From Hyphomonadaceae bacterium (GTDB lineage Bacteria > Pseudomonadota > Alphaproteobacteria > Caulobacterales > Hyphomonadaceae), in the NCBI GenBank assembly GCA_947474455.1, contig CANJIL010000007.1, positions 1 to 64,000 on the forward strand: 64,000 nt of DNA, read 5' to 3'. The notes under the pieces are model-generated. The model was not told where the DNA came from and ran no database searches. It saw nothing but the letters and a program-made list of their open reading frames with translations. The position numbers and the translations under genes are program-made. Below are positions 1-64,000 of this stretch, in pieces. The first letter of the stretch is position 1. Each line of letters begins with the position of its first letter.

Positions 1-47
1 CTGCCCAACGCCTCCGCCGTTTGGCTTCCTGCCATTTCAGGATGTGA

Positions 48-121
48 AGAACCGGACGAGATTCGAACTCCCGGAATGCGGATCAACGACCCGCTGCCTT
101 TGACCGCTTGGCGACTGGTTC
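48..121 (-). tRNA. Degenerate tRNA-like element (Gln-like body, apparent GTT anticodon); possible tRNA pseudogene
   Basis: Reverse complement GAACCAG TC GCCAAGCGGTCAAAGGC A GCGGG TCGTTGA TCCGC ATTCC GGGAG TTCGAAT CTCGT CCGGTTC folds as a cloverleaf. Defects: A-C mismatch in the acceptor, a mismatch in the T-stem, C instead of U at position 33, no encoded CCA. Confidence 0.45.
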
Positions 122-316
122 ACGCGTGCGGCTTCGGCGCCGCTCCCATCACAAAGTGCTGGGCGCGTCGAGCCGCCGTTCAACTCCAATGCGCTTTTGG
201 ACAATCCGACCAAAGATGCCGAGACATCACGCCATTGCTTCCGCTGCCGGACGACTCTCGTCGTTTTCTAAAGAAGTTCGCGGCGCTCTTTCGAAAAGTT
301 GTACCCAGATGAAGTC

Positions 317-1735
317 TCAGATATGCAGCGGCCGCCCATAAGCGGCCAGCACGCTCTCGTGCATCATCTCGCTTAGAGTCGGATGCGGGAACACCGTCTC
401 CATCAGCTCTGCTTCGGTCAGCTCGCCCTGACGCGCGATGCAATAGCCCTGGATCAGCTCAGTCACGCCCTCGCCCGCCATGTGTGCGCCAAGCAGCTCG
501 CCTGTCGTCTCGTCGAAGATCGTTTTCACGATTCCTTCCGGCTCGCCCAGCGCGATCGCCTTGCCGTTCCCGATGAAGGGGAACTTGCCGACCTTGATCT
601 TGCGTCCAGAAACCTTCGCCTTCTCTTCCGTCATGCCGACGCTGGCGACCTGCGGATGCGAATAGGTGCAGCCCGGCACATTCCACGGATCGAACTTGTG
701 GCTCGGGACCCTGCCCGAAATTCCCTCGACGACGATCACGCCCTCATGCATCGCCTTGTGCGCCAGCCACGGCGCTCCGCACACATCGCCGATCGCATAG
801 AGCCCCGGCACGTTCGTCTTGCCCAGCCCATCGACGACGATGTGCGTCTTCTCCACCCTCACGCCCAGCGCCTCGAGCCCAAGATTCTCCACATTGCCGA
901 CAATCCCAACCGCAAGGATCACCTTGTCCGCCTTCAGGGTCTGTGCGCCATCCTTGGTCTGCACTTCCACACTCGCAACGCCCTTGTCGACCTTAAGCGA
1001 CCTCACCTGCGCCGAGGTCAGGAACTTGATTCCCTGCTTGCCCAGCTGTTTCAGCATGAAAGCGGAAATCTCCGCATCCTCCACCGGTAGAATACGATCC
1101 AGCGCCTCCACCACCGTCACCTCGGCGCCAAGCGTGCGATAGAAACTTGCGAACTCGATCCCGATCGCGCCCGATCCGATCACTAGCAGCTGCTTGGGCA
1201 TCTCCTCCGGCACCATCGCCTCGCGATATGCCCATACCACCTTGCCGTCGACCTTCAGCCCGGCGTCCGGAATCTCTCGCGCCCGCGCTCCAGTCGCCAG
1301 CATCACATTCTTGGCGGTGTACCCTCCCTCGCCCCTGCCCTTCTCGACGATCACCTTCGGCGCCGGCGAGCCCTTCTCAAGCCGCGCCGTTCCGTACAGC
1401 ACGTCGATTTTGTGCTTTTTCATTAGGAAGGTGACGCCGTTCGACAGTTGCTTCGCAACGCCACGCGACCGCTTCACGATCGCATCCAGCATGACTTTCG
1501 GATTCTCGACCGAGAACCCATAATCCTTCGCGTGGCTGATGAGATGGAACACCTCGCTCGAACGCAGCAGAGCCTTCGTCGGAATGCATCCCCAGTTGAG
1601 GCAGATGCCGCCCAGTTCCGAGCGTTCGACGATCGCGGTCTTCATCCCGAGCTGTGACGCCCGTATCGCGGCGACATACCCACCAGGGCCTGAGCCCACG
1701 ATGATAAGGTCATAGGAAGCTTTGGCGTCAGCCAT
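317..1735 (-). CDS. lpdA: Dihydrolipoyl dehydrogenase (E3)
   Basis: 472 aa; N-terminal FAD motif GSGPGGYVAA, redox CxxxxC motif GGICLNWGCIPTK, C-terminal HPHPTLSE-type motif (HPTLSEMMHE); adjacent to pdhABC. Confidence 0.97.
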   Translation of the reverse strand: MADAKASYDLIIVGSGPGGYVAAIRASQLGMKTAIVERSELGGICLNWGCIPTKALLRSSEVFHLISHAKDYGFSVENPKVMLDAIVKRSRGVAKQLSNGVTFLMKKHKIDVLYGTARLEKGSPAPKVIVEKGRGEGGYTAKNVMLATGARAREIPDAGLKVDGKVVWAYREAMVPEEMPKQLLVIGSGAIGIEFASFYRTLGAEVTVVEALDRILPVEDAEISAFMLKQLGKQGIKFLTSAQVRSLKVDKGVASVEVQTKDGAQTLKADKVILAVGIVGNVENLGLEALGVRVEKTHIVVDGLGKTNVPGLYAIGDVCGAPWLAHKAMHEGVIVVEGISGRVPSHKFDPWNVPGCTYSHPQVASVGMTEEKAKVSGRKIKVGKFPFIGNGKAIALGEPEGIVKTIFDETTGELLGAHMAGEGVTELIQGYCIARQGELTEAELMETVFPHPTLSEMMHESVLAAYGRPLHI

Positions 1736-1744
1736 TCAACATGC

Positions 1745-2110
1745 TCACGATTTGCGGTTCTTGAGTTCAGTCCAAGCCGCCTGTGCAGCGGCGGCGTTCT
1801 TCTCGGTGCTCTCGGACAGTTCCACCGTACAGACATACTCTTCTGGCGTGTCTCTTTCGGCTGCCACGATGCTGTCAGCCGCGGCGCCAGCCTGCGTCAG
1901 CAACGCCTCCGAGGCGCCCGTCGCCTTGAGATCGGCGATGAACGCTGTTTTGACAGCTATGCACACTTGGTCGCACTTCGCGCCCCATAGCTCACGATAG
2001 GTCAGCGGCTCGATGATCGGTTGGATGTCGGCCATGGTGAGATGCGCTCCCATCCCGGCCTGCGGTGCGGAGCACGCCAGTCCGAAGCAGAAACCTGTTG
2101 CGACTCTCAC
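1745..2110 (-). CDS. Small protein of unknown function, possibly exported, inserted in the PDH operon
   Basis: GTG at 2110 overlaps the pdhC stop (GTGA). ~121 aa ([30 protein letters not shown]...ELKNRKS) ending 9 nt before lpd. The ORF-track version starting at 2200 overlaps pdhC and is probably over-extended. Confidence 0.6.
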
Positions 2111-3429
2111 AGCAGCATCGCTTCCGGCGTCTCGACGAACTGCTTGAAGGTCTGCAGCCAGCGTGCGCCCGTCGCACCATCGACGACGCGGTGATCGCAC
2201 GTGAGCGTCACCGTCATCACCGTGGCAACTTCGACATTTGAGCCTCGCACAACCGCACGCTTTTCTCCCGCGCCGACCGACAGGATCATGCCTTCCGGCG
2301 GATTGATGATCGAGGCGAACGACCGGATGCCGAACATCCCGAGGTTCGAGATCGAGAAGGTGCCGCCCATATATTCCTGCGGCTTCAGCTTCTTGTCCCG
2401 CGCCCGCGCCGCCAGATCTTTCATCTCCGCCGCAATCTGCGCCAGGCCCTTCGTCTGGGCGTCGCGCACCACTGGCGTGATGAGCCCGCCCGGAATGGCA
2501 ACAGCTACCGAGACGTGCGCCGCCTTGTGCTGTGCAATACCCTTGTCGCTGAAGCTGGCGTTGGCGTCCGGATGCGCCATCAACGCCATCGCGCTCGCTT
2601 TGATCAGCATGTCGTTGACCGACACCTTCACGCCGGCCTTCTCGCCCGCCTCGTTGATGCGCACCCGCGCTGACAGCAGATGGTCGATTTCAAGATCGAT
2701 CGTGAGCGGAAAGTGCGGCACCTGCATGAACGACTGCGTCAGCCGCCGCGCCGTAACCTTGCGCACACCATCAAGAGGAATCAGGTCGTAGCTGTCCGGC
2801 GCATAAATCCGGTCATCCAGTACCGCCGGTTCGATAAGGCTTGTGACGCCGCCGCCAACCGCCGGCGCCGGCTTCGCGGCACCGTCCTTCGGCGCTTTCA
2901 GAACGTCGCTCTTGATGATCCGCCCATGCGGTCCCGAGCCTTTGAGCGCGAGAAGATCAATGCCTTCCATTTTGGCGAGCCGCTTCGCCAGCGGCGATGC
3001 GTTCACGCGTTGTCCACTCCCTGCGGCAACCGCCGGGGATGGTTGATTGGCCCGGGCAGGCGAGGATGCAGAGCTCGCAGCTGCTGCCGGAGCAGCAGGT
3101 GGCGCCGCCTTGACGGCCGTTGCCGCCAAAGGGGCCTTGGCCGTCTCGGCCTTCGCGCCACCGCCATTCTTCGCAGGCGCCTCGCCCTCTCCGGTAAGCT
3201 CCGCGATCACTGCGTTGACCTTCACGCCTTGCGCGCCTTCCTCAACCAGAAGCCTGGTGACGGTGCCCTCATCAACCGCCTCGACCTCCATCGTCGCCTT
3301 GTCGGTCTCGATCTCGGCAATAATGTCGCCCGGCTTGATCCTGTCGCCGACCTTCATATGCCACTTGGCAAGGTTCCCCTCCTCCATAGTGGGCGACAGC
3401 GCAGGCATGGTGATTGAGATCGCCATCAT
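2107..3429 (-). CDS. pdhC: Pyruvate dehydrogenase E2, dihydrolipoyl acetyltransferase
   Basis: Lipoyl domain ([15 protein letters not shown]), peripheral-subunit binding domain, catalytic DHRVVDGA motif. Start moved to [18 protein letters not shown], giving an ATGA overlap with pdhB. Confidence 0.95.
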
Positions 3430-4871
3430 TCCTGCTCCACGTAGCAAACCTTCTTCGCCGCCGCGACGATGTCAGCCGAATGCGGCAGCGACAGCTTTTC
3501 GAGGTTGGCGGCATACGGCAGCGGCACGTCTTTCTGAGCAACGCGCATGGGCGGCGCATCGAGAAAGTCGAACGCATGCTCGGTCACCGCCGCAGCGATC
3601 TCGGCGCCAACGCCAAAGAAGCGCCAGCCCTCTTCGCAGCAAACAATGCGGTTGGTCTTCTTGACACTCTCGATCACCGTCGCCGTATCGAGAGGGCGCA
3701 ACGTGCGCAGGTCGATCACCTCCGCTTCGATGCCGATTCCCGCCAGTTCCTCCGCCGCATCCAGCGCGAACTTGACCATTCGCGAATGCGCCACCAGCGT
3801 GACGTCCGTACCCGCGCGCCGGATCCGCGCCTTGCCGATCGGCAGCACGAAATCCTCAACCTGCGGCACGTCGAACTCAACGCCATACATCAGCTCGTGC
3901 TCGAGGAAGACAACCGGGTTTGGATCGCGGATGGCGGCTTTCAACAGACCCTTGGCATCAGATGCATCGTAAGGCGCGATCACTTTGAGCCCCGGGATCT
4001 GGCCATACCACGCAGAGAAGTCCTGACTATGCTGCGCGCCGACACGCGACGCCGCGCCATTCGGCCCGCGGAACACTATTGCGCAACCCATTTGGCCGCC
4101 CGACATGTAGAGCGTCTTGGCCGCCGAGTTGATGATGTGGTCGATGGCCTGCATCGCGAAGTTGAATGTCATGAACTCCACGATCGGCTTTAGCCCGCCA
4201 AACGCTGCGCCCACGCCGAGACCCGCAAAGCCATACTCCGTGATTGGCGTATCGATCACCCGCCGGTCGCCGAACTCCTCCAGCAACCCGCGCGAAACTT
4301 TGTACGCGCCCTGATACTGTCCGACCTCCTCGCCCATCAGGAACACGGTCTCGTCGCGCCGCATCTCTTCTGCGATCGCGTCGCGCAGAGCATCCCTAAC
4401 GGTTGTTTTGGCGTAGGTCACGCCTTCAGGCAGCGCAGGATCGTGCAGCCCTTCGGTTGCGGCGATCTTCTGTTCCGGCGCACGCAGGCGATGCCCATCA
4501 TTCCGCACCTTCTGCTCGGCCGGCGCTTCATCAGGCTTTCCGCCCGCCGTGTCTGCATTGCCATCGGCCCGTGTCTGCACCTCGACTTCCTTCGCCGTCC
4601 TGCCCTTGCCGTTGGCTTTCGGCGCGCCTTCTCCTTCGCCATTCAGGACGGCGATCAGCGCGTTGACCTTCACGCCTTCCGTCCCCGCAGGAATGACAAG
4701 CTGCGAGATGACCCCCTCATCGACCGCCTCGACTTCCATCGTAGCCTTGTCGGTCTCGATCTCGGCGATCACATCGCCGGGCTTCACGGTATCGCCTTCG
4801 TTCACCAGCCACTTGGCCAGCTTGCCCTCTTCCATCGTGGGCGAAAGCGCAGGCATCAGAATGTCGGTCAT
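3426..4871 (-). CDS. pdhB: Pyruvate dehydrogenase E1 beta with N-terminal lipoyl domain
   Basis: Lipoyl domain followed by E1-beta ([20 protein letters not shown]...). Start at [16 protein letters not shown] gives an ATGA overlap with pdhA. Confidence 0.95.
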
Positions 4872-5887
4872 GAACAGCGCGACTCCACCAGCACATCGGT
4901 CCAAAGCTCGGCGGGATCCGGCTCCGGGCTTTCCTGGGCGAACTGCGCCGAGTCGTTTACGATCTCACGCACTTCCGCTTCGATCTTCTTGAGGCTTTCT
5001 TCCGTCGCATGCCCGGCTTCGATCAGCCTCTTCTTCAGCATCTCGATCGGATCGTGATGCTCCCGCATCTCCTGCACCTCTTCCCGCGTGCGATATTTCG
5101 CCGGGTCAGACATTGAGTGGCCGCGATAGCGGTACGTTTTCATCTCGAGAATACACGGCCCCTCGCCATCACGCGCCCGGGCCACGGCCTTGGCCGCCGC
5201 CTTGCGCACCGCCAGCACATCCATCCCGTCCACTTCTTCGCCCGGAATCTCGAACGAGATCCCGCGCTTGAACAGCTCGGTCTCCGCCGACGCTCGCGCG
5301 ATCGACGTCCCCATGGCGTACTGATTGTTCTCGATCACATAGACGACCGGCAGCTTCCACAGAGACGCCATGTTGAACGCCTCATAGACCTGCCCCTGGT
5401 TTGAGGCGCCGTCGCCGAAGTAAGCGATGCAAACCGCATCCGATCCCTTGTACTTGTTCGAGAACGCCAGCCCCGTCCCGATCGGCACCTGCGCGCCGAC
5501 AATCCCGTGGCCGCCATAGAAGTTCTTCTCGCGGCTAAACATGTGCATCGAGCCGCCCTTGCCGCGGCTGTAGCCGCCCTCGCGGCCGGTCAACTCCGCC
5601 ATCACGCCGCGTGCCGTCATGCCGGTCGCAAGCATGTGCCCGTGGTCACGATAGCCCGTGATCACCTGGTCATCCGGATCGAGCACCGACTGCACGCCGA
5701 CGACCACAGCCTCCTGCCCGATATAGAGATGGCAAAATCCCGCGATCAGTCCCATGCCGTAGAGCTGTCCCGCCTTTTCCTCGAATCGGCGGATTAACAG
5801 CATGTCCCTGTAGAAGCCGATCAGATCCGTCTTCTGCGACTCCGTTACCGGCTTCCTCGATTTAGCGACGGCCTTTTTTGCTGCCAT
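4868..5887 (-). CDS. pdhA: Pyruvate dehydrogenase E1 alpha
   Basis: 339 aa; TPP-binding [17 protein letters not shown] motif, [11 protein letters not shown]. Confidence 0.96.
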
Positions 5888-5995
5888 GGTGCAGTTGGTT
5901 CCCTTTGCCTACCCGGTAGTTAGGGACGAAGCGATCATCGTCCCACGCTTATCGCGAGATCGGATGGCCTCTTCCACACCTAATTCGGGAAAGGA

Positions 5996-6310
5996 TCAGC
6001 GTACCGCGACAAGAAGCTCGTCAGGACGGACAAATGACAGTTTTGTACGCGCGATCTCCTCGACATAGTCGAGGTCCATCGTTCTATCTCGCAGGCGCAC
6101 AAGAGACGCTTCGAGCGTCGCCTTCTCCGCCTTGAGACGCTCAAGGTCAGCCGTGAGCCGGGCTTCCTTGTTCTGCAGCTCGGTCCATGCGGCAAGCCCC
6201 TGCTCACCTGCCAGTGCGTGATAGGAGAAATAGAGGATAAGCGCGCCAATCGCGCCGGGCAGAAGAATGGCCTTTGCCGTCTTCAGTACCGCTTCCATAC
6301 CCTGCCTCAA
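5996..6310 (-). CDS. ftsB: FtsB/DivIC-type septum formation initiator
   Basis: 104 aa; one N-terminal TM segment, then a coiled coil and YVEEIARTKLSFVRPDELL. Confidence 0.8.
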   Translation of the reverse strand: MRQGMEAVLKTAKAILLPGAIGALILYFSYHALAGEQGLAAWTELQNKEARLTADLERLKAEKATLEASLVRLRDRTMDLDYVEEIARTKLSFVRPDELLVAVR

Positions 6311-6460
6311 ACCTCCAGACGCACCCTAACTGAACGGCCAGACCTGACCGCGACACGGTTAACGAGGCATGAACTACGTGGTGTTCCGCTGTTATTGCGG
6401 GATTTCACGCGTCGGGCCCATCCATTGCATTTCGCTCTCAAAGCGACTGCGAGGTCGTAT

Positions 6461-7376
6461 ATGACACATCCAGTTGAATCGAGTGTGACCGCCGGCGACG
6501 TCCTGACTGCGCCGAAGATAGTCGAGCATGGCATTCCGAGCTGCCTCGCCTCTGACGAAGCGCTTATCCACATCCTTGACCGCTATCCGGGTGTGCTGTT
6601 CTACATCAATTGCTACGACTTCGGCGGCGGACGCACAGGTATCGCGAACCACGGGCACACGCGGCCGCGCAGTTGGCCGCACGGTCCTGAACGCCGTCAA
6701 GGCGGGCCGGCTTTGGGTCAACCTTCGCTTTTGCGAAGAAGTCCATCCTGGCCTTTGGGCCTAGCTTCAGCGTGCATTTTCGCAACGAGCTCGGCAACTT
6801 TGCAGCGCCGGCGCCCGGAAAATGACCAGCCAGCTGATCCTGTCCTTCCCGAATACTCGCGTTCCTTTCCACGTCGTCGCCGCCGGCGTCGTCCTGTTCC
6901 ATCTGCGGCGTAAAGCGTATGTGGGTCTACCCAAACACCGAAGCTTTCCCGCCGCAGACTGCCCCGGAGAGGGTGATCATGCGCGCGACCACGGAAGAGC
7001 TGACCTACAGCCGCATCATGGACGGCGCCGCATGGCGCTTCGACGTGGTCCCCGGCGAAGCCATCACCTGGCCACTCCCAGCGCCCCACCGAGTCGAGAA
7101 TCAGGAAGCGCTCTGCGTCTCCCTCTCCATGGACTACAAGGCCTGGGGCTCCCGCATCACCACGGGCGCCCACCGCGCCAACGGCGTCTGCCGCCGCTGG
7201 GCCAAAAGATTAGGCCGATGGCAAAAACAGGATGGGCCGCGCGCACCCTCCTCTGGGCCGCCTCCCTCGCCTTCGCCTGGCTCAACCTCATGAAGAACAA
7301 CATCAAGGACTTCGAACGTACTTTCGACGTCGCCGACGCCACCGTCGTCGTGTACGGCGAAAGGGAAGCTGCGTAA
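6461..7376 (+). pseudogene. Frameshifted cupin-like (JmjC/Cupin_8-type) protein
   Basis: Collinear fragments spread over different + frames: MTHPVESS...ILDRYPGVLFYINCYDFGG / GRTVLNAVKAGRLWVNLR...stop / LILSFPNTRVPFHVVAAGVVLFHLR / KRMWVYPNTEAFPPQTAPERVIMRATTEELTYSRIMDGAAWRFDVVPGEAITWPLPAPHRVENQEALCVSLSMDYKAWGSRITTGAHRANGV / KTGWAARTLLWAASLAFAWLNLMKNNIKDFERTFDV. At least three frameshifts plus an in-frame stop. Confidence 0.8.
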
Positions 7377-7479
7377 GCGCCACAGCGTGTTGAGCAAAAA
7401 AGCGAGAAGCGCCCAGAGGCCCACGCGGCATTCTGGATCCCTACCTCCCCCGGGAATGCGTGTCAAAATCACGCCCGAA

Positions 7480-7510
7480 ACGCAAACGCGGCCGCCTAAG
7501 TGACCGCGTT
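7480..7510 (-). terminator. Putative terminator downstream of eno
   Basis: Minus strand ACGCGG...CCGCGT stem followed by TTGCGTTT. Confidence 0.4.
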
Positions 7511-7555
7511 CCGATTCCCACGCTCAAGCCCGTACTCACCTGCGGGAACGCGCAC

Positions 7556-8860
<1,305 letters not shown>

Positions 8861-8944
8861 TCACGCCCGCAGGACCCGTTCCCAGAGGCGAAAAGCGTGC
8901 CTGCTATGTCTTGAACCGCCCTCACTTGCAATGCGGTGGCCAGC

Positions 8945-8974
8945 CCAAAAGCAAACGGCCGCAGAAGCGGCCGT
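8945..8974 (-). terminator. Intrinsic terminator after rpmF
   Basis: Minus strand ACGGCCGC TTCT GCGGCCGT perfect 8-bp stem followed by TTGCTTTT. Confidence 0.75.
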
Positions 8975-9004
8975 CGCTGGATCGACTTGCCGGAAAGGGC
9001 AGGA

Positions 9005-9190
9005 CTACTCTTCGTCCTTGGCCTTCAGGACCTGCTTGCCACGATACAGGCCTGTTTTCGGGTCGACGTGGTGGGGGCGACGCAGCTCGCCCGATTCTTT
9101 GTCTTCCACGTAAGTGGAGCCTGGCAAACGATCATGCGACCGTCGCATGCCGCGCTTGGAGGGAGATGTCTTGCGCTTAGGGACGGCCAT
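9005..9190 (-). CDS. rpmF: 50S ribosomal protein L32
   Basis: 61 aa [22 protein letters not shown]... Confidence 0.96.
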
Positions 9191-9219
9191 GATTGCCTCG
9201 GAATCGGCAGAAAACGTAT

Positions 9220-9239
9220 GAAAACGGGCCCTGCCCGTT
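9220..9239 (-). terminator. Putative short terminator/attenuator between pyrG and rpmF
   Basis: Minus strand ACGGGC AGG GCCCGT followed by TTTC. Confidence 0.45.
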
Positions 9240-9289
9240 CTTGCGAGCGGGCCTAATACGCTGTCTGGCGCAGGCTCGCAAGACGGGCG

Positions 9290-10972
<1,683 letters not shown>

Positions 10973-10985
10973 TTAGTTCGGGCGA

Positions 10986-11480
10986 CTAATTGTTCGATCC
11001 ACCGTTTTTCGGCGCGGGGGCCGGGGCAGTGGGTGGTGTTGTCGCAGGCGCCGGAGCGGCCGGAGCAGGCGTGGTAGTCGTCGTGGCCGGGGCCGGCGCG
11101 GAGCTGGCAGGCGCCAGAGGATCGATTGCCGGAGCTGGCGCAGGCGCGGCCGGGGCGGTGGTGGTCGCCGGCGCTGGTGTGGTGGGCTGAGGGCGGAACG
11201 GATCGACCGGAGCTTGGCGCTGCTGCTGTTGCTCAAGCACGCTGGGGGCGCTGTTTGCCTCGTTGTTGAGACGCGTCATCGTGATGCTGGTGACGAAGAA
11301 GACGGCCGCCAGAACCATGGTCGCCTTGACCAGCACGCCCGCCGCGCCGCGGCCAGAGATGACGCCGCCCGTACCGCCGCCGCCCATGCCGAGGGCCCCG
11401 CCCTCGGACCTCTGGAGCATAACCGCAACCACGAGTGCGACGCATGCGATCATGTGGATGGTAAGCAGGACAGAAAGCAT
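10986..11480 (-). CDS. secG: Preprotein translocase subunit SecG with long Ala/Pro/Thr-rich tail
   Basis: MLSVLLTIHMIACVALVVAVMLQRSEGGALGMGGGG N-terminus, then low-complexity PAPATTTAPAAPAPAP... tail. Confidence 0.88.
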   Translation of the reverse strand: MLSVLLTIHMIACVALVVAVMLQRSEGGALGMGGGGTGGVISGRGAAGVLVKATMVLAAVFFVTSITMTRLNNEANSAPSVLEQQQQRQAPVDPFRPQPTTPAPATTTAPAAPAPAPAIDPLAPASSAPAPATTTTTPAPAAPAPATTPPTAPAPAPKNGGSNN

Positions 11481-11581
11481 GCGAGGGCCGCCAGTGTGAA
11501 TTCAACCGCGTCAAAGCACGTTGGCGGGGTGCGGCCAAGCCCCCTGTCAGCTTTTCATATGGGTTCGGGCTCGACGCGGCT

Positions 11582-12331
11582 CTAAGCGCAGCCCTCGGCA
11601 ATTCGCAGAAAATCGGCGGCTTTCAGGCTGGCGCCGCCGACCAGAGCCCCATCCACCCCCGCCACGGTCATCAATTCCCGGGCGTTGTCAGGCTTCACGG
11701 ATCCCCCATAAAGAAGCGGGATCGCATTGCCGGAAGCGTCAAAACGGGTCTCCAGCGTCCGGCTGAGGAACCCATGGACCTCAGCTACCTGTGCGGTTGT
11801 GGGCGTGCGGCCGGTGCCGATCGCCCAGACCGGCTCGTAGGCGATCACAATGGGAGTATTGCCCGCAGCTGCAGGAACGGACCCCGCCAGTTGGGTGGCG
11901 ATAACTTCCAGCGTCCTCCCGGCGTCGCGCTCCGCGAAGCTTTCACCGATGCAGATGATCGGCGTCAGGCCTGCCCGCAACACCGCCGAAGCCTTTGCGG
12001 CCACGCCGGCGTCTGTTTCTCCGTGCATCGTCCGACGTTCCGAATGGCCGACAATGACGTAGCGGGCGCCGACGTCCGCCCACATTTCAGCGCTGATATC
12101 GCCTGTGAATGCGCCGGATTTCTCCGCGTGGCAGTCCTGCCCCCCAAGGCCGACGCGGGACCCCTTGAGAGCCGCGCCCACCGCTGACGCGAGCGTGGCT
12201 GGGGGGCAGATCGCCAGCTCGACGCCCGGCAAGGCGGACGAACCAGCCACAATCGCGCTGACCTCGGGAAGAGAGGCCGCGAGCCCATTCATCTTCCAGT
12301 TTCCAGCAACCAGCTTCTTTCGAACGCTCAT
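11582..12331 (-). CDS. tpiA: Triosephosphate isomerase
   Basis: 249 aa; [38 protein letters not shown]. Confidence 0.97.
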
Positions 12332-12515
12332 TCACGCTGTCCCCCGGACGCAACAGCGGCAAAGTGGCGCCGGAGATGAGCTCCCGCATAGCCATGCTGT
12401 ATTGTCGCATTTTCGTGTGGCGAACCGGTTTCCCCTCCGCCGCAAAATGCTCTAGCAAGCCGTGTTCCAGCGGACAACCTTCGGGCGAGCCGCCAAGTAT
12501 CAGGGAGTTACGCCG

Positions 12516-14417
12516 ATGATCGGCGGTATCCGCAAGTTTGCCAAATCGAAGTGGGCGCTCGTCCTGCTGTTCATCCCCCTGATCGTCAGCTTCGGCATCT
12601 TCGGATTCCGGGACCCATTCAGTGGCGTCAGCGGCGGCGGTCTCAGCCGCGTTGGCGACCACGAAATCCATGCGCGCGACCTGAATGACGAACTCACCGC
12701 GCAAATCGAGCAGATTCGCCAGCAGGATGGACGCGTGCTGACGCAGGCCGACGCCATCCGCGAGGGCCTGGCGCAGCAGGTGCTTGGCCAACTCGAATAC
12801 CGCAACATGATCCTCGCCTATGCAGACAAGGTCGGCATCCGCGCCAGCCAGCAGGCCGTCGCTGAGCTTCTTATCAACCGTGCGGGCGCATTCAAGGACG
12901 CGCTGGGCCGCTTCAACCTTGATGCGGTTCGTGCGCGCGCGGATGCGCAGAAGATGTCGCTGAAAGATTTCGAGGAAGCGGTGCGCGATGACCTTACGGT
13001 CGGTTATGTGACGTCCGCCGCGTTTAACGCGCTCAAGGTTCCGGACATTCTCTCGCTGCCGGTGATCAATTATATTGGCGAGTCGCGCACGTTGATGGTC
13101 GCGCGTCTGAGCGATGCGGCGATCGCCAAGCCGGCCGATCCGACAGATGCTCAACTTCAGGCCTGGTATGACAGCCACAAGGTGCAGTTTGCTCAGCTCG
13201 AGCGCCGTCGCATTTCGATACTGAGCTATTCGCCGGAAGACTTCCTGGATCGCGTCGAGGTCACCGACGAGCAGGCGAAGGCGGAATACGCGAAGCGGAT
13301 CCGCGACTATTCCACGCCGGAGACGCGCGAGATCGTCGAATACTCATCGACGGATCGCAACGCCGTCCAGTCGTTCATCGACCTCGCTCAGCAAGGCGTG
13401 GCGGCGGATGAAGCGCTGAAGCGCACGCCCGGGCTGGCGGTGCAGCCCAGTACGGTGAAGCCTGAACAGGTCAGCGATGAGCGCTATCGCGAACTCGTTT
13501 TCGCGCTTCCGGCAGGGCGCGTGCACACGGTCCCGTTCCAGTTGAGCGAGGGCTCGCCTTGGCTTGCTGTAATGGTGCGGTCAGTGACGTTGGGTATCCC
13601 CCAACCTTTTGAAGAAGTGGCGGGCAAGGTGCGCCACGACATAGCCTTGCCGGAAGCGACGCGCCTCTATGAAGACGAGTCCGAGAAATTCCGCGACGCC
13701 GCAGGTGGCCAGCCGCTTGAGGAAATCGGCAAGCAGTTCGGCTTCCCGGTGATCCAGCTGGCGGCTGTTGACAAGGATGGACGCACCCTGCGTGGCGACC
13801 AGGCGCAATTGCTGGCCAAGAACCCGGCGCTGCCGGAGCTGTTCACTCTGCAGGCCGGTCAGATGACCAACCTGTTCGAGGGCGACAACGTGCGGGCGAT
13901 GTACAGGCTCGATGAAATCGTCGCGCCCTACACGCAATCTTTCGCAGAGGTGAAAGAGCGCGTGCGCGCCCTTTACCTCGTCGAGCAGGTGAAAAATGCC
14001 GCGACGAAAGCGGCGACTGATATGGTCGATGCCGTCAAGGCGGGCCGGACGTTCGAACAAGCGGCTGCGATTTCGAAGATGACCGTCCTGCCCACGCTGG
14101 TAACGACGCGTCAGGGCAACCCCAGCATCGATCCAGCCGCACTGCAGAGCGCCTTTGAACTCAAGGCAGGCGAGATCGGCGTTGTGAATGGCCAGGGCGG
14201 CGAGCCATGGGTTGTGCGGGTCGACACGATCGAGCCAGTGACTGCCGCGGCCGCTGCGGCCTTGCGTGCGCAGGTGGCGCCCGATGTCTCGCAATCGCTG
14301 GAGAACGACGTGCGGGAGGTGTTCATCCGCGGACTTCAGAAGGAAGTTCCGATCCAGCGAGATGAGGTCGCGATCCAGCGCTACCTCCAAAGCTATCTTT
14401 CTCCCGAGGCGCCATGA
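12516..14417 (+). CDS. ppiD: SurA N-terminal domain / PpiD-like peptidyl-prolyl isomerase
   Basis: MIGGIRKFAKSKWALVLLFIPLIVSFGIFGFRDPF membrane anchor; AGGGAG ribosome-binding site upstream of 12516; parvulin-like architecture. Confidence 0.8.
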   Translation: MIGGIRKFAKSKWALVLLFIPLIVSFGIFGFRDPFSGVSGGGLSRVGDHEIHARDLNDELTAQIEQIRQQDGRVLTQADAIREGLAQQVLGQLEYRNMILAYADKVGIRASQQAVAELLINRAGAFKDALGRFNLDAVRARADAQKMSLKDFEEAVRDDLTVGYVTSAAFNALKVPDILSLPVINYIGESRTLMVARLSDAAIAKPADPTDAQLQAWYDSHKVQFAQLERRRISILSYSPEDFLDRVEVTDEQAKAEYAKRIRDYSTPETREIVEYSSTDRNAVQSFIDLAQQGVAADEALKRTPGLAVQPSTVKPEQVSDERYRELVFALPAGRVHTVPFQLSEGSPWLAVMVRSVTLGIPQPFEEVAGKVRHDIALPEATRLYEDESEKFRDAAGGQPLEEIGKQFGFPVIQLAAVDKDGRTLRGDQAQLLAKNPALPELFTLQAGQMTNLFEGDNVRAMYRLDEIVAPYTQSFAEVKERVRALYLVEQVKNAATKAATDMVDAVKAGRTFEQAAAISKMTVLPTLVTTRQGNPSIDPAALQSAFELKAGEIGVVNGQGGEPWVVRVDTIEPVTAAAAAALRAQVAPDVSQSLENDVREVFIRGLQKEVPIQRDEVAIQRYLQSYLSPEAP

Positions 14418-15850
14418 CGACGCCCCTGCCCCGGCTTCACGTCCGGCGCCGGGTCGACGACACGGAGTCGCCGGTTTCGGCGATGCTGAAACTCAATCCG
14501 ATGTCGGCCGGACTGGTGCTGTTTGAAAGCGTGATGGGCGGGGAAAGCCGCGGTCGCTACTCCTTCATCGGCATGGCGCCGGACCTGTGGTGGCGCGTGA
14601 AGACCGGCAAGGCCGAGACTTCGTTCACGCAGGATTTCAAGGAAGTCATTTCAACGTCAAATGACGTGATGGGGTCTCTGCGTAGTTTCATCGATGCCTG
14701 CCAGGTTTCCGGTATGGAGGACCTGCCGCCGATGGCGGCGGGGGCGTTCGGCTATCTCGGCTATGACATGGTCCGCTATGTCGAGACCCTGCCGGAGCCG
14801 AAGCCGGATCCAAATGGCCTGCCGGAAGCAATGCTGATGCGGCCGAGCGTCGTGCTGATCTTCGACGGCGTCAAGCAGGAGATAATTATCGCAGCGCCCG
14901 AGCGTGACGGCGAAGCAACTACGCTTGGGCGGATCGACGCTGTCGAAGCGAAGCTGGACCAGCCTATGCCGCCGTCGCGACCTAGCGACGCGCCCACCGA
15001 AAAGCTGGCGTTCACGTCGAATACTGAGAAGTCCCGCTATCTGGAGATGGTCAACCAGGCGAAGAAATACATCCACGCGGGCGACATCTTTCAGGTTGTC
15101 CCGAGTCAGCGCTTCTCTGCGCCTTTCGACCGATCGCCATTTGCATTCTACCGCGCCCTGCGCCGGCTGAATCCTTCTCCATTTATGTTCTACGTGAACT
15201 TCGGCGATTTCCAGATTTCAGGATCGAGTCCGGAAATCCTTGTGCGGGTTCGGAATGGCGTCGTCACTGTTCGGCCGATCGCAGGAACGTTGCCGCGGGG
15301 CGCGACGCCCCAGGCGGACCTGGCGAACGAGCAGAAGCTGCTCGCCGATCCAAAGGAGCGCGCCGAGCACCTGATGCTGCTGGATCTCGGCCGCAACGAT
15401 GTGGGCCGTGTTGCCGCCCGCGGATCAGTGAAGGTGACTGAGAGCTTCACCGTGGAGCGCTACAGTCACGTTATGCACATTGTCTCCAACGTGCAGGGGC
15501 GGCTGAAACCCGGCGAGGATATGGTATCAGCTCTGGCGGCTGGCTTCCCGGCGGGAACAACGTCCGGCGCACCGAAAATCCGGGCGATGGAGATCATCAC
15601 CGAACTGGAGCCACACGCGAGAGGCGTGTACGCCGGGGGCGTCGGATATTTCGGCGCGGGCGGCGATATGGACACCTGCATTGCGCTGCGCACTGCGGTG
15701 TTCAGGGGCGGCCGGATTCACGTGCAGGCCGGCGGCGGCGTCGTTTATGACAGCGATCCCGAGAGCGAGTTCATGGAGACAGTGCATAAGGCAAGCGCCC
15801 TCTTCCGCGCCGCCGAGGAAGCTGCGCTATATGACCGGGGGAACCGCTGA
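14414..15850 (+). CDS. trpE: Anthranilate synthase component I
   Basis: 478 aa; GGESRGRYSFIG, LDLGRNDVGRVA, PAGTTSGAPKIRAMEII. ATGA overlap with ppiD. Confidence 0.97.
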   Translation: MTTPLPRLHVRRRVDDTESPVSAMLKLNPMSAGLVLFESVMGGESRGRYSFIGMAPDLWWRVKTGKAETSFTQDFKEVISTSNDVMGSLRSFIDACQVSGMEDLPPMAAGAFGYLGYDMVRYVETLPEPKPDPNGLPEAMLMRPSVVLIFDGVKQEIIIAAPERDGEATTLGRIDAVEAKLDQPMPPSRPSDAPTEKLAFTSNTEKSRYLEMVNQAKKYIHAGDIFQVVPSQRFSAPFDRSPFAFYRALRRLNPSPFMFYVNFGDFQISGSSPEILVRVRNGVVTVRPIAGTLPRGATPQADLANEQKLLADPKERAEHLMLLDLGRNDVGRVAARGSVKVTESFTVERYSHVMHIVSNVQGRLKPGEDMVSALAAGFPAGTTSGAPKIRAMEIITELEPHARGVYAGGVGYFGAGGDMDTCIALRTAVFRGGRIHVQAGGGVVYDSDPESEFMETVHKASALFRAAEEAALYDRGNR

Positions 15851-16452
15851 TGACCCGCGTCCTGCTGATCGATAACTACGACAGTTTCACGTACAATCTT
15901 GTCCACTACCTGCAGGACATCAGCCCTGATGTTGAAGTCGAGGTGGTACGCAACGATGCGCTGACGCCGAAGGAAGCGCTGGCGAAGGGCGCCGATGCGA
16001 TCGTGCTTTCGCCGGGGCCCTGCACGCCGGACGATGCGGGGATATGCCTTGAGCTCATCAAGCTGGCGCCGGACGACATGCCGATCCTTGGCGTGTGCCT
16101 TGGACACCAGGCGATTGGTCAAGCGTTGGGGGGGGTCGTCGAAGGCGCCAAGGACATCGTTCATGGCAAGGTCTGGCATGTGAAGGTGCTCGGCGGCGCG
16201 CTGTTCGAAGGCGTGCCGGAGCATTTCGACGCCGTGCGTTACCATTCGCTGGCGATCAGGCGGAATGGCATGCCCAACGGGCTGACTGTGGACGCCGAAA
16301 CATCCGATGGCGAGGTCATGGCGGTGAGCCATGCGACGCGGCCGGTGTTTGGCGTGCAGTTCCATCCGGAGTCGATCGGGTCGCAGTATGGCAAAGTCAT
16401 GCTAGCAAACTTCCTGAAGTTCGCTGGCCAGAAGAAAGCGGTCAAGCGGTGA
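15850..16452 (+). CDS. trpG: Anthranilate synthase component II (glutamine amidotransferase)
   Basis: 200 aa; LLIDNYDSFTYNLVHYL, LGVCLGHQAIGQ, FHPESIGSQYG. Confidence 0.97.
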   Translation: MTRVLLIDNYDSFTYNLVHYLQDISPDVEVEVVRNDALTPKEALAKGADAIVLSPGPCTPDDAGICLELIKLAPDDMPILGVCLGHQAIGQALGGVVEGAKDIVHGKVWHVKVLGGALFEGVPEHFDAVRYHSLAIRRNGMPNGLTVDAETSDGEVMAVSHATRPVFGVQFHPESIGSQYGKVMLANFLKFAGQKKAVKR

Positions 16453-17462
16453 GCGAGGCGGTCCGCATAGCAGTAAGCAAACTTGCTGACGGGGAGCGTC
16501 CGGGTCAGGTGGAGATCGGCGCGGCGTTCGAAGCCATTCTGGCAGGCGAGGCGGACGTCTCTCTGATTGCCGCCTTCCTCATGGGGCTGCGCACGCGCGG
16601 CGAGACTGTCGAGGACATCATCGCCGGCGCCCGCGTTATGCGCGCCAACATGCGGACGGTGAGAGCGCCTGATGGCGCGATCGATACGTGCGGCACGGGC
16701 GGGCTGTCGTGGACATCCCTGAACACATCGACTGCCGTCGCGCTCGTGGCTGCCGGCGCAGGCGCGGTCGTCGCCAAGCACGGCAATCGTTCAAAGAGCA
16801 AAGCTGGATCAGCCGATGTGCTGGAGGCGCTCGGCGTGAACCTGTCGCCCACGGATGCACAACTGGAAGCGAGCTTCCGCGACGCTGGCGTCGCTTTCAT
16901 GTTCGCTCCCGCGCATCATGCTGCGATGAAACACGTTGGACCTGTGAGGGCGACGCTGGGCATCCGCACGATCTTCAACATGCTTGGGCCTTTGGCCAAT
17001 CCGGCTGGCGTGAAGCGTCAGGTGCTGGGCGTATTCGCGCCGGAATGGGTTGAGCCGTTCGCGCAGGCCCTACTCGCACTCGGCGCGGAACGTGCGCTTG
17101 TCGTCCACGGTGTCGATGGGATGGACGAGATTTCTACGACAGGCGCCACGCTGGTTGCGGAGATCCGTGATGGCGCCGTCCGTAAGCAGGACCTGACGCC
17201 TGAACGCCTCGGCGTTCCGCGTGCAACGCTGGATCAGTTGCGCGGCGGCACGGCGACGGAGAACGCAGCGGCGCTTAGAGGATTGCTGCAGGGCGAGCGC
17301 GGACCGTTCGCCGATCTGGTGGCAGTGAATGCAGGCGCGGCCGTTTTCGTGGCCGGACTTTCCGAGACGTTGAATGATGGCGTGCGACAGGCGCGTGCTT
17401 CGATCGAGTCCGGCAAGGCGATGGCTGCGCTCGAAGCTCTGAGGCGCGCCTCCAATGGCTAG
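16449..17462 (+). CDS. trpD: Anthranilate phosphoribosyltransferase
   Basis: GTG at 16449 overlaps the trpG stop; DTCGTGGLSWTSLNTSTAVALVAAGAGAVVAKHGNRSKSKAGSADVLEALG. The longer ORF-track start lies inside trpG. Confidence 0.95.
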   Translation: MSEAVRIAVSKLADGERPGQVEIGAAFEAILAGEADVSLIAAFLMGLRTRGETVEDIIAGARVMRANMRTVRAPDGAIDTCGTGGLSWTSLNTSTAVALVAAGAGAVVAKHGNRSKSKAGSADVLEALGVNLSPTDAQLEASFRDAGVAFMFAPAHHAAMKHVGPVRATLGIRTIFNMLGPLANPAGVKRQVLGVFAPEWVEPFAQALLALGAERALVVHGVDGMDEISTTGATLVAEIRDGAVRKQDLTPERLGVPRATLDQLRGGTATENAAALRGLLQGERGPFADLVAVNAGAAVFVAGLSETLNDGVRQARASIESGKAMAALEALRRASNG

Positions 17463-18261
17463 CACTGTTCCCGACAGGTTGAAGACAATCATCGACTACA
17501 AGCGCGACGAAGTTGCTGCGCTGAAGAAACATCGCACGCTTGCCTCGCTCGAAGCCGGCGCCAAGGCCGCCTCAAAGCCGCGAAGATTTGCTGAGGCGCT
17601 GCTCGCGATCGCCAAGGCTGACGGAAACGCTCTAATCTGCGAAGTGAAGCGCAAGAGTCCGTCAGCTGGCGATATCAGCCCGGGCCGTGACCAGGTCGCC
17701 GTTGCGCGCGATTATGAAGCCGGCGGAGCGGCCTGCATTTCGGTGCTCACGGACGGGCCGAGCTTCGGCGGCTCGCTGGACGACATGATCAGCGTACGAG
17801 AAGCCATCTCGCTTCCTGTCTTGCGCAAGGATTTCATGATCGACCCGATCCAGGTGCTTGAAGCCCGCGCCGCCGGCGCCGATGCGATCTTGATCATCAT
17901 GGCGGCTGTGGACAACACACTAGCTGAGGAACTGCATGAAACGGCTGACCGTCTCGGGATGTCAGTTCTGCTGGAAGCCCACGATGAGGGGGAGCTTGTG
18001 CGGGCGCTGGGGCTGCCTTCTCCCCTGCTCGGCTTAAATAACCGCGACCTGCGCACTTTCACGACAGACCTCAAGGTGACCGAACGGCTCTCGGATATGA
18101 TTCCTTTCGGTAAACTCCTGATATCGGAGAGCGGCGTCAGGTCGGCGGCTGACATTGGCCGGCTGCGGGCTTGCGGCGCCAGAGGGTTTCTCGTTGGCGA
18201 AAGCCTCATGCGCGCGGAAAATCCTGTCGAATCCGTCAGGTCGCTCGTCCAGGTTCGGTAA
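17455..18261 (+). CDS. trpC: Indole-3-glycerol phosphate synthase
   Basis: 268 aa; EVKRKSPSAGDISPGRD, LLGLNNRDLRTF, SESGVRSAADIGRL. Confidence 0.97.
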   Translation: MASTVPDRLKTIIDYKRDEVAALKKHRTLASLEAGAKAASKPRRFAEALLAIAKADGNALICEVKRKSPSAGDISPGRDQVAVARDYEAGGAACISVLTDGPSFGGSLDDMISVREAISLPVLRKDFMIDPIQVLEARAAGADAILIIMAAVDNTLAEELHETADRLGMSVLLEAHDEGELVRALGLPSPLLGLNNRDLRTFTTDLKVTERLSDMIPFGKLLISESGVRSAADIGRLRACGARGFLVGESLMRAENPVESVRSLVQVR

Positions 18262-18292
18262 ATGGCTCCACAGCCGAATTGACCCATAACGT

Positions 18293-18307
18293 GAACGATA
18301 GTAGAAC
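18293..18307 (+). promoter_or_regulatory. LexA operator (SOS box) GAAC-N7-GAAC upstream of lexA
   Basis: GAACGATAGTAGAAC, matching the alphaproteobacterial GAACN7GAAC (GTTCN7GTTC) consensus, about 40 bp upstream of the probable lexA start. Confidence 0.85.
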
Positions 18308-18346
18308 TATCCGCGACTCATGAAGTCCGGAGGCGAAGCAGACCAG

Positions 18347-19033
18347 ATGCTTACCAAGAAACAGCGGGAGCTCCTCCTGTTCATCAATGATAGGATAAAG
18401 GAGACAGGCGTCTCGCCCTCCTTCGACGAAATGAAACAAGCGCTCGATCTTGCGTCAAAGTCCGGCATCCACCGGCTCATCACGGCTCTTGAGGAGCGCG
18501 GATTCCTTCGCCGTCTCGCCCACAGGGCCCGGGCGCTGGAGGTTCTGAAACTCCCGGAAAGCGCCGTTCCGCAGGGAACAGGCCGTACCCCGTTCAGGCC
18601 GAGCGTCATTGCCGGCGAAGGGGGGCGCAAGGGCGCAGCGGCCGTACGCTCCTCAATGATTCCCGTCATGGGCCGGATCGCGGCGGGTACAGCGATCGAA
18701 GCCATAGAGCATGAGACGCACAAGGTGGCGGCGCCGGATGATGACTTTGATCCGGATACGCATTTTGCGCTGGAGGTTTCGGGCGAGAGCATGATCAATG
18801 CCGGTATCCTCGACGGCGACACCGTGATCCTGAAGAAGACAGAGCATGCCGCTTCTGGCGATATCGTCGTGGCGCTGATCAATGAAGAAACGGCAACGCT
18901 CAAGCGTTTTCGCAAGAAGGGCGGCTCCATCGCGCTTGAAGCCGCGAACCCGGCCTTTGGCACTCAGATATTCGGGCCGGATCGCGTGCGCATCCAGGGC
19001 AAGCTGGTCGCGCTGGTGCGCAAGTATCACTAA
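18347..19033 (+). CDS. lexA: LexA repressor
   Basis: [30 protein letters not shown]-terminal HTH and C-terminal peptidase ([15 protein letters not shown]). ORF track starts at 18320. Confidence 0.96.
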
Positions 19034-19039
19034 TCCTTC

Positions 19040-19715
19040 GGGGCCGTTTTCCGTTTCGCTGGTTTGACGTGAAGCAGCTGGGCTCATGCACGTCCGCTTC
19101 GTATTTCGGCAGGACGGGGTGTGAGCTTGCAAGCGGACAAGTCGATGGCCGCGCCGCCTTTGCCGACGAAGTCGCGAGGCCGCACGGTCGGACCGCCTGA
19201 GGTACTTTGGAGGTCGAAAGTTACAGCCGCTCGATAGCTCTGATATCGATGCGAACACGCCGGTTGCGTTCACATGGTCGATTTCTGCGACGACGCTTTC
19301 GATGCGGACGGGTCCAATCTGTTCTTTGAGGATTAGCGCGGCAAAAAGTGGAAGTGTGTATTTCTCCGACGAGCGCGCCTATCCCGAAGCGGAAAAGCAT
19401 GCCCGGCAACAAGGCCAGGCCGCTAACTCGTCGCCTCCGCATCGCGGCCCAAAGAATCATCACGGGAAGGCGCGCTCCGATTGGCAGGTCCCAGCCTGGC
19501 TCGGAAAGCGCTGTCATTTGGAGTGCAGCGCCGGAGGTCAGCGCCAAAGAACCTAGAAACGGCTAGCGCAGGGCCTGATCGTTCACCGCTGCGCGCTCAG
19601 GAAGCGCCCGAACTGCGCCGGAAAGCCGGGCCTTTCGGTGACGCCTGCGGCACTTGCCAGTAAAGCAGCGGATGTGGTCTTCAGGGCCCGCGCTCCGCCA
19701 TAGGAACGCAGGGAT
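19040..19715 (-). pseudogene. Decayed coding remnant, probably comEC
   Basis: Between lexA and gltX; minus-strand fragments in shifted frames with stops: PGFPAQFGRFLSAQR / LSEPGWDLPIGARLPVMILWAAMRRRRVSGLALLPGMLFRFGIGALVGEIHTS / LILKEQIGPVRIESVVAEIDHVNATG, resembling a ComEC N-terminus. Position is typical for comEC in alphaproteobacteria. Confidence 0.45.
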
Positions 19716-19735
19716 ATGGCTTGCACTGGAACCCG

Positions 19736-21190
19736 ATGACGGTCGTCACACGCTTCGCCCCATCGCCCACCGGCTACCTCCATATCGGAGGCGCCCGGAC
19801 GGCCCTGTTCTGCTGGCTATACGCCCGTCACACGGGCGGCAAGTTCCTGCTGAGGGTCGAGGATACCGACAGGGAGCGTTCGACCCAGGCGGCCGTGAAT
19901 GCGATCATGGATGGCCTGAACTGGCTCGGATTGGGCGGGGATGAGCCGCCGGTCATGCAATCGGAGCGCGCGGCTCGCCACGCAGAGGTCGCACACGAAC
20001 TCGTCAGGCGGGGCGCCGCCTATCGCTGCGCGGTAACTCAGGAAGAGCTGGGCGCCCGGCGCGCGCGGCTCAATGACCTTCTCGGCGAACAGGCCAAGCG
20101 CATGCTCAGCGAAGACGAGGCGGCCGAGCTCAAGAGCGTGTCGGGCGCATTCCGCTCTCCCTATCGCAACGGCGACCTTCCTTTGCCGCCGGGGGCACCA
20201 ACTACTGTCCGTCTCAAGATCGATGAGTCCAAACCCACCGGGTATACTGATCGCGTCCAGGGCCACGTCGCAGTGCCGGCAGCAGATGTGGACGATCTTA
20301 TCCTCCTCCGTTCCGATGGCACGCCGACCTATCTCCTCGCCGTTGTGGTCGATGATCATGACATGGGGGTGACCCACGTAATCCGCGGTGACGATCACCT
20401 GATCAATACCTTCCGCCAGCTTCCGATCTTCGAGGGTATGGGCTGGTCAGTACCGGAATATGCCCACGTCCCGCTGATCCACGGCCCGGATGGAAAAAAG
20501 CTTTCCAAGCGCCACGGGGCCACAGCGGTCGACGCCTATCGCGATGAACTGGGTTATCTGCCAGAGGCGATGCGGAACTATCTGCTCCGTCTTGGCTGGA
20601 GCCATGGCGATGATGAAATCATCTCCGATCAGCAGGCAATCGAGTGGTTCGACCTCAACGGCCTCAACAAGGCTCCCGCCCGGCTGGATTTCGCCAGGCT
20701 GGACTTCGTGAACAAGCATTACATGGCGCTGGCAGACGATGAGAGGCTCTTCGACCTGTTCCTTGCCCGGCCGGAGGCCATGAACCTCCACAAAGAGGTA
20801 AAAGCCCGAATTCAGGCCGCCATGCCGGTCCTGAAGACCCGATCAGCGAACCTGGTAGCGCTGGTCGAGCAGGCCCGTTTCCTGACAAACATTCGGCCGG
20901 TCGTTCTTGCGGGCAAGGCGATTGACCAGGTCAATGACGAGGCGCGCGGTCGTCTTGCCAAGCTGTCGGCAGTTCTGGACGAATTGGCGGACTGGAGCGA
21001 GGCCGCAATCAAGACCGCTCTAACGCAGTATTGCGAGCAAAACGGCATCAGCATGGGAAAAATAAGCCCGGTTTTGAGGGTAGTTCTTACCGGAGGGGCT
21101 CCGGCGCCCGATATTACTCTTGTGCTCGCTTTGCTAGGTCGTAATGAAGCTCTCGCGAGATTGAAGGATCATGCTCGCGCCGGGGGATAA
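19736..21190 (+). CDS. gltX: Glutamyl-tRNA synthetase
   Basis: MTVVTRFAPSPTGYLHIGGARTALF (HIGH-type motif), KKLSKRHGA (KMSKS-type). Confidence 0.97.
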   Translation: MTVVTRFAPSPTGYLHIGGARTALFCWLYARHTGGKFLLRVEDTDRERSTQAAVNAIMDGLNWLGLGGDEPPVMQSERAARHAEVAHELVRRGAAYRCAVTQEELGARRARLNDLLGEQAKRMLSEDEAAELKSVSGAFRSPYRNGDLPLPPGAPTTVRLKIDESKPTGYTDRVQGHVAVPAADVDDLILLRSDGTPTYLLAVVVDDHDMGVTHVIRGDDHLINTFRQLPIFEGMGWSVPEYAHVPLIHGPDGKKLSKRHGATAVDAYRDELGYLPEAMRNYLLRLGWSHGDDEIISDQQAIEWFDLNGLNKAPARLDFARLDFVNKHYMALADDERLFDLFLARPEAMNLHKEVKARIQAAMPVLKTRSANLVALVEQARFLTNIRPVVLAGKAIDQVNDEARGRLAKLSAVLDELADWSEAAIKTALTQYCEQNGISMGKISPVLRVVLTGGAPAPDITLVLALLGRNEALARLKDHARAGG

Positions 21191-21219
21191 ACGGCGGGGA
21201 GCCGCAAGTTTGAGGAGAC

Positions 21220-22530
21220 TTGGTGATGGAAAACAAGGTCAAACCGCACGGCAAGGCGACGGTAACCGCCAACGGCAAGACGGTGGAGTTGCCGGTCTAT
21301 GCAGGCACGATAGGGCCTGACGTCATCGACATTGGCAAGCTTCATGCCCAGACGGGCATGTTCACTCTCGATCCGGGCTTCACGTCCACCGCGAGCTGCG
21401 AAAGCCAGATCACTTACATCGATGGCGACCAAGGCATTCTACTTCATCGCGGCTATCCCATCGACCAGCTGGCTCAGGGCTCCAACTTCCTCGAGGTCTG
21501 CTATCTGCTGCTTCACGGCGAACTGCCGTCCGCCAGCGAGAACGCGGAATTCGTGAAAACGATCACGCGCCACACCATGTTGCATGCGCAGTTCGATCGC
21601 TTCTTCGAAGGCTTCCGCCGCGATGCGCACCCGATGGCGATTATGTGCGGCGCTGTCGGCGCACTGTCAGCCTTCTATCACGACTCGACCAACGTTGATG
21701 ATCCGATGCAACGCAAGGTCGCCCAGCATCGCATGATCGCGAAGATGCCGACGATCGCGGCGCGCGCGTTCAAGTATCACGCCGGCCAGCCCTTCGTGAG
21801 CCCGCGCAACGAGCTCGACTATGCATCGAACTTCCTGCGCATGTCGTTCGCCGTGCCGGCGGAGGAATACAGGGTGAACCCAGTTCTCGCCCGCGCGATG
21901 GATCGCATCTTCATCCTGCACGCCGACCACGAACAGAACGCCTCGACCTCGACCGTGCGCCTTGCCGGTTCGTCGGGCGCCAATCCGTTCGCCTGCATCG
22001 CGGCAGGTATCGCCTGCCTCTGGGGGCCCGCGCACGGCGGAGCCAACGAAGCAGCGCTGCAAATGCTTCAGGAGATCGGCACTGTGGAAAACGTGAAGAA
22101 GCACGTCGACAAGGTGAAGAACAAGGTCGACGGCGTTCGCCTTATGGGCTTCGGCCACAGGGTCTACAAGAACTATGACCCGCGCGCGAAAGTCATGCAG
22201 CAGACCTGTCGCGAAGTGCTGAAGGAAGTCGGCGTCAGCGATCCACTTCTGGAAGTCGCCATGGAGCTTGAGAAGATCGCGCTTTCGGACGAGTACTTCA
22301 TCGAGAAGAAACTCTATCCGAATGTGGACTTCTACTCGGGCATCACGCTCAAGGCGATGGGCTTCCCGGTGTCCATGTTCACCGTCCTGTTCGCTCTCGC
22401 CCGCACGGTTGGCTGGATCGCGCAGTGGGAAGAGATGACCACGGACAAGACCCAGCGCATCGGCCGTCCGCGTCAGATCTACACTGGCGCCGCGCAGCGC
22501 GACTATGTGCCGATCAGCGCGCGATCGTAA
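21220..22530 (+). CDS. gltA: Citrate synthase
   Basis: 436 aa; [32 protein letters not shown]. Confidence 0.98.
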
Positions 22531-22552
22531 TTGCCTTCAACTGTTGCTTGTT

Positions 22553-23734
22553 TCAAAAAGCGGCTCTCAAATCCGGGGGCCGCTTTTCGTTTGCCGAGAG
22601 CCTGAGGATCGTCTCCGCGGCAATCTCTGCCGCCGGACGGCCAGCGCCGGCCATGACTTTCACGGCTTCACGCTGACCGTCCTGCTGGGCCTTGAGAAGC
22701 GTCGGATCGGACAGTCGCGCTTCGACTGCCTGTTCAATGTTCCTGACATTGAAGCGCGTCTGCAGGAATTCGGGGATGACCTCGCGATTGGCGGCCACAT
22801 TGACCAGCGCGGAGAAGCGCGACTTGAACAGCAGGAAGCGCAACAGCGCCCAGGTAATCCAGCCGAGCTTGTAGCCGGTCACTACGGCTACGCCCTGAGC
22901 GGCGAGTTCGGTAGTCACTGTGCCCGAGCACGCGATGGCCACCGTCATGGCGGCGTAGGCGTCCGCTTTTTCTGCTTCATCCCTCACCAGCACGATCGGA
23001 AAGGATTGGGCTTTGGCCAAGGCTTCGACATCGGATGCAACGCTTGGAGCGACCATGCACACGACGTGGCGGCGCGGGTCGCGCACTTGCGCAATGTGCG
23101 TCGCCTCCATGAGCGTGGGGGCGACCCGGCGCATTTCAGCCTTCCTGCTGCCAGGCAGGAGTCCAATGACAGACGCGCCCTCAGGGATGCCGTGGCGCTG
23201 GCGAAAGCCTGCGCCGTCGCCCTTGGGCAGGCGATGCAGCGCCGGATTGCCGATCACCGTCGTCGGCAGGCCGTGCTTCACGTAGAAAGGCTGCTCGAAG
23301 GGGTGGATACACAGAAGGTGATCGACCCATTTCGCGAGCACGCGCGCGCGGCCGGGCCGGGTGGCCCACACTTGTGGCCCGACGAGCTTGATGCGTTTGG
23401 CGCGCGCACCACGTAGGCGCAACGCGCGCGCGACGCGCCACATGAAACCCCAACTGTCGATGAGAACTACGCTGTCGGGATCGGCCTTAACGATTGCATC
23501 GGCGGCGTCTTCGACCGCTTTCTTCACACGACCATAGGCCTTGAGGCCCTCGATAAGCCCAAGCACAGCAAGGCCGGACATATCGACATCGGAAACGGCG
23601 CAGCGCGCCCGCATGCGCTCCCCACCAATGCCCGAAATACTTACGTTCGCGTCCATGGCACGCAGTTCGTCAATCACATCGGCGCCGAGTGCGTCGCCCG
23701 AGTCCTCGGCTGCAACGAGGAAGACGTGGCTCAC
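22553..23734 (-). CDS. lpxB: Lipid-A-disaccharide synthase
   Basis: 393 aa; VAAEDSGDALGADVI, LLPGSRKAEMRR. Confidence 0.95.
   Translation of the reverse strand: MSHVFLVAAEDSGDALGADVIDELRAMDANVSISGIGGERMRARCAVSDVDMSGLAVLGLIEGLKAYGRVKKAVEDAADAIVKADPDSVVLIDSWGFMWRVARALRLRGARAKRIKLVGPQVWATRPGRARVLAKWVDHLLCIHPFEQPFYVKHGLPTTVIGNPALHRLPKGDGAGFRQRHGIPEGASVIGLLPGSRKAEMRRVAPTLMEATHIAQVRDPRRHVVCMVAPSVASDVEALAKAQSFPIVLVRDEAEKADAYAAMTVAIACSGTVTTELAAQGVAVVTGYKLGWITWALLRFLLFKSRFSALVNVAANREVIPEFLQTRFNVRNIEQAVEARLSDPTLLKAQQDGQREAVKVMAGAGRPAAEIAAETILRLSANEKRPPDLRAAF
22556..22587 (+). terminator. Intrinsic terminator after gltA, overlapping the lpxB 3' end
   Basis: AAAAGCGGC...GCCGCTTTT hairpin. Confidence 0.65.
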
Positions 23735-24582
23735 GTGATTTCTGCCGCCGTGAAGCCGTAGATGAAAAGGCCATGCTGGTTGGCCGTTCCGGCGACTTCA
23801 TCGCGATCGACAACCAACGCGGCGCCGGCCTCGACCGCGATGCCTGCGAGCCCGGCCTTTGCCGCGCCATCGACGGTCGCAACCCCGATGGTGGGCAGAT
23901 CGATCCGGCGTTCCTGCTGCGGCTTGGGCCGCTTTACCAGCACGCCGCGCCGGGCTTCCGGCGTTCCACGTATCTCGAACTGCAACTCAGCCACGCGAGC
24001 GAGCATGCGGTCAGTGCCTTCCTGCGCCTCGACTGCCAGGATCAGGCCGGCGCAGGAGATGGCTCCCTGCCCGATCTCAAGCGATCCGGAAATCTTCGCA
24101 ACTTCTGCGGCGCGGCGGATGTCCTGCCAATGCTCTGGCGTTGGAGTTATCGTCCCCAGCGGCCCCGCACCAACGAGAAGATCGTTCAGCACGTCGTCCG
24201 CCCCGATGATACGGAAGCCCGCCTCCGCAAACACATCCATCACGGCGCGAAGGAGAGCGTCGTCTCCCTTTTTTGCGGCTGCGAGGATTTTCGGAAGAGA
24301 CTGAACGCCCTTGAGATCCAGTTTCAGCGCGCTAAAATCCGGGCGCTTCAGCCACCCCGCAAAGACCATCTCCTCGCAGCCTTCCCGCTTCATCAGCTGG
24401 ATAAGTCGGCCGAGTTCGCCAACCGAAAGCTCGGAGCCGTTGTACTCGTCAAGCAGCGAAGCCTCCGCGAAGCCCTTGAGGCCAACCACAAACGGATTGC
24501 GGCCCGTGCGGCGCGCTTGGTCAGCCACACGGCGGGGCAAGTCCCCTCCCCCAGCGACGATGGCGAGCCTGCCAGCACCCAT
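23731..24582 (-). CDS. lpxI: UDP-2,3-diacylglucosamine pyrophosphatase LpxI (DUF1009)
   Basis: MGAGRLAIVAGGGDLPRRVADQARRTG; between lpxA and lpxB. Start at 24582 overlaps the lpxA stop (TGATG). Confidence 0.92.
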   Translation of the reverse strand: MGAGRLAIVAGGGDLPRRVADQARRTGRNPFVVGLKGFAEASLLDEYNGSELSVGELGRLIQLMKREGCEEMVFAGWLKRPDFSALKLDLKGVQSLPKILAAAKKGDDALLRAVMDVFAEAGFRIIGADDVLNDLLVGAGPLGTITPTPEHWQDIRRAAEVAKISGSLEIGQGAISCAGLILAVEAQEGTDRMLARVAELQFEIRGTPEARRGVLVKRPKPQQERRIDLPTIGVATVDGAAKAGLAGIAVEAGAALVVDRDEVAGTANQHGLFIYGFTAAEIT

Positions 24583-25373
24583 CAGTCCGGCCTCGGCATG
24601 CAAAGCGGGCGCTTGTCTCCTGCCCGAATGAAATCGACGATCCGCATTACCTCGGGCAAGGCGGCGAAGCGCTCGGCCACTGCTTCGACCCTGTCCTCGA
24701 AATAGCCGACGCCATGAAAGAGATCGTTGTAGACCCCGCGCAGCGTATGGATCGTCTCGCGCGTGGCGCCGCGGCGCTTGAGGCCGACGACGTTAAGGCC
24801 GTTGAGCTGTCCGTGATTGTTCACCATCCCGAACGGGATGACGTCACCGACGACCGGCGCGCAGCCGCCGATGAAGCCGCCCATCCCGATACGGCCAAAC
24901 TGGTGAATGGCGGAATTACCTCCAAGGATGACAAAATCTTCGATCGTCGCGAGGCCGCCGCTTACGGAGTGCGTTGCGTAGACAACGTTGTTCCCGACGA
25001 TGTTGTCGTGCCCAACGTGGGCGCCGTTCATGTAGAAGCCCCGATTGCCGACCACGGTCTGCCCGCGTCCATGCACCGTGCCCAGATGGAATGTAACACC
25101 TTCGCGGATCAGGTTGTCCGTTCCGATAATGAGCTTGGTATCCTCGCCCTTGTACTTGGTGTCCTGAGGCGGATGCCCCAGCGCCGAGAAAGGAAACACG
25201 TGCGTGCGTGCGCCGATGGTTGTCGAACCGGCTATCGAGACATGAGAGATGAGCTTGACCCGTTCCCCCAGCTTGGCCTTGCCGGACACGATGCAAAATG
25301 GCCCAATCTCGACGCCGTCGGCGAGTTCGGCGCCTTTTTCAACGAGCGATGTAGGGTGGATCGTTACAGCCAT
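24582..25373 (-). CDS. lpxA: UDP-N-acetylglucosamine acyltransferase
   Basis: MAVTIHPTSLVEKGAELADGVEIGPFCIV hexapeptide repeats. The ORF-track extension upstream overlaps lpxD. Confidence 0.95.
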   Translation of the reverse strand: MAVTIHPTSLVEKGAELADGVEIGPFCIVSGKAKLGERVKLISHVSIAGSTTIGARTHVFPFSALGHPPQDTKYKGEDTKLIIGTDNLIREGVTFHLGTVHGRGQTVVGNRGFYMNGAHVGHDNIVGNNVVYATHSVSGGLATIEDFVILGGNSAIHQFGRIGMGGFIGGCAPVVGDVIPFGMVNNHGQLNGLNVVGLKRRGATRETIHTLRGVYNDLFHGVGYFEDRVEAVAERFAALPEVMRIVDFIRAGDKRPLCMPRPD

Positions 25374-25405
25374 GTCTTCCGGCGCCCTGAGCCGGCCTGA
25401 GCCGG

Positions 25406-26422
25406 CTATTCCTCTCTGCCGGAACGCTTTTGCGCTGCGCGCGCCAGCCATGCAAGCTCGCGCATCCATGTCCTGATCGGCTTGGACGGATAGCCCGCCC
25501 AAGTCTCGCCGGCTGGCACATCGCTGAGCACGGCAGCCCCTGCCGCAATTCGCGCCCCTTGGCCTACGTGGACGTGATCCTTGAGGCCTACACGCCCGCC
25601 GAACTGAGCCCCGTCTCCCACGGTGCTGGAGCCCGAAATGCCCGCAAAGGCAGCCATCACCACATGGGCGCCGATGCGACAGTTGTGACCTATATGACAG
25701 AGATTATCGATGTGTGATCCTTCGCCGATCACCGTGTCCTCCAGGAACCCACGGTCGATGCAGGAATTGGCCCCCAGCGACACGCCATTCTGCATGATCA
25801 CGCGGCCGAAATGAGGGGTGAGAGCAGCCCCGTCCCTGTCGACCGCAAGTCCGAAACCGGCTTCGCCTACGACAGCTCCGGGGAATATCCTCACGCCGTC
25901 CCCGATCAGGGCGCAGCGTATGGTTGAGTTCGGGCCAACAGTTGTTCGCGCACCGATCTGCACGCCGGGGCCTATCACCGTATTTGCACCGACACGCGCC
26001 TGCGGGCCTATCGCAGCGCCTGCGCCAACGATCGCGCCTGGCTCCAGCACGGCAGTTTGATCGACGCGGGCCGATGGATGGATGGACGGTTGCCCAGGAT
26101 CGAGCTGCCTCAGGCTGGCCAGACGCGCAGCCGCCTGCGCGAACGCGGGGCGCGCATGTCGAACCTCCAGCACGAGGGGGCCGCTTGGAATCGCTGCCGC
26201 AGCCACTGGGGAAGCGACAACGATGCCCGCTGATCTGATGTTCTCGGCGCCGTCTGCCGTTTCCTGAAAAGTCAGATCTGCTGGGCCGGCAAGCGAAGCG
26301 GACGCAAGCGATGAAACGCTGCGCCCATCATCACCAACTATTCGAGAAGCCCCAACAAGAGCGGCGATATCCGAAGCGGTAAGCGGTCCTGCGACCTCGT
26401 AAAACCTCGGATCAATCACCAC
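25406..26422 (-). CDS. lpxD: UDP-3-O-acylglucosamine N-acyltransferase
   Basis: 338 aa; hexapeptide repeats, GEGSHIDNLCHIGHNCRIGAHVVMAAFAGISGS. Confidence 0.95.
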   Translation of the reverse strand: MVIDPRFYEVAGPLTASDIAALVGASRIVGDDGRSVSSLASASLAGPADLTFQETADGAENIRSAGIVVASPVAAAAIPSGPLVLEVRHARPAFAQAAARLASLRQLDPGQPSIHPSARVDQTAVLEPGAIVGAGAAIGPQARVGANTVIGPGVQIGARTTVGPNSTIRCALIGDGVRIFPGAVVGEAGFGLAVDRDGAALTPHFGRVIMQNGVSLGANSCIDRGFLEDTVIGEGSHIDNLCHIGHNCRIGAHVVMAAFAGISGSSTVGDGAQFGGRVGLKDHVHVGQGARIAAGAAVLSDVPAGETWAGYPSKPIRTWMRELAWLARAAQKRSGREE

Positions 26423-26446
26423 CCCGGCCTTTATCCCAGATTACTA

Positions 26447-27076
26447 TCAACCGCCGCCGGGCTTCGGCGCAGTCGCCTGGCCAGTCTGCTGGGCTGGCGG
26501 CTTCGGCAGCGCGTCCTTCAGGGCCTGCAGTGTCGGCACCGTCGCGTCGAGACGTGCAATGACTTTCGTAGTAAGATCGGTGCTGTCCTTGGCGTACCAG
26601 GTCATTCCGGTGTTGAGGACGATATCGGCCCCGGCCTCCTTCGCCACCGCTTCAATGGCCGGAGCAAGCACGATGATCAACGCCTGGCTGAGGCTGGTGT
26701 CAGCCCGTTCGAGACCGCTATTGAGAGCGTCCGCCTTGTTATAGTATTCATTCTGCTTCTTGCGGAGCGCGTCGACTTGCGCCTTCAACGTTGGGTTGGC
26801 TTCAAGCGCTTCCTTCGTCAAGGACTCCGTCTGCGGCTTCAGGCGCTGAACTTCGGCGTCTATTTCCGTCTTGAGCTGTTTCAGACCCAACTGGTCTGCC
26901 CCGGCGTTGACGTTGGAGACCAGCGTTTGGTTGATTTCCTTGCCGACCTTGCTTTCACGGCGGACGCGTTCTTCATCGACGACATAGATCTTGGTCTGCG
27001 CGAGTGCTGCGCCGGCCATGTTGGCGAGGCCGACCGTGAAGGCGGCGGCCAGAGCGAGATTGCGAAATTTCATCAC
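26447..27076 (-). CDS. skp: OmpH/Skp family periplasmic chaperone
   Basis: Signal peptide, coiled-coil OmpH-like sequence, between bamA and lpxD. Confidence 0.85.
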   Translation of the reverse strand: MMKFRNLALAAAFTVGLANMAGAALAQTKIYVVDEERVRRESKVGKEINQTLVSNVNAGADQLGLKQLKTEIDAEVQRLKPQTESLTKEALEANPTLKAQVDALRKKQNEYYNKADALNSGLERADTSLSQALIIVLAPAIEAVAKEAGADIVLNTGMTWYAKDSTDLTTKVIARLDATVPTLQALKDALPKPPAQQTGQATAPKPGGG

Positions 27077-27077
27077 A

Positions 27078-29693
27078 CTAGAACCTTGTGTTGGTGCTGA
27101 ACCGGAAAGACTCGGTTCGGTCGTATTCTTCGTTGGCTAGGATCTGCGAGAAGTCGAAGCGGATCGGACCAAATGGCGAGTCCCAGAAGACACTGACGCC
27201 AGCACTGGCGCGAAGGCTTGCGCTGTCATCAACGCGGTTGGCTTCAAACAGGCTATCCGCGCGGCGGTTTCTGTCAGCGTCGTCCAGAAGACCGAGCGTG
27301 CCGAACTCCGTAAAGAAGGCACCATCAATTCCAAACTCTTCGGGAGCATACGGTATCGGGAAGGACAGCGACAAGGATCCGATTGCATAAGCCTTTCCGC
27401 CCAGAGCGTTGAAAGTCTGCAGTTTTCCGGGCAACACTTCACCGGACGCATCTTTCGCAGCGGTATCGAAGATCAGCCGGCCATTTTGATCAACGACCTG
27501 CGTGCCGTCGGCGTTAAGCCGCGGAGTGGTGAAGCCCGGCGGAGCTACCCCCGGGTCAAGCGCGAGCGGCTTTACAGCGCAGGTGCCCATGCTGGCCAGC
27601 TGGCAGGACGTCGAGTTTTCATAATAGTATCGCACCTCGCGCGGGCCGATGCCGGCGACGTCGAAGCCGCGGAACGAGTTGCCGCCCTTGAAGAAGCGGT
27701 TGTTGATGCGGATGCCTTCATCGCCCCAGCTGTCGATGTAGCCCGCCTCAAGCGTGCCGGTGAGCGTCCAGCCGGGCGCGAAGCCGTGATACATCGCCCC
27801 GCGCAACTCGTTACGCAGGTAGTTCACATCGCCGCCCAGACCGGCGATATCCTGGCTGAAGCTGAGTTCGAAACCGCGCGTGGGGTCAATGTAGTCGTTG
27901 GTCCGGTTCATCGACAGTGTGTAGCCGAACGACGACGTGATCTGATCGCCCTGCTGATCGCAGAGCGATGAACGGAAGAACGCTGCGGTGGTGCAATCCG
28001 TGTAGGTCGCCGAATTCACGTCGCTGTCGAGCTTGAGGTCGTCGCTGCGCAAATTGTAGCGCATGCCGATCTGGTCGTTGTCCGAGAGTGGAAAAAGTAG
28101 GCGGCCGCCTACGCCGACGACGGCGTTTGCGAAGCCTGAGATGTCGTAGAAATCCGATTTAGTCACGAAGAGGTCAAAACCCAGGGCCATATTGCGGTCC
28201 TGGAACTTCGGCTCGGTGAAGCGGAATTCAATGTCCTGCTGGCGCGATGTTGTCTGGATGCGCGCTGACAGGAACTGGCCGCGCCCGCGGAAGTTGCGCT
28301 GCTGGGCGCTTACCGAGAAGAGGAACGCATCCTGCGACGAGAAGCCTGCAGAGAAGGCAAGCTCGCCGGTCGCCTCTTCTTCCACCTTCACCTTGACGAC
28401 CGCGCGATCGGCCGTGGAGCCAGGCTCATTTTCCACCGCAACGGTGTCGGCCTTGAAGAAGCCTAGCGCACGAATGCGGTTCTTGGCGTTGTCGAGTTGA
28501 ACCGGGTTGTATTGGTCGCCCTCGGCCAGGCGGATCTCGCGACGGATGACGCGGTCGAGCGTCTGCGTGTTACCCTGAATGTCGATGCGTTCGATGTAGA
28601 CTCTGGCTCCCTCATCGACCTGGAAAGTGATTCCGATAGTGTGGTTGACCGGATCGCGCGTTTCGCGCGGCCGGATCTGAACGTTCGCATAGCCCGCGAT
28701 ACCAGCAGCGAAGGTCAGCGTGTCGATTGCCTCCTGAATGCTTTCTGCGCGGAACTGTTCGCCTTTCTTGATGCGGAGCACCTGGGCGAGGCGTTCGCCC
28801 GAAAGCTTCTCAAGCTGTGTTTCGACCCCGAGATCGCCAAAGGTATATTTCTCTCCCTCGTCGACTGTGAAGGTCAGATAGAAGTCGCGACGATCCGGCG
28901 TCAGCTCGGCGACCGAAGAAATGACGCGGAAGTCGGCGTAGCCCTGGTTGGTATAGAATTCGGTCAGCTGCGAGCGGTCGTACTCCACTTGACCCGGGTT
29001 GTAGTTGTCGGCCTGTTCGAACAACCGCCACCAGCGCGACTGCCGCGTCGTGATCTCGCGACGAAGGCGGTCGTCCGGAAATGCTTCGTTGCCGATGAAG
29101 TTGATCGAGCGAACGCCGGTCTCCGGACCTTCGTCGATCACGAAAATCAAGTCGGCGCGGTTCTGTTCGAGCACCTTGTACTGCGGCGTCACCGTAGCGG
29201 CGAAGCGACCCGCACGACGATAGACTTCCAGGATGCGCTGCACATCCTGTTCGACGCGCGACAGCGTAAAGGTCTGGCGCGGCTCGGCCTCGGTCTCTTC
29301 TTCGAGCCGTTCGGTCGTGACCGCGTTGTTGCCCTCGAACATGATGCGATTGATGATCGGGTTCTCGAGCACGCGGACGACGAGGTCGTTTCCGCGGGCT
29401 TCGATCTGGATGTCGGCGAAAAGACCGGTGACGCCGAGGGCTCTGACCGACAGGCCAATGCGCTCCTGATCAAACGGATCGCCCGGCTTCACGAGCAGAT
29501 AGGAAAGGACGGTGCGCGCCTCGATACGCTGGTTACCTTCGACAACGATCCGGGCGATAATTTGAGACTGTTGAGGTTGAGGTGGAGGCTGCTGGCCCCA
29601 AGCATTGTTCGCGCGCGCGATGTCTTGTGCAGCGACGATGGCGCCAGCCGACGCAGTCAGCGCCAGCGCGCTCGCGAACCAAGACCGCATCAC
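27078..29693 (-). CDS. bamA: Outer membrane protein assembly factor BamA
   Basis: 871 aa; POTRA repeats, FRGF motif (GGNSFRGFDVAGIGPRE), C-terminal FRFSTNTRF ending in Phe. Confidence 0.96.
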   Translation of the reverse strand: MMRSWFASALALTASAGAIVAAQDIARANNAWGQQPPPQPQQSQIIARIVVEGNQRIEARTVLSYLLVKPGDPFDQERIGLSVRALGVTGLFADIQIEARGNDLVVRVLENPIINRIMFEGNNAVTTERLEEETEAEPRQTFTLSRVEQDVQRILEVYRRAGRFAATVTPQYKVLEQNRADLIFVIDEGPETGVRSINFIGNEAFPDDRLRREITTRQSRWWRLFEQADNYNPGQVEYDRSQLTEFYTNQGYADFRVISSVAELTPDRRDFYLTFTVDEGEKYTFGDLGVETQLEKLSGERLAQVLRIKKGEQFRAESIQEAIDTLTFAAGIAGYANVQIRPRETRDPVNHTIGITFQVDEGARVYIERIDIQGNTQTLDRVIRREIRLAEGDQYNPVQLDNAKNRIRALGFFKADTVAVENEPGSTADRAVVKVKVEEEATGELAFSAGFSSQDAFLFSVSAQQRNFRGRGQFLSARIQTTSRQQDIEFRFTEPKFQDRNMALGFDLFVTKSDFYDISGFANAVVGVGGRLLFPLSDNDQIGMRYNLRSDDLKLDSDVNSATYTDCTTAAFFRSSLCDQQGDQITSSFGYTLSMNRTNDYIDPTRGFELSFSQDIAGLGGDVNYLRNELRGAMYHGFAPGWTLTGTLEAGYIDSWGDEGIRINNRFFKGGNSFRGFDVAGIGPREVRYYYENSTSCQLASMGTCAVKPLALDPGVAPPGFTTPRLNADGTQVVDQNGRLIFDTAAKDASGEVLPGKLQTFNALGGKAYAIGSLSLSFPIPYAPEEFGIDGAFFTEFGTLGLLDDADRNRRADSLFEANRVDDSASLRASAGVSVFWDSPFGPIRFDFSQILANEEYDRTESFRFSTNTRF

Positions 29694-29787
29694 CTATCCC
29701 TCACACTCTAGTCGGACCACCTGACGCGGTCTCTTGGGCGTCTTAAGACAACATGCCGCTCAAAAGCTCAAGCGGTCGACTGAAGGA

Positions 29788-30981
29788 TCACGACCCCCCG
29801 GGCCAAAGCCGGGCGATGTCCTGCCACGTGATCAACAGAGCAAAGCTGACGAGGCATGCAAGGCCGATTGTCAGCCCGATTCTCTGCACTTTTTCTGGGA
29901 TTTGCTTGCCCATGGCCGCTTCGGCAAGACACATCACAGCTGCGCCACCATCGAGGACGGGAATCGGTAGCAGGTTGAAGAACCCTACTCCGATCGAAAG
30001 CAGGGCCGCCAGCTGCAGGAGGCTGTAGGACAGCTGGCGAAGCTTCTCCCAGTAGTCGATGTTTTTCTGCTGCATATGCACGTCGGTAACTTTGTCCGCC
30101 AACGTGAAGATGCCGACCGGGCCGCTGAGCTTGTCGAGGCCCTCCTTGCCGGTGACAAGGCGCCGCAGGACGTTCAGCGTGGTTGCCAGAGCGTCGCTTG
30201 TGGATGCCACACCATAGCCCACAGCCTCGATGGGATTGAGTTTGCGGACCTCGGTGTCACGCTGGGAAAGTTGCAGACCAATACGACCCACTTTCTGTTT
30301 GATCTGAAACACCGGGTTCATTTCTTCGGTCTCGACCGGTGTCGCGACCAGGTCCACCGGGGCGCCGTCCCGCAAGACTCGGTAGGTCACCGTTTCTCCA
30401 GAGCTGAGTTCAGTGACGCGGTTGACGTCGCTGGCGATTGTGACGGGGCGGCCGCCTGCTTCGATAACGATATCACCCGGCTTGAAGCCAGCTGCTTCCG
30501 CCGCAGAATTGGCAACGACACCGCCAACGATAGTCTCTTTAGATTGTGCGACGCCAAATACAGAACCCAGGAAAGCAAAAGCAAGAATCGCGAAGACAAA
30601 ATTCGACAGCGGGCCGCCAAGCGACACAGCAAGACGTTTGAACGGGCCAAGCGCGGTATACGGCTTCCCAACGAGTTGCACCCGCTTGACGTCATCCTTC
30701 CCAGGCGCGCCTTCAACACGCTCGCGCGTATCAGTCGGCGCCTGAAGCTCACCGACGAACTTCACAAAACCACCGAGCGGCAGCCAGTTCAGGCGCCAGC
30801 GCGTACCCCGCTTGTCTGTGACTTCGACGATAGGTCGGCCGAAACCGATTGAGAAGGATTCCACCGCAGCTCCAAAGACGCGGCCCATCCAGTAGTGCCC
30901 CAACTCATGCACCGTGATCACGATCGAGATCAGCAAGATGAATGGCAAAGGCGAAGCCAATATCGAAAAAATGCCATCCAT
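29788..30981 (-). CDS. rseP: RIP metalloprotease RseP
   Basis: 397 aa; HELGH zinc motif, PDZ domain, GGAAVMCLAEAAMG. Confidence 0.94.
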   Translation of the reverse strand: MDGIFSILASPLPFILLISIVITVHELGHYWMGRVFGAAVESFSIGFGRPIVEVTDKRGTRWRLNWLPLGGFVKFVGELQAPTDTRERVEGAPGKDDVKRVQLVGKPYTALGPFKRLAVSLGGPLSNFVFAILAFAFLGSVFGVAQSKETIVGGVVANSAAEAAGFKPGDIVIEAGGRPVTIASDVNRVTELSSGETVTYRVLRDGAPVDLVATPVETEEMNPVFQIKQKVGRIGLQLSQRDTEVRKLNPIEAVGYGVASTSDALATTLNVLRRLVTGKEGLDKLSGPVGIFTLADKVTDVHMQQKNIDYWEKLRQLSYSLLQLAALLSIGVGFFNLLPIPVLDGGAAVMCLAEAAMGKQIPEKVQRIGLTIGLACLVSFALLITWQDIARLWPGGS

Positions 30982-31017
30982 TAGCGGTCGCCTCTCATAG
31001 ATATCTCCCCCATCGAC

Positions 31018-32199
31018 CTACGCCGCGAGGCGCAGTCTTTCGATCGTGCGCTGTCTCGCCCATCGATCGAGTTCGTAAACGTCGTCAAAGCCCGAAGGGT
31101 CAACGGCCGGTTGGCCATGGAGGAACTCGTTGAGCACTTCGCCTGCCACCTGAGCTATCGTCAAAAACCCGATCCTGCTTTGCAAAAAGGCCGCCACGGC
31201 GACCTCGTTCGCCCCATTAAGCACGACTGGCGCGCCCCCCCCTGCGGAAACCGCCCTCCTCGCAAGCCCCAGAGCCGGAAAGCGCTGGGGATCTGGAAGG
31301 GCAAACTCCAGCCTTCCGATCTTGGCGAGATCAAGGCGTTCGAGCCCCGGCAACGGCATCCGGTTGGGCCATGACAGCGCATACGATATGGGAGTCCGCA
31401 TATCCGGCATGCCCAGCTGGGCCAGCACAGACCCGTCATCGTATGACACCAGGCTGTGGATGATGGACTGGGGATGAACCAGAACGTCGATCCGATCCTC
31501 GGGAACATCGAAGAGATAGGCGGCCTCGATCAGCTCCAGCCCCTTGTTCATCATGGTTGCGCAGTCCACGGAGATCTTGGCGCCCATATCCCAATTAGGG
31601 TGAGCGGTCGCCTGTTCGGGCGTAGCCGCAGCCATTTCGCTTAGGCTGGCGGTCCGGAAAGGCCCGCCTGAAGCGGTCAGGATCAGCTTCTCGACCCGCT
31701 CGGGCCGATCCAGGACCTGGAATATGGCATTATGCTCGGAATCGATGGGCAGCAGTCTGGCGCCCGTCAGCAAAGCCTCTTGACGCAGCAGGGGGCCGGC
31801 GCAGACCATGCTTTCCTTGTTGGCGAGGGCGACATTGTTGCCCTGCCTGATGGCGGCAAGGGTCGCCGGCAGCCCTGCGATCCCGACAATTCCCGCGACC
31901 ACGACCTCGGCCGGCCTTGAGGCGGCCTCGACAATCGCCATGTGCCCGGCTGCGGCCTCCACGCCTGACCCGGCAAGCAGGGACTTCAAGAGGCCATAGA
32001 GCGACATATCCGCAATCACGGCTATCTCCGCGCGGGTGTAGATAGCTGCCTCGGCAAGCGCCTCGACATTGGTGTTGGCCGTCAGCGCGACAACGCTGAA
32101 CTCCGGCGCGCCCGGCGCGCGGCTGTTCACGACATCGAGCGTTGAAACGCCGACAGAGCCTGTGGCGCCGAGGACAGATACGCGCACACGATTGTTCAT
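31018..32199 (-). CDS. dxr: 1-deoxy-D-xylulose 5-phosphate reductoisomerase
   Basis: 393 aa; [39 protein letters not shown]. Confidence 0.96.
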
Positions 32200-33104
32200 C
32201 CGGACCCCGCCGAACCCACAGCCGGCACAATCGACGGCAGGAATTTTGCGATGATAGCAGCCGCCACCGTAGCCGCCATCAGGCCATCCAGCCGGTCAAG
32301 GACCCCGCCGTGCCCGGGCACGATACCAGACGTATCCTTAACGCCGTAGAGACGTTTGAAACGGGATTCTAGCAGGTCGCCGCCTTGTCCCACGACAGAC
32401 AGGGCGAGGCTGAACACCAGCCAGTGCAAGAAGTCGCCTCCCGCACCCCGCGCCACCGCCGCGCCGGCCAGGCCGGCGCAAACCAGCGCGCCAATGGCGC
32501 CGGTCCACGTCTTATTCGGGCTGTCTTTCGGGCTCAGGAGGGGGCCGCCAAAGCCCCGCCCTGCGAAGTAGGCGGCGATATCAGTAGTCCAGACGATAGC
32601 GAGGATTGCCATAAGGAAAAGCTGCCCATTGGGCGTTGCTTCACGGATCCAGACAAAGCAGCCAAACGGCAGGGTCGAATAGATGGCGCCGAAGGCCATG
32701 GAACTCGCTGAGCCCTTACCCAAGAAAGCGATGCCTGCGCTGACCGCGCAGCCGGCCAACGCCGCCAGCGCCACCAGCTCGATCCCGCGCGGCGCCAGAA
32801 AGACGGCCGTGGCCGAAGTTGCCGCCATCACCACATAGAGCAGGTATTTCGACAATGAAGTTTCGGTCTGCGCCGCCATCCGCGTCCACTCGCAGGCAGC
32901 CACGGCGCCCGTCGCGGCGGTTGCAATCACTAAGGCGAGGCCGCCTGAATAAGCCACCCACAGGCCAAGCGGCGCCAGCACAATGGCGGAGAGGACGCGA
33001 AGAACTATCTCGCGTCGTCCGCCGCTGCGCACGGGCGCGCCGTTAGGCGCCAAGGCCGCCAAACCGTCTGTCGCGACGTCGGAACGCATCAATCGCCTTC
33101 TCAA
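32196..33104 (-). CDS. cdsA: Phosphatidate cytidylyltransferase
   Basis: 302 aa multi-[19 protein letters not shown]-x-K-R-x-x-x-x-KD signature ([27 protein letters not shown]). True start may lie downstream of 33104. Confidence 0.92.
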
Positions 33105-33795
33105 GGCTCTCCCTGGTGAAGTCTGGCCACCACAAATCCATGAACATCAGCTCGGCGTAAGCCCCGCTCCACAGCAGGAAATTGCTCAGTCGCAGTTCGC
33201 CGCTGGTGCGGATCACCAGATCAGGATCCGGCGACTCGCCCGTCCACACCATCCGTGAGACCATCGCCTCGTCGATCTGGTCCGGCTTGAGCCGCCCTGC
33301 CTCGACCGCTCGTGCGATCTCGCGCATCGCAGCTACGATCTCGCCACGGCCTCCATAGTTGAAAGCGATATTGAGTGTCAGCCGGCCATTATCCTTCGTC
33401 GTCACAACAGCCTCGTCGATCAGAGAGAGGATGTCGTCACTGAGGCCATCACGCGATCCAATGATCCGGATGCGCACGCCGTCCTTATGAAGACGCGCGA
33501 GATCGCGGCGCACAAATACACGGAGTAGGTCGAACAGCGCATCAATTTCTGTCTGCGGGCGATTCCAGTTTTCAGTCGAGAACGCGAAGACGCTCAAATG
33601 GGTTAGACCAAAATCACGGCTGGCTTCGACGGCCCGGCGCAGTGCTTCAACGCCCTCTTTGTGGCCAAGAGCTCTCGGCAGTCCCCTCGCCTTCGCCCAG
33701 CGACCGTTGCCGTCCATGATAATGGCGACGTGACGCGGCGGCGAACGCAACGTCGCAACGTCGGCATTGCTCGAGGAGGGCTGCGACTCGCTCAC
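33043..33795 (-). CDS. uppS: Undecaprenyl/isoprenyl diphosphate synthase
   Basis: 250 aa; HVAIIMDGNGRWAKARGLPR, SNFLLWSGAYAELMF. Confidence 0.95.
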   Translation of the reverse strand: MSESQPSSSNADVATLRSPPRHVAIIMDGNGRWAKARGLPRALGHKEGVEALRRAVEASRDFGLTHLSVFAFSTENWNRPQTEIDALFDLLRVFVRRDLARLHKDGVRIRIIGSRDGLSDDILSLIDEAVVTTKDNGRLTLNIAFNYGGRGEIVAAMREIARAVEAGRLKPDQIDEAMVSRMVWTGESPDPDLVIRTSGELRLSNFLLWSGAYAELMFMDLWWPDFTRESLEKAIDAFRRRDRRFGGLGA

Positions 33796-34352
33796 ACCTG
33801 CATGATCTCTTCGGACTTGTGTTTCAACAGGTCATCCACCACAGCGACGTGCTTGTCGGTGATCTTCTGAACGTCGCTCGAACGGCCTTTGACCTGATCT
33901 TCGCTGAGCTCGCCGGCCTTCTCGAGCCGCTTCAGCAGGTCGTTGCCGTCACGCCGGATGTTGCGCACCGCAACGCGGGCGTTCTCGGCAAACTGGCCGG
34001 CAAGCTTCTGCAATTCCTTGCGACGCTCTTCGCTGAGCGGCGGGATCGGAATGCGGAGCGTCTGGCCATCCGTAATGGGGTTCAGCCCAAGCGGCGCCTC
34101 GCGGATCGCACGGTCTGTCGCGCCAACAAGGCTCTTGTCCCACACGCTCACGCTCAGCATACGCGCATCGATCGCGCTCACCGATGCAACCTGGTTCAGC
34201 GGCATGGAAGCGCCATACGCCATCACGTGGATCGTATCGAGCAGGTGTATCGAGGCGCGGCCGGTGCGAAGACCCGAGAATTCGGTCTTCAGCGACGCAA
34301 GCGCGCCGTCCATACGCTTCTCGAGCGCCTTGAGGTCGAAGGTCTCCGGCAT
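33792..34352 (-). CDS. frr: Ribosome recycling factor
   Basis: 186 aa; RTGRASIHLLD, RIPIPPLSEERRKEL. Confidence 0.96.
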   Translation of the reverse strand: MPETFDLKALEKRMDGALASLKTEFSGLRTGRASIHLLDTIHVMAYGASMPLNQVASVSAIDARMLSVSVWDKSLVGATDRAIREAPLGLNPITDGQTLRIPIPPLSEERRKELQKLAGQFAENARVAVRNIRRDGNDLLKRLEKAGELSEDQVKGRSSDVQKITDKHVAVVDDLLKHKSEEIMQV

Positions 34353-34363
34353 CGTTCCCTCCC

Positions 34364-35098
34364 TTAAGACTTCTTCTTGCCAATGGTCGTCGAAACACCC
34401 TGACCGGTGAGAACCTTGGCAAGGGCGCCTTTCTCCCGGATTCGGAAGACGACGATCGGAATCTTGTTTTCCTTGAGCAGACTGATGGCGGTCGCATCCA
34501 TCACCTTCAACTCCTTCGAAAGCACTTCCATATAATCAAGCGTGTCGAAGCGCGTGGCGTCTGCGTCGACTTTCGGGTCCGCAGTGTAGACGCCGTCGAC
34601 CTGTGTACCCTTCAGCATGGCGTCACAGTTCATTTCGGCGGCGCGCAGAGCAGCGCCGGTGTCGGTCGTGAAGAACGGATTGCCCGTGCCGGCCGCAAAG
34701 ATCACAACCCGGTTCTTCTCCATGTGCCGGATGGCGCGACGGCGGATAAAGGGCTCGCAGATCGACATCATCGAGATGCCGGACTGTACGCGTGTCGGCA
34801 CCCCGATGCTCTCGAGCGCATTCTGCATGACAAGGGCGTTCATAACCGTGGCGAGCATGCCCATATGATCAGCCTGCGCGCGCTCCATGCCCGCATCCAC
34901 GCCCCACTTGCCGCGCCAGATGTTCCCGCCGCCGATCACGAGACAGATCTGACATCCGAGCGCGATCGCGGATTTCACTTCCTCGGCGTATTTGATGCAA
35001 GCTGCGACATCGATGCCATAGCCCTGCTCCCCCATCAGGGCTTCGCCTGAAATCTTCAGTAGGACGCGCTTGTATCTGAGGGCGGGTTCACCCGTCAT
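34364..35098 (-). CDS. pyrH: UMP kinase
   Basis: [30 protein letters not shown]. Probable start [11 protein letters not shown] at 35098. Confidence 0.95.
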
Positions 35099-35119
35099 TT
35101 CAGCATCTTTCGTCAATTG

Positions 35120-35152
35120 CACAAACGGCCCGACGCCGAAGCGCCGGGCCGT
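35120..35152 (-). terminator. Hairpin with UUCG loop between tsf and pyrH
   Basis: Minus strand ACGGCCCGGCGC TTCG GCGTCGGGCCGT followed by TTGTG; 12-bp stem. Confidence 0.65.
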
Positions 35153-35190
35153 CAAACTCTAGCCGCGAAACCGCTGGTTTCGCAAAGGTT

Positions 35191-36120
35191 TTACTCCTTC
35201 GGCTTGTTGAAGGCCGCAACCTCAGCAGCAAAGTCACTTGTGGCCTTCTCGATGCCTTCGCCAACCTCAAATTTCACGAAGCCCTTGAGTGTTACCGGGG
35301 CGCCCATGTTCTTGCCGGCTGCCTCGATGAACTTGCCGACCGTAACGTCGGGATCCATCACGAAAGCCTGCTCCACAAGCACGGACTCCTGGTAGAACTT
35401 GCGGATCCGGCCCTCGACCATCTTCTCTACGACGTTGGCGGGCTTGCCCGATTCGGCGGCCTGGGCCGTCAGGATCTGGCGCTCTTTCTCGACAACAGCC
35501 GGGTCCAGTTCGGCCGTTGTCGCCGCGAGCGGCTTCATCGAGGCAATGTGCATCGCGACTTTGCGGCCAAGGTCATTAAGACGCGACTTGTCGCCAGGCG
35601 ATTCCAGCGCAACCAGCACGCCGATCTTGCCCAGACCTTCGGCCGCCGTGTTGTGGATATAGGTCGCAACAACGCCCTCGTTGACCGAAATCGCCGCAGT
35701 GCGACGTAACGTCATGTTCTCACCGATAGTGGCGACGAGGCCTTGCAGCATCTCGTTGACGGTGCCGCCCTCCGACGTCGGCGCATGCGCGACCTTCACG
35801 ACGTCGCCGCCATTCTTGAGCGCAATCTCGGCGACGGCGCGCACGGCGCTCTGGAAGCTCTCGTTCCGCGCCACGAAGTCGGTTTCCGAATTGATCTCGA
35901 CCAGTGCGGCTGCGTTTCCGGCAGTGGCAACCCCGATCAGGCCTTCCGCGGCGATGCGGTCGGCCTTCTTGGCGGCCTTGAGTATGCCCTTCTCGCGCAG
36001 CCAGTCGGACGCTGCTTCGATATCACCCTGGGTTTCGATGAGCGCCTTCTTGGCGTCCATCATGCCGGCGCCGGTCTTGTCGCGCAGCTGCTTGACCAGC
36101 GCGGCAGAAATATCGGCCAT
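35191..36120 (-). CDS. tsf: Elongation factor Ts
   Basis: 309 aa; VKQLRDKTGAGMMDAKKAL, INSETDFVARN. Confidence 0.97.
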   Translation of the reverse strand: MADISAALVKQLRDKTGAGMMDAKKALIETQGDIEAASDWLREKGILKAAKKADRIAAEGLIGVATAGNAAALVEINSETDFVARNESFQSAVRAVAEIALKNGGDVVKVAHAPTSEGGTVNEMLQGLVATIGENMTLRRTAAISVNEGVVATYIHNTAAEGLGKIGVLVALESPGDKSRLNDLGRKVAMHIASMKPLAATTAELDPAVVEKERQILTAQAAESGKPANVVEKMVEGRIRKFYQESVLVEQAFVMDPDVTVGKFIEAAGKNMGAPVTLKGFVKFEVGEGIEKATSDFAAEVAAFNKPKE

Positions 36121-36255
36121 TGTAACCTCCTGAACTTGTCCGCACGCGCCCGCCTAGGCGCTTGTCCCAGGTAACACGCGGGCCTGTTGTAACAGATTCC
36201 CGGCCATACCGGACGGCCGACAGATGATGATCCGCCGGCGCGTCCGTAACGAAGG

Positions 36256-37035
36256 CTAGACTTGAGCTTCGGCGTCCGCCGTGGCGGCCAGAGCCGGCTC
36301 GCGAACAGACTCGGCGGCACCCGGATCAACGCCCGCGGACATCGAGGAGTCAGAGAGACCGTCGAGAACCGCATCAGCAATCAAGCTGCAATAGAGCTGG
36401 ATCGCGCGCGCTGCATCGTCGTTCCCCGGGATCGGGAAATCGACTTCCTGCGGATCGCAGTTGGTGTCGCTGATTGCGACGACCGGAATACCCAGCTTGC
36501 GGGCCTCCTTCACGGCGATCGCTTCCTTGTTGGTATCGATCACAAATATCAGGTCCGGCAGGCCGCCCATGTTCCGGATGCCGCCCAGAACGCGCTGGAG
36601 CTTGATCTGCTCGCGCTGGAGCTTCAGCAGCTCCTTCTTGGTGAGACCGGTGGACTCGCCAGCAGCCAGCATATCGTCCAGGTCGCGCAGACGTTTAATA
36701 GAGTTCGAGACGGTGGCCCAGTTAGTGAGCGTGCCGCCCAGCCAGCGATCGTTCATGAAGTACTGTGCACAGCGGCCCGCGGCCTCTGCCACGGCTTCAG
36801 CGGCCTGACGTTTAGTTCCGACAAACAGCACGCGACCGCCCTTGCTCGCCGTGTCGCGCACTTTGACAAGCGCCTGGTGGAGCAGCGGAACGGTTTGCGA
36901 AAGGTCGATGATATGAATGCCGGATCGTTCGCCGAAGATGAACCCTTTCATCTTGGGGTTCCAGCGGTGAACTTGGTGTCCGAAGTGCACGCCAGCTTCG
37001 AGCAGCTGGCGCATAGAAAAGTCGGGTAGCGCCAC
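36256..37035 (-). CDS. rpsB: 30S ribosomal protein S2
   Basis: [48 protein letters not shown] start at 37035. The ORF-track extension upstream is probably leader. Confidence 0.95.
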
Positions 37036-37120
37036 GTGTATCTCCTGATCCGGTTGGCCGCCGCGGACAGAACGAGCTTGCGCCCGCACCGGAATGGGTC
37101 CGCGTGTCGGAATGGGCGGC

Positions 37121-37149
37121 GATATAGGCGGGTTCTCGCTGGGACGCAA
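37121..37149 (-). promoter_or_regulatory. Putative housekeeping promoter of rpsB
   Basis: Minus strand TTGCGT-N17-TATATC about 85 nt upstream of the rpsB GTG. Confidence 0.4.
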
Positions 37150-37312
37150 GGCAAGGCTTTGCCCGGTCTGATTAGTCGTTCGCGTGGATTCCGACCACCG
37201 ATGGCTTCGACCAAGCACCTTCGCACAGAAGACCGCCTACATCCGACCAGACTCTCGCTCTAATAGCAACTATTTCAAATATATAGCGGCTAAACCCGCC
37301 ATCGGCTGCGCC

Positions 37313-40300
37313 TCACGCGGCGGCCGCAGCACGCACCTGATCCACACCCGGCACCGACTTGAAGGCCGACATTGCGCCGAAGTCGACCGGATAGCGACCC
37401 TCGAGAGCGATGGTGACCACCTCCCCCTCGACAGGAATCTCAATGTGGATCTCGCCGAGGGCGTTCTGGCTTGGGCTCTTCCGGAGACCCTTGGCGACGC
37501 TCGCGACCCTGTCCAGAGGGGCGTTGGCGCTCAGCCTGATGAGCAGTGTTTCATGCGAGCCAATGGATACCTGGGAAAGCTTCTTCACGCTGTCCATTGA
37601 GAAGCGGAGTTCCTCGTCCACTTTTCGAACGCGAACGCGGCATATCACGCGCTCGCCGACCCCCAGAACATCGCGGACATTCTGAAGAAGCTCGTCGTTG
37701 ACGAACAACTCGTATTCGCCCGACGGGTCTGACAGCGTGACGATCGCAAACTTGCCTCCTGCCTTGGCTGGCTTCTCGACACGAGACCGCACCACCCCGA
37801 TCATGTCGAGGAACTGTCGGTCCTGGCCGACAATCTCCTTCTCCGCCGAAAGCGTGATCCGCGCACGCATGTTGCCGGTCAACAGATCGTCGAGCGGGTG
37901 GCCGGACAGAAAAAAGCCCACGCTCGCCAGCTCGTTGTCAAGCTTGTCGGACTCGCCCCACGCTCCGGCGTCAGGCAGGCGAAGTTTCTGTTGAGGCTGG
38001 TCGCCAAACAGATTCACCTGATTGGAGTTGCGCTGCTCTTGCGCCGAGGTCGCGATCGCAGACAGCATGCCCGCGGCAGCGAAAGCTTTTGCCCGATTGG
38101 CTTCCACGGAATTAAACGCACCGGCCTTGGCGAGCGCTTCAAAGCAGCGGCGATTGACCAGGCGCGCATCGATGCGCTCAGCAAAATCTTGAAGATCCAG
38201 GAAGTCGCCGTGCCTCCGCGCCTGTTCTACCGACAGCATTGCTGGCTTGCCGACGCCCTTGATGGCGCCGAGCGCATAGCGAACCGCGGAGCCTTCCACC
38301 GTGAAGTCAGCGCACGACGCGTTGATGTCCGGCGGGCGCACTTCGATCCCCATGCGTCGCGCTTCCTGGAAAAACACAGCAAGCTTGTCGGTGTTTCCGG
38401 AGTCGAGACTCATGGATGCGGCAAGGAACTCAACCGGGTGGTTCGCCTTGAGCCACGCCGTTTGATACGTAAGCAGCGCATATGGCGCCGAGTGGGACTT
38501 GTTGAATCCATAGTCGGCAAACTTCGCGCAAGCCTCGAATGTCAGGTCCGCATCCGGCTCCGAGATGCCGTTGTCAGTCGCACCTTTCATGAAGCGCACA
38601 CGCTGCTTGTCCATCTCAGCGCGGATCTTCTTGCCCATGGCGCGGCGCAGCAGATCGGCCTCGCCGAACGAATAGCCGGCAAGCTCCCGCGCGATCTGCA
38701 TGACCTGCTCCTGATAAGTGATGATGCCGAAAGTCGGCTCCAGGATCGGCTTCAGCCATGGCGTCAGTGCATCGTTGTAGTAGGTCGTTTCTTCAAGACC
38801 CTTCTTACGGTTGCAGTATGTCGGAATGTTCGCCATTGGCCCCGGGCGATAGAGCGCGACGAGCACGATCAGATCCTCGAACCTGTCCGGGACCATGTCG
38901 ACGAGAGCCCGCCGCATGCCCTGGCTTTCAACCTGGAACACACCGACGACTTCGCCGCGCTGAAGCATCTCGTAAGTCTTGACATCATCTAGCGGCAGCC
39001 GCGCGAGATCCACCTCCACCCCTTTGTCACGGATCAGTTTGATTGCACGATCGATGACGGTCAGCGTCTTCAGGCCAAGGAAATCGAATTTCACGAGGCC
39101 GGCGGCCTCGGCCCATTTCATGTTGAACTGGCTCGCCGGAATATCCGACCGCGGATCGCGATAGAGGCCCACAAGCTCCACCAGCGGCCTGTCGCCAATG
39201 ACGATGCCGGCCGCATGGGTCGATGCGTTGCGGTACAACCCTTCCAACTGCTGCGCCGTCTCGAACAGGCTTGCGACAGCTTCGTCCTCTTCGATCGCCT
39301 CCTGGAGCTTGGGCTCCATATCAAGGGATTCAGCGAGTGTTGGCGGCTTGGCTGGATTGAACGGCACCAGCTTGGCGAGCTTGTCAACTTGGTAGAACGG
39401 CAATTGCAGCACGCGCCCAACGTCACGCAGGACGGCTCGCGCCTGCAGCGTGCCGAATGTGATGATCTGGGCGACGCGATCCACGCCGTATTTCTGGCGC
39501 ACGTATTCGATCACTTCGCCGCGTCGATCCTGGCAGAAGTCCACGTCGAAGTCGGGCATCGAAACGCGTTCCGGATTGAGGAAGCGCTCGAACAGCAAGC
39601 CGAAGCGGATGGGATCCAGATCGGTAATCGTGAGACACCACGCGACGACCGATCCGGCGCCTGAGCCCCTGCCCGGCCCCACGGGAATTCCGTTGGCCTT
39701 GGCCCACTTGATGAAGTCGGACACGATCAGGAAGTAGCCCGGGAATCCCATCTTCTCGATGACGCCGAGTTCGTAGGCGAGACGATCTTCGTAGACCTTC
39801 CACTCGGCCGCAGGGATTACGATCTTCAGCCGCTCTTTGAGGCCGGCCTTTGCCTGCGCCGTCAGCTCGGCCGCTTCGTCGCGCCCGCGCTTGGTGTCGA
39901 AGGGCGGCAGGATCGGCTTGTGCTTCTTGGGACGGTACGCGCATCGTTGCGCGATCTCGATCGTGGAAGCGAGCGCTTCGGGAAGATCGGAGAACGTTGC
40001 AGCCATTTCCGCCGGCGATTTGAGATACTGTTGCGGAGAAGCGCGTGGTCGGTCGGCCTGGCTGACATAGGCGGAGTTCGCGATGCAGAGCAGCACATCG
40101 TGCACGGAATGCTGTTCCGGCTTTTCGAACCGCGCATCGTTCGTGGCGACAAGCGGCAAGCCCAGCTCATATGCAAGATCGACGAGAGGGCCTTCCGCGG
40201 CCGCCTCTTCCGGCCGGCCGTGACGTTGCAGCTCGACATAGAGCCGTCTGTCGAAAGCCGCCGCCAATTCCTTCAGCCTGCCGCGCACCTCGTCGATGCG

Positions 40301-40735
40301 CCCTGCAGCCGCCCGGCGATTGCAGAGACCGCCATGGCCGCCTGTGAGACAGATCAGGCCGTCGGCATGCGCCAGAACAGTCGCCAATGCGACGCGCTTG
40401 TCGTCTCCCGCTGGCGTCAGGAAGGAGGATGACGATAATTCCATGAGGTTACGATAGCCTGCCTCGTTCTGCGCTATCAGCACCAACTTGCCGACTTCAC
40501 CGGCGACGCCTGGCTCGACCACATCAAGCGTGAGGCCGGTGATCGATTGCACCCCGGCTTCCGTCAGCGCTTCTGCCAGCTCCAGGGCGGCGAACAGGTT
40601 GTCGTCGGTTACGCCAACGGCCGGGGCGCCGCTTGCTGCGGCCCACTTCGCCAGGTCTTTCGGACGGATCATGCTCTGCAACAGCGACAACGCCGTGCGG
40701 ACGCGAAGGTGGATGAATCTGGGCGTTTCCATCAT
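37313..40735 (-). CDS. dnaE: DNA polymerase III subunit alpha
   Basis: METPRFIHLRVRTALSLLQS PHP start, PDFDVDFCQDRRGEVI, GPGRGSGAGSVVAW. Start moved to 40735 (MMETPRF). Confidence 0.96.
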   Translation of the reverse strand: MMETPRFIHLRVRTALSLLQSMIRPKDLAKWAAASGAPAVGVTDDNLFAALELAEALTEAGVQSITGLTLDVVEPGVAGEVGKLVLIAQNEAGYRNLMELSSSSFLTPAGDDKRVALATVLAHADGLICLTGGHGGLCNRRAAAGRIDEVRGRLKELAAAFDRRLYVELQRHGRPEEAAAEGPLVDLAYELGLPLVATNDARFEKPEQHSVHDVLLCIANSAYVSQADRPRASPQQYLKSPAEMAATFSDLPEALASTIEIAQRCAYRPKKHKPILPPFDTKRGRDEAAELTAQAKAGLKERLKIVIPAAEWKVYEDRLAYELGVIEKMGFPGYFLIVSDFIKWAKANGIPVGPGRGSGAGSVVAWCLTITDLDPIRFGLLFERFLNPERVSMPDFDVDFCQDRRGEVIEYVRQKYGVDRVAQIITFGTLQARAVLRDVGRVLQLPFYQVDKLAKLVPFNPAKPPTLAESLDMEPKLQEAIEEDEAVASLFETAQQLEGLYRNASTHAAGIVIGDRPLVELVGLYRDPRSDIPASQFNMKWAEAAGLVKFDFLGLKTLTVIDRAIKLIRDKGVEVDLARLPLDDVKTYEMLQRGEVVGVFQVESQGMRRALVDMVPDRFEDLIVLVALYRPGPMANIPTYCNRKKGLEETTYYNDALTPWLKPILEPTFGIITYQEQVMQIARELAGYSFGEADLLRRAMGKKIRAEMDKQRVRFMKGATDNGISEPDADLTFEACAKFADYGFNKSHSAPYALLTYQTAWLKANHPVEFLAASMSLDSGNTDKLAVFFQEARRMGIEVRPPDINASCADFTVEGSAVRYALGAIKGVGKPAMLSVEQARRHGDFLDLQDFAERIDARLVNRRCFEALAKAGAFNSVEANRAKAFAAAGMLSAIATSAQEQRNSNQVNLFGDQPQQKLRLPDAGAWGESDKLDNELASVGFFLSGHPLDDLLTGNMRARITLSAEKEIVGQDRQFLDMIGVVRSRVEKPAKAGGKFAIVTLSDPSGEYELFVNDELLQNVRDVLGVGERVICRVRVRKVDEELRFSMDSVKKLSQVSIGSHETLLIRLSANAPLDRVASVAKGLRKSPSQNALGEIHIEIPVEGEVVTIALEGRYPVDFGAMSAFKSVPGVDQVRAAAAA

Positions 40736-40775
40736 GCGTCGATCCTGGACCCCACCCCGATAGATAGGGACGATC

Positions 40776-41501
40776 CTAGACCGAGTCGCCTGTCGCCTTG
40801 GGAGCGGGGGCAAGCCGGCCTTCATGGAGCGCAAGGACGCGGTCCATGTAGGTCGTCAACTCCACGTTATGGGTTGCGACGAGCACCGCCACCCCCTCCT
40901 GCCGTGCAATGTCGAAAAGGTTCTGGAAAACCACCCGCGACGTATTGGGATCGAGGTTCCCGGTGGGCTCGTCGGCGATCAGGACCTTGGGGCTGTTGGC
41001 CAGCGATCGGGCGATGGCGACACGCTGCTGCTCGCCGCCGGAAAGCTGGCCGGGACGGTGATGATCGCGCTCGTTGAGGCCCATCTGGCGCAGAAGCTCG
41101 GCTCCCCGCTTCCGCGCCTTGGAGCGCGACATGCCGTTGATCATCAACGGCGAAGCGACATTGTCGACCGCGCTCAGCTCAGGCAGCAGGTGGTGGAACT
41201 GGTAGACGAAGCCGATCTGAAGGCGGCGAACGACCGTGCGGTCGCGATCGCTCATCTTCAGCGCGTCCTTGCCGTTGAACAGGACCTCTCCGGAGTCAGG
41301 CTGCTCCAGCAGTCCGGCGACGTGAAGCAGTGTGGATTTGCCGGAACCGGACGGGCCGATCAGGCCCGTCATCTCTCCCGGACGCAGATCAAGATCGATG
41401 CCGCGCAGCACGTGAAGCGTGCGATCACCCGACTTGTAGCGGCGTTCGACATTCTTCAGCGACAGGACGGGCGTGCTCGCCGGGGCGGATGAGGCTTCCA
41501 T
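40776..41501 (-). CDS. lolD: Lipoprotein-releasing ABC transporter ATPase
   Basis: [12 protein letters not shown] Walker [16 protein letters not shown] signature, ADEPTGNLD. Confidence 0.93.
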
Positions 41502-42859
41502 TATTCGAACCTCAACGCTTCAACAGGGTTGAGGCGCGCCGCCCACATGGACGGTATGATCGACATCACCAGCGTGACCAGGAAAGCAAGACCGGCCACC
41601 CAGCCCACCTCCCCCCATTCGAGCTGCGCAGGCAGCGCGTCGAGCTGATAGATATCTGGCGGGAAGAGGCAGAAGCCCAGCAGGTTCTCGAGGAAATGCT
41701 GGATGTCAGCGATGAAGATAGCACTCAGCACGCCCAGCAGCACGCCGGTGCCAACGCCGGCCATACCGAGCACTGTGCCCGTCATCATGAAGATGCGCAC
41801 GACGCCTCCGCGGGTTGCGCCAATCGTGCGCAGGATGGCGATGTCGCGCGCCTTGTTCTTCACCAGCATGAGCACGCCGGTGATAATGTTCAGCGCCGTG
41901 ATCACCACCACGATGAACAAGATGAGACGCATCACATTTCGTTCCACCACCAGCGCCGTCACGAACGTGCTGTTCCGCTGAATCCAGCTCTGCATCCGGA
42001 ACGGCTTTTCTTGCTCAAGCTTACGCACGAAGTCTTCTGCCGCATTGGGATCATTCAGCCGGATGCCGATGAGCGGAAAGCCCTCATCATACCCAAACAG
42101 ATTCTTCGAAGACTCGATGGGAAGGAACACAACATAGCGGTCAAACCGCTCGTTGCCGACGTGATAGATGGCCGAGATCGTATAGGTCCGCGTGCGCGGC
42201 GACGTTCCGAAAGCCGTGCGTGCGCCATTTGGCTGCGTGATCGTGACCTTGTCGCCCACGCCCACACCGAGCGCATAGGCGAAGGCGTCGCCCATGACGA
42301 TGTCGGCCGACAACGCGCCCTGGTCACCGAACCGATCCAGCGATCCAGAACCGGTAGGTGGCGCGAACATGGCTGAGCAACGGTTCTTCGGCACCTCTGT
42401 CGGCATCGGAGCGGCGTGGCCAGCCACGCTGGCCGAAATCATCTTGTTGGCGCGGATATCCTCCGGCCGCACACCGCGAACCTGGACGCCCTCGCTGCGA
42501 TTGTAGGCGGACGCCAGCCCGGTACCCTCGTGCAGCGGCTCCACACTCTCCACTCCGGGACGGAGATGAAGTTCTTCCATCAGCGCATCGACCTGCACCT
42601 GCGGCACGCCACGTGTATCGATGAACACATGCGGCTCGAAGCCGACGATCTTGGACACCAGCTCCAGCCGGAACCCGTTCATGATCGACATGGTGAGGAT
42701 CAGCGCCCAGACGCCAAGCGTGATGCCGATAACCGAGACTACAGAGATAAAGGCAAGGCCGCCATGCTCGCGCTTTGCGCCGAGATAGCGCATCGCCAGC
42801 ATCCGCTCGAACGGACCGAAAGGCCGGTGTACGACCCGCTGCTCCTTGGCCGCATCCAT
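41501..42859 (-). CDS. Lipoprotein-releasing ABC transporter permease (LolC/E-type)
   Basis: 452 aa; FERMLAMRYLGAKREHGGLAFISVVSVIGITLGVWALI, FtsX-like C-terminus; next to lolD. Confidence 0.9.
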   Translation of the reverse strand: MDAAKEQRVVHRPFGPFERMLAMRYLGAKREHGGLAFISVVSVIGITLGVWALILTMSIMNGFRLELVSKIVGFEPHVFIDTRGVPQVQVDALMEELHLRPGVESVEPLHEGTGLASAYNRSEGVQVRGVRPEDIRANKMISASVAGHAAPMPTEVPKNRCSAMFAPPTGSGSLDRFGDQGALSADIVMGDAFAYALGVGVGDKVTITQPNGARTAFGTSPRTRTYTISAIYHVGNERFDRYVVFLPIESSKNLFGYDEGFPLIGIRLNDPNAAEDFVRKLEQEKPFRMQSWIQRNSTFVTALVVERNVMRLILFIVVVITALNIITGVLMLVKNKARDIAILRTIGATRGGVVRIFMMTGTVLGMAGVGTGVLLGVLSAIFIADIQHFLENLLGFCLFPPDIYQLDALPAQLEWGEVGWVAGLAFLVTLVMSIIPSMWAARLNPVEALRFE

Positions 42860-42863
42860 GCGG

Positions 42864-44195
42864 TCAGGCTCCCTTCGAAGCGAGGCAGCGCTTGATGGCC
42901 GCTTCGAGCGTCATCTCTTCACTCGACCCGGCCTCGCGGTTGCGGAATTCGACCACGCCAGCTTTCACGCCCTTGGGGCCAACCACGATCAGCTCCGGCA
43001 CGCCAATCAGCTCCATGGTCGAGAACTTGGCGCCCGGTCGCTCCCCCGTGTCGTCGTAGAGGACATCGACGCCAGCATTCAGCAGCTGCTCATAGGCGCT
43101 TTCACAGACCTTGGTGACGTCTGCATCATCACTGCGCAGGCTGACCACGGCCACCTCGAACGGCGCCACGGCCGCTGGCCAGATCACGCCCTTGTCGTCG
43201 TGGCTTGCCTCGATGATCGCGCCCACGAGACGCGAAACGCCGATGCCATAGGATCCCATCTCGACCGGCGCGTTCTTGCCATCTTGCCCGGTGACTTCGG
43301 CCTTCATTGGCGCGGAGTATTTCGTGCCGAAGTAGAAGATGTGGCCAACTTCGATACCGCGCGCAGAGAGGCGGCGTTCGGCTGGCACTTCGCTTTCGAA
43401 GCGCGCCGCATCGTGCATCTCTTCGGTGGCCGCATAGAGCTTCGTACGCTTCTCGACCTCAGGCAGCAGGTCCTGCCAGAAGTTGAGATCCTTGCCCGGC
43501 GCCGGCATATCCACCAAGGCGCTGTCGCAGAACACCGCGCTCTCGCCTGTATCCGCGAGCACGATGAACTCGTGGCTGAGATCGCCGCCGATCGGGCCCG
43601 TGTCGGCGCGCATCGGCACGGCCTTGAGCCCGATGCGGCTGAACGTGTTCAAGTAGGCGCAGAACATCCGGTAATAGGATTGCTTCGCCGCCTCGACGGT
43701 GTTGTCGAACGAGTAGGCGTCTTTCATCAGGAACTCACGCCCACGCATCACGCCGAAGCGCGGGCGAACCTCGTCGCGGAACTTCCACTGGATATGGTAG
43801 AGATTGATCGGCAGCTGTTTGTATGAACGAACGTATGTCCGGAAGATGTCGGTGATCATCTCCTCGTTCGTCGGGCCGTAGAGCATTTCGCGCTCGTGCC
43901 GGTCGAGAATGCGGAGCATCTCTTTTCCGTAAGCGTCGTAGCGGCCGGATTCCTTCCAGAGTTCGGCCGGCTGGATCGTGGGCATGAGCAGCTCGACAGC
44001 GCCTGCGCGCTCCTGCTCCTCCCGAACGATCTTCTCGATCTTGTGCAGCACGCGCATGCCCAGCGGTAGCCAGGAATAAATGCCAGCACCGTTCTGTTTG
44101 ATCATGCCCGCGCGCAGCATCAGCTGGTGCGAGACGATCTGCGCATCGGCGGGCGCTTCCTTGAGGACAGGCAGGAAATAGCGGGACAGTCGCAT
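42864..44195 (-). CDS. proS: Prolyl-tRNA synthetase
   Basis: 443 aa; [32 protein letters not shown]. Confidence 0.97.
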
Positions 44196-44275
44196 TGAGG
44201 GCCCTGAAACGCGTGCAGACGGAAGTCAGGCTGATAGCCGCCCGGACGTGCCCGCGCAATGAGGCCGGACTGCGG

Positions 44276-44527
44276 CTAAAGCCTTGGAATCATGAAATCC
44301 AGCCAGTGCATATGGAGCGCCAGCCAGAGAAGGAAAGTCACCGCAACCGCGCCTGCCGTGGCGATAATGATCTTCTGCCGCCAACGAACGAGGACGGGCG
44401 CCGCCCGCTCCGTGCCGGGAATCACCTCCCCGGCCTCGTGCTGACTGCGCGTTCCGGCCGACAGCATCGGCAGGAAGATCAGCCACCACGAGCAGATAAA
44501 GACGACAATGGCTTCGAAAATACCCAT
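44276..44527 (-). CDS. DUF1467 family small membrane protein
   Basis: 83 aa, two TM segments; between proS and mce as commonly seen in alphaproteobacteria. Confidence 0.7.
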   Translation of the reverse strand: MGIFEAIVVFICSWWLIFLPMLSAGTRSQHEAGEVIPGTERAAPVLVRWRQKIIIATAGAVAVTFLLWLALHMHWLDFMIPRL

Positions 44528-44538
44528 CAGGGTTGATC

Positions 44539-44958
44539 TTAGTGGTGGCCCTTCGGCGTTTCCATGAGTTCGATCAGCACACCGTCAGACTCCTTGGGGT
44601 GAACGAAGATCACCAGGGTGCCATGCGCGCCGATGCGCGGCTCGCCGAGGACCTTGGCGCCCTTTTTCTCCATGTCGGCTTTGGCCTCATGAATATCCGG
44701 CACCTCGAAGCACACATGGTGCTGGCCGCCCTTGGGGTTCTTCTCAAGGAAGTTGATGATGGGCGACTTCTCGCCCAGCGGCTCGATGATCTCTAGCTGC
44801 GTGTTGGGCATGTTGATGAAACCGACGCGCACGCCCTGCGCGGGCATGTCGAACGGCTGCACGAACTCCGTCGCGCCATAGAGCCGCTTGTAGGTCTCGA
44901 ACGTCTTCTCGATGGATGGCACGGCGATGCCGATGTGATTGAGGCGACCGATGGTCAT
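44539..44958 (-). CDS. mce: Methylmalonyl-CoA epimerase
   Basis: 139 aa; LNHIGIAVPSIEKT, GGQHHVCFEVPDI, HPKESDGVLIEL. Confidence 0.93.
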   Translation of the reverse strand: MTIGRLNHIGIAVPSIEKTFETYKRLYGATEFVQPFDMPAQGVRVGFINMPNTQLEIIEPLGEKSPIINFLEKNPKGGQHHVCFEVPDIHEAKADMEKKGAKVLGEPRIGAHGTLVIFVHPKESDGVLIELMETPKGHH

Positions 44959-44972
44959 TGCTGCACTCCCGA

Positions 44973-46631
44973 CTAGATCCTGTGTATCGTGACGTCGACG
45001 AGCGGACGCTTGCCGAACTGAAGCTCCGCCGCGCGGCGCACTGCCTTGGTGAGCGCCTTCTCGATCTTCTCATCGTCGCCGAAGTCGCCGCGCTTCAAGC
45101 CGGCGAGTGCGCCCTCAGCCGCCTCATCGATCGGCTCCATGGACTCGTCCGCCGGACGGCCATCGGGCTCGGAGAAGCCGCGTGCAACGACGACGGGGCC
45201 ATCCTCGATCTTCCCCTTGGCGATCACCACGCTGACGGCCAGATGGCCGTTGTAAGCCATCTTGCGGCGCTCCCACATCCCGCCAGCCTTATCGGACGTC
45301 AGAACTTCGCCATCGACGTGCAACCGGCCGACCGGAACCTCGTCTATGAGTGCGACGGGGCCGGGCGCGAGACGGATGACGTGGCCATTGTCCGGCGTGA
45401 TCGCGAAGGGCACCTGAAGCGACTTCGCAAAGCGCGCGTGTTCCATGATATGCCGGCGCTCTCCGTGCACTGGCACGGCGATCTGCGGTCTGGCCCACAT
45501 GTACATGCGCCGCAGCTCGTCGCGGCAGGGATGGCCGGAAACGTGGATATCGAACTGCCGCGCGGTCACCAACTTGATGTTGCGTTCGGCCAGCGTGTTC
45601 TGGATCTCGCTGATCGCGCGCTCGTTTCCAGGAATTACGCGCGAGGAGAAGATCACCGTGTCGTCTTCGCCCAACTTCACCGAAGGGTGGTCACCGCGCG
45701 CAATACGGGCCAGCGCCGCGTTGGGCTCGCCTTGGCTGCCGGTGCAGAGATAGAGCACGTGCTGCGGCGGCAGGTCCGCCGCATCAGCGGGATCGATGAA
45801 ATCGAACCCCTTGAGCAGGCCCACCGATTGCGCCGCTCCGACGATGCGCAACATCGATCGGCCAACCAGGCACACCGACCTGTCATTCGCCCGTGCTGCT
45901 TCGCAGGAGGATTGCACGCGCGCGACGTTGGATGCGAACGACGTGATCGCGACGCGCCCCGTCTGTTCGGCCACGGCCCGCCTCAGGGCCTCGCGCGCCA
46001 TGCCTTCGGAGCCGGCCTCGCCTTCCTCGAACACGTTGGTGGAGTCGCAGACCATGGCGAGGATGCCTTCACGGCCCAGCTCTTCGATCTTTGCCTGATC
46101 GAAGTCCTCGCCTATGATCGGGTCGGGATCGATCTTCCAGTCGCCGGTGTGAAGGATCAGTCCGAGCGGGGTGCGGATCGCAAGGCCGTTGGGCTCGGGT
46201 ATCGAATGGGTGAGCGTGACCATCTCGATTTCGAACGGGCCAAACGTTCGCTTCTCACGCAGTTGCATGATGTGCAGGGGCGCATCATCAAGTCCACGCT
46301 CGCGCAGTTTCTCTGCAACAAGATAGGCCGTGAAGGGTGTAGCATAGATCGGGGCGCGCAGGCGCGGCCAGAGCCAGCCAATGGCGCCGATATGGTCCTC
46401 GTGCGCGTGCGTCAGGATGATGGCTTCGATCTGGTCCGCAAACGATTCCAGATAGACCGGATCTGGCATGATCAGATCGACACCCGGCGTCGAGTCATCG
46501 CCGAACGTCACGCCGACATCGACAACGATCCAGCGACGATCCTCTGGCGGACCGTAACCATAGGCGTTGAGGTTCATCCCGATTTCGCGACAGCCGCCGA
46601 GGGGAGCGAATATGAGTTCGGCGCCCTTCAT
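44973..46631 (-). CDS. rnj: Ribonuclease J
   Basis: 552 aa; [17 protein letters not shown] metallo-beta-lactamase motif, beta-CASP domain, [14 protein letters not shown]. Confidence 0.93.
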
Positions 46632-47419
46632 TTCAGCTCTTTGGCCGCGTTCGCGACATTGCGGTCGTAAAGGATACGCAACCCCTTGATCGTGATGTCG
46701 CTGTCGAAGTGGTCGATGTTGCGCGCGGCGCCCTCAAAGAGCGAGGCGACGCCGCCTGTGGCGATGACTGTCATTGGCTGGCCGTACTCGGTCTTGATGC
46801 GTTCGACCAGCCCATCGATCAGATCGATATAGCCCCAGAACACGCCGGATTGCATGGCGGTAACCGTATCCTTGCCGATCACCCGGTCGGGCTTCTGGAT
46901 CGCCACGCGGGGCAGCTTGGCGGCCGCCTCATGCAGCGCTTTCATGGAAAGGTTGATCCCCGGAGCGATGATCCCGCCGTCGAAGGCGCCGTCTGCCGCC
47001 ACGATGTCGAATGTTGTGGCGGTGCCGCTGTCGATCACGATCATCGGCTTGCCAGGAAAGGAAGCATGCGCACCGACAGCGTTGACGAGGCGGTCGGCTC
47101 CGACTTCGCTAGGCTTCGGAATGTTCACCTTGACGCCAAGTTCGACGTTCTCGCCCACCACAAAAGGCTCAACGTTCAGATAGCGTCGGGCCAGGTTCCG
47201 CTGGTTGAACAATGACTGGGGCACGACAGTCGATATGATGCAGTCATCGATCTGGGACAGGTTGAGCCCGCTGAGTTCCATCAGCGTCGACAGCCACACC
47301 GCATAATCGTCGGCTGTCTTGGTCATGTCGGTCGCGGAACGCCACTGCGCGCGCCACTCTTTCCCATCGTGCACTGCAAACAGGGTGTTCGTGTTGCCTG
47401 TGTCGATCGCCAGCAGCAT
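46628..47419 (-). CDS. coaX: Type III pantothenate kinase
   Basis: 263 aa; [42 protein letters not shown]. Confidence 0.95.
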
Positions 47420-47440
47420 GCGCCGCTCCTTTGCCCGGGA

Positions 47441-48193
47441 TTACCCCAGTACAGAAATTTCACCCGCCCGAACATGGGTTTCCGACCCGTCTGGCAGCTG
47501 GACGACAAGCGCTCCGTCCTGGGCCAGCCCTGTCATGACGCCCTCGACGCGGCCAGACGCGGGACTCAGCTCCACCTTTGCGCCCAATCCCGCAGCTTTG
47601 GTCAGCCAGGCTTCCCGCGTCGTCCCGAAACCTTCGTTCAGCAACTGGAACAGCCGCGCCCGGAATGCGATATCCAGCGCGGAAAGCAGGCGCTGTGCGG
47701 TCAGGTTTTCGCCACCGGACAGCGCCGTCAGACACGACGTCACCCTGTCCGCCCGTTCCGGCGCCACTTCGACATTCACGCCAAATCCGGCCGCCATCCA
47801 GAGGCGGCCGTGCACCGAGCCGGTCTCGATGAGAATGCCAGCCAGCTTGGCCGAGCCAACCAGCACGTCGTTAGGCCATTTTAGCTTCAACTGCGAAACA
47901 TCGGCGCCCAGGGCTCTCGCTGCATCAATGACGGCAAGGCCAGCCGAAAAACAGGCCAGCCCAGCTTCCTTCAGGCTGCCCGGGAAAGGGAGCAATGCGG
48001 TCGTATAGAGATTACCTCGGGGCGACGACCATTGGCGCCCGAGCCGGCCCCTGCCCGCCGTCTGGCCGTCCGCCATCAGCCAGATCGGACCAGCGTCCCC
48101 GCTGACCACGCGACGCCGCGCCTCCTCGTTCGTTGAATCGATCTCGTCGAACCGAGCGACCGGCCAGATGCTCGAGAATGTTTCGAGCTTCAT
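47441..48193 (-). CDS. birA: Biotin--[acetyl-CoA-carboxylase] ligase
   Basis: DEIDSTNEEARRR, GRGRLGRQWSSPRGNLY, LKWPNDVLV. Confidence 0.92.
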   Translation of the reverse strand: MKLETFSSIWPVARFDEIDSTNEEARRRVVSGDAGPIWLMADGQTAGRGRLGRQWSSPRGNLYTTALLPFPGSLKEAGLACFSAGLAVIDAARALGADVSQLKLKWPNDVLVGSAKLAGILIETGSVHGRLWMAAGFGVNVEVAPERADRVTSCLTALSGGENLTAQRLLSALDIAFRARLFQLLNEGFGTTREAWLTKAAGLGAKVELSPASGRVEGVMTGLAQDGALVVQLPDGSETHVRAGEISVLG

Positions 48194-48198
48194 TCCCC

Positions 48199-49650
48199 TC
48201 AACCGCCCGATGCGCGGGCGGCGGTTTCAAGCAGCATCTGGATGGTGACCGTCAGGATCGGGAACATCAGGAGGCTCGTCACCAGCACGATAATGCCGAT
48301 GCTGATATCCGTCTTGTCGAGTTCTCCCGCCGACGGTTTCATGAACATCGCCCAGACGAGGCGCAGATAGTATCCCAGCGAGACCACACTCGACAAAGCG
48401 CCGACCAGGACCAGCCACGTCATGTCCGCCTGCAAGCCGGCCTGGAACACCTGCAGCTTGCCCCAGAAGCCTGCGGCCGGCGGAATGCCTGCTACCGAGA
48501 AGATCAGAACGAGCAAGCCAAGCGCCATGCCCGGTTTCTGCTTCACGAGACCATTGAGATCCGAGACGTTGTCGATCGCCCTGCCGCCGCGGCGCAGTGC
48601 CAACACGCCACCGAACATGCCGAGCGTCGCGATCACGTAGAGGGTCATATAGACCAGCACCGACGCGGCGCCGTTACCAACGCCAGCTGCAACACCAATG
48701 AGCGCGAAGCCGACGTTGGAGATCGAGGAATAGGCCAGAATGCGCTTGATGCTGTTCTGCATAAGCGCGCCGAAGGCGCCGATCAACATCGACGCTGCCG
48801 AGATGATCGAGATGATCTGCCGCCAGGCTTCTTCATGCGGCCCGAACGTCACGAACATCACATGCGCCAGCAGCGCTACTGCCGCGATCTTCGGCGCCGT
48901 CGAGAAGAACGCCACGACCGGTGCAGGCGCGCCCTCGTAGACGTCCGGCGTCCAGATGTGGAACGGCGCAGCGGAAGCCTTGAACGACAGTCCGCAGACC
49001 ACGAACACCAGGCCGAAGGTCAACCCAACCGAAATCGGCGCCGCAGCGATCACCGCATAGGCAGTGCCACCCGTAAACCCGTAGATCAGAGACGAGCCAT
49101 AAAGCAGGAGGCCGGACGCCAGTGCGCCCAGCACGAAATACTTGAGGCCCGCTTCCGCCGACTTCAGGCTGTCGCGCCGGAAGGCCGCGAGCACGTAAGA
49201 CGACAGGCTCAGCGTTTCGATGCCGACATACAGCGTCATCAGGTCATTGGCGGACAGCATCAGGCCCGCGCCCAGCGAACCGAACACGATAAGCAGCGGA
49301 TACTCATACCGCTCCATCTGCGACGTCTTCAGGAAGCCGCCCGACATCAACAGCGCCAACGCCGCGAGCGCATAGGTCACTGTTTTGGCGAACAGCGTGA
49401 ACATCGTCACGCGATAGAGCCCGTCCGGGGATGTCGCGCTGGCGAACGCGGCGATGCCGTCAGCCGCCCCCGGATGCTGGAACTGGTAAGCGGTCAGAAC
49501 GGAAGCCGCGACCAGCGCCACAGCGGCAAGCAGGCGAATGAGGCCCGCGGTCCGGTCGCCACCGATCGCGCCAAGCAGAAGCCCGACGAGACCGAAGCCG
49601 GCAAGCGCCGCCTCCGGGATCGCGTTGTTGATGTCGGCGAGGAAATCCAT
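48199..49650 (-). CDS. nuoN: NADH-quinone oxidoreductase subunit N
   Basis: 483 aa multi-TM; YSSISNVGFALIG; operon context. Confidence 0.95.
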   Translation of the reverse strand: MDFLADINNAIPEAALAGFGLVGLLLGAIGGDRTAGLIRLLAAVALVAASVLTAYQFQHPGAADGIAAFASATSPDGLYRVTMFTLFAKTVTYALAALALLMSGGFLKTSQMERYEYPLLIVFGSLGAGLMLSANDLMTLYVGIETLSLSSYVLAAFRRDSLKSAEAGLKYFVLGALASGLLLYGSSLIYGFTGGTAYAVIAAAPISVGLTFGLVFVVCGLSFKASAAPFHIWTPDVYEGAPAPVVAFFSTAPKIAAVALLAHVMFVTFGPHEEAWRQIISIISAASMLIGAFGALMQNSIKRILAYSSISNVGFALIGVAAGVGNGAASVLVYMTLYVIATLGMFGGVLALRRGGRAIDNVSDLNGLVKQKPGMALGLLVLIFSVAGIPPAAGFWGKLQVFQAGLQADMTWLVLVGALSSVVSLGYYLRLVWAMFMKPSAGELDKTDISIGIIVLVTSLLMFPILTVTIQMLLETAARASGG

Positions 49651-49659
49651 GTCTCGTTC

Positions 49660-51168
49660 CTACTGTCCGACCTGCCCGATCATCCGCAGGACTTCCAGGC
49701 TTGATCCTTTGGTGAGATCAAAGATCAAGCCGGGGAAGACGCCGAAGACGAGGGCGCTGATCGCCAGCAGCCCTAGGATGAAGAATTCGAGTGCGGTGAC
49801 GTCCTTGATGTCGAACAGCTTCTCGTTGGTCATCTCGCCGAACACCGCCCGGCGATAGAGTGTGAGCATGTATACGGCGGAAAGGATGACGCCCAGCGCC
49901 GCGCCCGCCGCCGCCCAGGTCGAGGCCTGGAAGCCGCCAACCATCGTCAGAATCTCGCCCACGAAACCTGACGTACCCGGCAATCCTACGTTGGCCATCG
50001 AGAACAGCATGAACAGCGCCGCATAGACCGGCATACGGTGAACGAGGCCGCCGTAGAAGGCGATCTCGCGCGTGTGCATCCGGTCATAGATCACGCCGAC
50101 GCAGAAGAAGAGCGCGCCGGAGATGACACCATGCGAAATCATCTGGAAGATCGCGCCCTGGATGCCGATCTCGTTGAACGAGAAGATGCCGAGCGTGACG
50201 AAGCCCATGTGCGCGACTGACGAATAGGCCACCAGCTTCTTGATATCGGTCTGCCGGAACGCAACCAGCGAAGCATAAACGATGGCAATGACGCTGAGCG
50301 CGAACATCAGCGGCTGGAACAGCTGCGACGCGTGCGGGAACATCGGCAGCGAGAACCGCAGGAAGCCGTAGCCGCCCATCTTCAGCAGCACTGCCGCCAG
50401 CACCACCGAGCCCGCCGTCGGCGCCTCGACGTGCGCATCAGGCAGCCACGTATGAACCGGCCACATCGGTAGCTTCACCGCGAATGACGCAAAGAAGGCC
50501 AGCCACAGCCATGTCTGCACATCAGGCGAGAATAGCGGCGCGCCCGTCACCGGATGCACGCCGGCCTGCAGTACGACAACATCCGTCGTGCCGGCCGTAA
50601 TCGCCATGTAGATCAGCGCGACCAGCAAAAGCAGCGAGCCGAGCAGCGTGTAGAGGAAGAATTTGAAAGCCGCATACAGCTTGTTCTTGCCGCCCCAGAC
50701 GCCGATGATCAGGAACATCGGGATCAGGCCGCCCTCGAAGAAGACGTAGAACAGCACCAGATCCAGCGCGCAGAAAACGCCGATCATCAGCGATTCAAGC
50801 ACGAGGAAGCACATCATGTATTCAGCGAGCCGGTCCTCGATCGACCTCGAGGACTGCAGCACGCACAGCGGCGTCAGCGCGGTCGTCAGCACGATCAGCG
50901 CGATCGACATGCCATCGACGCCGAGCTTGTAGGACGAGCCGCCAAACCAAGCGACGTTCTCGATGAACTGATAGCCGGTCTTGCCAGCGTCAAAGCCGGC
51001 CAGCGCGACGAGCGAGGCGCCGAGCGTCACGATTGACGTCAGCAGCGCGATGCTCTTCGACGCGCTCGACGCCAGATTGGCGCCGCCGACCATGCGGACA
51101 CCAAGGATCATCAACGCCCCGATCAGGGGGATGAAGATCGTGATCGAGAGAATGGGCAAGCCGGCCAT
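49660..51168 (-). CDS. nuoM: NADH-quinone oxidoreductase subunit M
   Basis: 502 aa; [41 protein letters not shown]. Confidence 0.96.
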
Positions 51169-51171
51169 GCG

Positions 51172-53256
51172 TCAGCGCCCCTGCCCGAACATTACGAAGG
51201 CCACGAAGATCACCGCCGAAATCAGGACCACGAAGGCGTAGTGGAAAATGTATCCTGTATGCAGCTTCGACAGTCCGCCGGCGCTGGCCTTGGTCAGACC
51301 TGTCATGCCATCCGGGCCGAGCCCATCGATGATCTTCTTGTCGCCGATCTTCCAGAACAGGTCGCCCAGCAGCGCTGTGCCCTTTACGAAGACGAACTTG
51401 TAGATCTCGTCGAAATACCACTTGTGCGACAGGAACGAGTGCATCGGCCCGCCATTACGCGCCATCTTCCGCGGGATCTGCGGCGCGAGCAGATAAAAGA
51501 TCACTGCGAAGATCAGACCGCTGATCCAGCAGATGGCGGGCGCCAGCAGCACCCAGAGCGGAACCTCGTGCCGCTCATGCAGCACATGATTGTCAGGCGC
51601 GTTGTAGATCGCGCTGCCCCAGAAGGCGGCTTCGTGGTGATCGACCATCGCATCGTAGAATACGAGGCCGGCCAGAACGGCGCCGACTGAAAGCAGGATC
51701 AGCGGCACAGCCATCACCATCGGTGGGTCGTGCGCATGATCGTAGGTATGGTGATCCGCCCGCGTCTTGCCCTCGAAGGTCATGAACATCAGGCGCCAGG
51801 AGTAGAACGACGTCAGGAAGGCCGCGCCGATCGAGAGCCAGAAGGCCAGCGGCGCATAGGCGTCGTGCGAGGCAAACGCGCTTTCGATGATGGCGTCTTT
51901 CGAGAAGAAGCCAGCGAAGCCGAGATGCAATCCATCAACCGCCGGGATGCCGACGCCGGTCAACGCGAGCGTGCCGATCAGCATCATCGCCCAGGTCAGC
52001 GGCATCTTCTTCCGCAGGCCGCCCATGTTCCGCATATCCTGCTCGTGGTGCATGCCGTGGATGACCGAGCCGGCCGAGAGGAACAGCAGCGCCTTGAAGA
52101 AGGCGTGCGTGAACAAGTGGAACATCGCCGCTTCGTAGGCGCCAACGCCGGCGGCAAAGAACATGTAGCCGAGCTGCGAACACGTCGAATACGCAACCAC
52201 GCGCTTGATGTCGTTCTGCGCAAGGCCGACCGTGGCGGCGAAGAAACAGGTCACCGCGCCGATGATCGTGATCATATTCGCCGCGACAACCGTGTGCTCG
52301 TAGATGTACGAGCAGCGGCAGACGAGGAACACGCCGGCGGTCACCATGGTGGCAGCGTGGATCAGCGCGGAGACCGGCGTTGGGCCTTCCATCGCATCCG
52401 GCAGCCAGGTGTGCAGGAAGAACTGCGCCGACTTGCCCATCGCGCCGATGAACAGCAGCACGCCGGCCACTTCGAGACCCCAGACATGGATGCCGAGGAA
52501 GTCGAACGCCACATCCTGGATCGCGACCGGCGCGCCCGAGCCGCCGACCAGGACGGGGGCGTTGTTGACGATGACATTGAACACCGTGTCGAAGCCGACC
52601 GACGAGAAATGGTGGATGCCCATCGCGGCATAGTCCACGCCGGCAAAAGGCTGGATCATGTAGACCAGCGCCATGATGCCGAGCGCGAAGCCGAAGTCGC
52701 CGACGCGGTTCACCACGAAGGCCTTGATGGCCGCATCGTTGGCGGAGGGTTTCTTGTACCAGAACCCAATCAGCAAGTAGGACGCGAGACCAACGCCTTC
52801 CCAGCCGAAGAACAGCTGGATGAAGTTGTCCGCCGTTACCAGCATCAGCATCGCGAAGGTGAACAGCGACAGGTAGGCGAAGAAGCGCGCCCGGTGCGGA
52901 TCGTCAGCCATATAGCCGATGGAGTAGACGTGCACGAGCGCCGACACGCTCGTTACGACGAACAGCATGGTGATCGACAGGCTGTCGAGCCGGATCGCCC
53001 AGTCGACAACAAACGTGCCGACGTCAAACCAACGCGACAGGACGATCGTGTGCGCATGTGCGCCACCCTCGGGGTGATGACCGAAGACCTGCCCGAAGAA
53101 CAAGAGGCCCGCCAGCACGGCTGCCGAAACGACCAGCACGGTCGTAATAGCCATAGACCCCTTGTCGCCAAGGAAGCGCTGGCCAAGGCCGGCAATCGCC
53201 GCGGCGATGCCCGGCGACAACACAATGATGATGGCCGCGATTTCCTGGAAGGTCAC
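51172..53256 (-). CDS. nuoL: NADH-quinone oxidoreductase subunit L
   Basis: 694 aa; WLPDAMEGPTPVSALIHAATMVTAGVFLV, YSTCSQLGYMFFA. Confidence 0.97.
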   Translation of the reverse strand: MTFQEIAAIIIVLSPGIAAAIAGLGQRFLGDKGSMAITTVLVVSAAVLAGLLFFGQVFGHHPEGGAHAHTIVLSRWFDVGTFVVDWAIRLDSLSITMLFVVTSVSALVHVYSIGYMADDPHRARFFAYLSLFTFAMLMLVTADNFIQLFFGWEGVGLASYLLIGFWYKKPSANDAAIKAFVVNRVGDFGFALGIMALVYMIQPFAGVDYAAMGIHHFSSVGFDTVFNVIVNNAPVLVGGSGAPVAIQDVAFDFLGIHVWGLEVAGVLLFIGAMGKSAQFFLHTWLPDAMEGPTPVSALIHAATMVTAGVFLVCRCSYIYEHTVVAANMITIIGAVTCFFAATVGLAQNDIKRVVAYSTCSQLGYMFFAAGVGAYEAAMFHLFTHAFFKALLFLSAGSVIHGMHHEQDMRNMGGLRKKMPLTWAMMLIGTLALTGVGIPAVDGLHLGFAGFFSKDAIIESAFASHDAYAPLAFWLSIGAAFLTSFYSWRLMFMTFEGKTRADHHTYDHAHDPPMVMAVPLILLSVGAVLAGLVFYDAMVDHHEAAFWGSAIYNAPDNHVLHERHEVPLWVLLAPAICWISGLIFAVIFYLLAPQIPRKMARNGGPMHSFLSHKWYFDEIYKFVFVKGTALLGDLFWKIGDKKIIDGLGPDGMTGLTKASAGGLSKLHTGYIFHYAFVVLISAVIFVAFVMFGQGR

Positions 53257-53268
53257 GTTCCTGCTCCC

Positions 53269-53586
53269 CTAACCGCGCAGCACGTTGACATCTTCCACCG
53301 CGATCTCGCCGCGGTTGCGGAAGTAGACGACAAGAATGGCAAGGCCGACCGCAGCTTCGGCCGCCGCGACGGTCAGAACCAGCATCGCAAAGACCTGGCC
53401 CATGATCGTGCCATTGAAGACCGAGAACGCCACGAGGTTGATATTCACCGAGAGCAGGATCAGCTCGATCGACATCAGGATGACGATAATGTTCTTGCGG
53501 TTCACGAAGATGCCGAACACGCCAATGGTGAACAGCGCCGCAGAAACAGCCAGATAGTGCCCGAGAGTAAGTTCGAGGCCCGCCAT
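53269..53586 (-). CDS. nuoK: NADH-quinone oxidoreductase subunit K
   Basis: 105 aa; [17 protein letters not shown]. Confidence 0.96.
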
Positions 53587-53588
53587 GG

Positions 53589-54182
53589 TCAGATCCCCTG
53601 CCCCGGACGCACGTCCTTGAGTTCGACGGCGTCCTTCCGTTTGCGTCCGGTCTGCTGTGCGATGTTCTGCCGTTTGACTGTCGGCCGTGCGCGCAGCGTC
53701 AACACGATCGCCCCGATCATCGCGACCAGCAGCACGATCCCCGACATCTGGAACAGCAGCAGATAATCCGTGTAGAGCACGCGAGACAGCGCCTCGGCGT
53801 TGGTCGCGGCACCCGGATTCGCGTTGAACGTCGTACCACCGCCAAAGGTCGCGGCCGCCGCAACGATCCCGATCTCCGCCAACAGCGCCAGCGCCACCAG
53901 CACGCCGACCACAAGATAGTTCTGGAAGCCCTGCTTCAGCTCGGCGAAGTCGATGTCTAGCATCATCACGACGAACAGGAACAGCACGGCCACGGCACCG
54001 ACATAGACGACGACCAGCAGCATCGCGAGGAACTCGGCCCCGATCAGCACCAGTAGACCTGCCGACGTGAAGAACGCCAGGATCAGCCAGAGCACCGAGT
54101 GTACCGGGTTACGCGCGGCGACCACGAACAACGCCGACAGCACGACGATGGTCGAGAGGATGTAGAAAGCGATCAGCGCCAT
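53589..54182 (-). CDS. nuoJ: NADH-quinone oxidoreductase subunit J
   Basis: 197 aa; [54 protein letters not shown]. Confidence 0.95.
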
Positions 54183-54279
54183 GCTCTAGCCTCCCTCTTT
54201 CTTTGGTCCAAAGCGCCCCGGACGGGGCAGTGAAAGTAAGTCCCCAAGACCCGACTCGCCCCCCGCGAGCCGCGCCCTT

Positions 54280-54765
54280 CTATCTGTAGCGAGCGTCAAG
54301 TTCCAGATTGCGGGCGATCTCGCGTTCCCAGCGATCGCCGTTCTCCAGAAGCCGTTCTTTGTCGTAGTAGAGCTCCTCACGCGTTTCCGTGGCGAACTCG
54401 AAATTCGGGCCTTCGACGATGGCGTCCACCGGGCAGGCTTCCTGACAGAAGCCGCAGTAGATGCACTTCACCATGTCGATGTCATATCGGGTTGTGCGGC
54501 GCGAGCCGTCTTCGCGCGGCTCGGCCTCGATCGTGATGGCCTGCGCAGGGCAGATCGCCTCGCAAAGCTTGCATGCGATGCAGCGCTCTTCCCCGTTGGC
54601 GTAGCGGCGCAGCGCATGCTCGCCGCGGAAACGGGGAGACAATGGTCCCTTCTCGAACGGGTAGTTCAACGTCGCCTTCCGCGTAAAGAACTGTCGCATC
54701 GACAGCGCAAACGCACTGAGGAAGTCCGTCAGGAGAGCGCCCCGAATGGCTTGGCCGATCGACAT
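54280..54765 (-). CDS. nuoI: NADH-quinone oxidoreductase subunit I
   Basis: 161 aa; two 4Fe-4S motifs [16 protein letters not shown] and [16 protein letters not shown]. Confidence 0.97.
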
Positions 54766-54766
54766 A

Positions 54767-55975
54767 CTAGCTCCTCGCCCTGTCGCGATATTCTGCGAGG
54801 CTCACCTTGCCGTCGTTGTCCGTATCCACGCCCGACGGCAGAATCACTGCGGCCAGTTCAGGCGCTTCGAGATATCCGCTACTGTCGGCGTCGAGCCGGT
54901 CGAATTCCTGCCGTCCCGAAGCATTCTGGAATGTCACATAGGCCGAAACGATCACGACCGCGACCAGAGAGGTCGGCAGGAAGATCTTCCAGCCCAGCCG
55001 CATCAGCTGGTCATAGCGGTAGCGCGGCACGATCGCCTTCACCATCGCGAAGAGGAAGAAGAAGAACGTCGTCTTGACGATGAACACCAGCAGCCCGCCC
55101 AAGCTCAGCAGCCATTCCGGCAGACCGTCCACGCCCGGGATCGGCAACGGCATGTGCCATCCGCCGAAGAACAGGATGGTCAGCATCGAGCACATCAGCA
55201 CGATCGAGACGTATTCCCCGATCATGAACATGAGGTACGGCGAAGACGAGTATTCGACCTGATAGCCAGCCACGAGTTCCGATTCAGCCTCGGGCAGGTC
55301 GAAGGGCGGACGGTTCGTCTCGGCGAGCGCCGAGATGAAGAAGATCACGAACATCGGGAACATGACGAAGATCGTCGGGAACGCGAAGGCGTGCCAGTTC
55401 CAGATGCCGCCCGCCTGGTTCTCGACGACGTCGCTGAGATTGAGCGACCCCACTAGCAGCAGCACCGTCACGATCACGAAGCCGATCGAGACTTCATACG
55501 ACACCATCTGCGCGGCAGAGCGCAGGCCGCCGAGGAACGGATATTTCGAGTTGGAGGCCCAACCGCCCATGATGATGCCGTAGACGCCCAGCGACGACAC
55601 AGCGAACAGATACAGCACGCCAACATTGAGATTGGAGATCACCCAGCCCGGCGCGACGGGGATTACAGCCCATCCGACCAGCGCCAGCGTCAGCGTGATG
55701 ACCGGAGCGAGCAGAAACACGGTCTTGTTCGCGCCCGCCGGAATGATCACTTCCTTCAGCACGAACTTGATCAGGTCGGCGAAAGATTGCAGCAGGCCGA
55801 ACGGCCCCACCACGTTCGGGCCCTTGCGCAACTGCACCGCCGCCCAGACCTTCCGGTCGAACAGCAGCAGAAACGCGATCAGTACGAGAAGGATCACGAC
55901 GAAGGTCACGATCTGCAGCACGGCTAGGCCGATGCCGCCCCACATTCCGCCGCCCCATTGGAAGAGGTTTTCCAT
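54767..55975 (-). CDS. nuoH: NADH-quinone oxidoreductase subunit H with C-terminal EF-hand pair
   Basis: NuoH core ([26 protein letters not shown]-type motif, [21 protein letters not shown]) followed by [12 protein letters not shown] and [14 protein letters not shown]-hand loops before the stop at 54767. Confidence 0.96.
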
Positions 55976-55985
55976 CGCGCCCCCC

Positions 55986-58097
55986 CTATTCCGCCGCAAC
56001 TGCAGGGCTCACGCCTGCAGCAAGCTCGGCGCATTCCGCCATGGTGCGCGAAGCGCGCGCGATCGGATTGGTCAGGTGGAACGCCTTGATCGGCGTTGTG
56101 AACGCAGCTGACTGCAGGCTTCCGGCCGTTCCATAAGGCGGCGCAACGCTGCCGCCATGCGTGCCGGGCGCAAAGTCGAGTCCGAGGAACGAGTTATGGT
56201 CGGCGCCAAGCTTCGCGCGGAGCTGCGCAAGCGTGTCATAGGGCAGCGTATTACCGACATAGGCCGACAGCGCGCGAATGATCGCCCAGTCTTCGCGAGC
56301 ATCGCCTTTCGGCGCGACCGCGCGCTGCGCGCGTTGCACGCGGCCTTCAGTGTTGACGTAGGTGCCCGACTTCTCGGTGTACGCCGCACCAGGCAGAATC
56401 ACGTCCGCGCGGTGAGCGCCGTTGTCGCCGTGGCTGCCGATATAGATAACGTTGGCCCTGCCAAGCTTGGACGTGTCGATCTCGTCGGCACCCAAGAGTA
56501 GCACCGTCGTGATGTCGCCCGACTGCGCGCCTGCAATGATACCGGCAACGTCCTTGCCTCCCGCCGACGGCAGGAAGCCCATGTCGAGACCGGCAACGCG
56601 CGACGCGGCCGTATGCAGAACGCTGAAGCCGTTCCAACCTCCCTTGAAGGCGCCTGCGGCCGCCGCCATCGCAGAGACGGCATGCAGCACCGCCGCGCCA
56701 TCGGACCGCGTCAACGCGCCCTGACCGACAATGATCAGCGGACGCTTGGCGTTGGTCAGTGCATCGAACACCGGATGCCCGGCCTTCAGGTCTTTCAGGC
56801 TGTCAGGACCGGTGCCGAGATAGTTGTAGTCGAACGTCAGGTCGACCCGCTCGCCGAGCAGGGCAATCGGAACCATACGCAACCACGCCTTGCGCAGGCG
56901 TGCATTCAGCACAGCTGCTTCCTTGCGCGGGTTCACTCCGATCAGGACGATCGCATCCGCCTCGTCGATGCCCATGATGGTCGAGTTGAAGAGGTAACTC
57001 TCACGCGGCAGTTTCGAACCGTCCGCCGCCATTCCAAGCTTGGCGCCATCCTGCCGGCAGTCAATCGACTTCACGCCCAGCGAACCGGCGAGATCTTTGG
57101 CCGCCTTCATGCTCTCGGCGTCGGCCAGATCGCCCGCGATCACGCCGATCGCATCGCCCGAAACCTTCAGCATCTCGGCCGCGCGCTTTAGCGCGGCATC
57201 CCAGGTCGCGGCCTTCAGGGCGCCATTCTCGCGCACATAGGGCTTGTCCAGCCGCTGCCGGCCAAGGCCATCCCACACGAAGCGCGTCTTGTCCGAGATC
57301 CACTCTTCGTTGATCTCTTCATTCACGCGCGGAAGGATGCGCATCACGGTTGGACCACGCGCATCGACGCGGATTGCCGAACCCAGCGCATCCATCACGT
57401 CGATGCTCTCGGTCTTGCGCAGCTCCCAAGGGCGTGCATTGAACGCATACGGCTTCGACGTCAGCGCGCCGACGGGACAAAGGTCGATCACGTTGCCCGA
57501 CAGCTCAGATGTCAGAGATTTCTCAAGATAGGTCGTGATCTCGGCGTCCTCGCCACGGTTGGCGAGACCAATCTCGTCCACGCCCGCCACTTCCGCTGCA
57601 AAGCGTACGCAGCGAGTGCACTGGATGCAGCGGGTCATGATCGTTTTGACCAGCGGGCCCATATATTTGTCGTCGACCGCGCGCTTGTTCTCCCCGTAAC
57701 GCGAGGCGGCGCGGCCATAACCCATCGCCTGGTCTTGCAGGTCGCACTCGCCGCCCTGATCGCAGATCGGACAATCGAGAGGATGGTTGATGAGCAGGAA
57801 TTCCATCACGCCATTACGCGCCTTGATGGCGCGCGGCGACTTGGTGGAGATCTCGTGCGGCGTGCCGTCCTTCTTGGGCGCCATGTCGCCTACGGTCTGG
57901 GCGCACGACGCGATCGGCTTCGGCGCGCCAACCCAGTCGACCAGGCACATGCGGCAGTTGCCGGCAATCGAGAGGCGCTCGTGATAACAGAAGCGCGGAA
58001 TTTCGGCGCCGGCTAGCTCGCAGGCCTGCAACAGCGTATACGTCTTCGGCGCATCCACCGCGACGCCATCGACAACAAGTTTGACGGTGTCGGTCAT
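55986..58097 (-). CDS. nuoG: NADH-quinone oxidoreductase subunit G
   Basis: 703 aa; 2Fe-2S domain [25 protein letters not shown], molybdopterin oxidoreductase-like domain. Confidence 0.96.
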
Positions 58098-58100
58098 GCC

Positions 58101-59408
58101 CTACTCCGCCGCCAGTGTGTGGCCCTGAACGTGAGGGCGGCCCTGACGATAGTTCGTGATGCGGTCTTCGATCTCCTGCCGGAAGTGCCGGATCAGGCCC
58201 TGGATCGGCCACGCGGCAGCGTCGCCCAGCGCGCAGATCGTGTGGCCTTCGACCTGGCTTGCTACATCAAGCAGTGTGTCGATTTCGGAGACCTCGGCTT
58301 CGCCCTTCACCATCCGCTCCAGCACGCGCCACATCCAGCCCGTGCCTTCACGGCATGGCGTGCACTGACCGCAGCTCTCGTGCTTGTAGAAGTACGCGAT
58401 CCGCGCAATCGCACGAACAAGGTCCGTCGACTTGTCCATCACGATGACCGCCGCCGTGCCGAGCCCCGACTTAACGTCGCGCAGCGCATCGAAATCCATC
58501 AGCACCGTGTCGCAGATATCCTTCGGGATCATCGGCACCGACGAGCCACCCGGAATAATCGCCTTCAGGTTACTCCAGCCGCCGCGCACACCGCCGCAAT
58601 GCTCTTCAATCAGCGTCTTGAGCGGGATCGACATCTCTTCTTCGATATTGCACGGCCGCTCGACATGGCCGGAGACGCAGAAAACCTTGGTGCCCGTATT
58701 GTTCGGACGGCCAAAGCCCGCGAACCAGCTAGCGCCTCGACGCAGGATAGTCGGCGCAACCGCGATCGACTCCACATTGTTCACGGTCGTCGGACAGCCA
58801 TAGAGGCCGGCATTGGCCGGGAATGGCGGCTTCAGACGCGGCTGGCCCTTCTTGCCTTCAAGGCTTTCAAGCAGCGCAGTCTCTTCACCGCAGATATAGG
58901 CCCCCGCGCCATGGTGACAGTAAATGTCGAAATCGAAACCCGAACCGCACGCGTTCTTGCCGACCAGTCCGGCCTTGTAGGCCTCTGCGATCGCTTCCTC
59001 GAGGCACTCGCGCTCGCGAATGTATTCGCCACGCAGATAGATATAGCATTTGGAGGCGCGCATCGCGAAGGACGCGATCAGGCAGCCCTCGATCAGCAGG
59101 TGCGGATCATGGCGCATGATGTCCCGGTCCTTGCAGGTGCCGGGTTCGGATTCATCCGCGTTGACGACGAGATAGTGCGGCCGGTCCTTCACGACCTTCG
59201 GCATAAAGGTCCACTTCAGACCGGTCGGGAAGCCCGCCCCACCGCGTCCGCGCAGGCCTGACGCCTTGATCTGGTCGCAGATCCACTCCGGTCCGAATTG
59301 CATCAGCTCCTTCGTGGAGTTCCATGCCCCGCGCTGCTTCGCGGCTTCAAGTCGGAAGTCATGGCGGCCGTAGAGGTTAGTGAAGATGCGGTCTTTATCG
59401 AGAAGCAC
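58101..59408 (-). CDS. nuoF: NADH-quinone oxidoreductase subunit F
   Basis: [34 protein letters not shown] start at 59408 preceded by GGAGGAG; the ORF-track start at 59483 is over-extended. Confidence 0.95.
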
Positions 59409-59631
59409 GATCGCGCTCCTCCATGCTTGCACGAATAAAAACGATGACGGCTGGAAGCGAGAAGCCAAGCCCGCCCAAAACACCGATGGCGATCCAGATC
59501 CAGTTGCTGGTCATCCCATAGGCGATCAGACCCGCGATGGTGGCGAGAGCTTCCAGGAAGAAAGCCAGCATCAGCTTCTTCGCAGCGACCTGTTTGGCGC
59601 TTGGTTCCGACATGATGGCGATTTCCCTCAT
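59395..59631 (-). CDS. Small two-TM protein between nuoE and nuoF
   Basis: 78 aa [82 protein letters not shown] overlap with the nuoE stop and 3' end overlapping the nuoF start. Confidence 0.75.
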
Positions 59632-60305
59632 GTCTGCGCCGGCTCTGGCGGTTTCGGCGCGTTCGGGACGACGCTCAACGGCTTGGCTTTCGAGCCGTCA
59701 TAAAGCGCTTCATCGGCCAACGAAGTCGGCGGACCAGCTGGCGCAGACGTCTGCCGCTCCACATACGTGCCCGGCTGAGGATCCTTGCCCGACGCGAAAT
59801 CATCGATCAACTGCTCCAGCGTTTCGATGCTCAGGTCTTCGTAATAGTAGTCGTTGATCTGGATCATTGGCGCGTTCACGCAAGCGCCCAAGCATTCCAC
59901 CTCGACCCACGAAAACTTGCCGCCGCCCGACACATGGCCCTTCGGCCCGATCTTGCGCTCGCAAAAATCCTTCAGCTTGTCCGCCCCGCGCAGCATGCAC
60001 GGCGTCGTGCCGCAAACCTGAAAGTGATACTTCCCAACCGGCTCGAGGTTGAACATCGTGTAGAAGGTCGCGATCTCGTAGACGCGGATGTAAGTCATGC
60101 CAAGCCGATCGGCGACCGCGCGCAATGCCGGCTCCGAGAGCCAGCCATTGTTCTGCTTCTGCGTGACCCACAGCGCCGGGATGACGGCCGACGCGCGGCG
60201 CTCACTGGGATATTTGCGCTCCCACCACGCGATCTGGTCTTCGCTCGCTGCGTTGAAAGCGAACGGCTCGTGGTGTTCGGGATGATGGAAACGGCGGTGG
60301 CTCAA
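59628..60305 (-). CDS. nuoE: NADH-quinone oxidoreductase subunit E
   Basis: 225 aa; thioredoxin-like 2Fe-2S protein, [23 protein letters not shown]. Confidence 0.96.
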
Positions 60306-61510
60306 CGGTCGACCTCCCCGAACACGATGTCGAGCGAGCCCAGGATAGCCGACACGTCAGCGAGCATATGGCCGCGGCACAGGTGATCCATCGCGTGAAG
60401 GTGGGCATAGCCCGGCGCCTTGATCTTCAGACGATACGGACGATTGCCGCCATCGGTCACGAGATAGACGCCAAACTCACCCTTCGGCGCCTCGACGCAG
60501 GCATAGGCCTCGCCGGCGGGCACGTGGAAACCTTCGGTGTAGAGCTTGAAGTGATGGATCAACGCTTCCATCGATGACTTCATCTCGCCACGGCGCGGCG
60601 GCGCATACTTGGAATGTTCCGGCAGAACCGGCCCAACCGGCATCTTGTCGATGCACTGCTTGATGATCTTGATGCTCTCGCGCATCTCCTCGACGCGGCA
60701 GAGATAGCGGTCCCAGCAGTCGCCGTTCTTGCCGACCGGAATTTTGAAGTCGAGTTCCGAGTAGACTTCATAAGGCTCGGCCCGGCGAAGATCCCACGCC
60801 AGACCCGATCCACGCACCATCACGCCTGAGAAGCCCCAGGCCAGCGCGTCCTCAACCGACACGACGCCGATGTCGACGTTACGCTGCTTGAAGATGCGGT
60901 TCTCGGTGACCAGCGTCTCGATATCGTCTAGCGTCTTGAGGAACGGACCGCAGAATTTGTGGATGTCTTCCACCAGCTCCGGCGGCAGGTCCTGGTGAAC
61001 GCCACCCGGCCGGAAGTACGCCGCGTGCATCCGCGAACCGGACGCGCGCTCGTAGAACACCATCAGCTGCTCACGCGGCTCGAAGCCCCACAGCGGCGGG
61101 GTCAGCGCGCCCACATCCATCGCCTGCGTCGTTACGTTCAGCAGGTGCGAAAGCAGGCGACCAATCTCGGAGAAGATCACGCGGATATACTTCGCGCGCG
61201 CCGGCACTTCGATACCCGCCAGCCTCTCGATGGCGAGGCAGTAGGCGTGCTCCTGGTTCATCGGCGCGACATAATCGAGCCGGTCGAAGTAAGGCAGCGC
61301 CTGCAGGAATGTCTTGTACTCGATCAGCTTCTCGGTGCCGCGGTGAAGCAGCCCGATATGCGGATCGACGCGGTCCACGATCTCGCCGTCGAGATCGAGC
61401 ACAAGGCGAAGCACGCCGTGCGCAGCCGGGTGTTGCGGCCCGAAATTGATCGTGAACTTGCGATCGTCGAGATCGAGGTCAGCGGACTTGTGATTGATGT
61501 CGTCGGCCAT
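60302..61510 (-). CDS. nuoD: NADH-quinone oxidoreductase subunit D
   Basis: 402 aa; [31 protein letters not shown]-terminus. Confidence 0.98.
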
Positions 61511-61512
61511 GG

Positions 61513-62139
61513 CTACTTCTTCGCCTCGCCGGCTTTCTCATCGCCCGGGATAACGGCTTGCATACCTTCCCATGGCGAGAGGAAATCGAAGTTGCGGTAT
61601 TCCTGGACCAGCCGCACCGGTTCGTTGATCACGCGCTTCTGAGCTTCGTCATAGCGAACCTGCACCCGGCCCGTCAGCGGGAAGTCCTTGCGCAACGGAT
61701 GTCCTTCGAAACCATAGTCCGTCAGGATGCGGCGCAGATCCGGATGGCCTGAGAAGATCACGCCATACATGTCGAACGCCTCGCGCTCGTACCAGTTGGC
61801 GACGGGAAACACGCTCGCCACGCTCGGCACAGGCGTCGCTTCGTCGGTGCGGATCTTCACGCGGATACGCTGGTTCAGCCGCATCGACAGCATATGATAG
61901 ACAACCTCGAAGCGCTCCGGCTCGGTCGGGTAATCGCAAGCGCATAGATCAACCAGCGTCTCGAACCGGCACTGGCTGTCGTCTCGCAGGAATTCGAGCA
62001 GTTTCACGATGCCACCGCGGTTCGCGATCACCGTCATTTCGCCGACCGCTACGCGCACGTTCGAGATCGCGCCCTTCTGGCTCTCTTCCAGATGGATCCT
62101 CAGCTCGGAGATCATTGAGGCGCGAGAGGGAGCACTCAT
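61513..62139 (-). CDS. nuoC: NADH-quinone oxidoreductase subunit C
   Basis: 30-kDa subunit motif [40 protein letters not shown]. Start MSAPSRASM at 62139 overlaps the nuoB stop. Confidence 0.96.
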
Positions 62140-62705
62140 CGTTCGATGCTCCCTTCGCGGCGGATCTTCTTCTGCAGCTGTAGAAGTCCGTAGAGCAGCG
62201 CCTCTGCGGTCGGCGGGCAGCCTGGAATATAGATATCCACAGGCACGATCCGGTCGCACCCGCGCACTACGGCGTAAGAATAGTGGTAATACCCGCCGCC
62301 ATTGGCGCACGAGCCCATCGAAATCACGTAACGTGGTTCCGGCATCTGATCGTAGACCTTGCGGAGGGCGGGCGCCATCTTGTTGGTCAGCGTGCCGGCG
62401 ACGATCATCACGTCGGACTGCCGTGGCGAAGCCCGCGGCGCAGCGCCAAAGCGCTCCATGTCATAACGCGGCATCGACGCCTGCATCATTTCCACCGCGC
62501 AACAGGCGAGACCAAACGTCATCCACATCAGCGAGCCAGTGCGCGCCCAGGTTATAAGGTCATCCACCGCCGCAACGACGAAGCCCTTGTCCGCTAGCTC
62601 GTCGGAGAGGCCAGTCAGATATGGATCGCTCGGCTTAACCAGCGCCGCGCCCGCAGTCCGCGCAACCGACGCAGCGGCGCTTTCACTAACCTTGGGCTGC
62701 GCCAT
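62136..62705 (-). CDS. nuoB: NADH-quinone oxidoreductase subunit B
   Basis: [62 protein letters not shown]. Start MAQPKV at 62705. Confidence 0.97.
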
Positions 62706-63079
62706 CACTGCCACTCCAGCGCGCCACGGCGCCATTCATAGACGAAGCCGATGGTCAGAACGCCCAGGAAACCCATCATCGACCAGAAGGCCGGCAGGTT
62801 CCCCTCCGCCACCTGGAACACCCAGGGGAACAGGAACGCGACTTCGAGGTCGAAGATGATGAAGAGGATCGAGACGAGGTAGAATCGCACATCAAACTTC
62901 ATGCGTGCGTCGTCGAACGCATTGAATCCGCACTCATACGCGGACAGCTTCTCCGGATCGGGTTTCCGCGGCGCCAGAAGACTCGAGGCGACCAGGAAAA
63001 GCAGACTGATAGCTATGGCCAGCCCAAGAAAAATCACGACCGGCAGATATTCGACGACGAGCGTCTGCGCGTCTTCCAT
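62705..63079 (-). CDS. nuoA: NADH-quinone oxidoreductase subunit A
   Basis: 124 aa; [44 protein letters not shown]. Confidence 0.97.
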
Positions 63080-63495
63080 TATACCCTCGGTTAGTCTTTT
63101 GCCGACGGCCTATGCCGCTTTGATGCGTGAGGCAATAGAGCTGCCGGACGCGCTGGCGAATCTTCACCCCACCGCGACTTTCTGGCCTTGAATCCGGGCC
63201 GTGCAGCTGATTTTCGAGTGCGATGGAAGGTCGCAACTGACTGCTCAACTATCACCAGAAGCGCTGAGCGCGCCGGCGGGCGCAATCATCAACGACAAGC
63301 GCCTGAGCCATCTTGCGCCCTCCGCCGAAATTCCGCGGCATGAAACGGCGATGATGCCCAAGCGCGGGGTGTGGATATGCCGCCGCCATCCTGAATCATG
63401 CAAAGTCCGCCTGCCGAACCCCGCGGACAGTGGTCGCGGGCCAAAACGTCTGAATTTCCAGATGATTTCGACCAGCGGGTCTTTTCGATACCTGG

Positions 63496-63569
63496 CGCGA
63501 GTGACGGGGCTCGAACCCGCGACCTCCGGCGTGACAGGCCGGCACTCTAACCAACTGAGCTACACCCGC
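63496..63569 (-). tRNA. tRNA-Asp (GTC)
   Basis: Minus strand GCGGGTGTAGCTCAGTTGGTTAGAGTGCCGGCCTGTCACGCCGGAGGTCGCGGGTTCGAGCCCCGTCACTCGC; clean cloverleaf, anticodon GTC. Confidence 0.95.
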
Positions 63570-63646
63570 ATCCGCAGGTATCGAAGGATGGAGCGTTTAG
63601 GCGTCACCGCCCGCCCGGTCAAGCGGATTGGCTCAGGCAATCCGGC

Positions 63647-64000
63647 CTATTGTGACGCCATCGCCTGCCGTAGGACCAGCCTGTCGTCCTCGACCCTAAA
63701 GCCGATCGACGTCAGCGCCTCAACCGCACTCGGGCCGGCGTTCGAAACAGTGGCGGTCAGCTCCATGTCGAGATGCTGGCTGATGCTCATGGACGCCAGC
63801 ACATCCTCACCGCTGATAGCCTTCCCGAGCGCCTGCACCTGCAGTTTCCCATCGGAACACGTCACGGGGCCCCGCAATTCGGGGCCAACCCATCCCTTGT
63901 AATTCACCTTGGTCAGGGCGTCAGTCCACACCTCGCCGGAAGCGGACTGGCACAGGCTGTCGACGAACGTCACGTCCTTGATCTCAAGGGTGAACTTCCC
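63647..64000 (-). CDS. GspN-like type II secretion protein N, partial (5' end outside window)
   Basis: In frame to the window edge: ...FTLEIKDVTFVDSLCQSASGEVWTDAL...GPELRGPVTCSDGKLQVQALG...EALTSIGFRVEDDRLVLRQAMASQ; the GPEL.GPV.C.DG pattern resembles GspN C-termini. Confidence 0.5.
   Translation of the reverse strand, partial: GKFTLEIKDVTFVDSLCQSASGEVWTDALTKVNYKGWVGPELRGPVTCSDGKLQVQALGKAISGEDVLASMSISQHLDMELTATVSNAGPSAVEALTSIGFRVEDDRLVLRQAMASQ

Follow-up and report, generated by a model that had tools for sequence, protein, structure and literature searches.

The 64,000-nucleotide window (the whole stretch of DNA analysed) carries a nuoA-N operon on its minus strand, and the features discussed here are collected in Table 1. 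Within this operon, nuoH runs from an ATG at position 55975 (protein start MENLF) to a TAG at 54767–54769. Its product belongs to the NuoH family, as residues 21–343 constitute a full-length NADHdh domain (Pfam PF00146, 402.4 bits, E = 1.6e-120) and the gene is flanked by nuoG and nuoI in the nuo operon. The closest solved structure is 8qby_H (E = 3.7e-114 over residues 19–350). Beyond the last transmembrane helix, TM8, the frame continues into a tail that begins where NuoH ends in its tail-less relatives; members of the same genus without the tail stop a few residues past TM8. The extension is in frame, and its junction with nuoI is as the original prediction described (TAG, 1 nt, ATG).

Table 1 Features of the nuoH locus, with positions in the window.
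Feature	Position	Strand	Basis or remark
nuoA-N operon (NADH:quinone oxidoreductase)	48199..63079	(-)	ORFs; subunits matched in relatives
nuoI	54280..54765	(-)	Begins 1 nt past the nuoH TAG; the tail thus lies within an intact nuo operon
nuoH	54770..55975	(-)	Membrane subunit H of complex I; 402 aa including the C-terminal EF-hand tail
TM8, last transmembrane helix, residues 324-351	54923..55006	(-)	Hydropathy; the 8qby_H alignment ends here
C-terminal tail Q350-S402, EF-hand pair, ~50 residues	54770..54928	(-)	Pfam EF-hand_5, AF2 tail model
EF-hand loop 1, residues 362-373	54857..54892	(-)	Ligand positions 1, 3, 5, 9 and 12 all oxygen donors in nine sequences
EF-hand loop 2, residues 384-395	54791..54826	(-)	D1, D5, G6, S9 and E12 invariant in nine sequences

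The tail had been proposed to hold a pair of canonical EF-hand loops, and both the Pfam scores and the conservation of the metal ligands confirm this. On the whole NuoH protein EF-hand_5 scores 26.3 bits, against a curated cut-off of 25.9, and on the isolated tail it reaches 33.9 bits (E = 1.8e-8), with EF-hand_1 and EF-hand_6 also above their cut-offs. Two pattern-fitting loops arose in 0 of 200,000 shuffles of the tail which, together with the Pfam scores above cut-off, rules out a chance likeness to EF-hands. An EF-hand loop has oxygen ligands at positions 1, 3, 5, 9 and 12, Gly at position 6 and a hydrophobic residue at position 8, and both loops follow this rule in nine genomes, the sole departure being an Asp at position 6 of loop 1 in L007. 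We see that the only variation at the ligand positions among the nine full sequences is D/N at position 3, and that D1, S5, E9 and E12 of loop 1 are invariant. The loop-to-loop spacing is 22 in 9/9 tail sequences, compared to 24 and up in EF-hand ORFs elsewhere in these genomes.

An AF2 model of the tail alone, built with the nine sequences, shows the helix-loop-helix unit twice, and both loops contain short strands (pLDDT 69, pTM 0.53). When this model was compared with the PDB using Foldseek, the best-ranked 50 matches were all EF-hand proteins or designs derived from them, including calmodulin, CDPK, calcineurin B and parvalbumin (best E 0.026, probability 1.0; none below 0.001). With a sequence profile of the tail, PDB hits at E ≤ 0.01 numbered 253 distinct sequences, and the 60 of them listed are almost all EF-hand proteins. 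These models and profiles indicate, with moderate confidence, that the tail is predicted to fold as an EF-hand pair. Compact bacterial EF-hand pairs, namely same-family ORFs and lanmodulin, share with it the 12-residue loops, the predicted helix-loop-helix pair and the short spacing, but the NuoH tail is fused to a core membrane subunit of the respiratory chain, where these other proteins are free or periplasmic. Lanmodulin (6mi5_X) is also among the few solved structures that match over both loops and have a linker about as short, and the acidic residue at position 9 of loop 1 is invariant, as might suit a metal other than Ca2+, such as a lanthanide or Mn2+. However, the hallmarks of lanmodulin are a Pro at loop position 2 and an Asp at position 9, and both are missing in 9/9 tail sequences: at position 2, loop 1 has A/T and loop 2 has T/V/R/A, while position 9 is E or S. 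The Ser at position 9 of loop 2 is moreover found in many ordinary Ca2+ EF-hands. The lanthanide reading was set aside on account of the missing hallmarks, and we consider it very unlikely that the tail binds another metal in place of Ca2+.

The tail is present in 10 of the 15 genomes of one genus of uncultured 'Hyphomonadaceae'. An ordinary tail-less NuoH is encoded in G002, G009, G011 and G014; nuoH was not found in G005, and the tail of G007 is found on a contig fragment, apart from the remainder of its nuoH. The named records are uncultured 'Hyphomonadaceae' or Alphaproteobacteria MAGs, with lake Erken in at least one title. In 8 of the 9 further tail-bearing genomes, the tail sits at the end of nuoH, directly ahead of nuoI. 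A frame error had been judged unlikely from the gene junction, and this is now excluded by the nine further genomes with the tail and by codon-level purifying selection; presence in ten genomes likewise rules out an assembly artefact. The family has nine other genera, and their 90 genomes yielded no NuoH-linked tail. Wider surveys, which overlap in genomes, took in 385 genomes of the class, 399 of the phylum and 398 of the order, and no listed NuoH match from outside the genus spans the EF-hand region; these surveys cover best matches only, with a strict threshold for phylum and order, and a divergent fusion in another class may escape them. The few listed matches that run past TM8, of which some were inspected, represent stop read-through or a short unrelated tail. 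A sample of unusually long matches and frames (L107–L114) ends in stops or short non-EF tails, and NuoH EF-hand fusions elsewhere in Alphaproteobacteria were rejected for the matches listed. L107 (G295) is an alphaproteobacterial NuoH with a different charged C-terminal extension, KAPKDSDRMNEKVSVVIEQTLEKKI, that is without an EF-hand loop.

In a tree of concatenated Nuo proteins the ten tail bearers form one clade with a support of 100; its sister is G011, followed by G009 and G002/G014, all without a tail. As the bearers are monophyletic and their nearest sister lacks the tail, a single gain within the genus is the simplest history, in which the tail would have replaced the short end that relatives have just past TM8. 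Loss in the relatives is disfavoured, because the bearers are nested among tail-less members of the genus and no NuoH tail was found in genomes outside it. Alongside the gain, NuoA, NuoJ, NuoK and NuoN show only a few coinciding substitutions, which may simply mirror phylogeny. NuoL of the window (51172–53256, minus strand) is a short form, as it is in G010; in most tail-bearing relatives (records compared: L077, L079, L080, L081, L083, L084 and L091) it is about 60–70 aa longer and contains an insertion rich in histidine, for example HAHHDDHSHAGDHAHDHSHDHAHAK in L079.

Some copper-monooxygenase-like proteins of the genus (L035, L038 and L060, the last of which matches Cu2_monoox_C) also end in EF-hands. 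The last loop of L060, in its C-terminal EF-hand (FDKLDANKDGALEAPELAVV), is the best non-NuoH match to loop 1 within the genus and makes this protein a possible donor of the tail, but it supplies no loop 2. Compact EF-hand loops with a spacing of 21 also occur in one frame of the viral contig L050 (about 2980–3580) and are 54% identical to the NuoH tail over 39 residues.

The history of the tail since its gain can be read from its codons. Averaged over non-independent pairs, and hence as a descriptive measure and not a formal test, pN/pS is 0.05 for the ten ligand codons, as against 0.47 for the rest of the tail and 0.09 in the core of NuoH. Loop positions 1, 3, 5, 6, 8, 9 and 12 are more conserved than random tail columns (p = 0.0025). 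The ligand codons have thus been under strong purifying selection since the gain while the remaining tail drifted, a pattern that we read as a selected metal site on a tolerant scaffold. Among the observations that the original prediction named as speaking against it, the lack of an EF-hand HMM hit is excluded by the EF-hand_5 match to the tail, and a lack of conserved loop residues by ligands that are conserved wherever the tail exists; absence from close relatives was borne out only in that the tail is clade-specific. The restriction to one clade, and the fact that the tail overall evolves faster than the NuoH core, could also describe an EF-hand fragment that was fused by chance and has no role in complex I. 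Against this, the ligands are kept across species-level genomes while adjacent positions vary. Since a useless tail would lose its ligand positions, we regard such a neutral add-on as highly improbable.

The likely side of the membrane was deduced from homology and hydropathy. In mammalian ND1, Arg274 forms a hydrogen bond with quinone (PMC9120487). By alignment offset, this residue corresponds to K313 of NuoH, which adjoins the TM7–8 loop PRYRYDQ, and hydropathy puts TM8 alone between that loop and the tail. With the loop at the quinone end and one helix leading from it to the tail, the tail would lie on the opposite face. It should accordingly be in the periplasm, at the outer 'heel' below NuoH and away from the quinone pocket. 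The earlier placement of NuoH/ND1 at the quinone site stands for the subunit as such; the tail, coming after TM8, is expected on the periplasmic side and not beside the quinone pocket. As periplasmic Ca2+ is environmental, a structural Ca2+ clamp would be likelier than regulation by cytoplasmic Ca2+. The original prediction had suggested Ca2+-dependent regulation or stabilisation of complex I, and a periplasmic position favours the stabilisation half.

Our preferred reading, to which we assign a probability of roughly 55%, is that the tail is a Ca2+-binding EF-hand pair on the periplasmic end of TM8 that braces the heel of complex I. Both loops would load Ca2+ from the periplasm, taking up two ions, and the loaded tail would fold into a small rigid domain. 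This domain may then cap or brace the outer heel, made up of NuoH with its neighbours NuoA and NuoJ, and the bracing would aid the assembly or stability of complex I, a role that separate accessory subunits have in mitochondria. There, NDUFA8 and NDUFA13 sit on the outer (intermembrane-space) face beside ND1, and their loss leads to assembly defects (PMC8762328). They differ from the NuoH tail in being separate proteins with unrelated folds, and NDUFA8 is stabilised by disulfides, not by Ca2+. Solved NuoH, ND1 and Nqo8 structures (8qby_H, 7nyh_H, 4he8_H) share the core domain, the single nuo-operon copy and the quinone-site loops with our protein, but none matches the EF-hand tail, and no alignment to them extends beyond residue 350. 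In Thermus, NuoH (Nqo8) is also extended C-terminally at the heel, by a ninth TM helix (PMC8762328) that differs from the EF-hand tail. In E. coli complex I, NuoG holds a Ca2+ believed to keep the G-loop stable, divalent ions increase both activity and stability, and C-terminal extensions of NuoB, NuoI and NuoF overlap in position with the accessory subunits found in other species (PMC8357420). These are likewise lineage-specific additions to core subunits that make extra contacts, with one structural Ca2+, but they are not EF-hands and belong to the peripheral arm in the cytoplasm. A Ca2+-stabilised NuoH tail would resemble NuoG by analogy of working only. In plants and fungi, respiratory NADH dehydrogenases of the external NDH-2 type bear EF-hands on the outer side; these enzymes are single-polypeptide flavoenzymes, unrelated to complex I. 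Two observations weigh against the bracing role: the surface of the tail outside the ligands drifts (pN/pS 0.47), as would not be expected of an extensive, conserved contact with another protein, and the substitutions in NuoA, NuoJ, NuoK and NuoN that coincide with the gain are few.

EF-hand pairs are frequent binders of partner helices, and the hydrophilic, acidic character of the tail (net -5) could suit the docking of some other periplasmic or membrane protein, such as a supercomplex partner or an assembly factor, instead of a brace for complex I itself. However, a candidate partner was not found, and the non-ligand surface of the tail is poorly conserved. We consider docking of this kind decidedly unlikely.

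Moved to the periplasm, the regulation half of the original prediction would make the tail a Ca2+ sensor, whose occupancy alters TM8, a helix with its inner end at the quinone channel, and so tunes complex I to external Ca2+. The TM7–8 loop that precedes TM8 sits at the quinone end, and Caulobacter has a reported Ca2+-responsive periplasmic EF-hand protein (PMC13171946). The full-length NuoH model also predicts the tail as a direct continuation of TM8, with TM8 and the start of the tail forming one helix (residues 321–362), but this continuity comes from a low-confidence model (pLDDT 39) that is too poor for placing the tail on complex I. In addition, two canonical sites that face environmental Ca2+ may often be saturated. 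Overall, a sensor seems unlikely, and it seems quite unlikely that a metal-sensing domain was gained on the outer face through which external Ca2+ sets the activity or coupling of complex I via TM8. If true, the sensor would be the first case of an EF-hand-controlled complex I.

NuoH is among the most constrained of respiratory proteins, and complex I core subunits seldom gain domains. We found no description of NuoH or ND1 with an EF-hand in the open-access full-text literature, which agrees with the earlier statement that no Ca2+-binding domain was known for this subunit. The NuoH core and the EF-hand pair are each known, and it is their combination that appears to be new. As a recent fusion of single origin it offers a natural experiment, with tail-bearing and tail-less species within one genus, and a comparison of these bears on the bracing of complex I at its outer face and on a possible influence of outside Ca2+. 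In the braced form, a single bacterial polypeptide would do what accessory subunits do in stabilising mitochondrial ND1. In short, Ca2+ from outside the cell probably helps to hold complex I together in these bacteria, or may tune it.
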